Shown one piece after another: positions 1-64,000 of a stretch of DNA of 64,000 bases (positions are counted from its first letter, which is position 1; every line of letters begins with the position of its first letter). A program made the position numbers and the translations under genes. Under the pieces are notes generated by a model, which saw nothing but the letters and a program-made list of their open reading frames with translations, searched no databases and was not told the origin of the DNA. The stretch is taken from positions 1 to 64,000 of the forward strand of contig JAFEGX010000013.1 of NCBI GenBank assembly GCA_018239675.1, read 5' to 3'. Source of the DNA: Verrucomicrobiota bacterium. Its GTDB lineage: Bacteria; Verrucomicrobiota; Verrucomicrobiia; Opitutales; Opitutaceae.

Positions 1-27
1 AAGTGAGGAACTAAAGTAAATCCAGTG

Positions 28-828
28 ATGCCGAGTAAAGATCTAACTTCCGCCTATGACGCAGTCGGCAAAGTGACCCTCGTTGGGGCTGGTCCCGGAG
101 CGGTCGACCTGATCACCTTGCGTGGGCAAAAATCTCTGGCCGAGGCGGATACGGTGATCTATGACGATCTGGCCAACATCGAGTTGCTCGAGTTCTGCCC
201 GCCGGAGGCCAATCGGATCTATGTGGGCAAGCGGGCTGGCCGTCGCTGCACTTCCCAGTCCGAAATTGGCGAGATTCTGGTGAAGGAAGCCCGCCAGAAC
301 CGTCGCGTAGTGCGTCTTAAAGGCGGCGATCCGCTCATCTTTGGCCGGGGTGGTGAAGAGGCGCAGGTGCTGGTTGAGGCGGGGATTCCCTTCGAAATCG
401 TGCCGGGAGTCACCGCGGCGGCCGCCGCCGGGGCGGTGGCGGGGATTCCGCTGACACAGCGCGGCTATGCCTCGGCCGTGGTGTTTGTCACGGGCCACGA
501 GTGCCGCGGCAAGAGTCCCGAGACCGCGGTCGATTGGGCGGCGCTCGCCCGCACGCGCGCGACATTGTGCATTTACATGGGCAGCCGTCGGCTCGGGGCG
601 ATCGCATCCGAACTTGTCGCCGGCGGGCTGTCCGGGGACACGCCGGTGGCGGTGGTGACCGAGGCGACGTTGCCGATGCAGGCGGTGCATCTCGTGACAT
701 TGGACTCGGCCGGAGAATTGGCGGCCGCGCTGGTGGGCAAGCCGGCGTTGGTCATCGTGGGCGCGGTGGTGAATCTCGCGGAAATCCTGTCGCAGGCCTC
801 CGCCCGCTGGGAAGCGCAGCCAGCGTGA
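28..828 (+). CDS. cobA: Uroporphyrinogen-III C-methyltransferase
   Basis: SAM-dependent enzyme that methylates uroporphyrinogen III twice to give precorrin-2, the branch point to siroheme and cobalamin. The 266-residue length matches the stand-alone SUMT family. Visible family signatures are the N-terminal VTLVGAGPGAVDLITLRG loop and the GGDPLIFGRGGEE segment. There is no fused CysG or HemD domain. I chose the ATG at 28; a GTG immediately before it (25) is equally possible. The stop overlaps the start of the CbiX-like gene in an ATGA arrangement, so the two are probably translationally coupled. Anything upstream lies outside the window. Confidence 0.95.
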   Translation: MPSKDLTSAYDAVGKVTLVGAGPGAVDLITLRGQKSLAEADTVIYDDLANIELLEFCPPEANRIYVGKRAGRRCTSQSEIGEILVKEARQNRRVVRLKGGDPLIFGRGGEEAQVLVEAGIPFEIVPGVTAAAAAGAVAGIPLTQRGYASAVVFVTGHECRGKSPETAVDWAALARTRATLCIYMGSRRLGAIASELVAGGLSGDTPVAVVTEATLPMQAVHLVTLDSAGELAAALVGKPALVIVGAVVNLAEILSQASARWEAQPA

Positions 829-1667
829 TGGCGGCGCAAAAGCGGATCGTCTTCCTGACGGACAACGGCTCGCTGCGGCCGGCGGCCACCCGTCGATTGC
901 GTCGCCTCGCGACGGCGCTGGCCCGGGAACTGGGCGAGCGCGTCGTGCCTGTCTCGCTGTTGCACGCAAACCGGATTCCGGCCACGCGGCTGGGCGGGCG
1001 ACGGGCCGAGATCTTTGAGACCGCACTTCGGCGTCGGGCTGCGGCGGGAGCGCGGGACTTTCTGGTGATGCCGCTGTTTCTGGGGCCGAGCGCGGCGTTG
1101 ACCGGGTACTTGGCGGAGCGCGTGACCCACCTCCGGGGAGAATTCCCTGACCTCTGCGTGCGGGTCGCGCCCCCGCTGGCTGTGGGCGGCGAGGACCGGT
1201 TGGCAGAAATCCTCGAGTCGTTGGTCCGGCGGAAGCTGACCCCGGCTTTCCTGCGCGGCGAGCAGGCGCGGATCGCGCTGGTGGACCATGGCAGTCCAAC
1301 CCGGGATGTCACCCGGGTGAGAAACCGCCTGGCGGCGCTGCTTCGCCGGCGGCTGGGCCCGGTCGTGACGGCCTGCAGCATGGAGCGGCGACCAGGTGCG
1401 GCCTATGCGTTCAATGAACCGTTGCTGGAAAACCTTCTGGCATCGGCCCCGTGGCGGTCGGGCCCGGTGATCGTCGCGCAGCTTTTCCTGCTCCCGGGTG
1501 GGCATGCCGGGCCGGGCGGCGACATCGCGGCGATCTGCCGGCGTGTCCGGGCGCGACATCCCCGCCTGCGGATCGCGCGCACCGCGTTGCTGGGAGAGCA
1601 CCCCGGACTGATTGGTCTGCTGGCCGAACGGTTTCGGGGCATCAGCGGCGGCGGTTTGCAGGATTGA
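828..1667 (+). CDS. Two-domain CbiX-like sirohydrochlorin chelatase
   Basis: 279-residue protein of the CbiX class II chelatase family, which inserts Co2+ or Fe2+ into sirohydrochlorin, the oxidised product of CobA. It holds two tandem CbiX-like halves. The C-terminal half keeps the metal-binding histidine contexts (VDHGSP, and GGHAGPGGDI after LFLLP). In the N-terminal half the equivalents read DNGSLRP and PLFLGPSAALTGYL, so both histidines appear lost. The ATG start overlaps the cobA stop, which supports a shared siroheme/cobalamin role. Specificity for iron or cobalt cannot be read from the sequence. Confidence 0.8.
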   Translation: MAAQKRIVFLTDNGSLRPAATRRLRRLATALARELGERVVPVSLLHANRIPATRLGGRRAEIFETALRRRAAAGARDFLVMPLFLGPSAALTGYLAERVTHLRGEFPDLCVRVAPPLAVGGEDRLAEILESLVRRKLTPAFLRGEQARIALVDHGSPTRDVTRVRNRLAALLRRRLGPVVTACSMERRPGAAYAFNEPLLENLLASAPWRSGPVIVAQLFLLPGGHAGPGGDIAAICRRVRARHPRLRIARTALLGEHPGLIGLLAERFRGISGGGLQD

Positions 1668-1699
1668 AGTGATCGCGCCGTGTGGGGAAGACTGAACGG

Positions 1700-3364
1700 A
1701 TGACGCGCGAAGAACTGGCCGCCGAATTCCCGCTCGGGCCCGACTCACTGCCGCAGCCGGGAGTCCTGCAGGGACGCGTCGAGCCGTTCACGCCCCCGGC
1801 AAGCCGGATTTTTCCGGGAACGGTACGCGACTGCTGGATCTATGTGCCGGTCCAATATGATCCGACCACGCCCGCCTGCGTGCTGGTGGTGCAGGACGGG
1901 GCGGAGCACTTGAAGCCCGAGCGGCGGTGGCACATTCCGACCGTGCTCGACAACCTGATCCACCGGCGGGAAATCCCCGTGATGATCGGCGTCTTCGTCA
2001 ACCCCGGGACGATCCCCGCAGTGGTGACCGGCGCGCGGGCGCGGGACAACCGCAGCTTCGAGTACGACTCGCGCGGTGACGCCTACGCGCGTTTTCTCCT
2101 CGAGGAGATCCTCCCCGAGGTGGCCCGGCGTTACCGGCTGCGGTCGGATCCGGGCAGCCGTTGCCTCATGGGCGGAAGCAGCGGCGCCGTCTGCGCCTTC
2201 AACGCGGCGTGGGAACGCCCGCGGGAGTTTGGCCGCGTGCTCAGCATCGTCGGCTCGTACACGGCGCTGCGCGGCGCGCACGATCTCCCACCGCTGGTGC
2301 GGATCACCGAGCCCAAGCCCCTGCGGGTCTTCCTGCAGAGTGGCGCGAACGACCTGCGGGTCTTTGCCGGCGACTGGTGGACGGCGAACCTGGAGATGCT
2401 GTCCGCGCTGACGTATGCCGGCTACGAGGTGGAGCACGTCTGGGCCGAGCACGCCGGACACGACGAGTTTCATGGCTCGATGGTGTTTCCTGCGGCGCTG
2501 CGCTGGATCTGGAGGAACCATCCCGAGCCGATCTCGGCCGGCGTGAACTCGCGTCAGCCGCTCCAGAAATTTCTTTGTCGCGGTGAGGACTGGCGGCTCG
2601 TCCCAGGCAGCTACGAACGGGCCGCGGCGATCGCGTCCGACTCCCAGGGCCGGGTGATATTCGCCGACCCGGAGACGGGCACCCTCTTCCGAATCGCTGC
2701 CGATGGCTCAGCCGTGCGGCTGGCCGAGGCAGGCCCGGGCGTGGCCGGCCTGGCATGCGGGGCGAACGGCGTGATCCTTGCCACCCGACCGGAGCACCGC
2801 GCCATCGTCGCCCTTGACCGCAAGGGCGGCGTGTCGCGGGTGCACAACGGCATTGCGGCGGTCGGCGTCGACGTTGCCCCGGCGGGTTTGCTCTACGTGA
2901 CGGAGCCGAGCCAGCGGAGGCTCTGGCGGCGGGATGCCGATGGCCAGTGGAGCGCGGAGGAGTTCGAGTCTTTTCGGCCAAGGGGAATCCGCCTGTCGGC
3001 CGACCAGGGCCGGCTGGTGGTCACGAGCACCGAGGCAGTCGACGCACAGGTCTACACCGTGCAGGGCGATGGGTCACTCGCCGACGGGGCCCCTTTTTAT
3101 CGCCTCCACCAGCCGGCCGGCGCGATCGGCAGTGGCGCCGGAGCCGTGGCGGCTGGGCGTCCCGGCTGGGTCCTGTTTGCCACGTCGTTGGGGCTCCAGC
3201 TCGGCATGGCGGGTGGCCTGATCGCAGGGCTCATTGCACTGCCCGAGGGGGCCCGCGCGGTAGGCGTCGCGGTGGGTGGCGCCGACGGAGACGAAATCTA
3301 CCTGAGCACGGGTCGGCAGGTGTTCCGCCGCCGCATTCGGCCGAAGGCGGAACTCTGGGGTTGA
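1700..3364 (+). CDS. Putative esterase fused to SMP-30/gluconolactonase-like propeller
   Basis: About 554 residues. The N-terminal ~280 residues resemble the Fes/esterase-D type alpha/beta hydrolases: a nucleophile elbow in LMGGSSGAVCAF, and a late His in AEHAGHDEFHGS. From about residue 300 to the end it looks like an SMP-30/NHL-type beta-propeller, with repeated segments such as SDSQGRVIFADPETGTLFRI and LACGANGVILATRPEHR. No signal peptide is evident. I chose ATG 1700 because GGGGAAG lies about 10 nt upstream; GTG 1682 is an alternative. It starts 32 nt after the CbiX-like gene but has no obvious metabolic link to it. The substrate is unknown; carbohydrate esters are plausible. Confidence 0.75.
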   Translation: MTREELAAEFPLGPDSLPQPGVLQGRVEPFTPPASRIFPGTVRDCWIYVPVQYDPTTPACVLVVQDGAEHLKPERRWHIPTVLDNLIHRREIPVMIGVFVNPGTIPAVVTGARARDNRSFEYDSRGDAYARFLLEEILPEVARRYRLRSDPGSRCLMGGSSGAVCAFNAAWERPREFGRVLSIVGSYTALRGAHDLPPLVRITEPKPLRVFLQSGANDLRVFAGDWWTANLEMLSALTYAGYEVEHVWAEHAGHDEFHGSMVFPAALRWIWRNHPEPISAGVNSRQPLQKFLCRGEDWRLVPGSYERAAAIASDSQGRVIFADPETGTLFRIAADGSAVRLAEAGPGVAGLACGANGVILATRPEHRAIVALDRKGGVSRVHNGIAAVGVDVAPAGLLYVTEPSQRRLWRRDADGQWSAEEFESFRPRGIRLSADQGRLVVTSTEAVDAQVYTVQGDGSLADGAPFYRLHQPAGAIGSGAGAVAAGRPGWVLFATSLGLQLGMAGGLIAGLIALPEGARAVGVAVGGADGDEIYLSTGRQVFRRRIRPKAELWG

Positions 3365-3394
3365 GCGGGATCGACCCGAGGCGGCGGCGGTCCG

Positions 3395-4342
3395 TCAGCA
3401 GATTCGCCGGCGCGGCGTGAGGTAGCCGTCGTCCCACGGCGACATCTGCAGCGGGAATTTCTTCCAGTAATACTTCAGGTCGTCGCGCTGCCAGTCGCGG
3501 TAGATCTCCTCCCACGTCAGCGGGCAGTGCGGGTTGAGCGAACGCTGCTCGACCGGTTCGTCGGCCGGTTGGTAGCGCACGTCCATCGAGAGCCGGATGC
3601 GGTCCTTGAACTGGCAGCGCAGGGCCTTGTGCACCGTGTGGCACGGGAAGGTGAGGACGTCGCCGAGGCCGTAGTCGCCTTCGACCCACTCGGTCTCGGC
3701 GGGGCAGAGCGGCACCGCGAATCCGCCGGCGCCCTTGGCCGGCTGCACGGGCAGGTAGCCGTGCACGTGGGAGCGCCGCAGCACGGCGAGCCCGCCGAGC
3801 GAGCGCGGACATTCGCCGATGGGGAACCACGCGGTCCAGGTGTTGGTGGTGCCCTGGATGTAGGGGTAGTCCTGATGCGGCGGCGTCGGGACCATGCACG
3901 TGTGCGGCGTGACCAGGCGCGCGATGTGGCGCGGATGCACCAGGACGGCCCGGCCGAACAGCTGCTCGTAGATCTCGCGCAGGCGCGGGTGATGGGGCAG
4001 GCGATGGAACCGCTCAAGGCGCTGCACGTCGTGGTACGCCGCTTCCGTGACCCCCACGTCGGTGCGGTGCATTTCCTCCTCGCTGAGACGGTTGATCGCA
4101 TCGTAATCGATCAGGCCGCCGAGGTCATCCTGGCCGGGTTGCCGCCAGCCGTACTTGTCGACCACCGCGAGCATCTCGCGTCGCATCGCGAGGATCTCGT
4201 CCGCGGGCAGGCGGCGGCGGAAAAAGAGGTACCCATCCTCCGCAGCGCGGGCACGCAGGGCGACGGGATCGGACAGCAGGTCGGTCGAGTCAACGAACTC
4301 GGAGTGGCTGATCGGCCGTGGGGCGGGAGCGGCGGGAGACAT
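3395..4342 (-). CDS. Phytanoyl-CoA dioxygenase (PhyH) family protein
   Basis: 315-residue Fe(II)/2-oxoglutarate-dependent dioxygenase-like protein. The facial triad can be placed at His156 and Asp158 (PPHQDYPYIQG) with a distal His at 235 or 238 (GDVLTFPCHTVHKAL), followed by arginine candidates for 2-oxoglutarate binding. The start is taken at the ATG at 4342, before MSPAAPAPRP, because the upstream in-frame extension is low in recognisable structure. The gene is divergent from terC and ends tail-to-tail 30 nt from the esterase fusion. Family members hydroxylate varied small molecules, so the substrate cannot be assigned. Confidence 0.8.
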   Translation of the reverse strand: MSPAAPAPRPISHSEFVDSTDLLSDPVALRARAAEDGYLFFRRRLPADEILAMRREMLAVVDKYGWRQPGQDDLGGLIDYDAINRLSEEEMHRTDVGVTEAAYHDVQRLERFHRLPHHPRLREIYEQLFGRAVLVHPRHIARLVTPHTCMVPTPPHQDYPYIQGTTNTWTAWFPIGECPRSLGGLAVLRRSHVHGYLPVQPAKGAGGFAVPLCPAETEWVEGDYGLGDVLTFPCHTVHKALRCQFKDRIRLSMDVRYQPADEPVEQRSLNPHCPLTWEEIYRDWQRDDLKYYWKKFPLQMSPWDDGYLTPRRRIC

Positions 4343-4485
4343 GGCGCAACGGCGCGGCACACTGGGGGCACCGGACGGGCTTGGCGAGTCTGGAACGACG
4401 GTTGGTGGGCTTCGAAAATCTCCGGGGAATTCCACCCCGGCGGCCGTTGACCCGGGCCGGCGACGCCGCCTGACTCCGCCGCCAT

Positions 4486-5229
4486 ATGGACTGGTTAACT
4501 GACCCGCAGATCTGGATTTCGCTCCTCACGCTGACCCTGCTCGAGATCGTCCTCGGCATCGACAACGTGATCTTCATCTCGATCCTTGCCGGCAAGCTGC
4601 CCCGGGAGCAGCAGGCGAAGGCCCGGCAGACCGGGCTCATGCTGGCGCTCGTCACCCGCATCCTGCTGCTCTGCAGCATCTCGTGGCTGATGGGCCTCAC
4701 CCGCGTGCTTTTCGTGCTTCCGGTCCTGGACACCCCGGTCACGGGCAAGAGCCTGATCCTGTTGGCCGGCGGCCTCTTCCTCATCGGCAAGAGCGTCGTC
4801 GAGATCCACGAGAAGCTCGAGGCGGTGGACGGCCACGCCACCGCCAACCCGCGGGTCGCTTCGCTGCGCGGCGCCATCTTCCAGATCCTCCTGCTCGATA
4901 TCGTGTTCTCGCTCGACTCGGTGATCACCGCCGTCGGCATGGCAAACCACCTCGGAGTGATGATCGCCGCGGTGGTGATCGCACTGGTCGTGATGCTCAT
5001 GTTTGCCGGTGCGATCGGCAACTTCGTGAACCGGCACCCGACGCTGAAGATGCTGGCGCTGAGTTTCCTGATTCTGATCGGCGTGACGCTGGTGGGTGAC
5101 GCGCTCGGCCAGCACATCCCGAAGGGCTACATCTACTTCTCGATGGCCTTCGCCTTCGGCGTCGAGATGCTGAATCTCCGGCTGCGCACCAAGGGCCAGC
5201 CGGTCGAGCTGCACCAGCCCTATCGCTAG
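4486..5229 (+). CDS. TerC family integral membrane protein
   Basis: 247-residue polytopic membrane protein with about seven hydrophobic segments. The first carries the conserved family motif LLEIVLGIDNVIFISILAGKL (acidic residues inside a membrane helix), and a second copy of the theme appears as LLDIVFSLDSVITAVGMA. TerC proteins are linked to tellurite resistance, manganese export and metalation of secreted proteins. No yybP-ykoY-type riboswitch could be recognised in the short 143-nt upstream gap, which it shares with the divergent PhyH-family gene. Confidence 0.9.
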   Translation: MDWLTDPQIWISLLTLTLLEIVLGIDNVIFISILAGKLPREQQAKARQTGLMLALVTRILLLCSISWLMGLTRVLFVLPVLDTPVTGKSLILLAGGLFLIGKSVVEIHEKLEAVDGHATANPRVASLRGAIFQILLLDIVFSLDSVITAVGMANHLGVMIAAVVIALVVMLMFAGAIGNFVNRHPTLKMLALSFLILIGVTLVGDALGQHIPKGYIYFSMAFAFGVEMLNLRLRTKGQPVELHQPYR

Positions 5230-5279
5230 GCCGGCGGTTTGGGCTTTCGATTTCCGCCGCCGGGGTATTGGTACCGGTC

Positions 5280-5942
5280 ATGTTCATCGGACACTACGCG
5301 CTGGCGCTGGCGGCAAAACGCGCGACACCGCGGACTTCTCTCGGCGTGCTGTTTGGCGCAACCCAGCTGCCCGACCTCGTGTGGCCGGCCTGCGTCCTGC
5401 TTGGGTGGGAGCGCGTCGCGATTGTCCCAGGCATCACCGCGTTCAATCCGCTCGAGTTTTCCTCCTACCCGTGGTCGCACAGCTTGCTCATGGTGGCGGC
5501 GTGGGGTGCGCTGGCAGGGATCCTCTTCTACGCGTGGGTGAAGGAACTTGGTGCGGCGGCGATCGTGGGACTGCTGGCCGTGAGCCACTGGGTGCTCGAC
5601 TGGGTCACCCACCGGCCGGACCTGCCGCTTTGGCCGGGCCACGCCGGCCGGTACGGCTTGGGCCTGTGGAATTCCGTGGCCGGCACGATGGCGGTGGAAG
5701 GCGGGATGTTCGTGGCCGGCGTATGGCTCTATTTCGGCGGCACGAACGCCAACGACCGATCGGGCCGATATGGCATGCCCGCGCTGATCCTCCTGCTGTC
5801 GGGGTTCTACCTTGCTGACCGTTTTGGTCCGCCGCCGCCGAGCGAGCAGGCGCTCGGCTGGTTTGCGCTGGTCGGTGGCTGGCTGCCGGTGGGGTGGGCC
5901 GCGTGGGCGGACCGGCACCGGTCGGTGCGGGGGACGAACTGA
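5280..5942 (+). CDS. Hypothetical multi-pass membrane protein
   Basis: 220 residues, mostly hydrophobic, with about six membrane segments. The N-terminus MFIGHYALALAAKR and conserved His/Asp positions (GATQLPDLVWP, YPWSHSLLM, SHWVLDWVTHRPDLPL) resemble the YdjM-like membrane-bound metal-dependent hydrolases, which share histidine/aspartate motifs of this kind, but I would not assign catalysis. The start is ATG 5280; in-frame TTG 5268 is less likely. It lies 50 nt after terC on the same strand, so cotranscription is possible. The stop overlaps a hairpin at 5941-5976. Confidence 0.65.
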   Translation: MFIGHYALALAAKRATPRTSLGVLFGATQLPDLVWPACVLLGWERVAIVPGITAFNPLEFSSYPWSHSLLMVAAWGALAGILFYAWVKELGAAAIVGLLAVSHWVLDWVTHRPDLPLWPGHAGRYGLGLWNSVAGTMAVEGGMFVAGVWLYFGGTNANDRSGRYGMPALILLLSGFYLADRFGPPPPSEQALGWFALVGGWLPVGWAAWADRHRSVRGTN

Positions 5943-5976
5943 ACGCCGAATATCGGACGCCGGAAGTTCGGCGTTC
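5941..5976. repeat. Hairpin at convergent gene ends
   Basis: Perfect 10-bp inverted arms GAACGCCGAA (5941-5950) and TTCGGCGTTC (5967-5976) separated by 16 nt. The left arm overlaps the TGA stop of the membrane protein gene, and the DUF885 gene ends at 5995 on the other strand. There is no T-run, so a bidirectional terminator or 3'-end RNA-stabilising role is inferred. The CCGAA/CGGAA theme recurs in other gaps of this window. Confidence 0.6.
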
Positions 5977-5994
5977 GCCCGGCCCAACGGTGCC

Positions 5995-7794
5995 CTACCG
6001 GCCGCCGTTGGCGATCCAGCGGTCCACTTCCTGCGCCAGCACGTCGAGCGGCATCGTGCCCCCGCGGAGGACGAGGTTGTGGAATTCCTTGATCGAGAAC
6101 CTGGGTCCGAGGGCGGCCTTTGCCTGGTCGCGCAGCGCGAGAATCCGCAGCTGGCCGATCATGTACGAGCAGGCCTGGCCGGGCCACACGATGTAGCGCT
6201 CGGTCTCGGTCGGGGTGAATCCGTAGTCGATCACCTGCTGGCGGGTCCATTTCATCGCGTGGATGCCTGTGTCCACGACGAGGCGTCGCGCGCGGAAGAG
6301 CTGGGCGTTGAGGTAGCCGAGGCGGCCGGGCAGGTCGCCGTCGTACCAGCCGTTCTCGTCGGCGAGCCGCTCAGCGTAAAGCGCCCAGCCCTCGATGAAG
6401 GCCGAGTTGAAGCCGAACACGCCGAGCTTGCGGTAGCGCGGCAGCTCGGTCGATTCCTGCTGGATCGTGATCTGGAAATGGTGGCCGGGCACGGCCTCGT
6501 GGTAGGCCGTGGTCTTGGCGCCGGCGCCCAGCCACGTGACGCGCGGGGTCAGGTCCGCCATCGGCAGCCAGTAGATGCCGGGCCGCGTGCCGTCCGGTGC
6601 AGGGTCGGTGTAGTGGGCGGCGGCGGACTTCTCGGAGAAGGGGGGCTCGCGTTTCACGGTCACGGGCGCCTTCGGGAGGAGATCGAACACCGCGACGGAG
6701 CGGCGTTCCGCGTCGTGCACGTAGCCCTCGACCTTCTCGCGGAGCGCGGGGCGCGGATCGGGCTCGGCCGGCGGCAGCAGCGTGGCGTTGAGCTGCTCGA
6801 CCCGCTGCTGGATGGTGCCGTCCTTGTAGCCGAGCTGCCGGAGGATCTGGTCCATCTCGCGCTCGATCCGGGCCACCTCGCGCAGGCCGATCGCGTGGAT
6901 CTCCTGCGGCGTCATCGTGGTGGTCGTGCTGGTCGCGAGCATGGTGGCGTAGTACTCGTCGCCGCGCGGCAGACGCCACACCCCCGCGTCGTCGGTCGTC
7001 TGCGGCAGCTGCCCGGCCATGAGGTCCCGCACGCGCTGGAACGCGGGGAGGACGGCGGTCGCCACCTCCTTTTCCGCCGCGTCCACCCAGGCTGCGCGCT
7101 GTGCCGCGGTCACCGCGGCGCCGAGCGCACCGATACGCTGGTCAAGCGTCGTGACGAAGACGTTCTGCGTGGCCGGATGCGCCAGGAAGCCGTCGAGCTG
7201 CTCGAGCACGCGCTCAACGATGAAGCGCGGCGGCAACAGGCCGGCCGCGGCCGCGGCCTTGGACTCCGCGATGCCCTCGTCGAGGCGCGGGGCGACCTGG
7301 GCGAGGCGCACGAGGTAATTCTCCACGTCGCGGGCATTGCGGATGGGATGGGTGGAGGTGAGGAAGTTGACGAGCCCGAGGTGGAGGCCGCCGAATTGCT
7401 CGAAGACAAAGTGATGCCGCGCAAACGGCTCGTTGCGCACGGTGTTCTCGAGCGTCCAGCGGATGATGGCGGCGGACGTCCGCTGCGTGGGCGTGAGCGT
7501 GGCCGCGGGAAAGCGCTGGAGGTCCGCCAGCCCCTGGCGGGCGAGCGCGCCGTAGCGGGCGTAGAGATTCGCGCCGAACAGCTGGCCGAAGGCGCCGGCG
7601 CAGGCGAGCTGGCGGTCGATCGCGTCCTGCTCGGCGCCCGAGAAGTACTGGGTGCGCGTGGCGAACTGCGGGTTCAGGTGCACCCACCGGGCGGCAAAGT
7701 CGTCGGCCCACTGGTCAAAGGTCGGCGCGGCGGCGCGGCCCAGCAGCGGGACGCAGGCAAGGACAAGGGCAAGGCAGGCGGACGGGAATTTCAT
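5995..7794 (-). CDS. DUF885 family exported hydrolase/peptidase-like protein
   Basis: 599 residues with an N-terminal signal peptide (MKFPSACLALVLACVPLLGRA). DUF885 proteins are helical and zincin-like. The signature YHEAVPGHHFQ is at about residues 431-441, giving His432, Glu433, His438 and His439, and a downstream FIEGWALYAERL supplies a conserved glutamate. This matches the family's putative metal site. The protein is probably periplasmic or envelope-associated. The substrate is unknown; some family members are annotated as peptidases. It is a single-gene unit with a 205-nt gap to the sensor kinase gene downstream of its start. Confidence 0.85.
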   Translation of the reverse strand: MKFPSACLALVLACVPLLGRAAAPTFDQWADDFAARWVHLNPQFATRTQYFSGAEQDAIDRQLACAGAFGQLFGANLYARYGALARQGLADLQRFPAATLTPTQRTSAAIIRWTLENTVRNEPFARHHFVFEQFGGLHLGLVNFLTSTHPIRNARDVENYLVRLAQVAPRLDEGIAESKAAAAAGLLPPRFIVERVLEQLDGFLAHPATQNVFVTTLDQRIGALGAAVTAAQRAAWVDAAEKEVATAVLPAFQRVRDLMAGQLPQTTDDAGVWRLPRGDEYYATMLATSTTTTMTPQEIHAIGLREVARIEREMDQILRQLGYKDGTIQQRVEQLNATLLPPAEPDPRPALREKVEGYVHDAERRSVAVFDLLPKAPVTVKREPPFSEKSAAAHYTDPAPDGTRPGIYWLPMADLTPRVTWLGAGAKTTAYHEAVPGHHFQITIQQESTELPRYRKLGVFGFNSAFIEGWALYAERLADENGWYDGDLPGRLGYLNAQLFRARRLVVDTGIHAMKWTRQQVIDYGFTPTETERYIVWPGQACSYMIGQLRILALRDQAKAALGPRFSIKEFHNLVLRGGTMPLDVLAQEVDRWIANGGR

Positions 7795-7999
7795 GGGTGC
7801 TGGGGTTTTGGGGCGCGGCTGGAGGCCGGCGGGATTGACCTCAGGAATATTTTACCGGTGCCCGAAGACAAGGCCGGGCTAGCTAGGCCGAACAGTTCAA
7901 TCCCGGTCGGGCCGGGGTCAGCCGCAACGCCGCCGCTTCATCTGAAGGGCGGACGGGATTTTCGGCGATCACATCCTTCATGGGTGGGCGACATCGGGC

Positions 8000-10900
8000 C
8001 TAGAGAAACTTCCCGATGATGCGGAGCAGCTTGTCCTCGGTGAACGGCTTGCCGAGAAGGGCCGCGATCCCGAACGGCTTCAGCTTGGCCTCCTGCTCCG
8101 CCGCGTCACCCTCGGCGACGAGCCCGGTGCAGAGAATGATGGGGAGCGACGGCTCCAGCCGGTGGATCATCTGCGCGACGTTTTCGCCGCTGACCCCCGG
8201 CATCATCCGGTCGAGCAGCGCCGCCTTGATCCGGCCACGATTGGCCCGGAAGAGTTCGATGGCCTGCTGGCCGTCCGCGGCGAGCAGCGCAACGAATCCG
8301 CGGCGCTCGAGCACCTCCTGCGTCACATTGCGGATGGTCTCCTCGTCGTCCGCCACCAGGATATAGCGGCCCTGGCCGGCCACGAACGGGTGGGCCGACT
8401 GGCCGAGCGCCGTGTTTTCCGGCTGCGCATCCACCGGCAGGTAGACCCGGAAGATGGTGCCGCGGCCCACCTGGCTCTCGACCTGGATGAAGCCGCCGTG
8501 ACTGCGCACGATGCCGTGGACGGTGGACAGGCCGAGGCCGGTGCCCTGGCCGCGGGGCTTGGTGCTGAAAAATGGCTCGAAGATGCGCGGCAGGATGTCG
8601 GGGGCGATTCCGGTGCCGGTGTCGGAGACCTCGAGGGCGAGGTAGTGGCCGGGCCGGGCGCCGACAATCCGGCGGGCGGCGGCCTCGTCGAGGGTCTCGG
8701 CGGTGAGGCGGAAGCCGAGCCGGCCGCCGTTCGGCATGGCGTCACGCGCATTGACGGCGAGATTGAGCAGCACCTGGTGGATCTGGGTCGGGTCAACGCG
8801 CACGCGCTCCTGCAGGGCCTCCAGGTCGGAGGTCAGCTCGATGTTTCGCGGCAGGGTCTCGGCCATCAGGTGGATCATCTCCTTCACCAGCCGGCTGAGC
8901 GGCAGCGGCACGCGGGTGCCGTCCATCCCGCGCGAGAAGGCGAGCACCTGCCGCACGATGCTCGCGCCCCGCCGGGCGCACTGCTCCACGATCTCCAGCG
9001 AGCGCTGCTCGTTCGGGTACTTGGTGCGGAGCAGCTCCATCGAGAGGGAGATGGGCGCGATGATGTTGTTCAGGTCGTGCGCGATCCCGCTGGCGAGGAG
9101 GCCGATGCTCTCGAGGCGCTGGGTCTCATAGACCTGTTTCTCGAGCAGGCGGCGCTCGGTGATATCCTGCTGGACGGCCACAAAGTGCGTGATCTGTCCC
9201 GTCTCGCTGCGCACGGGCGTGATGGTGCTCTCGACGGTGATGCGGCGTCCGTCCTTGTGCAGGTTCACCAGTTCCCCGCTCCAGCTCTGGCCGGCGGCGA
9301 TCTGGCGCCACATTCCCGCGTAGAACTCGTCCGGCTGGCTGCCCGACTTGAGCAGGCGCGGGTTGCGGCCGACGACTTCGGCGGAGTCGTAGCCGGTAAG
9401 CCGGGTGAAGGCGGGATTGATCCAGATGATGTCGCCCTGGGCCGAGGTGATGATGACGGCGTTGGCGGTGGCCTCCAGCGCGGCGCTCTGGAGGCGGAGC
9501 CGTGCGGCGGTGGCCTTCAGGCTGGTGATGTCCTGCGCCATGCCGTGGATGGACACGGGCCGGCGTTGTTCGTCGTAACTGGCCTCGCCGCGGACGAGCA
9601 GCCAGCGGCGGGATCCGTCGGGACGGATCACCTCCAGCTCGGTCTCGCGGGCTTCACCGGTTGCAATCAGGTGTTGGAAATGCTCGTTCAGGATCTGCCA
9701 GGAATCCGCGGTGCAATACCGCTCGAGTTCCGGGAAGGTCGGGGGCGGGTTGGATGCGGGCAGGCCGAACACCTCATAGAGCCGTTCGGTCCAGACGATC
9801 TGGCCGGTCGCGATCGCGAGTTGCCAGCTGCCGGCCTGCGCGGCGCGCTGGGCCTCGCGCAGCTCGTGCTCGCTCAGGCGGACCTTGGCCTCGGCCGCGA
9901 TGAGCTGCGAAATGTCGCGTCCAAACACCGAGATCCCCACCACCTTGTCGAGGTGCCGGACAGTGCTGAATGAGACCGACAGCGTGCGCTGACCGGTCAC
10001 GGTCCTATATTCCTCCGTGAACCGACCCTCGCGGAGCGCGCGGCCGTAGAACTCGCGCCAGCGCACCGCGAAGGCCGGGGGCACGAGATCCTCGGGCCCC
10101 AGGCCGGGCCGCAGCTGAAGGCCCCGTTCGCCGGCAAAGTAGTCCGCGAAGGCCTGGTTGTAGGTCACCAGCGCGAAATTTACCGGGTCGACCGACCAGA
10201 TCAGGTCGTTGGTGCTGTTCATCACCGCGAGGGCCTGGGCGCGGGACTCGCGCAGCGCGTTCTCGGTCTGCAGGCGCTCGGTGATGTCGTCGAACACGCC
10301 GAGCAGGCCGTAGATCTGGCCGGCGGGGTCGCGGAGCGGCACCTTGGAGGTGGAGAGCCAGCGCTCCTCGCCGGAAGCGAGCTGGATCTGCTCGACGAGG
10401 TTGATCTTGGGTTCGCCGCTGGCGATGACCGCCGCGTCGTCGGCGCGAAACTTCTCGGTCTGGCCGGGCCTCCAAGGCAGATCGAAGTCCGTCCGGCCGA
10501 CGATCTCCTCGGGGCGGGCGAGGCCGGCCCCCCGGGCAAAGACGGCATTGCAGCCGAGATAGACACCCTGCCGGTCCTTCCAGAAGACCGACTGGGGGAT
10601 CGCATCGAGCACGCCGGTCAGCATGACCTCGCTGCGATGGCGGCGCTGCTCGCGTTCCAGCACCGTGAGGGCGTAGGAAAGATCGTTGGCGGTCTCGCCG
10701 AGGAGTCCCTGCTCGACCCGGCCGAAAAAGCCAACCTCGCCCGCATAGACTGCGAGCACGCCGGTCACGACGCCTTCAACCCGGATCGGGAGCGAGATGC
10801 TCGACAGCAGGCCGGCCTGTCGCGCCTCCTCGCGCCAGGGCAGGGTGACCGGGTCGGCCTGGAAATCATTGCAGACATAGACCTCGCCGGCCCGGAAGCA

Positions 10901-12481
10901 GTGCGCGGTGGGTCCCTGGCCGCCGGGACGATCCGGGAGCGCGGTTGCACCGATGCGGCTGATGATATTGTCGCGGTCGCCCGCCACCGCCAGCGGCCGC
11001 AGGTCGTCGGTCGCCGGATCGTGCCACGCGACCCACGCGATGCGGAATCCGCCCTCGCGGATCAGGATCTCGCAGACCTCGCGCAGCAGCCGGTCGCGCT
11101 CGCGGATCTGCACCATCGCATAGTTGACGCGACTGATGGTGGCATAGACCCGGTTGAGGCGGTGGATCTCGCGCTCGTGGGCCTTGAGCTCGGTGATGTC
11201 GTGGAACGTCGTGACGGCCGCGGTCGGCTTGGCGCCGGGTTCGGGCACGATGGGCTGGGAGTTGATCGAGATCCAGCGCCGCAGGCCGTTCGGCTGGCGG
11301 ATGCCCATGATCACGTCCGACTGCGGCTGGCCCGTGCGGAGCGTGACCATGGCCGGGTGGGCCTCGCCGGGGAACGGGCTGCCGTCCTCGTGGATGGCGC
11401 CCCAGGTCTCGTCCGCGGAGTGGCGTCCGATCAGGTCGTCGCTGCTGCGGCCCTCGATCCGGCGCGCGGCGGCATTGGTGGCGATGATCCGGCCGTCCGC
11501 GTCCTGCACCACCAGGCCCTCGGCCATGGCCTCGAGCACCGAACGGTAGCGAGCCTCGGACGCGCGGAGCGCCCCCTCAATCCGTTTCCGCTCGGCGAGC
11601 ATGCGCTGCTGCCAGACAAAGATGGCCGTCAGGGCGGCCGCCACCGCCGCGGTGGGCCAGAGATAGGGCCGGAGGTCGATGAAGCGGATGGGGCGCGGCT
11701 CGATCGGCCCGATCCACCGGGCATAGATCTCATCCATTTTCCCGTTGCGGATGACCTCGGCCAGGCCGTCGTTCAGGCGCTGCAGCGTGAACGAGTCGCC
11801 CCGGTGCACGGCGATGCGGAAGCGATAGACGAGGTCCTCGACAAACTCGGCCCGCAGGCCGTCGGTGGCCTGTCCGATCTTCGCGCCCGGCCGCATGTGC
11901 AGGGCGACGTCGCACGCGCCGGAACGCACGGCGTCGAAGGTCGCCTCGCGGCTGGAACACGGAATCACCGTTCCGCCCCAGCCGTTGACCTCGCGGGCCT
12001 GCAGGTCGGTGAGCGAGTCTCCCACCACGGCGATGCGCTTCCCGGCCAAGCCGTCGATCGATCTCACGGGCCGGTCGGCCGATCGGGTGTAGGCCAGGGC
12101 ATGCAACGCCGCGTGGCCGACCGAGAATTCCATGTTGGCGGCGCGCGGCCGGGTAAACGCGACGTTCGCCAGCGCGTCGAGCCGGCGGGCGTTGAATTCC
12201 TGCCCGATCCAGGTCCACGAGCTGGGCACAATCTCGAACTCGATGTTGGCGGCGCGTCCCACCTCGCGGAGCAGGTCGGGCGAATATCCCCGCAGGCGGC
12301 CCTGCTCGTCGACATAGGAGAGCGGCGGTGAACTGCTCTCGACGCCGATCCGGATCTTGAGCGGCGGCACTGCCCCAAACACCGCCGTGGCGGCCAGCCA
12401 GCCGACGGCGAGGAGCCGCCAGCCGAATTGCCAGCGGGCATTGGCTGCCCGCCTGGGGGAACGGCAATGGGGCAGGAACAT
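8000..12481 (-). CDS. Hybrid sensor histidine kinase with periplasmic SBP-3 domain, PAS/GAF array and receiver
   Basis: 1493 residues. Order: signal/anchor segment; extracellular solute-binding family 3 domain (about 42-265); transmembrane helix (about 278-298); several PAS/PAC modules with an intervening GAF-like region; HisKA with phospho-acceptor His in SGIAHDLNNIIAPIS; HATPase with GTGIAPDILPRIFEPF and GQGTGLGLSTV; C-terminal receiver with Asp in LLDRMMPGVSG. The start is ATG 12481 (MFLPHCRSPRR), giving a plausible signal segment. The HDLNN variant of the H-box is typical of PAS-hybrid kinases. The SBP-3 module suggests direct sensing of an amino-acid-like or other small ligand. A receiver-only gene lies 67 nt upstream on the same strand and is a likely partner. 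Confidence 0.9.
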   Translation of the reverse strand: MFLPHCRSPRRAANARWQFGWRLLAVGWLAATAVFGAVPPLKIRIGVESSSPPLSYVDEQGRLRGYSPDLLREVGRAANIEFEIVPSSWTWIGQEFNARRLDALANVAFTRPRAANMEFSVGHAALHALAYTRSADRPVRSIDGLAGKRIAVVGDSLTDLQAREVNGWGGTVIPCSSREATFDAVRSGACDVALHMRPGAKIGQATDGLRAEFVEDLVYRFRIAVHRGDSFTLQRLNDGLAEVIRNGKMDEIYARWIGPIEPRPIRFIDLRPYLWPTAAVAAALTAIFVWQQRMLAERKRIEGALRASEARYRSVLEAMAEGLVVQDADGRIIATNAAARRIEGRSSDDLIGRHSADETWGAIHEDGSPFPGEAHPAMVTLRTGQPQSDVIMGIRQPNGLRRWISINSQPIVPEPGAKPTAAVTTFHDITELKAHEREIHRLNRVYATISRVNYAMVQIRERDRLLREVCEILIREGGFRIAWVAWHDPATDDLRPLAVAGDRDNIISRIGATALPDRPGGQGPTAHCFRAGEVYVCNDFQADPVTLPWREEARQAGLLSSISLPIRVEGVVTGVLAVYAGEVGFFGRVEQGLLGETANDLSYALTVLEREQRRHRSEVMLTGVLDAIPQSVFWKDRQGVYLGCNAVFARGAGLARPEEIVGRTDFDLPWRPGQTEKFRADDAAVIASGEPKINLVEQIQLASGEERWLSTSKVPLRDPAGQIYGLLGVFDDITERLQTENALRESRAQALAVMNSTNDLIWSVDPVNFALVTYNQAFADYFAGERGLQLRPGLGPEDLVPPAFAVRWREFYGRALREGRFTEEYRTVTGQRTLSVSFSTVRHLDKVVGISVFGRDISQLIAAEAKVRLSEHELREAQRAAQAGSWQLAIATGQIVWTERLYEVFGLPASNPPPTFPELERYCTADSWQILNEHFQHLIATGEARETELEVIRPDGSRRWLLVRGEASYDEQRRPVSIHGMAQDITSLKATAARLRLQSAALEATANAVIITSAQGDIIWINPAFTRLTGYDSAEVVGRNPRLLKSGSQPDEFYAGMWRQIAAGQSWSGELVNLHKDGRRITVESTITPVRSETGQITHFVAVQQDITERRLLEKQVYETQRLESIGLLASGIAHDLNNIIAPISLSMELLRTKYPNEQRSLEIVEQCARRGASIVRQVLAFSRGMDGTRVPLPLSRLVKEMIHLMAETLPRNIELTSDLEALQERVRVDPTQIHQVLLNLAVNARDAMPNGGRLGFRLTAETLDEAAARRIVGARPGHYLALEVSDTGTGIAPDILPRIFEPFFSTKPRGQGTGLGLSTVHGIVRSHGGFIQVESQVGRGTIFRVYLPVDAQPENTALGQSAHPFVAGQGRYILVADDEETIRNVTQEVLERRGFVALLAADGQQAIELFRANRGRIKAALLDRMMPGVSGENVAQMIHRLEPSLPIILCTGLVAEGDAAEQEAKLKPFGIAALLGKPFTEDKLLRIIGKFL

Positions 12482-12548
12482 GAGCCGCGGCAATCTAGGA
12501 TCAACTCCCGCCGACTGCAATGCCCTTGAGCGGCCCGAATCGGCGGGT

Positions 12549-12908
12549 TCAGGCCACATGACCCGCGGTCACGGTGGTGACGGCGTTGGCCAGGTCGGCG
12601 AGGACAAACGGTTTTCCCAGCGCGTAATTCGCGCCAATGCTCGCAGCCACATCGAGCCGCACGCTGTGTCCTGAAATCGCGATAATCGGAAGCATCGGAA
12701 ACTCGGCGCGCAAGACCCGGATCGTGGGCAGGCCGCCGTACGGCATCTCAATATCCGTGATCAGCACATCCGCCCCCTGCGTCCGGACCTGCTTGGTCCC
12801 GTCAAAGCCGTTGTTGGCGGTCGTCACGGTGTGTCCGCAGTCCTGCAGCGAGACCGCGAGGGTCTCGCGGAACACGTCGTCGTCGTCGATCAGGACTATG
12901 CGGGCCAT
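12549..12908 (-). CDS. Single-domain response regulator (receiver)
   Basis: 119-residue CheY-like receiver with no output domain. The acidic pocket is in IVLIDDDDVF, the phospho-acceptor Asp in DVLITDIEMPYGG, the conserved Ser in IIAISGHS and the Lys in ALGKPFVLADL. It is 67 nt upstream of the large hybrid kinase on the same strand. A phosphorelay link or phosphate-sink role with that kinase is inferred from context. Confidence 0.88.
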   Translation of the reverse strand: MARIVLIDDDDVFRETLAVSLQDCGHTVTTANNGFDGTKQVRTQGADVLITDIEMPYGGLPTIRVLRAEFPMLPIIAISGHSVRLDVAASIGANYALGKPFVLADLANAVTTVTAGHVA

Positions 12909-13292
12909 GGTGGTACGGATGGGGCGGTTAATTTTCTCTTAAAATCGGGGACCGGGCAGATTCTCCTCCGATTTGGCTGCCTCGGGCATCCGCGTTTTCC
13001 CGTAATTGCGGCTCAGGGAAGGTACCTAGCCTCAATCCCGCCAACCTGGCGGCTCCCCCGGGGACCTCGTCTAGCCCGTCTGCCGTCCGGGCGACCCCAT
13101 CTTCGATTCCACCCTCCGCCGACCCGCTAAACCACCCCGCAAGACCCTCGACCAATCGATGGCGGCGAAGAGGTGTTGAAGAAAGCGGGGAGTTCGCACA
13201 GGAGCTAGCGGAGGCAACCGAGGACCGATGTATTGGAAACCAAAGGCCGCCGCCAAGACCCGGGTTCTCCGTCATCTCCTGTGCAACCCTCC
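12909..13292. other. Intergenic region, no gene recognised
   Basis: 384 nt between the receiver gene (minus strand) and the lipocalin-like gene (plus strand). It must hold divergent promoters. An AT-richer patch near 12930-12950 is the best candidate for the minus-strand promoter. Short open frames crossing it have no family resemblance and poor coding character. Confidence 0.5.
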
Positions 13293-13733
13293 ATGCAACC
13301 GCTGCGCGAATCCCTCCCCGGCACCTGGCAACTGATCAGCCGGGAAGACCGGGACCGGAGCGGCCGGATCGTGGACGAGCCGTCGCTGGGACGCGATCCC
13401 GTGGCTCTTCTGTACTATGACCGGACGGGACACTTTGCCGCGCAGTTCATGAAACGGGATCGGCGGGGTCCCAGTGTGGATCCGGTGGCGGCCGGTCCGA
13501 ACAACAGCCGCGCGCAGGACGGCTACGATGCGTACTTTGGAACTTATGAGATCAACGACCGCGACGGCACGATAACGCAGCGGCTCCTCGGGGCGCTGTC
13601 CCGGGAAAATATCGGCCTGGTAGTGACACGCGCCATGGCCGTGGAGGGCGACACTCTCACCATTCGCCTCGAGACGACCGGCGCCAACCGCGAGCCTGTA
13701 ACCCGCACCCTGATCTGGCACCGCGTGGGCTAG
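13293..13733 (+). CDS. Lipocalin-like domain protein
   Basis: 146 residues matching the lipocalin-like family seen in many proteobacteria and verrucomicrobia. An N-terminal GTWQLISREDRDRSG strand is followed by LLYYDRTGHFAAQFMKRDR, a DGYDAYFGTYEINDRDGTI segment and a C-terminal RTLIWHRVG. No signal peptide is seen, so it is probably cytoplasmic. The start is ATG 13293; upstream in-frame codons lack family similarity. Ligand unknown. It is a single-gene unit. Confidence 0.75.
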   Translation: MQPLRESLPGTWQLISREDRDRSGRIVDEPSLGRDPVALLYYDRTGHFAAQFMKRDRRGPSVDPVAAGPNNSRAQDGYDAYFGTYEINDRDGTITQRLLGALSRENIGLVVTRAMAVEGDTLTIRLETTGANREPVTRTLIWHRVG

Positions 13734-14189
13734 GGAGCGAACTTGGTCGCGACGACGAGGATTCCGGCGATGGCTAATTCCGCACCATGGAGTCGGCGAC
13801 CACGCGGAGCTCGCTGGCCGTCACGTGGCCGGTGCGCTCGTCGAGCCACGCCATGCCGGGTTTGCCACGGCGGCCGGAGGTGGCGCGACCGCGGTGATCA
13901 TTGGCTGAATCACGGACCCATGAGATTCTCCCAAGGCGTCGGCCGTGGAATGGGCTCGCCACAGCAGGGCGTTGAATTTCTCCCCGCCGCTGGTAATTGA
14001 AGGCGAGGGCCGTAAGGTAGTGCCGCGCAGTCAGGCTCCGGATCTCCTCGGCCCGATGGCCAGCCGGGCAAGCGTCGCCCGGGGCCGCGTTCGCGAGCTT
14101 GATTTCGCGGGAATCCGGCGCTGATTCGGGCTGTGTCCCGTAATCCACCCTTGGCGCCTCCGCGTTGATCGGCGGCGCACCTGCACCCA
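13734..14189. other. 456-nt gap with possible vestigial coding sequence
   Basis: No intact gene is recognised. On the minus strand an open stretch ends at about 13774 with MAWLDERTGHVTASELRVV, and a second frame ending at the CTA at 13731-13733 reads AIAGILVVATKFAP, a membrane-like tail. Peptides in different frames could be remnants of one frameshifted gene, but none matches a family I recognise. The region also contains the promoter of the cytochrome c/PQQ gene. Confidence 0.3.
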
Positions 14190-15950
14190 ATGAATACGCG
14201 AGCAGTCCGCCAACCACGGCTTGGTCATCATCCTTTTCCCGCCCTGTTTTCCGTTGGCCTTCTGGCCTCCCTTCCCGTGCTGCTCTCCGCTGCCGACGGA
14301 CCACCGGCCGGTGCGGCCGAGCGCGGCAAGCTCCTGTTCATCCAGAACTGCGCGCTTTGCCACGCGACGGGCGTGGCCACGGACAACCAGCCGATGTCGG
14401 GACAGGGCCCGAACCTGGCGGGCGTCGTGGGACGGAAGGCGGCCTCCGGGGCTTTTGGTTATACCGAGGCGCTGGCGGCCTCGAAGCTGACCTGGGATCC
14501 GGCGACGCTGGACCGATTCCTGGCGAGTCCCACCGCCCTGGTTCCGGGCACCACGATGGGTGCCGCGGTGCCGCAGGCGGCGGATCGCGCCGACCTCATT
14601 GCCTACCTTTCCACGCTGCCGGCCCTGGCGGTGACGCCGCCGGAGGCCGCGCCACGGACAGAACTCGCCGGTCACAGCGAGGCGGGAGATTGGCGCCGGG
14701 CGGCACCGGGGATGAAGTATCACCTGAAGGCGGCCGACCTGCCGGCGCCCTACAGCACCGCGTCCTCCAGCAACGGTCCGCGTGTGGTGCATCCGACGCC
14801 GACCAGCCGCCTGGCGGTGCCGGCGGGCTTCACGGTCCGGAAATTTGCGGAGGGCCTGACCAATCCCCGGTTGACCCGGGTGGCGCCCAACGGGGACATC
14901 TTTGTCGCGGAGACCGCCGCGCGTCGGATCCGCGTGCTCCGCGCCGCGGACGGCGCCGAGGCGCCCACGGAAATGTCCGTGTTTGCCGAAGGGCTCGACC
15001 GGCCGTTCGGCATCGCCTTCTACCCCTTGGGCGACCGGCCGGAGTGGGTGTACGTGGCGAACAACAACGCGGTGATCCGCTTTCCCTACCGGAACGGCGA
15101 CCTCAAGGCACGGGGCCCGGCCGAGGTGATTGTGCCACAGCTGACCAAGGGCACCGGCGGTCACAGCACGCGCGACCTTGCCTTTTCCCTCGATGGCCGG
15201 CGGCTGTTCATTTCGGTCGGCTCGGCCTCGAACGTCGGGGAGAAGCTGGAGTCCAAGACCCCGGAAGAAATCCGGCAATGGGAGGCCGGCCACGGCCGTG
15301 GTGCCGCGTGGGGTTATGAGGCCAACCGCGCGGACATCCTCGTGACGGATCCAACCGGCCGCGAGCCCCTGCGTACCTACGCCACTGGCATCCGGAACGG
15401 CGTGGGCCTGGCGGTGGATCCCGCAACCGGAGTCCTGTGGACCTCGACCAACGAGCGCGACGGACTGGGCGACGACCTCGTGCCCGATTACATCACCCGC
15501 GTCCGGGAGCACGGATACTATGGCTGGCCGTGGTACTACCTGGGCGATCACGAGGACCCGCGGCATCGCGGCGCGCGGCCGGATCTCGCGGGGGCTGCGA
15601 TTGTGCCCGACGTGCTGATCCAGGCGCACTCGGCCTCGCTTCAGCTGACCTTTTATCCGGCGGCGACGGGCCCGGCGGCGTTTCCGGCACAGTACCACGG
15701 TGACGTCTTCGCGGCCCTGCACGGATCGTGGAATCGCCAGACCCGGACCGGCTACAAGGTCATTCGCGTCCGGGTCGACCACGGGGTGCCGACCGGCGCG
15801 TATGAGGACTTCCTGACCGGCTTTGTGACGGACGACGAGCATGTGTGGGGCCGGCCGGTGGGCGTCGCCGTCGCGCACGACGGCGCGCTACTGGTCACCG
15901 AGGACGGCAACGGCACGATCTGGCGGGTGGCATTCGGAGCCGCGCGATAG
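14190..15950 (+). CDS. Cytochrome c domain fused to PQQ-type sugar (sorbosone/glucose) dehydrogenase
   Basis: 586 residues: signal peptide (about 1-34), a class I cytochrome c domain with one haem site (Cys54-Ala-Leu-Cys57-His58, with a late Met ligand candidate in PGTTMGAAV), then from about 210 a six-bladed propeller of the soluble glucose/L-sorbosone dehydrogenase family (RIRVLRAADG, LDRPFGIAFYPLG, RNGVGLAVDPATGVLWTSTN, HGSWNRQTRTGYKVIR). The fusion suggests a periplasmic quinoprotein dehydrogenase passing electrons from a sugar or alcohol to its own haem. No PQQ synthesis genes are visible nearby. Substrate not assignable. Confidence 0.85.
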   Translation: MNTRAVRQPRLGHHPFPALFSVGLLASLPVLLSAADGPPAGAAERGKLLFIQNCALCHATGVATDNQPMSGQGPNLAGVVGRKAASGAFGYTEALAASKLTWDPATLDRFLASPTALVPGTTMGAAVPQAADRADLIAYLSTLPALAVTPPEAAPRTELAGHSEAGDWRRAAPGMKYHLKAADLPAPYSTASSSNGPRVVHPTPTSRLAVPAGFTVRKFAEGLTNPRLTRVAPNGDIFVAETAARRIRVLRAADGAEAPTEMSVFAEGLDRPFGIAFYPLGDRPEWVYVANNNAVIRFPYRNGDLKARGPAEVIVPQLTKGTGGHSTRDLAFSLDGRRLFISVGSASNVGEKLESKTPEEIRQWEAGHGRGAAWGYEANRADILVTDPTGREPLRTYATGIRNGVGLAVDPATGVLWTSTNERDGLGDDLVPDYITRVREHGYYGWPWYYLGDHEDPRHRGARPDLAGAAIVPDVLIQAHSASLQLTFYPAATGPAAFPAQYHGDVFAALHGSWNRQTRTGYKVIRVRVDHGVPTGAYEDFLTGFVTDDEHVWGRPVGVAVAHDGALLVTEDGNGTIWRVAFGAAR

Positions 15951-15958
15951 CGGCGCGC

Positions 15959-16190
15959 GAATTTGGAAGCCGGCATCCGGAATTCGAAAGTCGGAACGCG
16001 CGAGGAAATGTGGGCGGGGTGCCCTCACCCCGCTTCGATCCGGCGGGTGAGGGCACCCGCCCCACATTCACCGAACCTGCCACTTCCGACCTGGAAATCC
16101 GCACACGAAAAAGCCGGCTGCGCGGGGCAGCCGGCTTGAAGTTGGTCTTGAACTCCGGATCTCGAACTCCGAACTGCGAATTTCGAACCG
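15959..16190. repeat. CCGGAATTCGAA-themed quasi-repeat patches in intergenic gap
   Basis: Two patches, 15959-15999 and about 16150-16190, are built from variants of GGAATTCGAA/TCGAACTCCG and lie on either side of a strong inverted repeat (16009-16066). The same vocabulary recurs at 5941-5976, 31531-31619 and 44661-44708. No gene is seen in 15951-16360 apart from these repeats and the left end of the kinase cassette. Confidence 0.5.
16009..16066. repeat. Long near-perfect inverted repeat
   Basis: A 22-nt left arm (16009-16030, beginning TGTGGGCGGGGTGCCC) pairs with a right arm (16045-16066, ending GGGCACCCGCCCCACA), with two mismatches and a 14-nt loop. It lies 60 nt after the stop of the PQQ fusion gene and outside the left repeat array of the kinase cassette. 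It has no T-run; it may act as an intrinsic barrier for either strand. Confidence 0.75.
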
Positions 16191-16219
16191 CCGGTCGCGT
16201 GCGACCGGACGGTGTTCGA

Positions 16220-16338
16220 TGACATTAAATCCGTGCAACGGCTCCGGAGGGACGGTACAAGAGTTGCGTGATCGAAGCCGACACGATTTCAGTGTAACGC
16301 GGACGATGATTCAACGCGACGTTGACATGAATTCCGTG
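16220..16338. repeat. Left terminal repeat array of the kinase cassette
   Basis: Contains TGACATTAAATCCGTG (16220-16235) and TGACATGAATTCCGTG (16323-16338) in the same orientation, with a weaker inverted relative, CACGATTTCAGTGTAA, near 16278-16293. The consensus is TGACAT-R-AWTCCGTG. The spacing between the two direct copies is about 100 nt, looser than on the right side. Confidence 0.7.
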
Positions 16339-16360
16339 CGGCAGCGGGCAAGATGCGCGT

Positions 16361-18769
16361 TCATGATGGCGTGGTCTTAAGCGCGGTGTGGAGGGCTGTT
16401 AGCAGCAGCTTTGGCTCGCAGGGTTTCATCACCACTTCCCTGACGCCCATGGCCGCCAATTCGTCCCGCCGCTTGATTTCATCCATACCGCTCATGCCTA
16501 CAATCGGCAGCCGTTCGGCCACGAGTCGGATCGTTCGGATCATATCCACGCCATCCATCACTGGCATCATCATGTCGGTGACCACCGCGCGCACTTCGTC
16601 ACGCCGCGCCAGAAACTCGCGCACGCCCTCCTCGCCGTTCGTCGCGGTGAGAACGTGGTAGCCGTTTTCTTCCAGCACTAGGCGAGTTGCCTCACGGAGT
16701 CCCGGCTCGTCATCCACGAGCAGCAGCAGTTCTCCATTGCCCCGCGGCACATCGGAGGTGCCCGGCCCGACCGTCGTCCCCGGCGTCTCAGCCGCCGGCA
16801 GGTAAACTTTGAACACACTGCCGTTTCCCGGTTCGCTATAAACCGTCACGAACCCCCCATGATTCTTCGCGATGGCCAGCACGGTGGACAAGCCCAGTCC
16901 GGTGCCCTTGCCCACCGGCTTCGTCGTGAAGAATGGATCGAAAATGCGTTCGATGATCTCCTTGGGTATGCCTTCCCCCGTGTCTGCCACCGTCAACACG
17001 ACATAGGGTCCCGGCTTGGCCTGCGGGTTAAGTTTGGCTTGGGCCTCCGTCAGGCGGACATTCTCCGCCGACAGCGTAAGTTTGCCTCCGTTCGGCATCG
17101 CATCGCGAGCGTTCACGCAGAGGTTCATCAGCACCTGGTGTAACTGCGTCGGATCGGCTTGCACCGCCCATAAATCGGCCGGCAACCTCCGGTCAAGTTC
17201 CAGGTTCCGCGGGAAGGTTTCCTGTGCCAGATGATACATGTCGTTGATCAGATGACGAAGCTGCACCGAGGTGCGCGCGACTTCGGTGCCCCGGCTGAAC
17301 GTGAGCAGTTGCCGGATGATGCCGGCGCCACGCTGCGCCCCGTTTTCAATGATGTTCAGGATCGTCTGTTCCCGTTCGCTCGTAACCTTGTCCTTCAACA
17401 AGCCCGCGCCCATGAGCATCGGCGCTAGGATATTGTTCAGATCGTGCGCCACACCACTCGCCAGTGTTCCGATTGCTTCCATGCGCTGCGCGCGTAGGAA
17501 CTGTTGTTCTAGCTTCTTGCGCTCGGTGATGTCCACCGCCGTGGCCACCAACTGGCTAACGCTGCCCCGCTCCTCCCGCAGCGGGCTCAGCGCGAAATCC
17601 ACGATCATCTCCCGGCCGCCGGCTACCCGGATCGCGACATCATACCGGATGAACTCGCCCCGAGCGGCCCGCGCCAGAGCGTCTTTGAGTTGCCGCTGCA
17701 CGTCCGGGGAATGCGACCACCAATAGGCCTGCGGGAAATACGTCCCGATAACTTCCTCGCGCTTGACGCCACCGGCTTCAAGCGCCGCGCGATTTGCCTC
17801 CAGGAGAATGCCATCCAGCGTGAGCAGGCCGACAAACGCGAACAGGCCGTCCATGATGTCGCGCAACTGTTTCGCGTTCCGCCGCTGCGTCTCCTCGGCC
17901 TTCTTTCGCTCCGTGATATCGCGGGCCGCAGCGATCACCATCTGCCCGACTTCGGCGGGAAACGACCGCACGCTCAGTTCCGCCGGGATGCGCCGGCCGT
18001 CCTTGGACTTTAGGGTGCGCTCGAAGACCAGTCGCTTCTCACGGCTCAGGCGGTCGGACAAGGCTGCGATGGTCGGCTCCTCCCCGTCTGACAATTCCAG
18101 TTCATGCACCGACCGGCCGAGCAATTCTTCGTGCGAGTAGCCCAGCAGGTCCGCGGCCGCCTCGTTCGCGTCCACGACTCGGTCGGGCCGGCCCAGTCCG
18201 TCCAGCGAAACGAGGAACATGGCGTCGTTGGCGGCGTTGAAGACCTGCCGGCTGCGGAGCTCGCTGGCGCGCAGCGCCACCGCCTGTTTCTCGAGTTGCA
18301 GGCTGCGGTCCTCCAGCTTGTTCACCAAACCTTGGCTGTATTGGTGCATCGTGCCCAATTCGCCCAGTTCCCCGGTGACAGTCGGCGTGATCCGATGCCG
18401 ATCACCGAGCAAATCCCGCAGCGTGCGGATCAGTTCCGGGCCGGTCGCCGGCTTGCGCAGGAACCGGTCGGCCCCGAGGTCGAGGGACAACTGCTCGTCA
18501 CTGGCCGAGGTGTAGGTGGCGGTGTAAACGATGATCGGCAGCGACCGCAGTCGCGGATGCTGTCGGATTTCATGGCAAAGACGGTAGCCATCCATCCGGG
18601 GCATCAGGATATCGGTGATGACTGCGTCGAACGACGCCTCCAGCAGGATTTGCATCGCCGCGATCCCATCAGAGGCCTCCGCCACCTCGAAGCCATGTTC
18701 CTCCAACACCCCGCGCAAAATCGCACGGTTGTCGTTTTGATCTTCCGCCAGCAGGATGCGGTGGGGCAT
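16361..18769 (-). CDS. Hybrid histidine kinase REC-PAS-HisKA-HATPase-REC
   Basis: 802 residues, with no signal peptide or clear membrane helix, so cytoplasmic. Order: N-terminal receiver (RILLAEDQNDN, Asp in AVITDILMPRMDGY), a short coiled linker, at least three PAS/PAC modules, HisKA (His in SGVAHDLNNILAPM), HATPase (GEGIPKEIIERIFDPF, GKGTGLGLSTV) and a C-terminal receiver (LLLVDDEPGL, Asp in AVVTDMMMPVMDG). The start is ATG 18769 (MPHRILLAED); an upstream extension is possible but not conserved-looking. Third-position composition appears more mixed than in flanking genes. It is the sole gene inside the inverted repeat arrays, suggesting acquisition as a cassette. Confidence 0.9.
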   Translation of the reverse strand: MPHRILLAEDQNDNRAILRGVLEEHGFEVAEASDGIAAMQILLEASFDAVITDILMPRMDGYRLCHEIRQHPRLRSLPIIVYTATYTSASDEQLSLDLGADRFLRKPATGPELIRTLRDLLGDRHRITPTVTGELGELGTMHQYSQGLVNKLEDRSLQLEKQAVALRASELRSRQVFNAANDAMFLVSLDGLGRPDRVVDANEAAADLLGYSHEELLGRSVHELELSDGEEPTIAALSDRLSREKRLVFERTLKSKDGRRIPAELSVRSFPAEVGQMVIAAARDITERKKAEETQRRNAKQLRDIMDGLFAFVGLLTLDGILLEANRAALEAGGVKREEVIGTYFPQAYWWSHSPDVQRQLKDALARAARGEFIRYDVAIRVAGGREMIVDFALSPLREERGSVSQLVATAVDITERKKLEQQFLRAQRMEAIGTLASGVAHDLNNILAPMLMGAGLLKDKVTSEREQTILNIIENGAQRGAGIIRQLLTFSRGTEVARTSVQLRHLINDMYHLAQETFPRNLELDRRLPADLWAVQADPTQLHQVLMNLCVNARDAMPNGGKLTLSAENVRLTEAQAKLNPQAKPGPYVVLTVADTGEGIPKEIIERIFDPFFTTKPVGKGTGLGLSTVLAIAKNHGGFVTVYSEPGNGSVFKVYLPAAETPGTTVGPGTSDVPRGNGELLLLVDDEPGLREATRLVLEENGYHVLTATNGEEGVREFLARRDEVRAVVTDMMMPVMDGVDMIRTIRLVAERLPIVGMSGMDEIKRRDELAAMGVREVVMKPCEPKLLLTALHTALKTTPS

Positions 18770-19055
18770 GGAATCCGGGCTAGGGCGAGCCTCCCACTCC
18801 GACAACTGGATAGCGAGCGCCGAATCCCGGCCTAGCCTCGGTCGCTCGGCGGCGGAAGGAGGGGCCTTGTGGTCCGGCGGTTTGGTGAGGGAGCCCGCGT
18901 TGAAGGAAGTGAGTCAACGCCACCTCCTGGAAAGGGCCGAATGAGCCGAATCAATTGGGGGAGTCCGTCGCGCAAAAGCCGAATGACACTTCTCATCTAG
19001 AAGTCCGGGAATCCGGATCGTGCGCCCTGCGATCGCCGAACCCGCGGGAACAGAA

Positions 19056-19087
19056 AGCCCGCCGGGCCAGGTGGCTCGCGGCGGGCT
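19056..19087 (-). terminator. Candidate intrinsic terminator downstream of rng
   Basis: Perfect 9-bp stem AGCCCGCCG / CGGCGGGCT with a 14-nt loop, followed on the minus strand by TTTCTGTT. It is about 108 nt past the rng stop, beyond the right repeat array, so it lies inside the putative cassette. It may serve rng-rodA transcripts. Confidence 0.5.
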
Positions 19088-19102
19088 GAAGGGGGCTGCG
19101 CT

Positions 19103-19182
19103 GCTACGGAATTCGTGTCAGCGTGTCATTGAGTTCGCGTCAGCAACTCGGAATTCGCGTCACCAACACGGATTTAATGTCA
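19103..19182. repeat. Right terminal repeat array of the kinase cassette
   Basis: Four consecutive 18-22 nt units: about 19103-19120, 19121-19142, 19143-19162 and 19163-19182. Each ends in TGTCA or GTCA and carries a CGGAATT or similar core. The outermost unit contains CACGGATTTAATGTCA, the exact reverse complement of the outermost left copy. The array ends 13 nt from the rng stop codon. Confidence 0.75.
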
Positions 19183-19194
19183 CCATACAGACGG

Positions 19195-20946
19195 TTACCG
19201 GTATTCCTCGCCGGTGACGGCGTTGATGATCTTGAAGTTCTCGACGTGGTAGTTGAGTTCGGCGCGGAACGCGAGTTTCACGCCGTAGAGCTTCTCGACG
19301 CGCACGAGCAGCTCGGCGTCCTCGCTGCGGAGGCGCTCGAGGATGCTCGGGTGGACGAGCACGCGCAGGTTGTATTCCTTGCCGTCGTTCCGCAGCTGGA
19401 GGCGGCGGGCGACGGAGGAGAGCTTGCGCTGCAGCTCGACCGACATGGTGGTCGCGCTCTTCACGATGCCGCGGCCGCGGCAGTACGGGCAGTCGGTGTA
19501 GAGGTTGGACGACAGCGATTCCTGCTGGCGCTGGCGGGTCATCTGGAGGATGCCCAGCGTCGAGATCGGCAGGATGTGGTTCTTCGCCTTGTCCTGCGCC
19601 ATCTCCGCGACCATCTTCTCGTAGACGGCGTTGCGGTGGCGACGCTCCTTCATGTCGATGAAGTCGATGATGAGCAGGCCGCCGAGGTTGCGGAGGCGGA
19701 TCTGACGGGCGGCCTCGACGGCGGCCTCGAGGTTCACGGCATAGATGACATTCTTCTCGTCGCCGCCGCGGGACTTGTGCGAGCCGGTGTTCACGTCGAT
19801 CGAGATCAGGGCCTCGGTCTCGTCGATGACGATCTCGCCGCCGGACGGGAGCGGGACCTTCCGCTGGCCGGTCTGCTCGATCTGACGCTCGATGTTGAAC
19901 CGCTCGAAGATCGGGATGCTGTCGTTGTAGAACGCGATCTTGCCGGCGGAGCGCTTGGAGATCTGCGCGACCAGCTGCTGCGTGCGGGCGTGGTCCTCCT
20001 TGTTGTCGATCAGCACGCGGTCAACCTCCTCGGTGAGGAAGTCGCGCACGGTGCGCTCGACGAGGCCGGGCTCCTGGTAGAGGCAGGCCGGCGCGCGCTC
20101 GTTCTGCATCTTCGTCGTAATGTCCTGCCAGGTCTTGAGGAGAATGTGGAGGTCGCGGACGAAGTACCGGGCCTTTTTCCCCTCGCCGGCGGTGCGGACG
20201 ATGACGCCCATGCCCTCGGGGATGGTGAGCTCGTTGATGAGCTGCTTGAGGCGCTTGCGTTCCAGCGGGTCCTCGATCTTGCGGGAGATGCCGCAGCCGT
20301 CGCTGTAGGGCGTGAGGATGAGGTAGCGGCCGGGGAGCGAGAGGTTGGTCGTGGTGCGCGGTCCCTTGGTGCCGATGGGCCCCTTGGTGACCTGGATGAC
20401 GATGTCGGTGCCCGGCGGGTAGAGGCCGGGGATGTCCTTCACCGTGGGCTCGGCGCCGCGGGCGGGGGCGTTCTTCTTCTTGTTGACGCGCACGACCTCG
20501 ACGGACGAGTCGGCGGCGGCCGGGAGCATGTCCCAGTAGTGGAGGAACGCGTTCTTGGTGTAGCCGATGTCGACGAAGGCGGCCTTGAGGCCGGCGTCGA
20601 GGTTCTTGATGCGGCCCTTGTAGATGCCGCCGACCATCCGGTTGTCGGACTCGCGCTCGATCTCGAACTTCTCGAGGCGGCCGTCGACGAGCAGCGCGAC
20701 GCGCTTCTCGAGCGGCTCGGAATTGATGATCAGTTCCCGGTAGGAGCCCTTCTCCTTTTTGAAGATCGAGAGGATCTTCTGGAGGAGGGGGCGCTGCTGG
20801 GAGCGCTCGGCGGCGCCGGCCTTCAGCTCGGCGGAGCTGAGCGGCTTGGTTTCACCCTGGGCCGGGGGATTGACGAGCTCGGAGTCATACTGCTGGGCGA
20901 CGTCCGGCGGCGGGCCGCCGGACGAGGATTGCGAGGATTCGCTCAT
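19195..20946 (-). CDS. rng: Ribonuclease E/G family endoribonuclease
   Basis: 583 residues, nearer RNase G than full-length RNase E because the long C-terminal scaffold is absent, though it has an N-terminal ~65-residue extension. The S1-like RNA-binding region is at about 105-190 ([23 protein letters not shown]). Catalytic magnesium ligands are likely Asp384 ([10 protein letters not shown]) and Asp428 ([10 protein letters not shown]). The zinc-link CPYCRGRG lies at about 512-519. It follows rodA on the same strand with a 96-nt gap, as at the end of many mre/rod loci. Predicted to process rRNA and degrade mRNA. Confidence 0.93.
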
Positions 20947-21042
20947 GGTGGGGGTCGTGGGTTGGGTTCACGGGGCCCCCCTGGGCACTCGTCGCGGCGC
21001 AGGAAATTCCGGCAGAGCGGTCGATAGCGCGAAGAAGTGATT

Positions 21043-22272
21043 TCATATGAAATCCTTCCTGAAGCGATAGACGCTCTGGACCAGTCCTTGCAGCAAGCAG
21101 CAACTGAGCACAAAGGAGCCACCGTAGCTGATGAAGGGAAGTGGTATGCCCGTGATGGGCACCAGCCCGATGGTCATGGCGATGTTCACGAACACATGCA
21201 CCGCGAAGAGCACCGTGACGCCGATGGCGAGCAGGGTGCCGAAGCGGTCTCGGGCGAGACCGGCGATGCGAATGCCGTTGAACAGTACCACGCCAAAAAG
21301 GCCGAGAACCGTGAGGCTTCCCAGAAATCCTTTTTCCTCGGCGATGACCGAGAAGATGAAATCGTTGTGGGCGACCGAGCGGGGCAGGTAGCCGAGCTGC
21401 GCCTGCGTGCCCTCGGTCCAGCCCTTGCCGGTAAGTCCGCCCGAGCCGACCGAGATGAGCGACTGGCGCTGGTTCCAGCCCACGCCCATGGGGTCGACCT
21501 TGTCGGGCCAAACGAAGGAGATGATGCGGTTGCGCTGGTAGTCGTGCAGCGGCACCCAAGACTGCGCCTGGTAGCTGCCTTTGTCCGCCAGGTAAGAGTA
21601 CCCGTGCGACTCCATGTAGTTCTTATAGCTCAGCGTGTCCCAGGTCACGATCCCGAGGACCAGCAGAAAAGTCCCTAGCGCCGCCGCGAAGAACCGCGTC
21701 GAGAGCTTGGAAACATAGAGCATGGAAAAGACCATCGGGGGCAACACGATCGCCGACTTCAGGTCGGGCTGTAGCAAGATCAAGAGCATGGGTGCACCCA
21801 CCGCAAGGGCCAATTTCCCCAGCACGCTCAGGGATTGGCGGACCGTGCCTACCTCGTTGCGGATCAACAGGCTGGCCGTCATCAGGAGCACGGCGATCTT
21901 CGCCGTTTCGGATGGCTGGTAGGAGAAGAATCCGAGGTTGATCCAGCGCTGCGAGCCGTAGACCTCGGATCCGATGCCGGGCAGCAGGACCAGCACCAGA
22001 GGTATCAGGCAGAGCAGATAAAACCAGTGGGCGACGCTCAGCCAAAAGCGGTAGTCGATCAGGGAAACGACCCCGTAAAGGACCGCGCCGGCCGCGAGCC
22101 AGACGATCTGGGTCAGCCAGTTCCTGCCGTGCACCGAGTACTGCGCGCTGTAGATGAACGCGATGCCGAAGAGGCTGAGCAACCCCAGCGCGAACGGGGT
22201 CATCCAGTCCCACCGCTCCCGCGTCGTCGTCTTGAAGACGCTGATGTAGTCGGTGGGCGACGGCAGGTTCAC
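21043..22272 (-). CDS. rodA: Rod-shape determining protein RodA (SEDS glycosyltransferase)
   Basis: 409 residues with about ten membrane segments. The SEDS signature region reads GSGGLTGKGWTEGTQAQLGYLP followed by HNDFIFSVIAEEKGFLG, with C-terminal PFISYGGSFVLSCC. RodA polymerises peptidoglycan glycan strands for side-wall elongation with a class B PBP. The upstream partner genes (mreBCD, PBP2) are not in the adjacent sequence, where an O-antigen ligase-like gene starts instead. Start ATG 22272. Confidence 0.93.
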   Translation of the reverse strand: MNLPSPTDYISVFKTTTRERWDWMTPFALGLLSLFGIAFIYSAQYSVHGRNWLTQIVWLAAGAVLYGVVSLIDYRFWLSVAHWFYLLCLIPLVLVLLPGIGSEVYGSQRWINLGFFSYQPSETAKIAVLLMTASLLIRNEVGTVRQSLSVLGKLALAVGAPMLLILLQPDLKSAIVLPPMVFSMLYVSKLSTRFFAAALGTFLLVLGIVTWDTLSYKNYMESHGYSYLADKGSYQAQSWVPLHDYQRNRIISFVWPDKVDPMGVGWNQRQSLISVGSGGLTGKGWTEGTQAQLGYLPRSVAHNDFIFSVIAEEKGFLGSLTVLGLFGVVLFNGIRIAGLARDRFGTLLAIGVTVLFAVHVFVNIAMTIGLVPITGIPLPFISYGGSFVLSCCLLQGLVQSVYRFRKDFI

Positions 22273-22419
22273 GGGCCCCGACTAAGCAGGCTTCCCGGTC
22301 CCGGCGCAAGAGTGGGAGCGACGCCGGCCGGTCAGTCCACCATCGCACATCGGACATCGAAGGGCGGGGGACCCGATCGAACGCCGCACCCTGCAGGCAC
22401 CTCCCACCACGTCCGGCTT

Positions 22420-23895
22420 TCAACTTTTCCCCGCCACCGGCACACCTTCCCTCGTCACTGGTCCCTCGTCGTTCGTCCCTTTTTCTCCCTCTTCCGCCGG
22501 CGTCGCCGCCACGCCCAGCACGATCCAGAACACCACCGCGCCCATGGGTCCCTCGAGCACCACGCCGAGGCACGCGCTGGCCAGCATGATCCAGACGCTG
22601 CACCACAGTCCGGCGTCCAAGGGGTCGGCATGCACGGCGCGCCAGGTGCGCACGGCGATGATGCCGAGGACGACCAAAAAGGCCACGAGGCCAATGGCAC
22701 CCATGCGGGCGAAGATCGTGAGCAGCACGTTGTGGGGGCTGCGGGTGGAAAATTCCTCCGGACTGTCGGCGTAGTATTCCCGCACGAACCGCTCGGCGAG
22801 GTCGGCGCCGAATCCGAGGCCGACCCACGGGTTGCCTTCGACGGTCTCGTCGATCACCGCGCCCCACCAGACGCGCCGGAACTGGTTGTTGTCGCCCTTG
22901 TTCAGGCTCTCGGCGCTAAGGTAGGTGCGCTGACCCGAGAAATCGGCGAGGGAGAGCGCCCGCTCGTACACGCCATAGACTGGGGTTTTTTCAACGGGCT
23001 GGTTGAACGCCACCGCCCAGAGGAGGATTACCGCCGAGGCCAGGCCGCCGCAGCCGGCGAGGGTCGCCGCAAAGCGCCAGCGGCGCCCGACCAGCAGCCA
23101 GGTCGCGGCCAGCGCCAGCCCGAGCATCGACGCGCGATTGGTCGTGCCCAGCACCGCCGCGGCAAGAGCCATGCTGGCGACCGCGTTCCACCAGCGTCCG
23201 CCCGTTTCAAAGCGCATGAACGCCATGACTGAACCGATCGCGAGAAAGGTGCCGACCAAGTCGCCCTTGTAGTAGATTACCGGAATGCCGCGGATCGTGA
23301 GCGTGTCCATGAACAGCTCTGGATAGCGGTTGAAGAGCCAAGACAGCGGCAGGAGCACCACGCAGGCGATCACGAGGGTGTTGAAGAGCAGGCGGCGCGC
23401 GGCCGGCAGCCGGGCGGCCTCCTGCGCCAGGTAGAAGAAACCGGCGTAGTAGACGGTCGCAAAGTCGCGCAGCGCCACGAGCCCGTATGTGCGCACGTCG
23501 ACCACAATCCGCAGGCTCCCGAGACAGATCCACAGCAGCAGCGCCACGTTCAGCGCGTCGCGCCGGAACGGAAGTTCCCGCCGCCAGGCGCATTGGAAGC
23601 CGAACAGCAGACCCGCCAGCGCCAGCACGGCCTCGGCCGGGAGGATCGGTAGCGTCGGCGTCAGCGTGATCTGCGCAAAACCACGGCTGCCGACCACGTA
23701 GCCAAACACGACCGCCGCGAGCAGGACCGAGCCCAGCGGCAGCCGGATCCAGGGCGTGATCGCGAAGCCGAGGAGGACCGCCGCCACCAGCGCCGGCAGC
23801 GAATCGCCCTCGGCGATCGAGACTCCCATCCACACCGCCACCGCGACCGCCACGGTCGTAAACAGACGGGTGCGCCAGGCGGGAGTCAGCGGCAT
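22420..23895 (-). CDS. O-antigen ligase/polymerase (Wzy-type) family membrane protein
   Basis: 491 residues with about 11-12 hydrophobic segments and a long periplasmic loop around residues 295-400 containing YLSAESLNKGDNNQFRRVWWG and NPWVGLGFGADLAERF, typical of the Wzy_C (O-antigen ligase) family. The (N)PWVGLGFG motif with the following HNVLLTIFARMGAIGL is a family hallmark. In this position it is more likely the exopolysaccharide polymerase than an LPS ligase; this is inference from neighbouring glycosyltransferases and flippase. Start ATG 23895. Confidence 0.82.
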   Translation of the reverse strand: MPLTPAWRTRLFTTVAVAVAVWMGVSIAEGDSLPALVAAVLLGFAITPWIRLPLGSVLLAAVVFGYVVGSRGFAQITLTPTLPILPAEAVLALAGLLFGFQCAWRRELPFRRDALNVALLLWICLGSLRIVVDVRTYGLVALRDFATVYYAGFFYLAQEAARLPAARRLLFNTLVIACVVLLPLSWLFNRYPELFMDTLTIRGIPVIYYKGDLVGTFLAIGSVMAFMRFETGGRWWNAVASMALAAAVLGTTNRASMLGLALAATWLLVGRRWRFAATLAGCGGLASAVILLWAVAFNQPVEKTPVYGVYERALSLADFSGQRTYLSAESLNKGDNNQFRRVWWGAVIDETVEGNPWVGLGFGADLAERFVREYYADSPEEFSTRSPHNVLLTIFARMGAIGLVAFLVVLGIIAVRTWRAVHADPLDAGLWCSVWIMLASACLGVVLEGPMGAVVFWIVLGVAATPAEEGEKGTNDEGPVTREGVPVAGKS

Positions 23896-24007
23896 GAGAA
23901 TCGGTCACTGGTATTGGCAGCGAACCGGGACGCGCTCCAGCGAAAAGGCCGGGGGGTGTGGTCGAAAGCCGAATGTGGCAGGTCGAAGGCTAGACCGCGA
24001 TTCGGGA

Positions 24008-24038
24008 GTTGAGGGTTGAACGTTGAAAGTTGAACGTT
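24008..24038. repeat. GTTGAA quasi-tandem tract before a glycosyltransferase gene
   Basis: Successive variants of GTTGAGG/GTTGAAC/GTTGAAAG directly upstream of the GT2 gene. The same unit forms the arms at 55343-55447. The inverted partner is not obvious here; CTTTCAACTTTTCC at about 22425-22438 is the nearest counterpart and lies across the neighbouring gene. Confidence 0.5.
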
Positions 24039-24056
24039 CCCTGGTCCCGCCGCGCC

Positions 24057-25037
24057 ATGCCCGCCGTTTCCGTCCTGATGGTCACCCATCGCGTCACGCC
24101 GTTCCTTCGGGCGGCCGTGGCGAGCGTGTTCGCGCAGACGCTCGGGGACCTGGAGCTCGTGCTGGTCGACAATGGCGCGGGGTTGAAGCCGGAGGATCTC
24201 GGCGAGGCGGGTCGCGATCCACGGCTGCGGCTCATGGTCCAGCCCGGGAACGGGGGCATCCCGGCCGGCCACAACGCCGGCGTCGCGGCGGCGCGCGGCG
24301 AGTTCATCGCGCTGCTCGATCACGACGATGTCATGCTGCCCGTGCGGCTGGAGCGCCAGGTCGCGCGCCTTCGCGCCGATCCGGCCCTCGGCCTCGTGTC
24401 GTCGCTGGCGGAATCGATCGACGGCTCCGGCCGCGTCATCGGCCGGGAATTCGCCCTGGTGGAGGCCGACTCGCAGCGCCGTTACTCGGAATTCGCCGCG
24501 CCGGTCGTGACTCCGGCGTACACCGGACGGCGGGAGGTCTTTGCGGCGCTGCCCTATCGCGCGGCGTTCGCGTTCACCGCGGATTTCGATTTTCTGGCAA
24601 GGGCCGCCGAGCGGTACGCGATGGCGGGGGTGCCCGAGGTGCTGCTGCAGTACCGGCACCATGCCGCGCAGACCACGGTTGAACGGGCCGGCCGGATCTC
24701 GCGGGAACGCTGCGTCGTGCGTCTGCTCGCCGCTCGCCGGCGCGCCGGCCGGGACGAGGGCACCTCGTGGCCCGCGCTGCTGGCCGCGGAGCCCGAGTCT
24801 TCCAGCCAGTCCGCCATGCTCGGCGGCTTTGGCGAGCGGTTTCTGGCCGAGGGTTTTGCCGCGCAGGCGGCCTTCCATGCCCGCCGCAGTTTTGTGGTTC
24901 ACCGGACGCCCGGTACCCTGGCGGCGGCCAGCGGTCTGGCGTGGCGGGCGTGGCGCTCAACCCACGGCGGGGGCGACCTGGTCGTCCGGATGTTTGTCTC
25001 GGGGCCGGTCCGCGCCCTCGGCTTGCGGCCCGCTTAG
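24057..25037 (+). CDS. Family 2 glycosyltransferase
   Basis: 326 residues from ATG 24057 (MPAVSVLMVTHR). The GT-A fold is seen in the nucleotide-binding segment (AVASVFAQTLGDLELVLVDNG) and the metal-binding acidic motif ALLDHDDVML at about residue 92. It lacks membrane helices and is probably a cytoplasmic enzyme adding a sugar to a lipid-linked intermediate. It is convergent with the HAD protein gene (6-nt gap) and divergent from the polymerase gene, at the left edge of the polysaccharide locus. Donor and acceptor not assignable. Confidence 0.88.
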   Translation: MPAVSVLMVTHRVTPFLRAAVASVFAQTLGDLELVLVDNGAGLKPEDLGEAGRDPRLRLMVQPGNGGIPAGHNAGVAAARGEFIALLDHDDVMLPVRLERQVARLRADPALGLVSSLAESIDGSGRVIGREFALVEADSQRRYSEFAAPVVTPAYTGRREVFAALPYRAAFAFTADFDFLARAAERYAMAGVPEVLLQYRHHAAQTTVERAGRISRERCVVRLLAARRRAGRDEGTSWPALLAAEPESSSQSAMLGGFGERFLAEGFAAQAAFHARRSFVVHRTPGTLAAASGLAWRAWRSTHGGGDLVVRMFVSGPVRALGLRPA

Positions 25038-25043
25038 GCGGGG

Positions 25044-26996
25044 TCACTCGGCCCGCCCGCGGAGGCGCCACCAAGCGCGCTTGGCCCCGCGGAAGGCGCG
25101 CAACAGCGGACCGTGTCCCAGCGCGATCTGGCCGCCGATCCACCAGTGCGGCGGGCGGAGCCGGTAGTCGCGCAGGGCCCGCAGCAGGCCGCTGAGGGCG
25201 AAGTCGGCGCAGAGCGTGGCATGCCGTTGCTCATAGAGCTGGTCCGCGTGCGGCAGGAACCCGAACACCCGAGCCTCCCGGGTCGAGGGTCGGTCGTGAA
25301 AGTCTCTGTAGAGTGCGATCACGGCGCGGGCGAAATCCCCGGGCGGGGCCGCGGCGGCGTCAGCCGTTTCCTCCGCGCGCCGGACGAAGGCGAGGATCGC
25401 CTCCTGAAAAAGCCGGATCTCATCGAGGTTGACCGGTCCGGGTGCGTTGAGCACCGGCTCCCACCGGCCACCAGCTTCGCGGAAATTGAGCACCTGCCCG
25501 TGATCGCTCTGGGCCATCAGTTCGACCAGCACCTTGTGCGATTCCTCGCGCACGAGCGGAATCGGCGCGTGCAGGTTGGTGAAACCGAGCATCTCGCCCG
25601 CCGGCCGCGGGTCGGCGGGTGGCATCAGGCCGAGATAGAAACCGGTGAGCGGGGCCGGCCGTCCGTCCTCCGCGAGGACCTGTTCCAGGTTGCGCTGGAT
25701 GCTGCCCAGCCAGCCCGCGTCGACCAGCCCGACCGGTTCGCCCGCCCGGAGACCCTCAGCCGCGAGGTAGGCCCGGGCCCGGGCGGCGCGGACCGCGACC
25801 GCCTCGCGCACCACCTGACGCCGCGACGGCGCGAGGAGCCAGTCGGCCAGCGCCTCGCGGGTGGCGGGCGGCAGGTTGGCGTCCAGATCGGGGACCGCCA
25901 GCTCTGCCGGCAGGTGGTCGCGGCCCCAGGCCTCGTCGAGGCCGAGCTGCAGCAGGGTCTGGCGCAGCGAGTGGAAATGTCCGGTCGGCGCCGCGAGCCA
26001 GCGCAGCGCGGCGGGAGACTCGAGCTCGGCGGGACCGGCGAACGCCAGCCGCGAGGCATAGAGGTAGCGGCATTCAACCGCCGCCGGCCTCCCGGCCTGG
26101 ATCTGGCGGGCGATGCGCCAAAAGATCTGGCCGTCGCGGGCGAGAAAATAGAGGCGTTTCAGTCCGCGCCGCTCCGCCTCGGCCAGCGTCCACCGGACGA
26201 AGCCGTGGAAGAGTGGGCCCGCCACCGCCGTGCCGGTCTCCCACAGCACCGCCTCGCGCTCGGTCGCGGGAAGGCGGTCAAGGCGGGCGCGGCGCATCGC
26301 CCCGGCCAGCAGCGAGCGCCACGGCGGGGCGAACTCGCCGTCTGTCGCGCGGGCCCGGCGCTCTCGCGCGGTGAGGTGGACGTCGGCGAAGTGCGTCGCC
26401 GTGAGGCCCAACTCGCGTGGCTTGGCGACGTCGGCGAACGGGTGGTCGCCGGTGTGGTGCCATTGCCCGAACGTCATGCCGGTGGCGTCCCGCACGAACT
26501 CGAACATCCGGCCGGAACTTTTATTGGCGCGGGTTTCCCCGGAGATGAACAACAGGTCGCCCGGCGCCATCACGCCCTCGCGCGCGAGCCAGCCACCCAG
26601 CACGGCGGAGGGCAGGTACATGTCCGAGAGGAACATCAACGGGCCGGCCGAGGCGCGGGCGGCCGCCAGCAGGGGCCGCGCGCGCGGCACCCCGTGCAGG
26701 TGGCGACCCTCGGTCGCCAGTTCCCGCTCCCGCGCGCGGGCGAGCGTGGCGGGGTCCCAGCGCAGGGTGCGGGCCAGCACCGCGTAGATCTCGTCGAGGG
26801 TCACCTCGACCGCCGGCGATTCACGGCGCGCCGCGAGCTCGGCATCCCACCGCGCCATGGCGAAGGCCAGCGGGTCGAGCGGGGAGATCCCGTCGGCCCG
26901 GAGGCCGGCCCCCACGTGCACAAACAGGTCGCGGGGGTGCGCAAAGTCGCGCGTCACCACCGTGTCGAACACGTCGAAGCTGGCGGCCGACTTCAT
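25044..26996 (-). CDS. HAD-superfamily protein of the COG5610 type
   Basis: About 650 residues. The N-terminal ~210 residues form a HAD-like domain: motif I FDVFDTVVTR (Asp9, Asp12 region), motif II LMFLSDMYLP, a Lys in ANKSSGRMFE and motif IV HTGDHPFADV. The remainder is a large helical region of unknown function, characteristic of proteins found in cell-surface polysaccharide loci. The start at 26996 overlaps the methyltransferase stop in an ATGA arrangement, so coupling is likely. Phosphatase activity on a sugar intermediate is possible but unproven. Confidence 0.75.
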   Translation of the reverse strand: MKSAASFDVFDTVVTRDFAHPRDLFVHVGAGLRADGISPLDPLAFAMARWDAELAARRESPAVEVTLDEIYAVLARTLRWDPATLARARERELATEGRHLHGVPRARPLLAAARASAGPLMFLSDMYLPSAVLGGWLAREGVMAPGDLLFISGETRANKSSGRMFEFVRDATGMTFGQWHHTGDHPFADVAKPRELGLTATHFADVHLTARERRARATDGEFAPPWRSLLAGAMRRARLDRLPATEREAVLWETGTAVAGPLFHGFVRWTLAEAERRGLKRLYFLARDGQIFWRIARQIQAGRPAAVECRYLYASRLAFAGPAELESPAALRWLAAPTGHFHSLRQTLLQLGLDEAWGRDHLPAELAVPDLDANLPPATREALADWLLAPSRRQVVREAVAVRAARARAYLAAEGLRAGEPVGLVDAGWLGSIQRNLEQVLAEDGRPAPLTGFYLGLMPPADPRPAGEMLGFTNLHAPIPLVREESHKVLVELMAQSDHGQVLNFREAGGRWEPVLNAPGPVNLDEIRLFQEAILAFVRRAEETADAAAAPPGDFARAVIALYRDFHDRPSTREARVFGFLPHADQLYEQRHATLCADFALSGLLRALRDYRLRPPHWWIGGQIALGHGPLLRAFRGAKRAWWRLRGRAE

Positions 26997-27730
26997 GCCG
27001 GCGGCTTGTCGGCCGTCGCGACTAGGTTGGGGGTCAGGGTCACCTTGCCACCCCGTTCCCAGCCCAATTCGGCGATGAATTCTGCGCGGCGCCGCAGCCG
27101 CGTGCCGACCCGGCACCACCAGGCAACGGTCCGCCGCGTCGGCAGCCAGAACAGGAACCGCGGCCGCGGGAAGAACTCGATCCCGCCGCAGCGCACCTCG
27201 ACAAAGCCGGTCTGCGAGAGCAGGAAGGTCAGGCTGTCGTCGGTGAAGCTGGTCTGGTGCGTGTAGTCGTTGTGGAACCAGAAGCCGCCGATCGAACTCG
27301 CCGCGTTTGGCACCGAGCAGATCAGCCGGCCGCCGGGCGCAAGGCTGCGGCTGATGGCCCGGAGGAACTCCGGCTGGTCCGCGGTCCGCACGTGCTCCAG
27401 CACGTCGAGCAGCAGGATCGCCCCGTAGGCGCCGGGCCGGGCCGCCAGGAAATCCTCGGAGCGCGCTACATGCGCGACATCGAGGCCGCTCCGCCGGGCG
27501 TACCCCACTTGGCCCGCGTCAATGTCAATACCGCTGACCCTCGTATAACCTAGTGCCTGCAGGTCCTCGATCACATAGCCACGGCCGCAGCCGACATCGA
27601 GAATTGGAAGGCTGCGGTCTGCGGGCAGCCGGGATGCCAGCAGGCGGTGGTGCAGCAATGTCAGGCCGCGACGATGGCCCGGCGAATCGGGGTGGAACAG
27701 CGCGTAGTGCGCGGAGTAGTCGAGCGGCAT
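26993..27730 (-). CDS. Class I SAM-dependent methyltransferase
   Basis: 245 residues with a Methyltransf_11/23-like fold. Motif I is ILDVGCGRGYVIEDL, followed by the acidic motif SGIDIDAGQVGYARR and LLLDVLEHVRTADQPEFL. The start is ATG 27730 (MPLDYSAHYALF), 7 nt after the flippase stop. With overlap into the HAD gene, the flippase, methyltransferase and HAD genes form one minus-strand operon. A role in O-methylating a polysaccharide or terminating chain growth is inferred from context. Confidence 0.87.
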   Translation of the reverse strand: MPLDYSAHYALFHPDSPGHRRGLTLLHHRLLASRLPADRSLPILDVGCGRGYVIEDLQALGYTRVSGIDIDAGQVGYARRSGLDVAHVARSEDFLAARPGAYGAILLLDVLEHVRTADQPEFLRAISRSLAPGGRLICSVPNAASSIGGFWFHNDYTHQTSFTDDSLTFLLSQTGFVEVRCGGIEFFPRPRFLFWLPTRRTVAWWCRVGTRLRRRAEFIAELGWERGGKVTLTPNLVATADKPPA

Positions 27731-27737
27731 GGGCGGC

Positions 27738-29120
27738 TCAGGAGCGGAATTGCGCGAGTAAAGCGCGCCAGCGGGCCGGGGCAACCGGGATCAGCAGCGC
27801 CCGGGTCTGCGCCGGCCCGCACGGGCGTAGCGCGGGGAAGAGCCACGTGGTGAGATAGCCGCTCGTGACCACCGCGGCGAGCCAGGCCGCCGCGGCGCCG
27901 ACGATGCCGTGGGCGGGCATGAGCCAGCGGGCCAGCAGCACGAGCACCGCGAGGTGGATAACCGCTGCCGCCAGGTTGAGCATGGTCGGCGCCGACAGCA
28001 GAATGTACTGCCACCGGGCGCTGGCGCTGAACGCAAAGAGGCACGCCCAACCCTGCACCATCAGCACGGTGGAGGCCCTGGCATATGCCGTCCCGTACAG
28101 CCCGTGGACCACCAGTGGGCCGAGCACGCTGCAGCTGACGGCCACCACCCAGCCCGCTGCCGTCAGGGCGTCGAACATCTGCTGCAGGCGCGCGCGATAG
28201 GCCTCCCGCGACTGGGCGTGGCTGGCCGACAGGCCGGGAAAGAAACTGAGCGTCATCGTGCTGCCGACGAACAGCGCCACCTCCGTCAGGCGGCTCGCGG
28301 CGAAATAGATCCCGGCCTCCGCGGCGCCCAGCCACTGCCGCACGAGCAGTTGGTCGGTTCGCATCGCAAGGGCCACGGCCAGGGTGGAGACCGCGAGCGG
28401 GGCGCCCCGGCGCCACAGCTCCCGCGCAATGGCGGAGTCCCAGGTCCAGGCACCGCTGGAGTAGGGATTGTGCCGGCCCGCCCACCACAGGCCGGATGCA
28501 ACCAGCGCCACGTCGGCCACCTGGGCCCAGGCGAACGCCACCACGGGCGCGTCGGCGGCGACGAGGCCGAGCTTGAGCGCGCCCCCGCCGACCAAGGCGG
28601 CGAACCTTACCAGCACCGTGCGGCGCGAATCGAGGTGGCGCTGGAACCAGAGGTCGACCACGTCCGCTGGCTGGAACGCGAGCAGGGTTCCGATGATGAG
28701 AATCAGCCTCGCGTCCGCGGGCCCGCCCCAGATCCCGAGCGCCGCGCCGGCTGCCAACAGGCCGTAGGTTCCCAGCGCGCCGAGCAAGCGGAGGCGGATG
28801 GCCGTGCCCAGCACGGCGCCGGCCTGTCCGGGTCGCTTTACCAGCTCGTCCACCACGATGCCCTCCAGCCCGAGGGTCGCGAGCGCGGTGCCGATGGTCA
28901 CGACCACCACGGCGAAATTCAGCCGCCCGAATCCCGCGGGCTCGAGGTAGCGCGCCACGACCCCGAGCACGACCGCGGTCACGGTGGCGCGGCCGACGCG
29001 CTCGCCAACCAGCCAGAGGATGTTCTGCAGGGGTTGGCGCGGGGAGGACACTCGCAGCACTATGGTTGGCCCGGGCTTCGGGTCGCGAGCCGGAAAGTGC
29101 GCCGCCGAAATGGCTGTCAT
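27738..29120 (-). CDS. Wzx-type polysaccharide flippase (MOP superfamily)
   Basis: About 460 residues with roughly 12-14 membrane segments. The N-terminal LWLVGERVGRATVTAVVLG and internal DLWFQRHLDSRRTVLVR and LLVRQWLGAAEAGIYFAASR segments fit the oligosaccharide-lipid flippase family. It would translocate the lipid-linked repeat unit across the inner membrane. Start uncertain: ATG 29120 is used; GTG 29060, closer to the conserved N-terminus, is an alternative. First gene of the minus-strand operon; divergent from the GT4 pair starting at 29160, giving a 39-nt divergent gap. Confidence 0.87.
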   Translation of the reverse strand: MTAISAAHFPARDPKPGPTIVLRVSSPRQPLQNILWLVGERVGRATVTAVVLGVVARYLEPAGFGRLNFAVVVVTIGTALATLGLEGIVVDELVKRPGQAGAVLGTAIRLRLLGALGTYGLLAAGAALGIWGGPADARLILIIGTLLAFQPADVVDLWFQRHLDSRRTVLVRFAALVGGGALKLGLVAADAPVVAFAWAQVADVALVASGLWWAGRHNPYSSGAWTWDSAIARELWRRGAPLAVSTLAVALAMRTDQLLVRQWLGAAEAGIYFAASRLTEVALFVGSTMTLSFFPGLSASHAQSREAYRARLQQMFDALTAAGWVVAVSCSVLGPLVVHGLYGTAYARASTVLMVQGWACLFAFSASARWQYILLSAPTMLNLAAAVIHLAVLVLLARWLMPAHGIVGAAAAWLAAVVTSGYLTTWLFPALRPCGPAQTRALLIPVAPARWRALLAQFRS

Positions 29121-29159
29121 TCTCCGGGGCGGGAATTTAGGGATGCGGGGCATCCGCCC

Positions 29160-30233
29160 ATGTTCACCGTGCTGCACTACACCGGGTATCGCACCGAGCG
29201 CGGCGGCGTGGTGGCGGTGCTGCGCGCCCTCCGGGAAACGGGGCGGTTCCGGATGCTGCACGGCGTGGTGCCCGAATTCGCGACGCCGGCGCCCGTGACC
29301 CTGGAGCCTTGGCGCGGGCCGTCCATCGAGGGCGAACGGATCGGCTGGCGCGAGGCGTGGCGGGCGCGCGCCGTCGCCCGCGCCGTGCAGGCGTGGCTGC
29401 AGGCTGCGCCCGACCGCGTTTTCCACGGGCACTCGCGCGCCGGCCTGCTGGTAGCGCTGTGGCTCCACCGCTGGGGTGAGTCGCGCGTCGTGGTCTGCGT
29501 GCATTGCTACGGGCGACAGCGCTGGTTCTACCGGTGGGCGGCGCGCCGCTTGGGCTCTAGACTGTACTGGCTCACGCCGGCCATGCGCGTGCACTATGGC
29601 GTGCCGGGTGCCGGCTGGGACCAGTGCCTGCCGGGTGGCGTCGCTGAGTCGGCATTCCTCGGTTCGCCGCCGCCGCCCGCGCCCAATCGCCTCCGGCTCG
29701 GCGGCGCCGGAATGCTGGTCCGATGGAAACGCTGGGAGCTGGTCCTCGACGCCCTGGCCGCGCTGCCACCCGAGGTCCGGGCGCAGGTGACCTTCGAGCA
29801 CGTGGGCGCCGCCAACGAGGACGCCGACTCAGTCAACTATGCGGCAGAATTGTGCGACCGGACGGCTCGCCTCGGTTTGATGGACCAGGTGACGTGGCGC
29901 GGCCAAGAGCCGTCCTCGCGGCGGCTGCTCGCCGCGGTCGACCTGGTGGTGGTCTGCTCGGACCACGAGCCGTACTCGATGGTCCTGCAGGAAGCCTGGG
30001 CGGGCGGGGTGCCGGCGCTGGCGGCCGACTCGGGCGGACCGGTGGACCTGGTGCGGCCGGGTGCCAACGGCTGGCTGTTCCGCAGCGGCGACGCCTCGAG
30101 TCTCGCGGCGGCGATCGCGGAGCGGGCCCGGACCGGCGATTGGACCCGGCTGGACCGGGCAGCCGTGAGGCGCACGGCACGTCGCGCGGCCAAGGCGGCG
30201 CTGCATTGGGAGGAGATTTACCAGCGCCTATGA
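29160..30233 (+). CDS. Family 4 glycosyltransferase
   Basis: 357 residues, GT-B fold. The C-terminal donor domain contains VVCSDHEPYSMVLQEAWAGG, a variant of the EX7E motif, then VPALAADSGGPVDLV. The N-terminus MFTVLHYTGYRTERGGVV carries the glycine-rich acceptor-side loop. Start ATG 29160. The stop overlaps the next glycosyltransferase start (ATGA). Likely adds one sugar of the exopolysaccharide repeat. Confidence 0.88.
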   Translation: MFTVLHYTGYRTERGGVVAVLRALRETGRFRMLHGVVPEFATPAPVTLEPWRGPSIEGERIGWREAWRARAVARAVQAWLQAAPDRVFHGHSRAGLLVALWLHRWGESRVVVCVHCYGRQRWFYRWAARRLGSRLYWLTPAMRVHYGVPGAGWDQCLPGGVAESAFLGSPPPPAPNRLRLGGAGMLVRWKRWELVLDALAALPPEVRAQVTFEHVGAANEDADSVNYAAELCDRTARLGLMDQVTWRGQEPSSRRLLAAVDLVVVCSDHEPYSMVLQEAWAGGVPALAADSGGPVDLVRPGANGWLFRSGDASSLAAAIAERARTGDWTRLDRAAVRRTARRAAKAALHWEEIYQRL

Positions 30234-31321
30234 AACTCGCCTTCAGCTTTCTCTGCGAGCATCCCGGGCGGCGCACCGGGCTGACCACGTTGTTCCGCAG
30301 CTTCATCACCGAGGCGCGGCGGCAGGATCCGTCGGTCGAGTGGGTGATCTTCGCCGGCGCCGGCGCGTTTTCGGACCTGGCCGGGCCTGGCGTGGAAGTG
30401 GTGGAGGATTTCTCGGCGAACGACCGCCGGCTCGACCGGCTGTGGGCGGATCATTTCCTGGTTGGCCCCGCCGCCCGCCGGCGGGGCGCCGCCGCCCTGC
30501 TGACCGTGGGCTTCATGCCGCTGCGGACCGGCGGCCTGCCCGTGGTGATGCACGTGTTTACCGTTCCTCCCCGGCGAGGCGGGGGACTTGGTGCCGCCTA
30601 CCGGCGGGCCGCGATGGCGCGCGGCCTGCGTCACGCCGCGCTGGTCATCGCCAACTCGCAGTGGACGGCAGCACAGCTCCGGGCGCTTGCCCCGGTGGTG
30701 GTCAGTCACGAGGGACTCGATTCCGCGGTGTTCCAGCCGGCCGGCCCGACGGGCATTCCGGGCCTGCCGTCGGGCTACCTCCTGTGGGTTTCGAATTTCT
30801 ATCCCTACAAACGGGCCGAGTTGGTGCTGGCCGCCTACGCGCGACTGTCCCGGGAATTGCGGTCCCGGCATCCGCTGGTGCTGGCGGGCGGGGACTGGGA
30901 GGGCGGGCGGGCGCGGGCCGAGGCGGAGGCGCAGCGGCTGGGACTCGGTAGCGACACGCGGTTCGTGGGCTGGGTGGACGATGCGGACCTGCCCACGCTC
31001 TACCGCGGCGCGCGGGTGCTGGTTTCGGCAACGGCGGAGGAGACGTTTGGACGCAACGTGACGGAAGCGCTCGCCTGCGGCTGCCCGTGCGTCCTCCAGG
31101 ACCTGGCGGTGCTGCGCGAGGTCGCGGGTCCGGCCGCCTGCTTCGTGGATTTCACCGACTCAGCCGCCGCGGGCGAGTCCCTGCGGCAGATTTGCACCGA
31201 CGACGCGCAGGTGGCCCGGCTTCGGACCCAGGGCATCGAGTGGGCGAAGCGGTACAGTTATTCACGTCTTGTGCGCCAACGCCTGACGGCGATCCTCCGT
31301 TTGCCGTTGTCGCCGTCATGA
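30230..31321 (+). CDS. Family 4 glycosyltransferase
   Basis: 363 residues, GT-B fold. The EX7E motif is clear in ATAEETFGRNVTEALACGCP, followed by VLQDLAVLREVAG. The N-terminal domain begins MKLAFSFLCEHPGRRTG. It is coupled by ATGA overlaps both to the preceding glycosyltransferase and to the following exosortase gene, so the three plus-strand genes form one operon. Sugar specificity unknown. Confidence 0.88.
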   Translation: MKLAFSFLCEHPGRRTGLTTLFRSFITEARRQDPSVEWVIFAGAGAFSDLAGPGVEVVEDFSANDRRLDRLWADHFLVGPAARRRGAAALLTVGFMPLRTGGLPVVMHVFTVPPRRGGGLGAAYRRAAMARGLRHAALVIANSQWTAAQLRALAPVVVSHEGLDSAVFQPAGPTGIPGLPSGYLLWVSNFYPYKRAELVLAAYARLSRELRSRHPLVLAGGDWEGGRARAEAEAQRLGLGSDTRFVGWVDDADLPTLYRGARVLVSATAEETFGRNVTEALACGCPCVLQDLAVLREVAGPAACFVDFTDSAAAGESLRQICTDDAQVARLRTQGIEWAKRYSYSRLVRQRLTAILRLPLSPS

Positions 31322-32994
31322 ATTCCCCGCGCGAGACTCGCTTTTCCCCGTGGCTCAGCGCCGCCGCCTGCGCGGCGGCCGGGGCGATCCTCCTGCAGTG
31401 GTTCGGCAACGCCACGCGCGGCTACATCGACTCGGCGTCGCTGTTTTACTGGTGGGGTTTCCAATGGGTCAACCCGGCCTCGGAAACCGAGCACGGGCTC
31501 CTGATCCTGCCGCTGGCGATCGGGGTATTCATCCGGAATCTCCGGAATTCGGAATCCGAAATCCGGAATTCGTCATCCGTCCCCGGAAATCCGCGATCCG
31601 CGATCCGCAATCCGCAATCGGCCTGGCCCGCCTTCGCCGCGCTGGTCGCCGGTCTCTTGCTCCACGCCGTGGGCTTCGCGGCGCAGCAGACCCGCGTGTC
31701 GGTGGTCGCGCTGCTGGTGTTTCTCTGGGGCGTGCTGCGGCTGGGCGGCGGGAAACGCTGGGGCGACGCGGCGGTTTTTCCGGTGGCGTTCCTCGCGTTT
31801 GCGATTCCCTTCAACGCGCTGGACTCGGTCGGGTTCTGGCTGCGGCTCTGGGTCATCAAGGCCAGCGGCGCCGTGGCGCACGCGGCGGGCATCGGCGTGA
31901 TCCAGAACGGCACGCAGCTGCTCGCGCCGGACGGGCGGTACCAGTACGACGTGGCCGCGGCCTGCTCGGGCGTCCGCTCGCTGGTCGCCCTGCTCGCGCT
32001 CGCGGTGCTGTACGGGTATCTGACGTTTCGCGCCCGGTGGCGCCGCGCGTCGCTGGTGGCGCTGTGTTTTCCGCTGATCTACCTCGGTAACGTCGCACGG
32101 ATCCTGTCGGTGATCTTTGCCGCCCAGGCCGGGGGCCAGGCCTGGGGCGGGCGGGCCCATGATGTGATGGGCTACGGCGTTTTCGTCATCGTGCTGGGCG
32201 GCGTGATGCTCGCGGCGCGGCTGATGCCGGAGTCGGAGGCTCCGGCGGAGCAGGGGGCGGCGGAAGCGGAGCCGGAACGTGGATCGGGGAAGTCTGCCGG
32301 GCGCGGCGCATGGGCGGCGGGAGCGGTGGTGGCGCTGGCGGTGGGGGAGATGTTTTTCCTCGCGCACCTCGCGTCGCTGCCGCCGCGTGGCCAGGCGGGG
32401 GTGCGGCTGGCGCCTGACGGCCGGGATCCGGTCGAGTTGCCCCTGTTCCTCGGCACCGACTGGATCGGCCGGCGGGTGGACATCAGCCAGGTTGAGCGCG
32501 AAATCCTCCCGCCCGACACCGGCTATTCGCGCCGCGAGTACGTTGCGGTCGCCAATCCCCTCGACCGGGTCTACTTCTCCGTGGTGCTCAGCGGCCGCGA
32601 CCGCTCGTCGATTCACCGGCCCGAGCTGTGCCTGGTGGGGCAGGGATGGACGATCCTGCAGTCCGAGCAGCGGGATCTCGCGTGGTCGGGCGGGCGCTTT
32701 CCCGTGACGCTGCTGCACGTGCGACGGGAGGTGCGCACGCCGCGCGGCCGGGTGGTGGTGCCGCAGCTCGTTGCGTACTGGTTTGTCGGCGGCGACACGA
32801 TCGTCGGCACGCAATGGGCCCGGCTGGCGGTCGACGCCTGGAACCGGGTGATCCACGGCCGCGCCGACCGCTGGGCTTACATCCTGGTGCAGGCCGACGC
32901 CCGCGAAGGCGATGCGGCCGCTCTTGGCCGCATGCGGTCTGTCATGGATCAGGTGCTGCCTGACCTGATGCTTCCGGCGGCGGGTGCCAAGTGA
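31318..32994 (+). CDS. Exosortase fused to EpsI (DUF3485) domain
   Basis: 558 residues. The N-terminal ~300 residues are an eight-helix exosortase, a membrane transpeptidase-like enzyme that processes CTERM-tagged proteins. The catalytic triad candidates are Cys216 (AAACSGVRSL), Arg261 (NVARILSV) and His281 (RAHDVMGYG). After a linker and one more helix (about 332-350), residues ~370-530 form an EpsI domain (HRPELCLVGQGW). The loop at residues 72-102 is unusually long, Asn/Ser/Arg-rich and encoded by repetitive DNA. The start ATG overlaps the upstream glycosyltransferase stop. No obvious CTERM-tagged target was seen in the window. Confidence 0.9.
   Translation: MNSPRETRFSPWLSAAACAAAGAILLQWFGNATRGYIDSASLFYWWGFQWVNPASETEHGLLILPLAIGVFIRNLRNSESEIRNSSSVPGNPRSAIRNPQSAWPAFAALVAGLLLHAVGFAAQQTRVSVVALLVFLWGVLRLGGGKRWGDAAVFPVAFLAFAIPFNALDSVGFWLRLWVIKASGAVAHAAGIGVIQNGTQLLAPDGRYQYDVAAACSGVRSLVALLALAVLYGYLTFRARWRRASLVALCFPLIYLGNVARILSVIFAAQAGGQAWGGRAHDVMGYGVFVIVLGGVMLAARLMPESEAPAEQGAAEAEPERGSGKSAGRGAWAAGAVVALAVGEMFFLAHLASLPPRGQAGVRLAPDGRDPVELPLFLGTDWIGRRVDISQVEREILPPDTGYSRREYVAVANPLDRVYFSVVLSGRDRSSIHRPELCLVGQGWTILQSEQRDLAWSGGRFPVTLLHVRREVRTPRGRVVVPQLVAYWFVGGDTIVGTQWARLAVDAWNRVIHGRADRWAYILVQADAREGDAAALGRMRSVMDQVLPDLMLPAAGAK
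31531..31619 (+). repeat. ATCCGGAATTC/ATCCGCG quasi-repeat inside the exosortase gene
   Basis: About 89 nt made of variants of GGAATCC, GGAATTC, GATCCGC and CAATCCGC, matching the vocabulary of the intergenic repeats. It is in frame and encodes a low-complexity loop (IRN, SEIRN, SAIRN units) between two membrane helices of the exosortase. No stop codon arises in the used frame. Confidence 0.7.
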
Positions 32995-33079
32995 CAGGTA
33001 TTGGGTGACAGGAAGGAATGGTCGAACCTGTAAAGCCGCTGTTCTCCGGATACTTGCTATCTGTAACTTGTTACCTCGG
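32990..33079. repeat. GTGACAGG inverted quasi-repeat after the exosortase stop
   Basis: The left arm (32990-33012) carries two GTGACAGG units, the first overlapping the TGA stop. The right portion (about 33051-33079) has ACTTGCTATCTGTAACTTGTTACC as partly inverted counterpart. It occupies most of the 160-nt gap before rny. Confidence 0.5.
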
Positions 33080-33154
33080 TCGGCCAGCCGCCGCCCGAGC
33101 GATCTGGATTGAAAAACCGGCCCCACGGCGCATACCGTCCGCGTCCCCGATTTA

Positions 33155-34732
33155 ATGGCTGCCTTCGCAATGTACCTTCCGCTGCTCCTGGTGGACTATG
33201 GGGAAAACGACTGGTTGTCGCCGGTTGTGCTGATCATCGGGGGCGGCATCGGCTTCCTGGTCGTCTGGGCGCTGACGCGCCACACCCGGCGTGTGGCCCA
33301 CGAGCAGGCGGCCGAGCTCATCGAGGTGGCCCGCCGCGAGGCGGCCGTGGCCGCCGAGGAGCTCAAGCAGAAGGCCGAGGCGGAAATCCAGGAAAAGCGC
33401 GCCGAGGCCAACCGCGAGTTTGACCGCCGCGAGATCGAGGCAGATGCGCGCCTGCGGGAAATCCGGGCCCACGAGGAGTCGCTGGCGCTGCTCGACTACC
33501 AGCTGGAGCAGCGGCAGGAGCGCCTCAACCGCGAGAACGCCGCCGTCCGGCAGGCGCGCGACGCGCTGCGGGCCCTGTCGAAGAGCGTGCGCAAGCGCCT
33601 CGAGGGCGTCTCGCAGATGGACGCCGACGAGATCCGCCGCGCGCTGCGCGAGGAAGTCATGCTCGAGTGCCAGGACGAGCTGCGCGCGCTCAAGCGCGAG
33701 ACCCTGGAAAAGTCCGAGCAGGAGCTCCAGAATTCCGCCCGCCGGATCTTGGTGGCCGCGATGCAGCGGATTGCCAGCAAGCCGAACAACGACCTGACCT
33801 CGACGCTTGTCCCGCTCCCGAGCGAGGAGATGAAGGGCCGCATCATCGGCCGCGAGGGCCGCAACATCAAGGCGTTCGAGGCGGCGACGGGCGTGACCGT
33901 GCTGATCGACGAGTCGCCGCAGATGGTGCTGCTCTCGTCCTTCGACCCGATGCGCCGCGAGGTCGCCCGCGTGGCGCTGGATGCGCTGGTGAAGGACGGC
34001 CGGATCCACCCGGCCACGATCGAGGAGTTCGTGAAGCGCGCCCAGGAGGAGATCGAGCTCACGACCACCCAGGCGGGCGAGGAGGCGGTCGCCCAGCTCA
34101 ACATCAACGGCCTGCACCACGAGATCGTGAAGCTGCTCGGCCGCCTGAAGTTCCGGTTCTCGTACAACCAGAACGTGCTCGATCACTCGGTCGAGACGGC
34201 CTACCTCGCCTCGATGCTCGCGAGCGAGGTCGGGCTCGACCCGAATCTCGCGAAGCGCGCCGGCCTGCTCCACGACATCGGCAAGGCTGTGAGCAGCGAA
34301 TTCGAGGGCAGCCACGCGCACGTCGGCGCCGAGTTCATCAAGCGCTACGGCGAGACCCCGATCGTGGTGAACGCGGTCGCGGCACACCACGAGGAGGTCA
34401 AGCCCGAGACCGTCTATGCGGGCCTGGTGATCCTCGCCGACACCATTTCCGCCGTGCGCCCCGGCGCGCGGGCCGAGTCGATGGCCGTCTACGCCAAGCG
34501 CCTCGAGCGCCTTGAGAAACTGGCGCTCATGCTGCCCGGCGTGCAGCAGGCGTTCGCCATCCAGGCCGGCCGCGAGATCCGCGTGGTGGTCTCGCCCCAG
34601 ACCGTCACCGACGACGGTGCGCGCGACCTGGCCAAGGAGCTTCGGGCCAAGATCGAGGCCGAGCTCCAGTACCCCAGCTCGATCAAGATCACCGTCATCC
34701 GCGAGCAACGCTTCACGGAAACGGCGACTTGA
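33155..34732 (+). CDS. rny: Ribonuclease Y
   Basis: 525 residues, the standard length. N-terminal membrane anchor (about 20-40), long coiled coil rich in Glu/Lys/Ala (about 45-200), KH domain (GRIIGREGRNIKAFEAATG) and HD domain with metal ligands in LLHDIGKAVSSEFEGSHAHVGA, followed by a C-terminal RNase Y domain. It is a membrane-tethered endoribonuclease that initiates mRNA decay. Start ATG 33155. A second endonuclease, RNase E/G, is also encoded in the window, so both decay systems coexist. Confidence 0.95.
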   Translation: MAAFAMYLPLLLVDYGENDWLSPVVLIIGGGIGFLVVWALTRHTRRVAHEQAAELIEVARREAAVAAEELKQKAEAEIQEKRAEANREFDRREIEADARLREIRAHEESLALLDYQLEQRQERLNRENAAVRQARDALRALSKSVRKRLEGVSQMDADEIRRALREEVMLECQDELRALKRETLEKSEQELQNSARRILVAAMQRIASKPNNDLTSTLVPLPSEEMKGRIIGREGRNIKAFEAATGVTVLIDESPQMVLLSSFDPMRREVARVALDALVKDGRIHPATIEEFVKRAQEEIELTTTQAGEEAVAQLNINGLHHEIVKLLGRLKFRFSYNQNVLDHSVETAYLASMLASEVGLDPNLAKRAGLLHDIGKAVSSEFEGSHAHVGAEFIKRYGETPIVVNAVAAHHEEVKPETVYAGLVILADTISAVRPGARAESMAVYAKRLERLEKLALMLPGVQQAFAIQAGREIRVVVSPQTVTDDGARDLAKELRAKIEAELQYPSSIKITVIREQRFTETAT

Positions 34733-34734
34733 GG

Positions 34735-34838
34735 AATGGAAGTTGGTAGCTAGTAGTTAGCAGCCAGTAGCAATGCGCCTGAATCGCTGGGACCGTTTGC
34801 CTTGCTCCTAACTACCAACTACCAGCTACCAACTACTG
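34735..34838. repeat. GTAGCTAGTAGTTAG inverted quasi-repeat between rny and queF
   Basis: The left arm (34735-34770) repeats GTTGGTAG/CTAGTAG/TTAGCAG. The right arm (34805-34838) reads CTAACTACCAACTACCAGC and onward, an inverted version. The arms could pair over about 30 nt with mismatches around a 34-nt loop. The left arm begins 2 nt after the rny stop. Confidence 0.8.
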
Positions 34839-34846
34839 AACGAGCC

Positions 34847-35209
34847 ATGTCCGACCCGAAAATCCTCGAGACGTTTCCGAATCCCGCGCCGCAGCGGGAT
34901 TATGTGATCGAGCACACGCATCACGAGTTCACCTCGCTTTGTCCGATGACGGGGCATCCGGATTTCGCGACGATCACGGTGCGGTATGTCGCGGACAAGA
35001 AGTGTGTCGAGCTCAAGTCGCTGAAGCTCTACTTCCACGCCTACCGCAACGAGGGGATTTTCTTCGAGGCGGCGACCAACAAGATTTGTGACGACCTCGG
35101 CGGCGCACTGCAGCCGCGCGAGCTCACCATCATCGCCGACTGGAAGGCGCGCGGCGGGTTCACCTCCCGGGTCACGGCGGCATGGTCGCCGTCCCGGCGA
35201 AGGAAATAG
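34847..35209 (+). CDS. queF: NADPH-dependent 7-cyano-7-deazaguanine reductase (type I QueF)
   Basis: 120 residues, unimodular type. QueF reduces preQ0 to preQ1 in queuosine biosynthesis. The QueF motif region HEFTSLCPMTGHPDFATI carries the catalytic Cys and nearby Asp, and LKLYFHAYRNEGIFFEAATN includes substrate-binding residues. Start ATG 34847 (MSDPKILETFPNP) follows GAACGAG. An in-frame extension further upstream would translate repeat DNA and is rejected. No other queuosine genes adjoin. Confidence 0.93.
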   Translation: MSDPKILETFPNPAPQRDYVIEHTHHEFTSLCPMTGHPDFATITVRYVADKKCVELKSLKLYFHAYRNEGIFFEAATNKICDDLGGALQPRELTIIADWKARGGFTSRVTAAWSPSRRRK

Positions 35210-35248
35210 GACCGGGCCCGCGCCGGCCGTCTGGACCGGTTGCGATGA

Positions 35249-36013
35249 TCAGGGATTGAGCGCCGCGATGACCGCGGCGTGCAGCGACGGGCCGGCGGCG
35301 ACGATGGACTGGGCGTTTACCGGGTCCTTGCCCTGCCAGTCGGTGATCACGCCGCCCGCCCCCCGGATCACGGGAATCAGCGCGGCGATGTCCCACGGGT
35401 TCATGATCGGGTCGCACATCACGTCTGCCCAGCCGGTGGCCACGAGCAGGTAGCCGTAGCAATCTCCCCAGGTCCGGACGAGGCGCGCGCGACGGATCAG
35501 GGCGTCGAAGGCCGGCCCATTCTGGTGTCGCGCGGGGGACAGGAGATTGGTGGCGAGCACGGTGGCGTCCTCGAGCCGGGCCATCGGGCGCACGCGGACG
35601 GGGCGGCCGTTGAGCTCGGTCGTGCGCCCGTCGCCGACGACCAGCTGCCGCAGGATGGGCTGGTGGATCGCGCCCAGGACGGGCTGGCCGCGATGCACGA
35701 GGGCGATGAGGGTGCCGAACAGCGGGCAAGCCGAAGCGAACGACTTGGTGCCGTCGATCGGATCAAGCACCCACACGAACTCGGCATCTGGCCGGTCGTT
35801 CCCGAGCTCCTCGCCAATGACGCCGTGCTCCGGGAAACGCGCGGTGATCAGGCGCCGCATCAGCTCCTCGGCGCCGCGGTCGGCGAGCGTGACCGGCGTC
35901 GCATCGCTCTTGGTCTCCACCACGAGGTCGGGATTGGCGAAGTACGGCCGGATGAATTCGCCGCTGCGCGCGGCCAATTCGCCGAGAAACGTGCGGTAAG
36001 GCGTCAGGTCCAC
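35249..36013 (-). CDS. Inositol monophosphatase family phosphatase (HisN-like)
   Basis: 254 residues. Metal and substrate motifs of the family are present: VIGEELG at about 65-71, VLDPIDGTKSFASA at about 82-95, and MNPWDIAALIPVIRGAGG. The length and TKSF variant resemble the histidinol-phosphatase/IMPase subgroup, but inositol phosphate or other sugar phosphates remain possible. Start ATG 36013; convergent with queF with a 39-nt gap. Confidence 0.85.
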   Translation of the reverse strand: MDLTPYRTFLGELAARSGEFIRPYFANPDLVVETKSDATPVTLADRGAEELMRRLITARFPEHGVIGEELGNDRPDAEFVWVLDPIDGTKSFASACPLFGTLIALVHRGQPVLGAIHQPILRQLVVGDGRTTELNGRPVRVRPMARLEDATVLATNLLSPARHQNGPAFDALIRRARLVRTWGDCYGYLLVATGWADVMCDPIMNPWDIAALIPVIRGAGGVITDWQGKDPVNAQSIVAAGPSLHAAVIAALNP

Positions 36014-36017
36014 GTTA

Positions 36018-36125
36018 TGGTTGAACCACGAAACGCCTGAAACTCACGTCAAAAGGCACCGAACCGTTTTCACCACAAGGAGCACCAGGCACACGAAGCC
36101 GGACATCGCTGTCTTCGTGGTCGCC
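36018..36125. repeat. CCACGAA-themed intergenic patch
   Basis: Variants of CCACGAA / CACAAGGAGCACC / CACACGAAG followed by the inverse CTTCGTGG at about 36114-36121. Similar CTTCGTGGCCTTGGTGG text occurs at about 39569-39585. No gene is seen in 36014-36190. Confidence 0.4.
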
Positions 36126-36190
36126 CAGGGCTCCGCCCGCGGAGGGATTTGGTTGCGGGCGGACAGGGACGGTTGTGTTGTGGCGGACAC

Positions 36191-36856
36191 ATGGCTTGGA
36201 CCGGGCAGTCCATCTTCTTCATCGACTTCGAGGGCAGCCGGACGTCCGGGATCTTGGAGTACGGCGTGGCCGAGGTCCGCGACGGCGCGGTCATCGACAC
36301 GCGCACGCGGCGGTGTCGTCCGACCGGGCGCATCCGGCCGGAGGACGTGGCGGTGCACGGACTGGATGCGGCGGCCCTCCGCGGCGCCACGCCCTTCGCG
36401 GACGACTGGGAGTATTTTGCCGGACTGCGGGAGCGGGGTCCATTGGCGGCGCATTATGCGGGCGTGGAGAATGGCCTCCTGAAGTCGGTGTGGCCGTACC
36501 CGCGGCCGTCGCCGGATTTCGCCCGTCCCGGCGGACAGCAGGCCGAGTGGGGCCCGTGGATCGACACGGCCCGGCTGTACGCGCAGCTTTATCCGCAGCT
36601 GGAGTCGGGCCAGCTGGAGCGGCTGGTGACGGCGTGCGGCCTGCAGGACGAGCTCGACCAGCTGGCGACCCGGCACTGCCCGGCCGACCGGCGCCGGTAT
36701 CATGCCGCGCTGTACGACGCGCTGGCCGGCGCGGTGCTGCTGGCGTCGCTGGCCCGCGAACCCCGTCTCGCGGCCCTCACCACGATGCAACTCCTGGCGC
36801 TCAGCACCCTGGATGGCGACAAGCGCGATGCGCTGCAGCAGGGCGGGCTATTCTAG
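36191..36856 (+). CDS. DEDD-type exonuclease-like protein
   Basis: 221 residues resembling the DnaQ/RNase T 3'-5' exonuclease fold: ExoI motif FFIDFEGSRTSG (Asp and Glu), an ExoII-like acidic segment in AHYAGVENGLLKSVW, and a C-terminal YHAALYDALAGAVLL matching the HxxxxD of ExoIII. The start is ATG 36191 (MAWTGQSIFF). The stop overlaps the end of the GT26 gene tail-to-tail by 9 nt. Whether it acts on DNA or RNA is not apparent. Confidence 0.75.
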   Translation: MAWTGQSIFFIDFEGSRTSGILEYGVAEVRDGAVIDTRTRRCRPTGRIRPEDVAVHGLDAAALRGATPFADDWEYFAGLRERGPLAAHYAGVENGLLKSVWPYPRPSPDFARPGGQQAEWGPWIDTARLYAQLYPQLESGQLERLVTACGLQDELDQLATRHCPADRRRYHAALYDALAGAVLLASLAREPRLAALTTMQLLALSTLDGDKRDALQQGGLF

Positions 36857-37609
36857 TGGATAGCGCCTCAGCCCGACCTTCTGCGCGAGGAGACGCAGCA
36901 CGAAGAGCGGGTTGGTGACCAGATAGCGCGGCCCGAGCCGGCGCGGCTCGGTGCCCAGGCGGAACAACCACTCGAGTCCGCTGCGCTGCATCCAGCGCGG
37001 CGCCTGCCGGACGCGGCCGGAATGGAAATCAAACGCCGCGCCCACGCCAATCAGCAGGCCAGCCTCAAGGTCTCCGGCGTGCGCCGCCATGAAGCGCTCC
37101 TGTTTGGGCGTCCCGAGACCAACCCAAATCACGTCGGGCTGGGTTCGCGCGACCTCCGCCTGCAGGGTGCGATACTCCTCGGACGTGAGCGGCCGGAACG
37201 GCGGGGTGAAGATCCCGACTACCTCCAGGCCGGGAAAGCGCACCATGAGCCGCCGCCGGAGTTCCTCCGCCACGCCGGGCGCGCCGCCATAGAAATAATG
37301 CCGCAGGCCGGACGCCCGGCCGGCGTCGCACGCGGCGAGCAGCAGGTCGGGACCGTAGACCCGCTCCACGCCCTTCGGCCCCAGCCAGACCAGTGGCATC
37401 CCGTCGGGCGTGGTGAGATACGAACGGTTGAGAATTGCGCGAAAATCCGCATTCGCTCGCGCCTCGCTGATGCCGTGCACCGTCGTGACGCAGATGTAGC
37501 CGAGCCGCTTCCGGCCCCGCGCAGCCACGACGTGCTCGCACGCCGCGGCCAGCGTCAGCGCCGAGACACCGACACCGAGGACATTGTACCGGGGAGGAAG
37601 GACAGGCAC
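36848..37609 (-). CDS. WecG/TagA/CpsF family glycosyltransferase (GT26)
   Basis: 253 residues with hallmark motifs YLTTPDGMPLVWLG (aspartate near residue 69), GGAPGVAEEL and PDVIWVGLGTPKQERFMAAH. GT26 enzymes transfer ManNAcA, ManNAc or hexoses to lipid-linked acceptors. It is separated from the 22-33 kb polysaccharide locus by about 4 kb but probably contributes to the same or a related polymer. Start ATG 37609; divergent from the ABC-F gene. Confidence 0.92.
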   Translation of the reverse strand: MPVLPPRYNVLGVGVSALTLAAACEHVVAARGRKRLGYICVTTVHGISEARANADFRAILNRSYLTTPDGMPLVWLGPKGVERVYGPDLLLAACDAGRASGLRHYFYGGAPGVAEELRRRLMVRFPGLEVVGIFTPPFRPLTSEEYRTLQAEVARTQPDVIWVGLGTPKQERFMAAHAGDLEAGLLIGVGAAFDFHSGRVRQAPRWMQRSGLEWLFRLGTEPRRLGPRYLVTNPLFVLRLLAQKVGLRRYPLE

Positions 37610-37752
37610 GCGGCGTCACGATGCAGGGGAAGGTGCGGTCGATAAAGGGCAAACGGTACGGAACCAGGCGTCCGATGTTCGGCGTTCGGTTTGGCTTCCC
37701 TGGTGTTCAGGATTGTCACGCGCAACGAGGCTCCTCCAACGTGACCGTTTCC

Positions 37753-39546
<1,794 letters not shown>

Positions 39547-39614
39547 GACCGCTAGTGGTCTTCTGTCCCTTCGTGGCCTTGGTGGCGGCCCGGACCTGTC
39601 CGTTTCCCGACAAT

Positions 39615-39639
39615 GGCAGCCGCCTGGAATCCGGCTGCC
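39615..39639. terminator. Hairpin between convergent ABC-F and HAD genes
   Basis: Perfect 8-bp stem GGCAGCCG / CGGCTGCC with a 9-nt loop, 5 nt before the HAD stop codon and 69 nt after the ABC-F stop. No T-run on either side, so termination is inferred from position only. Confidence 0.35.
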
Positions 39640-39643
39640 CGAC

Positions 39644-40303
39644 TTAGCCGGCGGCGGCCTCGAATCGCTCGACCAGGGCGGCCAGCGTCACGTCGGCCAG
39701 GGACGTCACCTGCAGGCTGGCGTGGCTGAAGTCGTGGTGGGCGGTGGAGGGATTGGGGACGGCTACCGTCCAGAGGTTCGCCCGGCGCGCCGCGAGGCTG
39801 CCGGTGTGGGAGTCCTCGAAGGCGATCGCCTCGTGGCCGCGCAGCCCAAATTCCAGGAGCACCCGCCGGTACAGGTCGGGCGCGGGCTTGGGCAGCGGGA
39901 CGTCCTCGCGGCAGGCCAGGACGTGAAACCGGTCGAGCAGGCCAAGCCGCGACAGATGCCGCTCGCAATGGGCGTGGGTCGAGTTGGACGCGAGGCCAAC
40001 GCGAAGCCCGCGCGCGCGGGCCGCGTCGAGCAGCGGCACCACGCCGGGCAGCACGGCCAGCTCCAGGTCGCGCCGGCGGTTGAATTCCCTCCGCTGGGTC
40101 TCGAGCGCCGCGCGGTCGGCGCGTTTCTCGAACGCGTGCCAGGGATCGAACGCATAGTCGGCGTGACCGACGGACCGGAGGAACCGCTCGTGGTCAAACG
40201 CCACGCCGTGCGCCGCGTGGACATCGGCGTACGCGGCGATCAGTGCGGACTCGGTGTCGAGAATGAGCCCGTCGAAGTCGAGGACCAGGGCGCGGATCGG
40301 CAT
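39644..40303 (-). CDS. HAD-superfamily phosphatase (beta-PGM/GPH-like)
   Basis: 219 residues. Motif I ALVLDFDGLILDTES (nucleophile Asp and acid/base Asp), a helical cap, motif II GLASNSTHAH, Lys in LPKPAPDLYRR and motif IV AIAFEDSHTG. This matches the phosphoglucomutase-like/phosphoglycolate phosphatase subfamily. Substrate not assignable from sequence. Start ATG 40303. Confidence 0.87.
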   Translation of the reverse strand: MPIRALVLDFDGLILDTESALIAAYADVHAAHGVAFDHERFLRSVGHADYAFDPWHAFEKRADRAALETQRREFNRRRDLELAVLPGVVPLLDAARARGLRVGLASNSTHAHCERHLSRLGLLDRFHVLACREDVPLPKPAPDLYRRVLLEFGLRGHEAIAFEDSHTGSLAARRANLWTVAVPNPSTAHHDFSHASLQVTSLADVTLAALVERFEAAAG

Positions 40304-40312
40304 CTCTATTTT

Positions 40313-40430
40313 GGCAGTAGGTAGCTAGAAATTAGTAGCTGGCAGCTGGAAGTAAGCAGTTCTTGAAGGTGCGGAGTGGTTTGAGATCTCAGTAAGGTAT
40401 TCCATCTACCAACTACCAACTTCCATCCCG
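40313..40430. repeat. GTAGCTAG inverted quasi-repeat between HAD and M28 genes
   Basis: The left part (40313-40360) repeats GGCAGTAGGTAGCTAG/TTAGTAGCTGGCAGC. The right part (40402-40430) reads CATCTACCAACTACCAACTTCC, inverted. It uses the same vocabulary as 34735-34838. The right arm lies about 25 nt from the M28 gene stop. Confidence 0.75.
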
Positions 40431-40454
40431 CATTCACCAACTCCCGCCGAAGGG

Positions 40455-41831
40455 CTAAAGCCCATCGGTATCCACCAGCCAGACCAGTGCGGCGATGGCG
40501 GCGGCGCCGAGGTTCAGCTCGCGGGGGTTAACCTTGTCGATCGTGTCGATGGCGGTGTGGTGGTAGTCGAAGTAGCGCTGGGAATCCGGCGCGAGTCCGG
40601 CGACGGGCACGCCGAGGAGCAGCAACTGGTTCACATCGGCGCCGCCGGTGCCCTTGCTGAACCGCCAGATGCCCCACGGCTCGAAGAGTGGGCGCCAGCG
40701 CTGGGCGCGCTCGTGGGCGTTGCCCTGCGTGCTGCCGAGATTGAAGCCCATGGGAGTGAATCCGCCGCTGTCGCTCTCGACCGCGAGGATGTGACGCTCG
40801 CCCGCCTGTCGCGCGATGCTGGCGTAGCGGGTGGCGCCGGCCAGGCCGTTTTCCTCGTTGGTGAACATCACGCACCGGAGCGTGTGGCGCGGCTTGAGTC
40901 CGAGCGCGTGGAACAACCGCAGCACCTCGACGGCCTGCACGACGCCGGCGCCGTCGTCGTGGGCGCCGGGCGTGATGTCCCACGAGTCCAGATGGCCGCC
41001 GACGACGATCACCTGGTTGGGGAACTCGGAGCCGCGGATCTCGCCGATGACATTGCGCGTCGGCGCGTCGGGCAGGATGCGCCCGTGCAGGGTGACCGAG
41101 ACCCGGATGTGCGGGTCGGCCGCGAGGGCCTCGGCCAGCCGGTCGGCGGCGACGGTGCTGAGGGCGGCGGCCGGAAACGGCGGCCCGTCCACGGGGTGGG
41201 CTGAGTTTCCGGTATGAGGCACGTCGTCATGCGCCAGCGTGAGGGAGCGCACCAGCGCGGCCACCGCACCATGGCGGGCCGCGACGACCGGCCCCTGATT
41301 GCGCTGGTCGCCCGCGGCCCCGTAGGCGTCAAAGGTGTACGCGAACCGCGGCGGCATCGGGCGGTTGTAGAAGATGATCTTGCCGGCGGCCCCGGCGGGC
41401 CCGAGGCGCTCGACTTCCGCCAGCGAATGAACCATCAGCACCTCGCCGGTGACTCCTTCCGGCGGCGTGGAACCGGTATTGCCCAGGGCGGCGGCGGCCA
41501 GCGGAACGCGCCCCGAGGGGAGCAGCAGCTGCACCGACTCGGGCGCCCCGCGGTCCCAGTGCGGGGCCATCACGTCCTGGGTGTAAACCCGGTCGACCCC
41601 GGTCGCGCCCAGCACTCGCTGGGCCCACTCGATTGCCCCGTCGAGGGCCGCGGTGCCGGCGAGGCGCCCCGGATACCGGGTCGTCAGCTCGCGCAGGTGG
41701 TCGTAGGCCGGGCTGTGCTCCAGGGCCTCGGTGAAGAACCGGTTGACCGTGTCGGCCTCGGGGGAACCAAGGGCGGGCGTCGCGGCGGTGGTCGCGCAGA
41801 GCAGGAGGCCGGCAAGGAGCAGACGTCGCAT
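40455..41831 (-). CDS. M28 family zinc aminopeptidase/carboxypeptidase Q-like
   Basis: 458 residues with a signal peptide (MRRLLLAGLLLCATTAATPALG). A PA domain is inserted before the catalytic region. Zinc ligands: VGGHLDSWD, GAHDDGAG and the Glu pair in FTNEENGLAG, with later Asp/His in AVESDSGG and DYHHTAID. It acts outside the cytoplasm, trimming peptides. Start ATG 41831; the longer upstream frame has no signal sequence. Divergent from the CsgG-type operon, with a 133-nt gap. Confidence 0.9.
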   Translation of the reverse strand: MRRLLLAGLLLCATTAATPALGSPEADTVNRFFTEALEHSPAYDHLRELTTRYPGRLAGTAALDGAIEWAQRVLGATGVDRVYTQDVMAPHWDRGAPESVQLLLPSGRVPLAAAALGNTGSTPPEGVTGEVLMVHSLAEVERLGPAGAAGKIIFYNRPMPPRFAYTFDAYGAAGDQRNQGPVVAARHGAVAALVRSLTLAHDDVPHTGNSAHPVDGPPFPAAALSTVAADRLAEALAADPHIRVSVTLHGRILPDAPTRNVIGEIRGSEFPNQVIVVGGHLDSWDITPGAHDDGAGVVQAVEVLRLFHALGLKPRHTLRCVMFTNEENGLAGATRYASIARQAGERHILAVESDSGGFTPMGFNLGSTQGNAHERAQRWRPLFEPWGIWRFSKGTGGADVNQLLLLGVPVAGLAPDSQRYFDYHHTAIDTIDKVNPRELNLGAAAIAALVWLVDTDGL

Positions 41832-41964
41832 CTTTCGACCCTCCCGCCGACGGTGCAGCCTGACAAGCAGCGAATTCGGCCGGCCTCCGGCGTGATTCGG
41901 ATTGAGGCCGTGCCGCCGGCGTGTCATTAAGGCATCGCCGGGTGTTATTGCCCGGCCTCTCAAC

Positions 41965-42639
41965 ATGAAACCGTCCAATGCGTCGGCGTGGGGTAGCGTG
42001 ATGTGCGGGGTGTTGGTGCTGGTGGGCTGTGCGACCGAATCCAGCCGCAGCGTGACTCCACCCCAGGTTCAGCGGGCAAGTTCAACTCGTGCGGGCGATC
42101 GCCTGCCGGTCCGGGTGGGGAAGTTCGACAACCGATCCAGCTACATGCGCGGAATTTTCTCCGATGGCGTGGACCGTCTGGGCGGCCAGGCCCAGACGAT
42201 CCTGGTCACCCACCTGCAGCAAACCGGGAAATTCTCCGTCCTGGACCGGGCCAACATGACGGAGATCAAGGAGGAGGCCGCGTACGCGAACCAGCCGCAG
42301 GCGATCAAGGGTGCGGTGGTGACGATCGCGGGCGATGTCACGGACTTTGGCCGCAAGGAAGTCGGCGACCAGCAGCTGTTCGGGATCATGGGCTCGGGCA
42401 AGTCGCAGATCGCCTATGCCAAAGTCAGCCTGTACGTGGTTGATGTGCGCACCGCCGAGGTGATTGCCTCCGTGCAGGGGGCGGGCGAGTATGCCCTGAG
42501 CAACCGCGAGGTGCTCGGGTTCGGCGGCACCGCCAGCTACGATGCCACGCTGAACGGCAAGGTTCTTGACCTCGCGGTGCGCGAGGCCGTCGAGAAGCTG
42601 GTGGCCAGCTACGACCAAGGCTGGACGTTGCCCCGATGA
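41965..42639 (+). CDS. CsgG/HfaB-type lipoprotein
   Basis: 224 residues. Lipoprotein signal with lipobox LVGC (Cys about residue 22), then a CsgG-like domain: RVGKFDNRSSYMRGIF, TGKFSVLDRANMTEI, GAVVTIAGDVTDFGRKE, ending VREAVEKLVASYDQG. In curli systems CsgG forms the outer-membrane secretion pore; this family member sits with DUF4810 and DUF799 lipoproteins instead. Start ATG 41965. The stop overlaps the next gene (ATGA). Confidence 0.88.
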   Translation: MKPSNASAWGSVMCGVLVLVGCATESSRSVTPPQVQRASSTRAGDRLPVRVGKFDNRSSYMRGIFSDGVDRLGGQAQTILVTHLQQTGKFSVLDRANMTEIKEEAAYANQPQAIKGAVVTIAGDVTDFGRKEVGDQQLFGIMGSGKSQIAYAKVSLYVVDVRTAEVIASVQGAGEYALSNREVLGFGGTASYDATLNGKVLDLAVREAVEKLVASYDQGWTLPR

Positions 42640-43001
42640 CCAACCGCTTCCGCCTCGCGGCGGTCGGGTTGGTTGTCCTGCTCGGCTGCGGCTGCCAAGG
42701 CCCCCGGACGCTGTTCTACTGGGGAAGGTATGAGCCGTTGCTGTACCGGGGCTACGCCCATCCGGAAAAGGCGTCCGTGGACGAGGACGTCAGGCTGCTC
42801 GAGGAGGATCTGGCCAAGGCGGCGGCGACGCAGCAGCAGGCGCACCCGGGCCTGCATGCCCAACTGGGCTATCTCTACTACGTGCAGGGCAAGGTCGAGT
42901 CCGCCCGGCGCGAGTTTGCGGCCGAGAAGACGCTCTTTCCCGAATCCGCCGTTTTCATGGACCGCCTGATCGGAAAACTTGGTCCCCCGCCCGCGACATG
43001 A
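42636..43001 (+). CDS. DUF4810 domain lipoprotein
   Basis: 121 residues with a lipoprotein signal (LLGCGCQG). It contains LFYWGRYEPLLY and a TPR-like C-terminus with LHAQLGYLYYVQGKVESARREF. DUF4810 proteins occur between CsgG-type and DUF799-type lipoproteins, and this gene shares ATGA overlaps with both. It probably belongs to an envelope complex of unknown function. Confidence 0.85.
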   Translation: MTNRFRLAAVGLVVLLGCGCQGPRTLFYWGRYEPLLYRGYAHPEKASVDEDVRLLEEDLAKAAATQQQAHPGLHAQLGYLYYVQGKVESARREFAAEKTLFPESAVFMDRLIGKLGPPPAT

Positions 43002-43639
43002 CGACGACGCCGGCGATTCTGCTGCTCGGGTTGGTCATGCTGGGCGCGGGCTGTGTCACGAAGCCCGACCTCGCCGAATTCGCCAAGGCACGGCCCCGCT
43101 CGATTCTGGTGCTGCCCCCGCTAAATGACAGCACCGAGGTAATCGCCAGCTATAGCGTGCTCACCACCTTGACCCGGCCGCTGGGCGAAGCGGGCTACTA
43201 CGTCGTGCCGGTCGGGCTGGCCGACCGCTATTTCCGGGAGAACGGGCTGACGGTGCCCGGTGAAATCCACCAGATTCCACCGCGGAAGCTCCACGAGGTG
43301 TTCGGGGCCGATGCCGTGCTGTACGTCCGGGTCAAGCAGTACGGATCGAAGTACCTGGTGCTCGTGGCGGACTCGACCGTGGAACTCGACGCCCGGATGG
43401 TGGACGCCCGGACCGGCACCCAGATCTGGAAATGCCGCGTGGTGCAATCGGGCAATGGCCAGGCGGGAATCATCGAGCCGCTGATTTACCACCTGCTCAA
43501 CAAGCTGACCGACAATGCCCACGCGACCGCGGACGTGGCTTCGCAGATGCTGATCAATCCCATCGATCCCAAGTCCTACCTGCCGCGCGGCCCGTGGCAT
43601 CCGCATTTCGGCAAGGATCTGGGCGGGCGACCGCCCTAG
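42998..43639 (+). CDS. DUF799/GNA1162 family lipoprotein
   Basis: 213 residues with a lipobox (LGAGC near residue 18). Conserved segments are SILVLPPLNDSTEV, GYYVVPVGLADRYFRENGL and DAVLYVRVKQYGSKY. Family members such as neisserial GNA1162 are outer-membrane lipoproteins proposed to act in envelope transport. Last gene of the three-lipoprotein operon, overlapping the end of corA tail-to-tail by 4 nt. Confidence 0.88.
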   Translation: MTTTPAILLLGLVMLGAGCVTKPDLAEFAKARPRSILVLPPLNDSTEVIASYSVLTTLTRPLGEAGYYVVPVGLADRYFRENGLTVPGEIHQIPPRKLHEVFGADAVLYVRVKQYGSKYLVLVADSTVELDARMVDARTGTQIWKCRVVQSGNGQAGIIEPLIYHLLNKLTDNAHATADVASQMLINPIDPKSYLPRGPWHPHFGKDLGGRPP

Positions 43640-44601
43640 AACCACTTTTTCTTCTTCAGGTAGATCACCATGAGCGCGGTGGAGACGATCGTGAGGATCA
43701 CCGCGTACAGGTAGCCGTGCGGTGAGCGCAGCTCGGGCATGTGGTCGAAATTCATGCCGTACCAGCCGCCGACGAGGACCGCCGGCAGGGTGACGGCGGT
43801 GAGGGCGGTGAGGAACTTGATGCCCTCGTTGGCCTCGAAGGCCGCCTTGTTGAGGAAGATGTCGAACGCCATCATCAGGCGTTCATGGTAGCCGCCGGCG
43901 GTGGCCTCGAAGCGCGCGAGGTTGTCGCGCAGGTCGCGGAAGTACGGCAGCATCGTCGAGCGCACGAGCTTGTTGTCGCCCCGGGCGAGCCGCTCGATGA
44001 CCTCGCGCTGCGGGGCCGCGATGGCGCGCATGCGGGAGAAGTCGCCGCGCACCTTGAGGATCTCCGTGACGAACTCCTGCGAGCCCGTGTCCTTGGCCAG
44101 CACGCTCTCCTCGATCTCCTCCAGCTCGGCGGCGAGCTCGACCATCACGGGCTGGTAGAGATCCACCAGCAGGTCGAGGATCGTGTGCGCGAGGCGGTCC
44201 GGACCGCGGGCGGTGCTCTTGCTGACGCGGTCCACCGCCCCCTGCACCGACTTGAGCGGCGAGCGATGGAACGTCACGAGGTAGTCCTTGCCGAGGAACA
44301 GGTCGAGCTCGCTGGTCGCGAACTTGTCCGCGCGGCTGAAGTCTACCGCGTGCATCACGATGAACAGGTAGTCCTCGTAGTCCTCGATCTTCGGCAGCGA
44401 GCTCGGCGTCACGCAGTCCTCGATGGCCAGCGGGTGGAACTGGAAAACGCCCTCGAGGATGGCCTTGATCTCCGCGTCGGTCGGATTCTCGAGATCCACC
44501 CAGAGGATGAGTCCCTTGTCGGCGCGGACGAGCCGCAGGGCCTCGAGCTCGAGGTCCTGGCCGACGAGTTTGCCCTCGCTGAAGATGAACGAGCGGATCA
44601 C
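43636..44601 (-). CDS. corA: CorA family Mg2+/Co2+ transporter
   Basis: 321 residues. Large N-terminal cytoplasmic domain and two C-terminal helices with the signature GGWYGMNFDHMPEL (GMN motif) between them. The protein ends in a basic KKKKWF tail. It is a homopentameric divalent cation channel. Start ATG 44601. Confidence 0.94.
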   Translation of the reverse strand: MIRSFIFSEGKLVGQDLELEALRLVRADKGLILWVDLENPTDAEIKAILEGVFQFHPLAIEDCVTPSSLPKIEDYEDYLFIVMHAVDFSRADKFATSELDLFLGKDYLVTFHRSPLKSVQGAVDRVSKSTARGPDRLAHTILDLLVDLYQPVMVELAAELEEIEESVLAKDTGSQEFVTEILKVRGDFSRMRAIAAPQREVIERLARGDNKLVRSTMLPYFRDLRDNLARFEATAGGYHERLMMAFDIFLNKAAFEANEGIKFLTALTAVTLPAVLVGGWYGMNFDHMPELRSPHGYLYAVILTIVSTALMVIYLKKKKWF

Positions 44602-44660
44602 GCGGGGCCAGCGAAGCGGGGACGAGGCGCGCTGGCAAGGGCGACATGCGCGTGACCAAG

Positions 44661-44708
44661 CCGAACATCGAACTCCGAACCTCCAACATCGAACGCCGAA
44701 CCTCGAAC
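44661..44708. repeat. GAAC-themed quasi-tandem tract
   Basis: Successive variants of CGAACTC, CGAACCTC, CGAACGC in the 220-nt gap between corA and the PTS IIA gene. The gap holds no recognised gene. The motif text matches other intergenic repeats in the window. Confidence 0.5.
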
Positions 44709-44821
44709 GCGTCGGTCGAAGGCCTGACCTTCAAGCTGCAACGATCAGCCCGGACCCCGGCGCCGGGCGAATCCTGTTACCTGGATCCTGAACCCTGCTC
44801 CCTGCGCGGCGTGGCGCCGCG

Positions 44822-45292
44822 CTACAGGCCCAGGCGCGTCTCGATGGCGGACACGGCGGCGATGAAGGCGTCGGGGGTGGGGGCGGCGAGCAGGGCGGCA
44901 CGGTCGGCGGGATCGCGGAGCAGCTTGCAGAGCGCGCTTACCACCGCGAGGTAATCGCCGGGCTTCGACTTGGGCGTGCCGAGGACGAAGAGGAGCTTCA
45001 CGATCTCGCCGGCGGCGTCGAAGGGGATGCCCGTGTCGCTGCGGCCGACGGCAAGCACGATCTGTCGCACATGCTCGGTGCGGGCGTGGGGCAGGGCGAC
45101 CCCGTTGCCGAGGCAGGTCGTGTCGAGCCGGTCGCGCGCCAGGAGCTCGTCGTAGAAGCCGCCGAAGTTCGCCACGTCGGGGTGCCCGTCGAGCAGGCGG
45201 GCGACCTCGTTGAGGGCCGCGGTGCGCTTGTTGCCCTGCACCTGGAGCGTGATGCGGGACGGGTGAAGGAGGGCGGTGATGCGGCCGGGCAT
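44822..45292 (-). CDS. PTS EIIA (fructose/nitrogen class) protein
   Basis: 156 residues. The IIA active-site region is CLGNGVALPHARTEHV, in which the histidine accepts phosphate. The protein is a stand-alone IIA without IIB or IIC domains, like PtsN regulatory proteins. It has a short N-terminal extension of about ten residues. Neighbours do not indicate a sugar permease. Start ATG 45292. Confidence 0.85.
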   Translation of the reverse strand: MPGRITALLHPSRITLQVQGNKRTAALNEVARLLDGHPDVANFGGFYDELLARDRLDTTCLGNGVALPHARTEHVRQIVLAVGRSDTGIPFDAAGEIVKLLFVLGTPKSKPGDYLAVVSALCKLLRDPADRAALLAAPTPDAFIAAVSAIETRLGL

Positions 45293-45389
45293 GCGGGGGG
45301 AATCCGGCTAGAACTCAGGCGCGGCCATCGGGGATGGCAAGGGCGGAAATGGTGTTGCGGGCGGCGCTGCCGCGGGCTGTGTTCGCGCC

Positions 45390-45983
45390 ATGAAGAATTG
45401 GCTCCTGGCGGGCGGGCTGGCATTGGCGGCGGCGGGGCTGGGCCGGGCGGAAACGCCCTTCTCGCAGGCACTCCCGCCGGAGGATTTCGCGGCGGCCGAG
45501 CTCGGAAAACTCACGCCGGCGGCGCTCGCGCGGCTGGACGAGCTCGTGGCGGCCTACAAGCGCGGCGAGGTCGCGACGGTCCGGGCTGCAGCGGCGGCCG
45601 AGGTGGAGGCGGCGCGCGCCGCCGCCGAGACGGAAAAGGCCCGGGCCCGGGCGGAGGCCGCGCATGCGCAGGCCGAGGCGGCCAAGGCGAGGGAGACGTC
45701 GCCGGGCCTGCTGGCCAAGGCCAAGGTGCTGCTCTCGCCGGGCACGAAGGTTGAGTATGCCGCGGTGGAGAGCTGCCTCGCCGGGGACTTCGACGGCTGG
45801 GAGGGCCACACGGTCTTCCGGCTCGAGAACGGCCAGCACTGGCGCGTGGCCAATGGCGGCAGCTACTATTCGCCGGTACTCCACCGGCCGAAAGTGTCGA
45901 TCACCCCGGCGAGCTTCGGCGGGTTCTGGATGGAGATCGAGGGGGTCAGCCAGAAGGTGAAGGTGCTGCCCCTCGACCGCTGA
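45390..45983 (+). CDS. Exported coiled-coil protein of unknown function
   Basis: 197 residues: signal peptide (MKNWLLAGGLALAAAGLGRA), an Ala/Glu-rich heptad region (about 55-105), then a ~75-residue beta-rich domain (DFDGWEGHTVFRLENGQHW, YYSPVLHRPKVSITPASFGG, FWMEIEGVSQKVKVLPL). The C-terminal segment is found in other bacterial hypothetical proteins, where it often follows a coiled coil. No function can be assigned. It is divergent from the PTS IIA gene and convergent with the PEGA protein. Confidence 0.65.
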   Translation: MKNWLLAGGLALAAAGLGRAETPFSQALPPEDFAAAELGKLTPAALARLDELVAAYKRGEVATVRAAAAAEVEAARAAAETEKARARAEAAHAQAEAAKARETSPGLLAKAKVLLSPGTKVEYAAVESCLAGDFDGWEGHTVFRLENGQHWRVANGGSYYSPVLHRPKVSITPASFGGFWMEIEGVSQKVKVLPLDR

Positions 45984-46042
45984 CTCCTGGATCGCGCCGC
46001 GGGCCGTCCGAGCGGCGGCGAAGGCTGGCGTAGTCGGAACAG

Positions 46043-46158
46043 CCTCCTCACGTCGGCTGCTACGATCACGTCGGCCGCTACGATCGACTCCCGCTGCGAC
46101 CGAGGCCGGCGACGGCCCGTCCGGCCGCAGCCGATGCGCAGCAGCCGACCTCAGGAGG
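46043..46158. repeat. Inverted arms with internal 18-bp tandem repeat
   Basis: The left arm 46043-46061 and right arm 46140-46158 are inverted copies with two mismatches (CCTCCTCACGTCGGC... versus ...GACCTCAGGAGG). Inside, CACGTCGGCTGCTACGAT occurs at 46049-46066 and again at 46067-46084 with one change. It is located between two convergent genes (ends 45983 and 46189). Confidence 0.75.
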
Positions 46159-46188
46159 CGGTCGTCCTCGATGACGCGGCCCGGCGCG

Positions 46189-48033
46189 TCACTTCGCCCC
46201 GCTGACCTTGAGGCGCCACACGTTGTAGGCGCCGCCGCGGTTCGACAGGAAGAAGATCACGCCCTCCTCGGAGAACGACCACGCCGGCATCAGGTCGTCC
46301 GAGCCGTTGTGGGTGAGCCGCTGGAGATTGGTGCCGTCGGCGTTCACGAGGTAGATGTCGTTGTTGTGCCGGCCCTGGTCGTCGGTGCCGTGGTCGGACA
46401 CGAACAGCACGCGGGTGCCGTCGGGGCTGACCGACGGGTTGAAGCAGTTGCTCGTGCGGAAGTCCTCCTGGTTGAGCAGGGCGGTCTCGAGCTTGCCGTC
46501 GGCCGTGATTGAGTAGATCTGCTTTTTCTTCGAGTCCTCGTCGAGCCGGACGAAGTAGACCTTCTCGGCAAACACGTTGTTCAGCTCGAGCGCGGTGATG
46601 CTCAGCTGGGTCGGCAGCGAGCCGTCGAGGCGGATGCTGCTGATCTGGGACTCGGCGGTCGGAAAGTTCGGCTCGGTCGAGAGGTAGAAGAGCTGGCGGT
46701 TGCTGTCGCCGTATGACGGGCCGAAGTTGTAGCGGCTGTCGTTGGTGAGGCGGGAGATGCCGCCCGAGAGGCGGTTCTCGACGAGGTTCACGCGGAAGAT
46801 GTCGGGCTTGGTGCGGTCGGTGCGGTTGGACGCGAACACGAGGTAGTTGCTGCCGTCGTTGGCGATGTACGGCAGCGTGTCGGCGTACCGCGGGCCCTGC
46901 GTCAGCCGCGCCACGCCTCCGCCCACGTCGTCGGCGCGCTTGATCGAGAGGTTCGAGTAAAACCCGCCCTGGTCGTCGCGCTCCGTCAGGCTGAAGATGA
47001 TGTTCTGCCCGTCGGGCGACACGCAGAACGAGTTGATGCACTCGGCGCGGGAGGCGGTGTCCTTGACGTCCTGCCGCCCGAAGTTCGTGACGGGCTTCAG
47101 GTCGCTGATGATCTCGGCCGGCTCGCGCGTGTTGAGGATCGCGATGGCGTTGGTGCGCTGGAAGCGGAATGTGACGCCGGTCGGCGTCATGACCAGCGTC
47201 GGGTAGGTGAAGGTCGTCACGATCTCCGTGACGGGCTCGAGCTTGAAGCCCACGGCGAGGGTGGGGCGCGCGAAGTCGAGGGTCGCGGTGGCCGGCTGGT
47301 ACTTGGCGGGAATCTCGGCGGACACCTTGAACTGGGGCCACGGCGCGGTCTTGACCGCGCGCTGGAACGTGATCGGCAGCTTCAGCGGCGTCTGGCCGAC
47401 GACCTTGCCGTCGAGCCGGACCTCGGCGTTGAGCTCGGCCCCCTCGGCATTGACCGCGGTGAGGCGGTAGACGCGGTCCTCGCGCAGCAGCCCGAGGTCA
47501 ACCCGCGGCAGCGCGGCGGCGTCGGCGCTGAGCGTGACGGTCTCGCTCTGGTAGTTGGCCTTGGTGACGGTGACCGCCTTCGTCTTCCATGGGCTGGTCT
47601 TGTCGTCGCGGTCAAACACGACCTTCAGCCCGGTGAGCGGGGTCGTGCCGGCGGTCTTGCCGTCGATCGCGACCGTGGCGCCGTCGGGCGCCGAGGTGAA
47701 GTCGAAGCTCTTCGTCAGCGTCCGCGGCGCCAGCTGGGCCGAGATGCCCTTGGCCTCGGGCGAGGGCTGGAAGGTGAACGACTCCGGGAAATAGCCGTCG
47801 AGGCGGAACTCAACGGCGACGGGCTTGTTGCCCTCCGGGGTGTATTGCAGCGGCGTGGGCCCGAGCGTCTTGCCGTCGAAGATCGCGGTGGCGCCGGCGG
47901 GCGTGGTGGTGACGGGCAGCGGCGCGACGCAGCCGGCCGAGAGCAGGAGGGCGGCGAGGAGGCCGGAACCCAGGATCACCCGGGTGCGAAACAGCGAGGA
48001 CGAGACGGGACGGCGGACGGTGTTCATCTTCAT
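46189..48033 (-). CDS. PEGA-domain/TolB-like propeller lipoprotein
   Basis: 614 residues. Lipoprotein signal with a lipobox near LLLSAGC, three PEGA-like modules (TTPAGATAIFDGKTLGPTPL, SAPDGATVAIDGKTAGTTPL, NAEVRLDGKVVGQTPLKL) and then a C-terminal beta-propeller with PD40 repeats (CVSPDGQNIIFSLTE, SVSPDGTRVLFVSDHG). Probably outer-membrane or periplasmic, binding proteins or glycans. Start ATG 48033; ATG 48027 is an alternative. Divergent from the PP2C gene, sharing a 137-nt promoter gap. Confidence 0.8.
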   Translation of the reverse strand: MKMNTVRRPVSSSLFRTRVILGSGLLAALLLSAGCVAPLPVTTTPAGATAIFDGKTLGPTPLQYTPEGNKPVAVEFRLDGYFPESFTFQPSPEAKGISAQLAPRTLTKSFDFTSAPDGATVAIDGKTAGTTPLTGLKVVFDRDDKTSPWKTKAVTVTKANYQSETVTLSADAAALPRVDLGLLREDRVYRLTAVNAEGAELNAEVRLDGKVVGQTPLKLPITFQRAVKTAPWPQFKVSAEIPAKYQPATATLDFARPTLAVGFKLEPVTEIVTTFTYPTLVMTPTGVTFRFQRTNAIAILNTREPAEIISDLKPVTNFGRQDVKDTASRAECINSFCVSPDGQNIIFSLTERDDQGGFYSNLSIKRADDVGGGVARLTQGPRYADTLPYIANDGSNYLVFASNRTDRTKPDIFRVNLVENRLSGGISRLTNDSRYNFGPSYGDSNRQLFYLSTEPNFPTAESQISSIRLDGSLPTQLSITALELNNVFAEKVYFVRLDEDSKKKQIYSITADGKLETALLNQEDFRTSNCFNPSVSPDGTRVLFVSDHGTDDQGRHNNDIYLVNADGTNLQRLTHNGSDDLMPAWSFSEEGVIFFLSNRGGAYNVWRLKVSGAK

Positions 48034-48170
48034 GGGGAACAGTGGGGACGACACAACCGGGGACGCCCCGACGCCTAGCGAGGAGCCTGCCCAGGGGCAA
48101 GGTTTCATGTGCTCCCCACCCGACGCATCCGGTTTGATTCCGGGGGTCGCGGCGCCTAGCGTGCCCGCCC

Positions 48171-49031
48171 ATGGACGAACCGACCCTGGTGCATGTCGAC
48201 GGACTCACCGATGTCGGCATCCGGCGCACGAACAACGAGGACGCGTGGTGGGCGGGCCGGCCCGGCGGCGAGCACCGCCTGATGGCCCCCGGCCCGGCGC
48301 CGCTGCAGCTGGACGCGACGGAGGGCCCGGTGCTGGTGCTGGTGAGCGACGGCGTGGGCGGGGCCAATGCCGGCGAGGTGGCCAGCCAGATGGCGGTGAC
48401 GCTGGTGGTGGAAAGCCTGCGGGCCGAGCCGGCGCCGTTGCGGTCGAAGGACACGGCCGGCGCGGCGCTGCAGCAGGCGATGCGGGCGGCGCACCAGGCG
48501 ATTCTCCAACGGGCCGACGAACCCGGCTTCGACGGCATGGGCGCGACCCTGTCGGCGCTCGTGTTCACGGCGGACGGCCATGCCTGCTGGGCGCAGGCGG
48601 GCGACAGCCGCATCTACCTGCACCGCGCCGGCCGGCTCCGGCAGGTGAGCCGCGACCATTCGCCGGTGGGCCGACTGCGGCAGTCCGGCCGCCTGACCGA
48701 GGCGGAGGCCCGGAAGCACCCGGCGCGCAACCAGATCGACCTCAGCCTGGGCGACCGCCTGAATCCGTTCGATCCCGAGACCGGCGTGGAGGAGGCGAGG
48801 GACGGCGACGTTTTCCTGGTGTGCTCCGACGGCCTGAGCGACGGCCTGTGGGACCATGACCTCGCCAAGGCGCTCACCGCGGTGCGGGGGCCCGAGGACC
48901 TGCGCCCCGTGGTGGAGGGCCTGGTCGGCGGGGCGAAGAAGGCGTCGGGCCGCGACAACATCACGGCGGTGGTGGCGCTGGTGGGGCCGGCGAGGAAGGC
49001 GACGGCCCGGTGGCGGCGGATCTTCAGCTAG
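48171..49031 (+). CDS. PP2C-family protein serine/threonine phosphatase
   Basis: 286 residues, no membrane segment. PPM motifs: RRTNNEDAWW, VLVSDGVGGANAGE, QAGDSRIYLHRAG, LVCSDGLSDGLWD and GRDNITAVV, covering the metal-coordinating Asp residues. Likely counterpart to the Ser/Thr kinase encoded 1.6 kb downstream. Start ATG 48171. The following small gene lies close on the same strand. Confidence 0.92.
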   Translation: MDEPTLVHVDGLTDVGIRRTNNEDAWWAGRPGGEHRLMAPGPAPLQLDATEGPVLVLVSDGVGGANAGEVASQMAVTLVVESLRAEPAPLRSKDTAGAALQQAMRAAHQAILQRADEPGFDGMGATLSALVFTADGHACWAQAGDSRIYLHRAGRLRQVSRDHSPVGRLRQSGRLTEAEARKHPARNQIDLSLGDRLNPFDPETGVEEARDGDVFLVCSDGLSDGLWDHDLAKALTAVRGPEDLRPVVEGLVGGAKKASGRDNITAVVALVGPARKATARWRRIFS

Positions 49032-49114
49032 GCGAAACGGTGATGCGCCTTGCAGCCGGGCCGGGCCCGCGCATTTTCGAAGAACCCGGTCGGCTTCCTC
49101 TGGTCGAAATCCCC

Positions 49115-49483
49115 ATGGAATCATCAGGCGCGCAGGACATCGTCGCATTTCTCCAAGCCGCGGAGAAGTGGGTCGGCGACGAACTCGACCTCGGCAAGGT
49201 GCAGGTCGACGACCGCGTCCTCGTCCGCACGCAGAACACGAATTACCTGCTGCGCATGACCGGCCCGCACACTGCGCAGCTGGTCACCGACCGGCCCGAC
49301 CGGCCCGGCGGCGCGGTGCGGGTGGAGGGCTGCGCATTCGGCCGCTCGCACATGATCAAGCCGCACCACCTGTTTTGCGGCGGCAGCATGGAGTTCAAGG
49401 TCGCGGAGAGCCAGCAGACCTACACGACCTCGCCGATTGAGGCCCTCGAGTGGATCAGCCGGGATCGGACGAAGGATCGGTAA
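49115..49483 (+). CDS. Small conserved-looking protein of unknown function
   Basis: 122 residues from ATG 49115 (MESSGAQDIVAFLQAAEKWV). A longer start at 49043 or 49040 is possible, but the extra codons show weaker third-position GC bias. It looks beta-rich and soluble (VLVRTQNTNYLLRMTG, VRVEGCAFGRSHMIKPHHLF, GGSMEFKV). It has no recognised domain. It lies between the PP2C gene and the convergent cyclase gene, so it may belong to the signalling neighbourhood. Confidence 0.6.
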   Translation: MESSGAQDIVAFLQAAEKWVGDELDLGKVQVDDRVLVRTQNTNYLLRMTGPHTAQLVTDRPDRPGGAVRVEGCAFGRSHMIKPHHLFCGGSMEFKVAESQQTYTTSPIEALEWISRDRTKDR

Positions 49484-49601
49484 GCGGTGGACGGTGGGCC
49501 GTGAACGGTGGCTTGCCGCCAGCCCGCGCGGCGGCCGGAGCGCTCCGGCTTTTGACCCTCAACTTTCCACTCCCAACCTCCGGCCGCGCCAGCCGGCCGG
49601 C

Positions 49602-50462
49602 TCAGGCCGGCAGTTGGAACAGCGCGTGCGTCCCGCTGAAGCCGTCGAGAGGATGCTGGCCGAGCGGCTCGCAGCGGAACTCGGGCCCGAGCGCCGTCGC
49701 GGCGGCCTCGCTCAGGATCGTGTCGGTCCGGAGGGCCGACGACACCTTCTCCATGCGGAAAACGTAGATCACCTCGGGACCCGAGAGATTGTTCGCGCCG
49801 CCGGCGCCGCCGGCCATGGTGGTGCGGGCGTGGTGCAGCACAATGCGGAAGTCGGGATCGCGCGCCAGCTGCAGCGTGCGCAGCTGCCGCAGCGCGGCGT
49901 CGATCTGCTTCACGGTCTCGGGCGAGTGCTTCCAGTACGCAAAGAGCGCGTCGCCCAGAAACTTGTCGACGATGCCGCCGGCGGACTCGACGGCGTCGCG
50001 GCACTGGCGCAGCCAGGTGCCGACCTTCAGGCCGAGCTGGTCGGGCGGGAGCGAGCGGCTCAGCTGGGTGAACGCCTTGATGTCGAGCATCAGGAGCCAG
50101 CAAAGCGGGCTCGCGATCACCGCGACCGTGGCAGGCGCGTCGGTGTCGAGCGAAGCCGTCGCGGTGGAGCTCTCGTCGGCGCGGAACGTGAAGCTCTCGT
50201 CGAGGATGGTGACGATGTCGCCGTCGACGATGCGGCACGGGATCGTGACGCGCTTGCCGTTGCGGAGCGTGCCGTTGGTGCTGCCGAGATCGGCGAGCCA
50301 GTACTCGATGCCCGTGTCGGCCTGCTGCGCGTGGATGTGGGCGTGGCGCCGCGACGCGCCGGGCGACTGGAGGTGCACGGTGCTCGCATGCGCGCGGCCG
50401 AGGTAGCAGTTCGTCTCGAAGGCGATTCGGCTCCCGTCCTTCTTTTCCAGCCAGGCTCTCAT
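49602..50462 (-). CDS. FHA domain - class III nucleotidyl cyclase
   Basis: 286 residues. An N-terminal FHA domain (about 15-95) has GRAHASTVHL, GASRRHAHI and DLGSTNGTLRNGKRV, the phosphothreonine-binding signature. The C-terminal class III cyclase domain has metal Asp residues in LLMLDIKAFTQL and VDKFLGDALFAYW. The transition-state Asn-Arg pair is atypical: EVIYVFRMEKV keeps Arg but has Ile where Asn is expected. Activity is therefore uncertain. FHA suggests recruitment to phosphorylated partners, possibly the kinase encoded next door on the opposite strand. Start ATG 50462. Confidence 0.85.
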   Translation of the reverse strand: MRAWLEKKDGSRIAFETNCYLGRAHASTVHLQSPGASRRHAHIHAQQADTGIEYWLADLGSTNGTLRNGKRVTIPCRIVDGDIVTILDESFTFRADESSTATASLDTDAPATVAVIASPLCWLLMLDIKAFTQLSRSLPPDQLGLKVGTWLRQCRDAVESAGGIVDKFLGDALFAYWKHSPETVKQIDAALRQLRTLQLARDPDFRIVLHHARTTMAGGAGGANNLSGPEVIYVFRMEKVSSALRTDTILSEAAATALGPEFRCEPLGQHPLDGFSGTHALFQLPA

Positions 50463-50639
50463 GGGGTGCTCGGCGCTCGCGCCGTCCGGAGCATGCCGCA
50501 GGGTGGGCAATTGCGGCAATCGTAAAGATGGCTGGGTCCGTTCCTTCGGCGGGTCGCGGCGCCGCGGGCCACTGCCGGCTTGCCCCCGGCGCCGCGGCGC
50601 GGCAGATGGAGGCTTGCGGCGTGACCCAGCCCGCCCGCC

Positions 50640-53111
50640 ATGGCCGAGACCCCACCGACCCCGAATCTGCCCGCGGATGAAGGCGCCACCGTGCGGGCGC
50701 CCGCCCCGGAGGTGGTGTTCAACCGCTACGACCTGCTGTCCGAGCTGGGCAAGGGCGGCATGGGCATCGTCTGGCTCGCGCTCGACCGCGAGCTCAACGC
50801 CCGGGTTGCCCTGAAGTTCCTCCGCGAGGAGATGACCAGCGAGGACCACGCGCTGAAGGAGCTGAAGGGCGAGGTGCTCATCAACCGCGACCTGGCCCAC
50901 CCGAACATCATCAAGACTTTCGACTTCGTCACCGACTCGCGCCGGTCGGCGATCTCGATGGAGTTCGTCGACGGCACCAACCTCCACAAGCTCAAGCTGC
51001 AGCGGCCGCAGAAATGCTTCGAGGTGGAGGACGTCCGCCGGTGGATCTACCAGCTGTGCGACGCCATGCACTACGCGCACTCGCAGCGCGTCGTGCACCG
51101 CGACATCAAGCCGGCCAACCTGATGGTCAACGACCGCGGCGACGTGAAGCTGGGCGACTTCGGCATTGGGCGCACGGTGGCGGACACGGTGAACCGGGTG
51201 ACCCGCAACGCCGCGGGCACGCCGCCGTTCATGAGCCCGCAGCAGACGATGGGCGAGAAGGCCACGCCGGCGGACGACATCTACAGCATCGGGGCCACGA
51301 TCTATGACCTGCTGACCGGCGAGCCGCCCTTCTTCCGCGGCGCGATCCGGGAGCAGACACTGGCCAAGGTTCCGCCCAGCATGACGGAACGGCGCAAGGA
51401 ACTCGGCCGCACCGGGGAAACCATTCCGGAGGCGTGGGAGCGCGCCGTCGCCGCGTGCCTTGCCAAGGAGCCGGCCGGCCGGCCGCCCTCCGCCCACGCG
51501 ATCCGCGAGCTCCTCGAGGGCAAGTCCGCCGCGCCGTCGCCGCGCCGGGCCGGACCAATGCTGGCGGTCGCCGGGGTGGTGGTCGTGGCCGTCGGGGCCG
51601 CGGGCCTCTATTTCTGGACCCAGCGCACGGTCGAGTCCGAGCCGGCGGCCCGGGTCCGGACCAGCCCGGCGGTCGCCCGCCCGGCCGAGCCGGCCGCGAA
51701 GCCCGGCGACTCGGTGGTGGCGGCGCCGACCACGGCTCCGGCGACGGTGTCCCCGGCGAACGCGCCGGGCCCGGCCGCGGCGACGCCGGCGGGACTCAAG
51801 ACGCCCGTGGACGACCTGATTGAATCCGGCGGGATCACGCGCGAGGAGGGCGCGACGCTCAACAACGCGCTGCGCAGCGCGTATGGCGACGCGGAGAAGG
51901 CGCTGGCGACGCGCCTGCTGATCGACCACACGCTGACGCCGGACCTGTGGCGCGCGTACTCGGGATTGGTGCCGACCGGGGACCCGGTGCTCAAGGCGCT
52001 GCGCTCGACGCTGGCGGCGGGCGCGATCAAGGAGAACGAGTTTGCGTGGCTGCGCGCCGCGCTCGACGGCCGCAAGGGCGAGCCGGAGAAGAAGGTCGCG
52101 GCCCAGCTGGTGCTGGAAAAGATCCTGGCGCCGGAACAGTGGCGCACCCAGACGGACCTGTACCCGGAGCTGAAACGCGATCCGCTGATGGAGAAGATCA
52201 AGCCGTTCGTCACGGCCGGCGCGGTCACCGAGGCCGAGGGCCAGTGGCTGCGGTCGGCGCTGGCGGGCGAAAAGGCGGCGGCGGAAAACGCGCTGGCGGC
52301 GCAGTTGATCGACGCGAAGACCCTGACCACCGGCCAGTGGCGGGCGCGGACCGCCTTCAGCTACCTGCTCAAGGACGAGGCCGAGATCGACCCGAACCAG
52401 CTGCCACCGGCGCTGGACCTCGTGCTCGGCCCGAAGGCCGGCGTGCGGCTGCTGCGGATCGACGCGGGCACGGTCCTGTACGGCTCGCCGCGGGACGAAC
52501 TGGGCCGCCGGCCGAACGAGTCGGAGCCGCGGCGCGCCGAGATCGCGAAGCCGTTTTTTCTTGGCAAGTTCGAGGTGACCCAGGCGCAGTACGAGAGCCT
52601 GATGCCGCGCAGCCCGAGCTTCTGGCGGAACAATCCGACGTGGCCGATCGACCAGGTGGTGTGGCAGGACGTGACGGCCTATCTCGCCAAGCTGAACGCG
52701 ATCCTCGCCAAGCACTATGGCGGCGCGCTCGTCGCGGACCTGCCGACCGAGGAGGAGTGGGAGTACGCGTGCCGGGCGGGCACCGAGACCGCCTTCAACA
52801 ACGGCCGGTCCATCACCAGCATCGGCCGCGATCCCGCGCTCGACGGCCTGGCCAACTACGGCGGCTCGGAGAACGGTTCGCCGAAGCCCGTGGGATCATT
52901 TGCGCCGAATGCCTGGGGCCTCTACGACATGCATGGCAACGTGCTCGAGTGGTGCAAGGACCGGTTCCAGCGCGGCGGCCACTGGCAGTCGCGCGCCGCG
53001 GACTGTCGCGCCGCGGCCCGCACCCAGAGCAGCGCCGACGCCGGCCGGTCCAACAAGGTCGGCTTCCGGCTCGCTATTCGCTACCGCCCGCCCGGGGGCG
53101 GGAAAGAGTGA
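50640..53111 (+). CDS. Ser/Thr protein kinase - triple repeat - FGE-sulfatase domain fusion
   Basis: 823 residues. Kinase domain about 29-290: glycine loop LGKGGMGIVW, Lys59, HRDIKPANLM (Asp155), DFG Asp173, and AAGTPPFMSPQQ. Membrane helix about 306-326, then an Ala/Pro/Thr linker. Residues about 391-573 hold three ~55-residue helical repeats (each ending LTPDLWRAYSG, LAPEQWRTQTD or LTTGQWRARTA). The C-terminal domain, about 600-815, is SUMF1/FGE-like (FFLGKFEVTQAQYESLM, LPTEEEWEYACRAGTETAF, GNVLEWCKDRF, RGGHW). The kinase would be cytoplasmic and the repeats and FGE domain extracytoplasmic. Confidence 0.92.
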   Translation: MAETPPTPNLPADEGATVRAPAPEVVFNRYDLLSELGKGGMGIVWLALDRELNARVALKFLREEMTSEDHALKELKGEVLINRDLAHPNIIKTFDFVTDSRRSAISMEFVDGTNLHKLKLQRPQKCFEVEDVRRWIYQLCDAMHYAHSQRVVHRDIKPANLMVNDRGDVKLGDFGIGRTVADTVNRVTRNAAGTPPFMSPQQTMGEKATPADDIYSIGATIYDLLTGEPPFFRGAIREQTLAKVPPSMTERRKELGRTGETIPEAWERAVAACLAKEPAGRPPSAHAIRELLEGKSAAPSPRRAGPMLAVAGVVVVAVGAAGLYFWTQRTVESEPAARVRTSPAVARPAEPAAKPGDSVVAAPTTAPATVSPANAPGPAAATPAGLKTPVDDLIESGGITREEGATLNNALRSAYGDAEKALATRLLIDHTLTPDLWRAYSGLVPTGDPVLKALRSTLAAGAIKENEFAWLRAALDGRKGEPEKKVAAQLVLEKILAPEQWRTQTDLYPELKRDPLMEKIKPFVTAGAVTEAEGQWLRSALAGEKAAAENALAAQLIDAKTLTTGQWRARTAFSYLLKDEAEIDPNQLPPALDLVLGPKAGVRLLRIDAGTVLYGSPRDELGRRPNESEPRRAEIAKPFFLGKFEVTQAQYESLMPRSPSFWRNNPTWPIDQVVWQDVTAYLAKLNAILAKHYGGALVADLPTEEEWEYACRAGTETAFNNGRSITSIGRDPALDGLANYGGSENGSPKPVGSFAPNAWGLYDMHGNVLEWCKDRFQRGGHWQSRAADCRAAARTQSSADAGRSNKVGFRLAIRYRPPGGGKE

Positions 53112-53267
53112 CTAGTGACGAGTGACTAGTGACGAGTGGGGGCTAGCGGTGGGAGACCGCCGCTCCGCGGCTGGAGGTCACGGACAACTCGTCCGAACTA
53201 CCTCACTCGTCCTTCTCCGCAGGAGCTAGCTAGCTCTCTTCACTGGTCACTCGTCCCTCGTCACTCC
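53108..53267. repeat. GTGACGAGTGACTA inverted quasi-repeat at convergent gene ends
   Basis: The left arm (53108-53139) is GTGACTA/GTGACGA alternation beginning at the kinase-FGE stop codon. The right arm (53241-53267) reads CACTGGTCACTCGTCCCTCG, inverted. The cNMP-protein gene ends at 53276 on the other strand, so each arm adjoins a stop codon. Confidence 0.8.
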
Positions 53268-53275
53268 TGCGCGCG

Positions 53276-55270
53276 CTACGCGCGCAGGACGTCGAAGCCG
53301 GGGCCCTTGGCGGAGCTGAAGACCCGGCGGCCCGTGCCCTTGGCGCCGACCTGCTCGAACTGGAGGCTGATCATGAAATCCTGCGTGATGAACTTCAGGA
53401 AATCGCCCTTCGAGATGACCAGGCAGCTGCTGGGCATCGTCGCGACCACGCTGCTGGCGGAATTGCGGTTCTGCAGGAGGCCGAATTCGCCGTAGCTGTC
53501 GCCCTGCCGGAGCTTGCGGATCTGCTTGCCGTGCTGGGTGACCGAAAACTCGCCGCGGTGAACGAGGTAGAGGTTCAGATTCTCGGAGCCCTCGCGGATG
53601 ACGAGCTCGCCCTCGTTGAACTCCTGGATCACCGCGAGGCGCGCGAACGCGGCGAGCGTCTGCTGCGGCCATTCGCGCATCAGGGAGATATTCTGCAGGA
53701 AGCCGACCTTCTGCACCGCCTCCTCGACGTCGGCGCGCGTGAGGTGCGGCAGCACCAGGCGCTCGAAGGCCTCCTTGTCCAGACCGAGGAGGATGGCCGG
53801 GGTCGCGCTCCGGATCGAGCGCGTGCGCGGGCTGCCCCGGACGATGCCGATCTCGCCGAGCACGTCGCCCGGCACCATCTCCGCCACCGCCTGGGCGCGG
53901 CCGTCGTCATAATGCCGGATGACCTCGAGCCGGCCCGCGACCACGACGTACATCCGGTCGGCATCCTCGCCGACGCGGATGACGTACTGGTCCTTCTGGT
54001 ACTCGTAGGTCTTCATGGCGGCGGCGACCTCGCGGAGCGGCTCGGGCGGCAGGTCGCGGAAGAGGACGATCCCGGCCAGCAGCTTGGCGACCTCCTCGGG
54101 CGAGTGGCCGGTGATCTGCAGCCGGCGGCGCCGGGCGATGCGCTCGCGCCACCAGGCGCGGATCTGGCTGGCGATGATCCAGAGGACCAGCCCGACGATG
54201 CCGAGGATGACCGTCGCGAGGGCGCCGACCACGATGATGCCCGTGTAGCGCAGGCCGCCGGCGAGGTAGAACCGGTGCAGGAGGTCGACGGCATTGGCCT
54301 GGAAGAGCAGGCAGCCGACGACGAACACGAGCGCGAGCCAGACGATCGTGACGGACGTGCCCGCGAGCAGGAAGCGGCGGTCGGAGAACTGCTGCCGGGC
54401 CTGGGCGAGCAGGGCGAACGGCTTGCTGGCCGCGAACACGAAGCTCGTGCGGGTGGAGAGCCGCGGGTCGCGGAACAGCGCGCGCAGCAGGTCCCACATC
54501 GGGGTGCGCCACAGCGGCGACAGCTGGACGAACACCGCGGCGAGCAGCGGGAGCGAGTAGGTGGGGAACTTGATCGCGGCGGCGGCGGCGAGTGTGAACG
54601 CCGGAACCATCCGGACCAGGGCGACGTTGATCTCGGTCTCGCGTCCGCCCATGACCGCCTCCTCCAGCTCGACGCGGAAGCGCGGGAGCGGCGTGCGCCG
54701 CCACTGGAAACGCGGCCGGAACACCTGGCACTTGGCGCCCTTGAGCACGCAGGCCGCGAGGAGCTGCGCCAGGCTCGCGGTGGCGACGGCCAGCAGCGTG
54801 CCGCCGACCACGTCGACGGAGTGGCGCGGCACGTGGACGCCGGCGACGAGCAGGATGACGGTCGAGAGGCTCAGCAGCACCACCGATCCAATGCGGGCGA
54901 CCGGCGGCGGAATCTTCAGCCACCAGCGGACGGGACGGATCCACACGGGCGGGTCCTGGCCGACCACCTGCAGGATGCTGTGCTGGTACCCGCGGACCAC
55001 GAGGTCATAGAACTCGCGGAGCGGCGGGCAGTGGTCCTCGGAGATGATCTCGCAGAGCGCATCGGACACCGTGCGGCCCTGGGTGAAGCGCTGCAGCAGC
55101 TGCCACTGCGGCCGGGTGATCACGAGATACCGCGCATCCGAGTCGTTCTTGACGACGATCAGATTGCCGCGGGTCGTGGCGGTGCGCAGATCGGGAACCA
55201 GGCGCAGCGTCGCCGTGCCCAGCAGGGTGGGCAGATCCAATCGCGGTACGGCCTTGGGTCCGGTAGCCAT
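53276..55270 (-). CDS. Membrane protein with PqqD-like region and two cyclic-nucleotide-binding domains
   Basis: 664 residues. The N-terminal ~100 residues resemble PqqD-like modules (RYLVITRPQWQLLQRFTQG, TVSDALCEIISED). The middle, about 125-390, has several hydrophobic segments that may derive from an M50-like membrane protease fold but lacks HExxH. The C-terminal part has two cNMP/CRP-type domains: about 425-530 with VIRVGEDADRMYVVVAGRLE and GDVLGEIGIVRGSPRTRS, and about 540-650 with LVIREGSENLNLYLVHRGEF and GDSYGEFGLLQNRNSAS. The phosphate-binding cassette GE(I/F)(G)..R.S/R is reasonably preserved in the first. Start ATG 55270; ligand cAMP or cGMP not determinable. Confidence 0.82.
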   Translation of the reverse strand: MATGPKAVPRLDLPTLLGTATLRLVPDLRTATTRGNLIVVKNDSDARYLVITRPQWQLLQRFTQGRTVSDALCEIISEDHCPPLREFYDLVVRGYQHSILQVVGQDPPVWIRPVRWWLKIPPPVARIGSVVLLSLSTVILLVAGVHVPRHSVDVVGGTLLAVATASLAQLLAACVLKGAKCQVFRPRFQWRRTPLPRFRVELEEAVMGGRETEINVALVRMVPAFTLAAAAAIKFPTYSLPLLAAVFVQLSPLWRTPMWDLLRALFRDPRLSTRTSFVFAASKPFALLAQARQQFSDRRFLLAGTSVTIVWLALVFVVGCLLFQANAVDLLHRFYLAGGLRYTGIIVVGALATVILGIVGLVLWIIASQIRAWWRERIARRRRLQITGHSPEEVAKLLAGIVLFRDLPPEPLREVAAAMKTYEYQKDQYVIRVGEDADRMYVVVAGRLEVIRHYDDGRAQAVAEMVPGDVLGEIGIVRGSPRTRSIRSATPAILLGLDKEAFERLVLPHLTRADVEEAVQKVGFLQNISLMREWPQQTLAAFARLAVIQEFNEGELVIREGSENLNLYLVHRGEFSVTQHGKQIRKLRQGDSYGEFGLLQNRNSASSVVATMPSSCLVISKGDFLKFITQDFMISLQFEQVGAKGTGRRVFSSAKGPGFDVLRA

Positions 55271-55342
55271 GCGGAGTCGACGGGCCGACACTGCGCCGAA
55301 GTCGTCCGGCAGTGAAGCCGAAAGCGAGGCGGCGGGGCCGCC

Positions 55343-55447
55343 CGTTGAAAGCCGTCGGTTGAAGGTTGAAAGACCGGTCACGATCGGTGCCGGCGCAGCC
55401 CGACCGCTCGCCCGGCTTTCAACCGACCGCTTTCAACCTTCAACCCC
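55343..55447. repeat. GTTGAAAG inverted quasi-repeat between gyrA and cNMP gene
   Basis: The left arm (55343-55374) reads GTTGAAAGCCGTCGGTTGAA and onward. The right arm (55415-55447) has CTTTCAACCGACCGCTTTC and onward, inverted, with a ~40-nt loop. The right arm is 12 nt from the gyrA stop. Same unit as the tract at 24008-24038. Confidence 0.8.
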
Positions 55448-55458
55448 CAAGTTCCCGC

Positions 55459-57945
55459 TCAGGCGCCCGGCTGGCCCGCGGCCGGGGCGGCGGGCTCGTC
55501 GGCGCCCAGCTCCTCCTCGGTCTCGATGATCCGCGCGATGCTGAGCAGCTTGTCGCCCTCGGCGAGGGTCACGAGCTTCACGCCCTTTGCGCCGCGGCCG
55601 GTTTCCCGGATCTCGTTGACGCGGGTGCGGATGCTCTGGCCCTTGGCGGTGAGGAGCATGACCTCGTCGGAGTCGTGGACGCTGAGCGCGCCGGCGACGC
55701 TGACGGAGCCGTCCTCGGGGAGGTCGATGGCGATGACACCGGAGCCGCCGCGGCTGATGAGGCGGTACTCCGCGAAGGGCGTGCGCTTCCCGATGCCGTC
55801 CTCGCGGGCGACGAGCAGGCGGGCGGCGGGGTCGCAGACCTCGATGGTGCGGACATAGTCGCCGTCGAACTTGAACCGCATGCCGGTGACGCCGACGGTG
55901 GCGCGGCCCTGGTCGCGGAGGTCGCCCTCGTTGAAGCGGACGGCCTGGCCGCGGTAGCTGACGAGGATGATCTCGTTTTCGCCATTAGTGAGGACGCAGC
56001 CGACGAGCGCGTCCCCGGCCTCGAGGTTGATGCCGATGAGGCCGCCCTCGCGGGTGGTGTTGGCGTAGTCGGTGAGGCTGGTCTTCTTGGTGATGCCCTG
56101 GCGGGTGGCCATCACGAGGAACTTGCCGGGCTCGAAGTCCTTCACGCAGAGCATGGCGGCGATCTTCTCGCCCTCGGCGAGGCGGAGGAAGGACGTGACC
56201 GACTTGCCCTTCGAGGCGCGGGTGCCCTCGGGGACGTCGTAGACCTTCTTCGCGTGGCACTGGCCGGTGCTGGTGAGGAAGAGGATGTAGTCGTGGGTCG
56301 AGGCGGTGAAGAGGTGCTCCACGAAATCCTCGTCGTAGGTCTCGGCGCCGATCACGCCCTTGCCGCCGCGCTTCTGGGAGCGGTAGTCGGCGACGCGGGT
56401 GCGCTTGATGAAGCCGAGATGGGAGACGGTGATGACGCAGCCCTCGTTCGGCACGACGTCCTCCATGCGGAAGTCGGAGGCGGCCGCGATGATCTCGGTG
56501 CGGCGGGGCGAGGCGTACTTCGTCTTCATCTCGAGCAGCTCCTTCTTGATCAGCGCGAGGAGCTTGGCCTCGGACTCGAGGATGCTGCGGAGCTCCTCGA
56601 TGATCTTCATGAGCTCGATGTACTCGGCCTCGATCTTGCCGCGCTCCAGGCCGGTGAGCTGGTAGAGGCGGAGCTCGAGGATGGCGTCGGTCTGGCGCTC
56701 GCTGAGCGGGTACTTCGCCATCAGCTGCACCTTTGCGTCCTCGCGGTTGGCGGAGGCGCGGATGATCCGCACGAAGTCGTCGAGGTTGTCGAGCGCGATG
56801 ATGTAGCCCTCGAGGATGTGGGCGCGGTCGAGGGCCTCCTTCAGCCGGAACTGCGTGCGGCGCGTGATGACATCGCGGCGGTGCTCGATGTAGCACTCGA
56901 TGAGCTCCTTGATGTTCATCTGCTTCGGCCGCTTCTTGTCGAGGGCCAGCAGGGTGACGCCGAACGAGGACTCGAGGGCGGTCTTCTGGAAGAGCTGGTT
57001 GATGACGACCTTGGCCTGCTCGCCGCGCTTGAGCTCGATGACGATGCGGGTCTGCTCGTCGGACTCGTCGCGGAGGTCGCGGATGCCGTCGATCTCCTTT
57101 TCGCCGACGAGGTCCGCGATGCGGGTCACGAGCGAGGCGCGGTTCACGTTGTACGGGATCTCCGTGATCACGATCTGCTCCATGCCGCCCTTGAGCTCCT
57201 CGGTGTGGGCCTTGCCGCGGGTGCGGACGATGCCCTTGCCGGTCTTGAGGTAGCTGAGGATGCCCTCGCGGCCGGTGATGACGCCGCCGGTCGGGAAGTC
57301 GGGGCCCTGGATGATGGCGCAGAGCTCGTCCACCGAGATGCGCGGGTGGTCGATGATCGCGCAGGTGGCGTCGATGATCTCGTCGAGGTTGTGCGGCGGG
57401 ATGTTCGTCGTCATGCCGACGGCGATGCCGGTCGAGCCGTTCATCAGCAGGTTCGGCAGGGCGGCCGGGAGGACGGTCGGCTCGGTGGTCGACTCCTTGT
57501 AGTTCGGGACGAAGTCGACGGTGTCCTCCTCGATGTCCTTCAGCAGGTCCTCGGCGATGTCGCGCAGGCGGGCCTCGGTGTACCGGTAGGCGGCCGGCGG
57601 GTCGCCGTCGACGGAACCGAAGTTGCCCTGCGGGTCGATCAGCGGGTACCGCATGACCCAGGGCTGGGCGAGGCGGACCAGCGTGTCGTAGACCGAGGCG
57701 TCACCGTGCGGGTGATAGTTCTTGAGCACCTCGCCGACGACGCCGGCGCACTTGTCGTAGGGCCGGTTGTGGAGCAGGCCCTCGCGGAGCATCGCGTAGA
57801 GGATGCGGCGCTGCACCGGCTTCAGGCCGTCGCGCGCGTCGGGCAGCGCCCGCGAGATGATGACCGACATCGAGTAATCGATGTAGGCCGTCTGCATGAT
57901 GTCGGTGATGTTCGCCGTCGAGAGACGTTCGGACGTGGTGTACAT
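55459..57945 (-). CDS. gyrA: DNA gyrase subunit A
   Basis: 828 residues. Winged-helix/tower region with the QRRILYAM motif and catalytic Tyr in [10 protein letters not shown], quinolone-resistance region [19 protein letters not shown] (Ser and acidic residues intact), and a C-terminal pinwheel domain with the GyrA-box [11 protein letters not shown], marking gyrase rather than topoisomerase IV. Forms the A2B2 complex that introduces negative supercoils. Start ATG 57945 ([13 protein letters not shown]). Directly downstream of gyrB with a 141-nt gap that holds an inverted repeat. Confidence 0.97.
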
Positions 57946-57954
57946 GCGGTGCGG

Positions 57955-58083
57955 AGAGTAGGGAGTAGCGAGTAGCGGGTAGTGAGCAGGAGATCAGCGC
58001 GAGAGGAGGGTGGGCGCGGGCGGCGGATCGTGGATGGTTGGATTCCCCATGCTCGCTACGCGCTACCCGCTACTCGCTACTAC
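57955..58083. repeat. GAGTAGCGGGTAG inverted quasi-repeat between gyrB and gyrA
   Basis: The left arm (57955-57990) alternates GAGTAG/GCGAGTAGCGGGTAG. The right arm (58051-58083) reads GCTCGCTACGCGCTACCCGC and onward, inverted. The right arm is 4 nt from the gyrB stop and the left arm is 10 nt from the gyrA start, so it fills the gap between cotranscribed genes. Confidence 0.8.
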
Positions 58084-58086
58084 AAA

Positions 58087-60784
<2,698 letters not shown>

Positions 60785-61498
60785 ATGATCCCTCCCGTAC
60801 TCGAAAAGGTGCTGATTTTACAGGATCGCGACGCCAAGCGACTGGCACTGGAGGGCCAAATTCGGGCGGTCCCGCGCGACATTGCCGCCGTGGAGCAGAA
60901 AATCGCCACTGAACGCGCTGCCATCGAGTCGGCGAAGGACGAACTGAAGGGGCTCGAGACCAAGAAAAAGCTCCTTGAGACCGAAATCGGCTCCGCCGAG
61001 GAGAAGCTGGCCAAGTACCGCACCCAGCAATCACAGGTCAGGAAAAACGATGAATACCAGGCACTTGGTCACGAGATCGAGACGATGACCAACACGATCA
61101 GCACCTTGGAGGAGCAGGAACTCCAGGTGATGTATGCGATCGATGAGGCGAAGAAGAAATTCCAGGCCGCCGAAGCGGCGCTGAAGGCGAACATCGCTGG
61201 GCACGAGGGCCGGATCAAGACCCTGAAGGAGCGCGAGGTGAATCTGGTCGCGGAGCACAAGGCCGTCGAAGCCGAGGTGGCTGCGGCGCGCAGCCCGCTG
61301 TCCGAGAGCGAATTAAAAACCTACGACCGCATCGTCACCAAGGGTCTGCCGGTCTGCGTCCCGATCCGCGGTGCGAAGTGCGGCGGCTGTCACCTAAAGG
61401 TGTCCAGCGAGGTCGAGTCCGCCGCGCGCGGCAAATCGACCGACGGAAAACTGCCCGTGTGCGACCAGTGCGGGCGGTTGGTCTACTGGGAGTCTTGA
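60785..61498 (+). CDS. C4-type zinc-ribbon coiled-coil protein
   Basis: 237 residues. A long coiled coil (about 10-165, with heptads such as LEGQIRAVPRDIAAVEQKI) is followed by a C-terminal zinc ribbon with CGGCHLKV and CDQCGRLVYW. This matches the zf-RING_7/CdsZ-type family widespread in bacteria, whose roles include DNA/RNA binding or translation factors in some lineages. Start ATG 60785 (MIPPVLEKVLILQDRD), with AAAAAGG upstream; GTG 60782 is an alternative. Confidence 0.88.
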   Translation: MIPPVLEKVLILQDRDAKRLALEGQIRAVPRDIAAVEQKIATERAAIESAKDELKGLETKKKLLETEIGSAEEKLAKYRTQQSQVRKNDEYQALGHEIETMTNTISTLEEQELQVMYAIDEAKKKFQAAEAALKANIAGHEGRIKTLKEREVNLVAEHKAVEAEVAAARSPLSESELKTYDRIVTKGLPVCVPIRGAKCGGCHLKVSSEVESAARGKSTDGKLPVCDQCGRLVYWES

Positions 61499-61547
61499 GG
61501 GTTGTTCGGGCGGGAACCTGGTCGGGGTCGAATTTGACCGCGGATTG

Positions 61548-61744
61548 CGCGGATTTTCGCGGATGATTCGATCGGATGCCCCGCTGACTGCGCACCGACT
61601 GTCGTCGCTGCACAGTCAGCGAGGCGGGTTCGAGGGAATCCGGTCCTGCCGGGTCGTCTCCGATGGCCGAACGGACCTAGCGTTGCGCGCAGCGCAAGGC
61701 GACGGTCCGTGAGGAATCGCCTGCCTCATCCGCGAAAATCCGCG
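61548..61744. repeat. Perfect 19-bp inverted repeat upstream of rnpB
   Basis: CGCGGATTTTCGCGGATGA at 61548-61566 has its exact reverse complement at 61726-61744. The 159-nt spacer shows no gene. The left arm lies about 50 nt past the zinc-ribbon gene stop. Similar CGCGGATTTTCGCGGAT text is, to my knowledge, common between genes in several bacterial phyla, including Verrucomicrobiota. The 61499-61857 gap contains nothing else recognised except the presumed rnpB promoter. Confidence 0.85.
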
Positions 61745-61857
61745 TAATTCGTGGTAGGAAAGTCTCCGTATTACCGGAGGGTACCGGGGAACCCGAATGC
61801 CCAAGCTACCTTTCCCGGCCTTGCATTCGCTCGGGGCGGCCGTAGGTTTGTCCCCTT

Positions 61858-62327
<470 letters not shown>

Positions 62328-62766
62328 AACTTCCCGCTGGAGGCGGGAAAGTGACAGGTTGCAGGTCACAAGTATCAGGTCTTGTCCGCGGTTCCGCCGC
62401 AACGGGATGACGTTCGACCTTCGGCATGGATCGTCGGTTATGTCCTTCGTTCCCTCCGTTGCCTCCTGTGAACTTCCGGTCCCGCTGGGACTGGTATCTT
62501 CGGCCCGCCCCATGGCTCATTCTTTCGCACTTATCGCCGAATCGTCACCGACCGGTCGCGCGGAGTTCACAAATGCCTGCCAAACTGGGGCGTGTCAGGC
62601 AATCGTGCTCCCAGTTGCGCCGTCCCGGGGGTTGTGGACGGGCAGCCCGGGGTGCGGTGCTGTGGTTCTAGGGCTCCCGGCGCACCCGGTCAGGTGCGCC
62701 GGGAATTGCCCTTGACTCTCGGCGGAGCGTTTGGGTTTCTGTCCGGCTTCCAATCGATCCCTATCC
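62328..62766. other. Gap between rnpB and rpsT
   Basis: 439 nt without a convincing gene. It starts with a CTTCCCGC/GCGGGAAG hairpin at 62330-62351, then GTGACAGG- and CAGGTCACAAG-like text (about 62352-62381) and CCTTCGTTCCCTCCGTTGCC text (about 62442-62461) of the intergenic-repeat type. A TTGACT at 62712-62717 could be the -35 of the rpsT promoter, but the matching -10 is weak. A 118-codon open frame here has no family resemblance. Confidence 0.5.
62676..62703 (+). promoter_or_regulatory. Strong hairpin in rpsT upstream region
   Basis: Perfect 11-bp stem CCCGGCGCACC / GGTGCGCCGGG with a 6-nt loop, ending 63 nt before the rpsT start. No T-run follows. It could be a leader structure for S20 autoregulation or a boundary for upstream transcripts; both are inference. 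Confidence 0.5.
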
Positions 62767-63027
62767 ATGGCCAACACCAAATCCGCCATCAAGGCCGCCC
62801 GTAAGGCCGCGCGCCTGACCACCCGCAACCAGGCCGTCAAGACCCGCCTGAAGACCCTTCACAAGAAGCTGGACGCCGCGACCAAGGCCGGCGACGCCGC
62901 CGCCACCAAGGCCGCGGCCGCCGCGTATGCCTCCGCGATGGACAAGGCCGTCAAGTCCGGCGTCGTGCACCGCAACGCCGCCTCGCGCGCCAAGGCTCAC
63001 GCCGCGAAGTTCGTGTTCGCGAAGTAA
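62767..63027 (+). CDS. rpsT: 30S ribosomal protein S20
   Basis: 86 residues, highly basic and alanine-rich, matching bS20: MANTKSAIKAARKAARLTTR start, central KTLHKKLDAA and C-terminal VHRNAASRAKAHAAKFV. Binds 16S rRNA early in small-subunit assembly. Start ATG 62767. Followed by an intrinsic terminator. Confidence 0.96.
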   Translation: MANTKSAIKAARKAARLTTRNQAVKTRLKTLHKKLDAATKAGDAAATKAAAAAYASAMDKAVKSGVVHRNAASRAKAHAAKFVFAK

Positions 63028-63052
63028 CCGGGGTCTTCCCCCGTCCGTTTTC

Positions 63053-63089
63053 ACCCCGCGTGCCGCCGGCCGCGGGGTTTTTGTTTTTG
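63053..63089 (+). terminator. Intrinsic terminator of rpsT
   Basis: ACCCCGCG (63053-63060) pairs with CGCGGGGT (63071-63078), with further GC pairing in the loop, followed by TTTTGTTTTTG. Located 25 nt after the rpsT stop. Confidence 0.88.
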
Positions 63090-63123
63090 CCACGCGGGCT
63101 CCACGCTCATCCGCTGGGTCCCT

Positions 63124-64000
63124 GTGGCCCCCGCCTCGTCCCGCCTCGCCCTCCACCTGGCCCGCCATGCCGAAACCGCGTGGTCGGCGGTGATCCGGCC
63201 ATGGCTGCAGGCCGGGGCCGGCCGACTCGAGGTCGCGCATGTGATCGTGCCCACCCGCGGCCAGGCGCACGCGCTGAAGCAGCGCTGCCTCCGCGAGGGC
63301 GTCGCACTGCTCGGCGTCGAGTTTCTCACGCCGGGCCTCGCCCGGCACAAGTGGCACGACCCCGCCCAGGTGGCGGTTGGTCGCGAACTGCTGCTGCTGG
63401 GACTACGCTCGCTCATCGCCCGCCGGCTCGCGCCGCTGCCCGCGACGGATCCGGCGTGGGGCTTCTGGCAGAGCCTGCAGAGCGACCCGGAGCGGGCGCT
63501 CGACGACTTTGACGACCTGCTCAAGGCCGGGTTCCGGGCGGCGGATTTTCCCCTGGAACCACTGCGCGGTTTGTTCACCGACCTGACGGCGTGGGTGGAG
63601 GCGCACGGCTATGCGCTCGCGGCGCTGGTGGCCGAGTCGGCCGGGCTTGAGTCCGTGCCGCCGGAGAGGCGCCGCGTTGGCGGCCGCGTGCTGGTCTGCG
63701 GGCTCGGGCCCGAGGCTTGGGGCGAATTTTTCAACGTGGCGGCGTTTGTCCGCCGCTGTGACGAGGTCACCGTCGTGCTGCCCGAGCCGGCCTTCGGCGG
63801 CAAGGCTGACCTCGACGAGCGGTGGGTCTCTCTCTGGTCGGTCCTGCTGGGCGTCGAGGCGCAGCCGATCGACGCCCCGGAACCCGCGGAGCACTGCGAG
63901 GCGGTCGGCGCGTTGTGGAGCCACGGCGCCGAGGCGCCGGCCGGCGTGCGCCTCCTCGTCGGCCGCACCCGGGGCGACGAGATGCGTCTGGTTGCGCGCG
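63124..64000 (+). CDS. AddB-like/PD-(D/E)XK nuclease family protein (partial)
   Basis: At least 292 codons, running off the window end. The frame reads MAPASSRLALHLARHAETAW, then VAHVIVPTRGQAHALKQRCL, LLGVEFLTPGLARHKWHD, and later VLVCGLGPEAWGEFFNV and VRLLVGRTRGDEMRLVAR. The PTRGQ/LK-like region and the late FLTP-like motif resemble inactivated helicase-nuclease subunits of the AddB/RecB-nuclease type, which repair double-strand breaks. The nuclease domain itself would lie beyond the window. The start is the GTG at 63124; no in-frame ATG precedes it after the rpsT terminator. Confidence 0.7.
   Translation, partial: MAPASSRLALHLARHAETAWSAVIRPWLQAGAGRLEVAHVIVPTRGQAHALKQRCLREGVALLGVEFLTPGLARHKWHDPAQVAVGRELLLLGLRSLIARRLAPLPATDPAWGFWQSLQSDPERALDDFDDLLKAGFRAADFPLEPLRGLFTDLTAWVEAHGYALAALVAESAGLESVPPERRRVGGRVLVCGLGPEAWGEFFNVAAFVRRCDEVTVVLPEPAFGGKADLDERWVSLWSVLLGVEAQPIDAPEPAEHCEAVGALWSHGAEAPAGVRLLVGRTRGDEMRLVAR

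Follow-up and report, generated by a model that had tools for sequence, protein, structure and literature searches.

A candidate phosphothreonine docking module with an apparently degenerate cyclase domain, encoded beside a Ser/Thr kinase in a Verrucomicrobiota genome

The window, by which we mean the whole stretch of 64,000 nucleotides that was analysed, comes from a 3.85-Mb Verrucomicrobiota MAG and carries a compact set of signalling genes, which were defined by a listing of open reading frames (ORFs), codon-based gene calling and Pfam/NCBIfam searches. In order, these encode a PEGA/PD40 lipoprotein, a PP2C Ser/Thr phosphatase, a small orphan ORF, a protein joining an FHA domain to a cyclase-homology domain (FHA-CHD), a transmembrane Ser/Thr kinase and a membrane protein with two cyclic nucleotide-binding (CNB) domains, after which come gyrA- and gyrB-like genes. 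An earlier note on this DNA had given such an inventory within about 7 kb, and the ORFs, the gene calling and the Pfam/NCBIfam matches bear it out. The strands alternate, forming two divergent pairs (lipoprotein/PP2C and FHA-CHD/kinase) and two convergent junctions (orphan/FHA-CHD and kinase/CNB), and therefore the gene set is not an operon.

The lipoprotein gene (46189-48033, minus strand) encodes a product with the lipobox LLLSAGC, two PEGA stretches (E 6e-16) and a TolB-like PD40 propeller (PD40 E 5e-16; TolB-like E 7e-25, under the cut-off). It is separated by a 137-bp spacer (48034-48170) from the PP2C gene (48171-49031, plus strand), and the coordinates confirm that the two are divergent, as had been claimed before; gene calls give the same layout in the relatives G003 and G057. 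The PP2C protein (PF13672, E 4e-17) is a cytoplasmic, Stp1-like Ser/Thr phosphatase (E 1e-50 against the Stp1 model, under the model cut-off) with the motifs RxxNED, DGxGG, GDS and DN, and close orthologs (at least 54%) occur in five relatives.

The kinase gene (50640-53111, plus strand) is divergent from the FHA-CHD gene across a 177-bp spacer (50463-50639), a layout kept in G003, G057 and G241. It encodes a kinase-FGE fusion (Pkinase E 4e-50, FGE-sulfatase E 3e-36) in which the kinase domain (50727-51500) is followed by a single transmembrane segment (residues 307-325, about 51558-51614) and an FGE-like domain (52449-53075). Because there is only this one segment, the linker and the FGE-like domain are expected to lie outside the cytoplasm. 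A PASTA ectodomain was absent, the Pfam/NCBIfam searches giving only the kinase and FGE domains. Read by eye, the FGE-like domain has only one Cys near its GGHW motif, where a formylglycine-generating enzyme has a catalytic pair, and for this reason the ectodomain, which is C-type-lectin-like, is probably a binding domain. A kinase-FGE fusion is known from Chlamydia, where a kinase carries a NirV/FGE domain (PMC1262709); the window version has the same join and is linked to a PEGA lipoprotein and an FHA-CHD. The sensor region of the partner kinases varies among relatives (FGE, PEGA, PEGA plus FGE, 3-keto-disaccharide hydrolase, or none), and kinase and FHA-CHD remain paired despite these changes.

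The PEGA lipoprotein was found in 5 of 95 relatives, all five of which also have an FHA-CHD (P 4e-6), and it lies inside the cluster every time; judged by this distribution, it is the most specific putative partner of the cluster. In G035, G024 and G241, where the lipoprotein was not seen, the cluster kinases have PEGA in their own C-terminal part, which by domain-fusion logic suggests that the lipoprotein and the kinase ectodomain may act together. It is gene linkage that points to a contact between the two. The lipoprotein had been put forward as an envelope partner of the cluster, and of this proposal the specific linkage stands, the partnership itself being presumptive.

The FHA-CHD gene (49602-50462, minus strand) has its nearest named record in the MAG RYN_614 (83% identity). 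The FHA domain (50205-50402, E 1.8e-14) possesses all the motifs for phosphothreonine binding (GR, SxxH and NG), and in an alignment the contact residues G22, R23, S37, R38, H40, N63 and G64 are invariant across 10 homologs. The remainder of the protein is a degenerate class III CHD (about 49611-50111), which falls below detection with PF00211 and is absent from the PF00211 list of the source genome. A profile of the ten-homolog family matches CyaB (3r5g) across the whole CHD (positions 124-289, E 1.8e-13). A further match (E 4e-6) is a Microvirga gene that is carried on a plasmid and bears the annotation of a cyclase. With these two matches, the assignment of the CHD to the class III nucleotide cyclases by fold is sound. 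AlphaFold models built from two-sequence alignments reached pLDDT values of 38 and 34 for the FHA-CHD and CNB proteins, and were kept out of the fold searches.

The canonical catalytic set of class III cyclases consists of D, K, D, a base-selecting T/D, a transition-state N, and R. The aligned residues of the window CHD are D127, K167, D171, N225, I232 and R236, so that both metal Asp are kept and the set is broken by an Asn at the base-selecting position and an Ile in place of the transition-state Asn; the five closest homologs also read D,K,D,N,I,R. The FHA-CHDs of G047 and G201 additionally have no Lys, those of G053, G068 and G071 are more variable at the catalytic residues, and in G071, as in a second FHA-CHD of the source genome (contig 11), nearly all of these residues are degenerate. 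FHA-cyclases from other classes of the phylum share the FHA plus CHD architecture, with detectable homology, and they keep all six residues, bar one without the Arg, whereas the clade of the window has lost two. In the tree the window-type clade stands apart from the canonical FHA-CHDs with strong support, the branches being long and G053, G068 and G071 placed uncertainly. Between the window and G003, dN/dS is 0.11 in both the FHA and the kinase domain and 0.24 in the CHD; such purifying selection argues against pseudogenes and indicates that the CHD remains under constraint. Cyclase domains without catalytic activity have been described from other signalling systems of bacteria, with nucleotide-binding or dominant-negative roles proposed for them (PMC7159879). 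From the residues we infer that catalysis by the CHD has been lost or strongly altered in this lineage. For the proposal that the kinase controls the cyclase through the FHA domain, the invariant contact residues and the conserved linkage of the genes count in favour, but such control is uncertain because the CHD has lost its base-selecting and transition-state residues.

The CNB membrane protein (53276-55270, minus strand; cNMP_binding E 8e-36, in two stretches) has in its CNB1 domain (53753-54004; GEIGIVRGSPRTRS) both the GE and the phosphate-binding Arg of a CNB cassette, the latter being Arg482; most members of the window-like clade of CNB proteins retain this Arg, though G026 does not. 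In CNB2 (53378-53626) the phosphate-binding Arg is absent. The N-terminal 400 residues are colinear with PqqD-M50 site-2 proteases (hhalign probability 65%, E 6e-5, 234 columns), the control with RseP giving a probability of 0.16%. The resemblance to these HlyD-linked membrane proteases extends over the PqqD-like N-terminus, the M50-like core and the position of the NPLxRxDG motif; in contrast to them, all 27 homologs of the window family lack HExxH, which an M50 site-2 protease has along with a DG motif, and two CNB domains have been added. A Pfam scan of the same 27 homologs gave neither M50 nor PqqD, and a tblastn search of the membrane part against plasmids gave no match. Such colinearity is suggestive of a membrane part that resembles a dead PqqD-M50 site-2 protease.

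We considered whether kinase phosphorylation could recruit an active FHA-cyclase whose cyclic nucleotide would be read by the neighbouring CNB protein, as the earlier note had it. The CHD does keep its two metal Asp as well as the substrate Lys and Arg, and a CNB gene lies within 10 kb of the FHA-CHD in four of the seven genomes that have both (G000, G003, G057 and G035; P 1e-7), the CNB gene of G035 being of a different subtype. Moreover, in G171 and G308, which belong to a different class, a stand-alone CNB gene is found directly upstream of a canonical FHA-cyclase, and this recurring adjacency makes a past link between FHA-cyclase and CNB receptor credible. The Xanthomonas pair XC_0250/XC_0249 offers a precedent in which a cyclase and a CNB effector are encoded by linked genes (PMC3770947), although that pair, unlike the window, has an active guanylyl cyclase and a CNB-GGDEF effector and is without a kinase/FHA arm. 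The adenylyl cyclase Ma1120 is active with a natural Ala at the transition-state Asn position, and the introduction of Asn there even lowered its activity (PMC4215837); the Ile substitution by itself is therefore no proof of inactivity. Against these points, the two residues are replaced across the close clade and relatives drop more of them, the source genome has ten PF00211 cyclases besides the window FHA-CHD and three CNB proteins in addition to the window one (four in all), and in G010 the CNB gene stands with PP2C alone, between gyrA and EIIA, without FHA-CHD or this kinase. We consider an active circuit of this kind unlikely. For the CNB protein as reader of the cyclase product, the recurring adjacency speaks in favour, and the lost CHD residues and the ten other cyclases against; we regard the cyclase-to-CNB arm as uncertain and, in this lineage, probably eroded. 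Because the genome encodes so many other cyclases and CNB proteins, this is no self-contained circuit, although it had been said to resemble one.

Less probable still is that the FHA-CHD acts as a C1-like subunit that donates the metals in a heterodimeric cyclase, and by docking on phosphothreonine brings its partner, one of the canonical cyclases of the genome, to the kinase. In mammalian adenylyl cyclase the C1 half has both Asp present and has lost the transition-state Asn and the base selector, and the window CHD displays a similar pattern. The second, degenerate FHA-CHD on contig 11 is located just upstream of a receiver-domain cyclase with a strong PF00211 match, which would also fit such pairing. 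The window cluster, however, encodes no partner, and those cyclases of the genome that entered the comparison are complete and need none; indeed six of them are canonical at all six residues.

Evidence for coupling comes from the relatives. A survey of 95 genomes gave FHA-CHD homologs in 10 of them, one being the source genome itself. Within the class, a kinase domain lies no more than 5 kb from the FHA-CHD in 12 of the 14 genomes bearing one, although these have only 2 to 15 kinase genes each (2 in the source genome); the expected number is 0.2 (P ~1e-20, with uniform placement and shared ancestry only partly corrected). Taking one genome per genus, the linkage holds in 9 of 10 (P ~2e-15, shared ancestry again being corrected in part). 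The clustering of FHA-CHD with kinase is not chance. The neighbourhood is conserved past strain and genus, and so the outcome that the earlier note had named as refuting its circuit, no conservation outside this strain, did not arise. In G003, from the genus of the source genome, the entire cluster was found, on two contigs. G057, from a different genus, has FHA-CHD, kinase, CNB, PEGA, PP2C and a second kinase consecutively, while the order in G035 is PP2C, kinase, CNB and FHA-CHD, and in G071, of a different family, PP2C, FHA-CHD and kinase are side by side. As order and orientation differ between lineages, the linkage is not simply the unbroken inheritance of one layout, and the effect of ancestry partly remains. 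For the low-GC relatives the in-house gene calling used per-genome codon models; in G047 and G201 the lipoprotein calls swallow the opposite-strand kinase, and the kinase positions there come from the kinase-domain linkage search. That the genes are mere neighbours in a signalling-rich region, with no functional coupling, is very improbable: the alternating strands, the lack of an operon and the differing membership (G010 and G026 are without several members) would agree with it, but the kinase/FHA-CHD linkage is held across families despite reshuffled order and orientation, the PEGA lipoprotein is found only where the cluster is, and both divergent pairs persist in a second genus.

By this comparison, the kinase/FHA-CHD linkage and the lipoprotein co-occurrence support the putative kinase-to-FHA arm well, and it is the best-supported part of the circuit. 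We are inclined, with somewhat better than even confidence, to see in the locus a module for docking on phosphothreonine, with a cyclase output that was eroded or repurposed. Starting from the domains, residues, linkage and co-occurrence read in the sequence, we deduce phosphorylation, docking, sensing, loss of the cyclase and the ligand of the CNB protein as follows. The transmembrane kinase would sense the envelope through its FGE-like ectodomain, with the PEGA/propeller lipoprotein probably as its extracytoplasmic partner, and would phosphorylate threonines on itself or on other proteins; the FHA domain of FHA-CHD would dock onto the phosphothreonine, and the PP2C phosphatase would reset the system. 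The ancestor of the CHD may have been a nucleotide cyclase phospho-regulated via the FHA domain, and the present CHD is likelier to be a nucleotide- or protein-binding output, or a subunit of another cyclase, than the main source of cyclic nucleotide. The CNB protein, which seems to be based on the fold of a dead site-2 protease, may take a cyclic nucleotide via CNB1 that is probably made mostly by other cyclases. More speculatively, and well short of an even chance, the cyclase of a phosphothreonine-controlled adenylyl cyclase module may here have turned under selection into a pseudoenzyme reader or scaffold, retaining its kinase, phosphatase, lipoprotein and a CNB receptor on a dead site-2 protease, with the series from active to pseudo forms traceable in the phylum.

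Clustering of kinase, phosphatase and FHA genes has been noted earlier (PMC1262709). Like the window, the PknB-PstP-FhaA/FhaB system of Mycobacterium encodes a transmembrane Ser/Thr kinase, a PP2C and FHA proteins together; the window differs in having no PASTA and in the presence of the FHA-CHD fusion and the CNB membrane protein, and RodA or penicillin-binding protein genes were not among the flanking genes examined. In type VI secretion, Fha binds a phosphothreonine of a membrane protein (PMC3953482). The PpkA-PppA-Fha set likewise combines kinase, PP2C and FHA reader as a single module, whereas the window FHA-CHD is a different type of protein, and no Tss genes occur among the annotated flanking genes examined. 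The proposed module would thus work like PknB/PstP/Fha and PpkA/PppA/Fha, yet it fits neither definition. No description of an FHA-cyclase/kinase/CNB circuit was found in open papers, and connections from Ser/Thr kinases to cyclic nucleotides are poorly documented in bacteria. The family spans apparently active FHA-cyclases with an adjacent CNB, intermediates, and residue-depleted forms tied to the same kinase type, and this range makes both phosphothreonine control of cyclase output and a pseudo-cyclase role directly testable.

The small orphan ORF (49115-49483, plus strand; 122 aa) gave no Pfam/NCBIfam match. It occurs in 3 of 95 relatives and in G057 is located on a separate contig, unlinked to the cluster; on this distribution, which like the partial CNB adjacency tells against a self-contained set, we rejected it as a member of the module, and it is probably a passenger.

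The membrane part of the product of gene 53276-55270, that is the N-terminal 400 residues preceding its cyclic-nucleotide-binding (CNB) domains, resembles, as judged from its sequence, a PqqD-M50 site-2 protease in which the HExxH and DG motifs are gone, and HExxH is absent in all of the homologs (27/27). In the commoner paralog of this protein (locus L096:7719-10023 and similar loci) the arginine of CNB1 is lost, and the gene is found downstream of a gene encoding a single-domain response regulator, the identity of which was checked with Pfam in L096.

Stand-alone CNB genes were observed in two genomes of another class of the phylum (L174:251-1698 and L163:8310-9779), directly 5' of, and on the same strand as, an FHA-cyclase with canonical catalytic residues. 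The window's own genome has a second protein combining FHA and cyclase-homology domains (contig 11, L121:9531-10280), whose degeneration is almost complete; just downstream lies a receiver-domain cyclase gene with a strong match to PF00211.

No known family was found for the orphan protein of 122 aa encoded at 49115-49483, which is considered to be the product of a real gene because its dN/dS is 0.12 against the sole close relative.

Short tandem arrays with a period of 7 or 14 bp occur at nine places in the window (22448-22480, 24015-24038, 31531-31619, 34810-34836, 44662-44708, 53106-53138, 53236-53266, 57956-57990 and 58052-58081), each with its own 7-bp word; several are intergenic and some are in part inverted across both sides of a gap.
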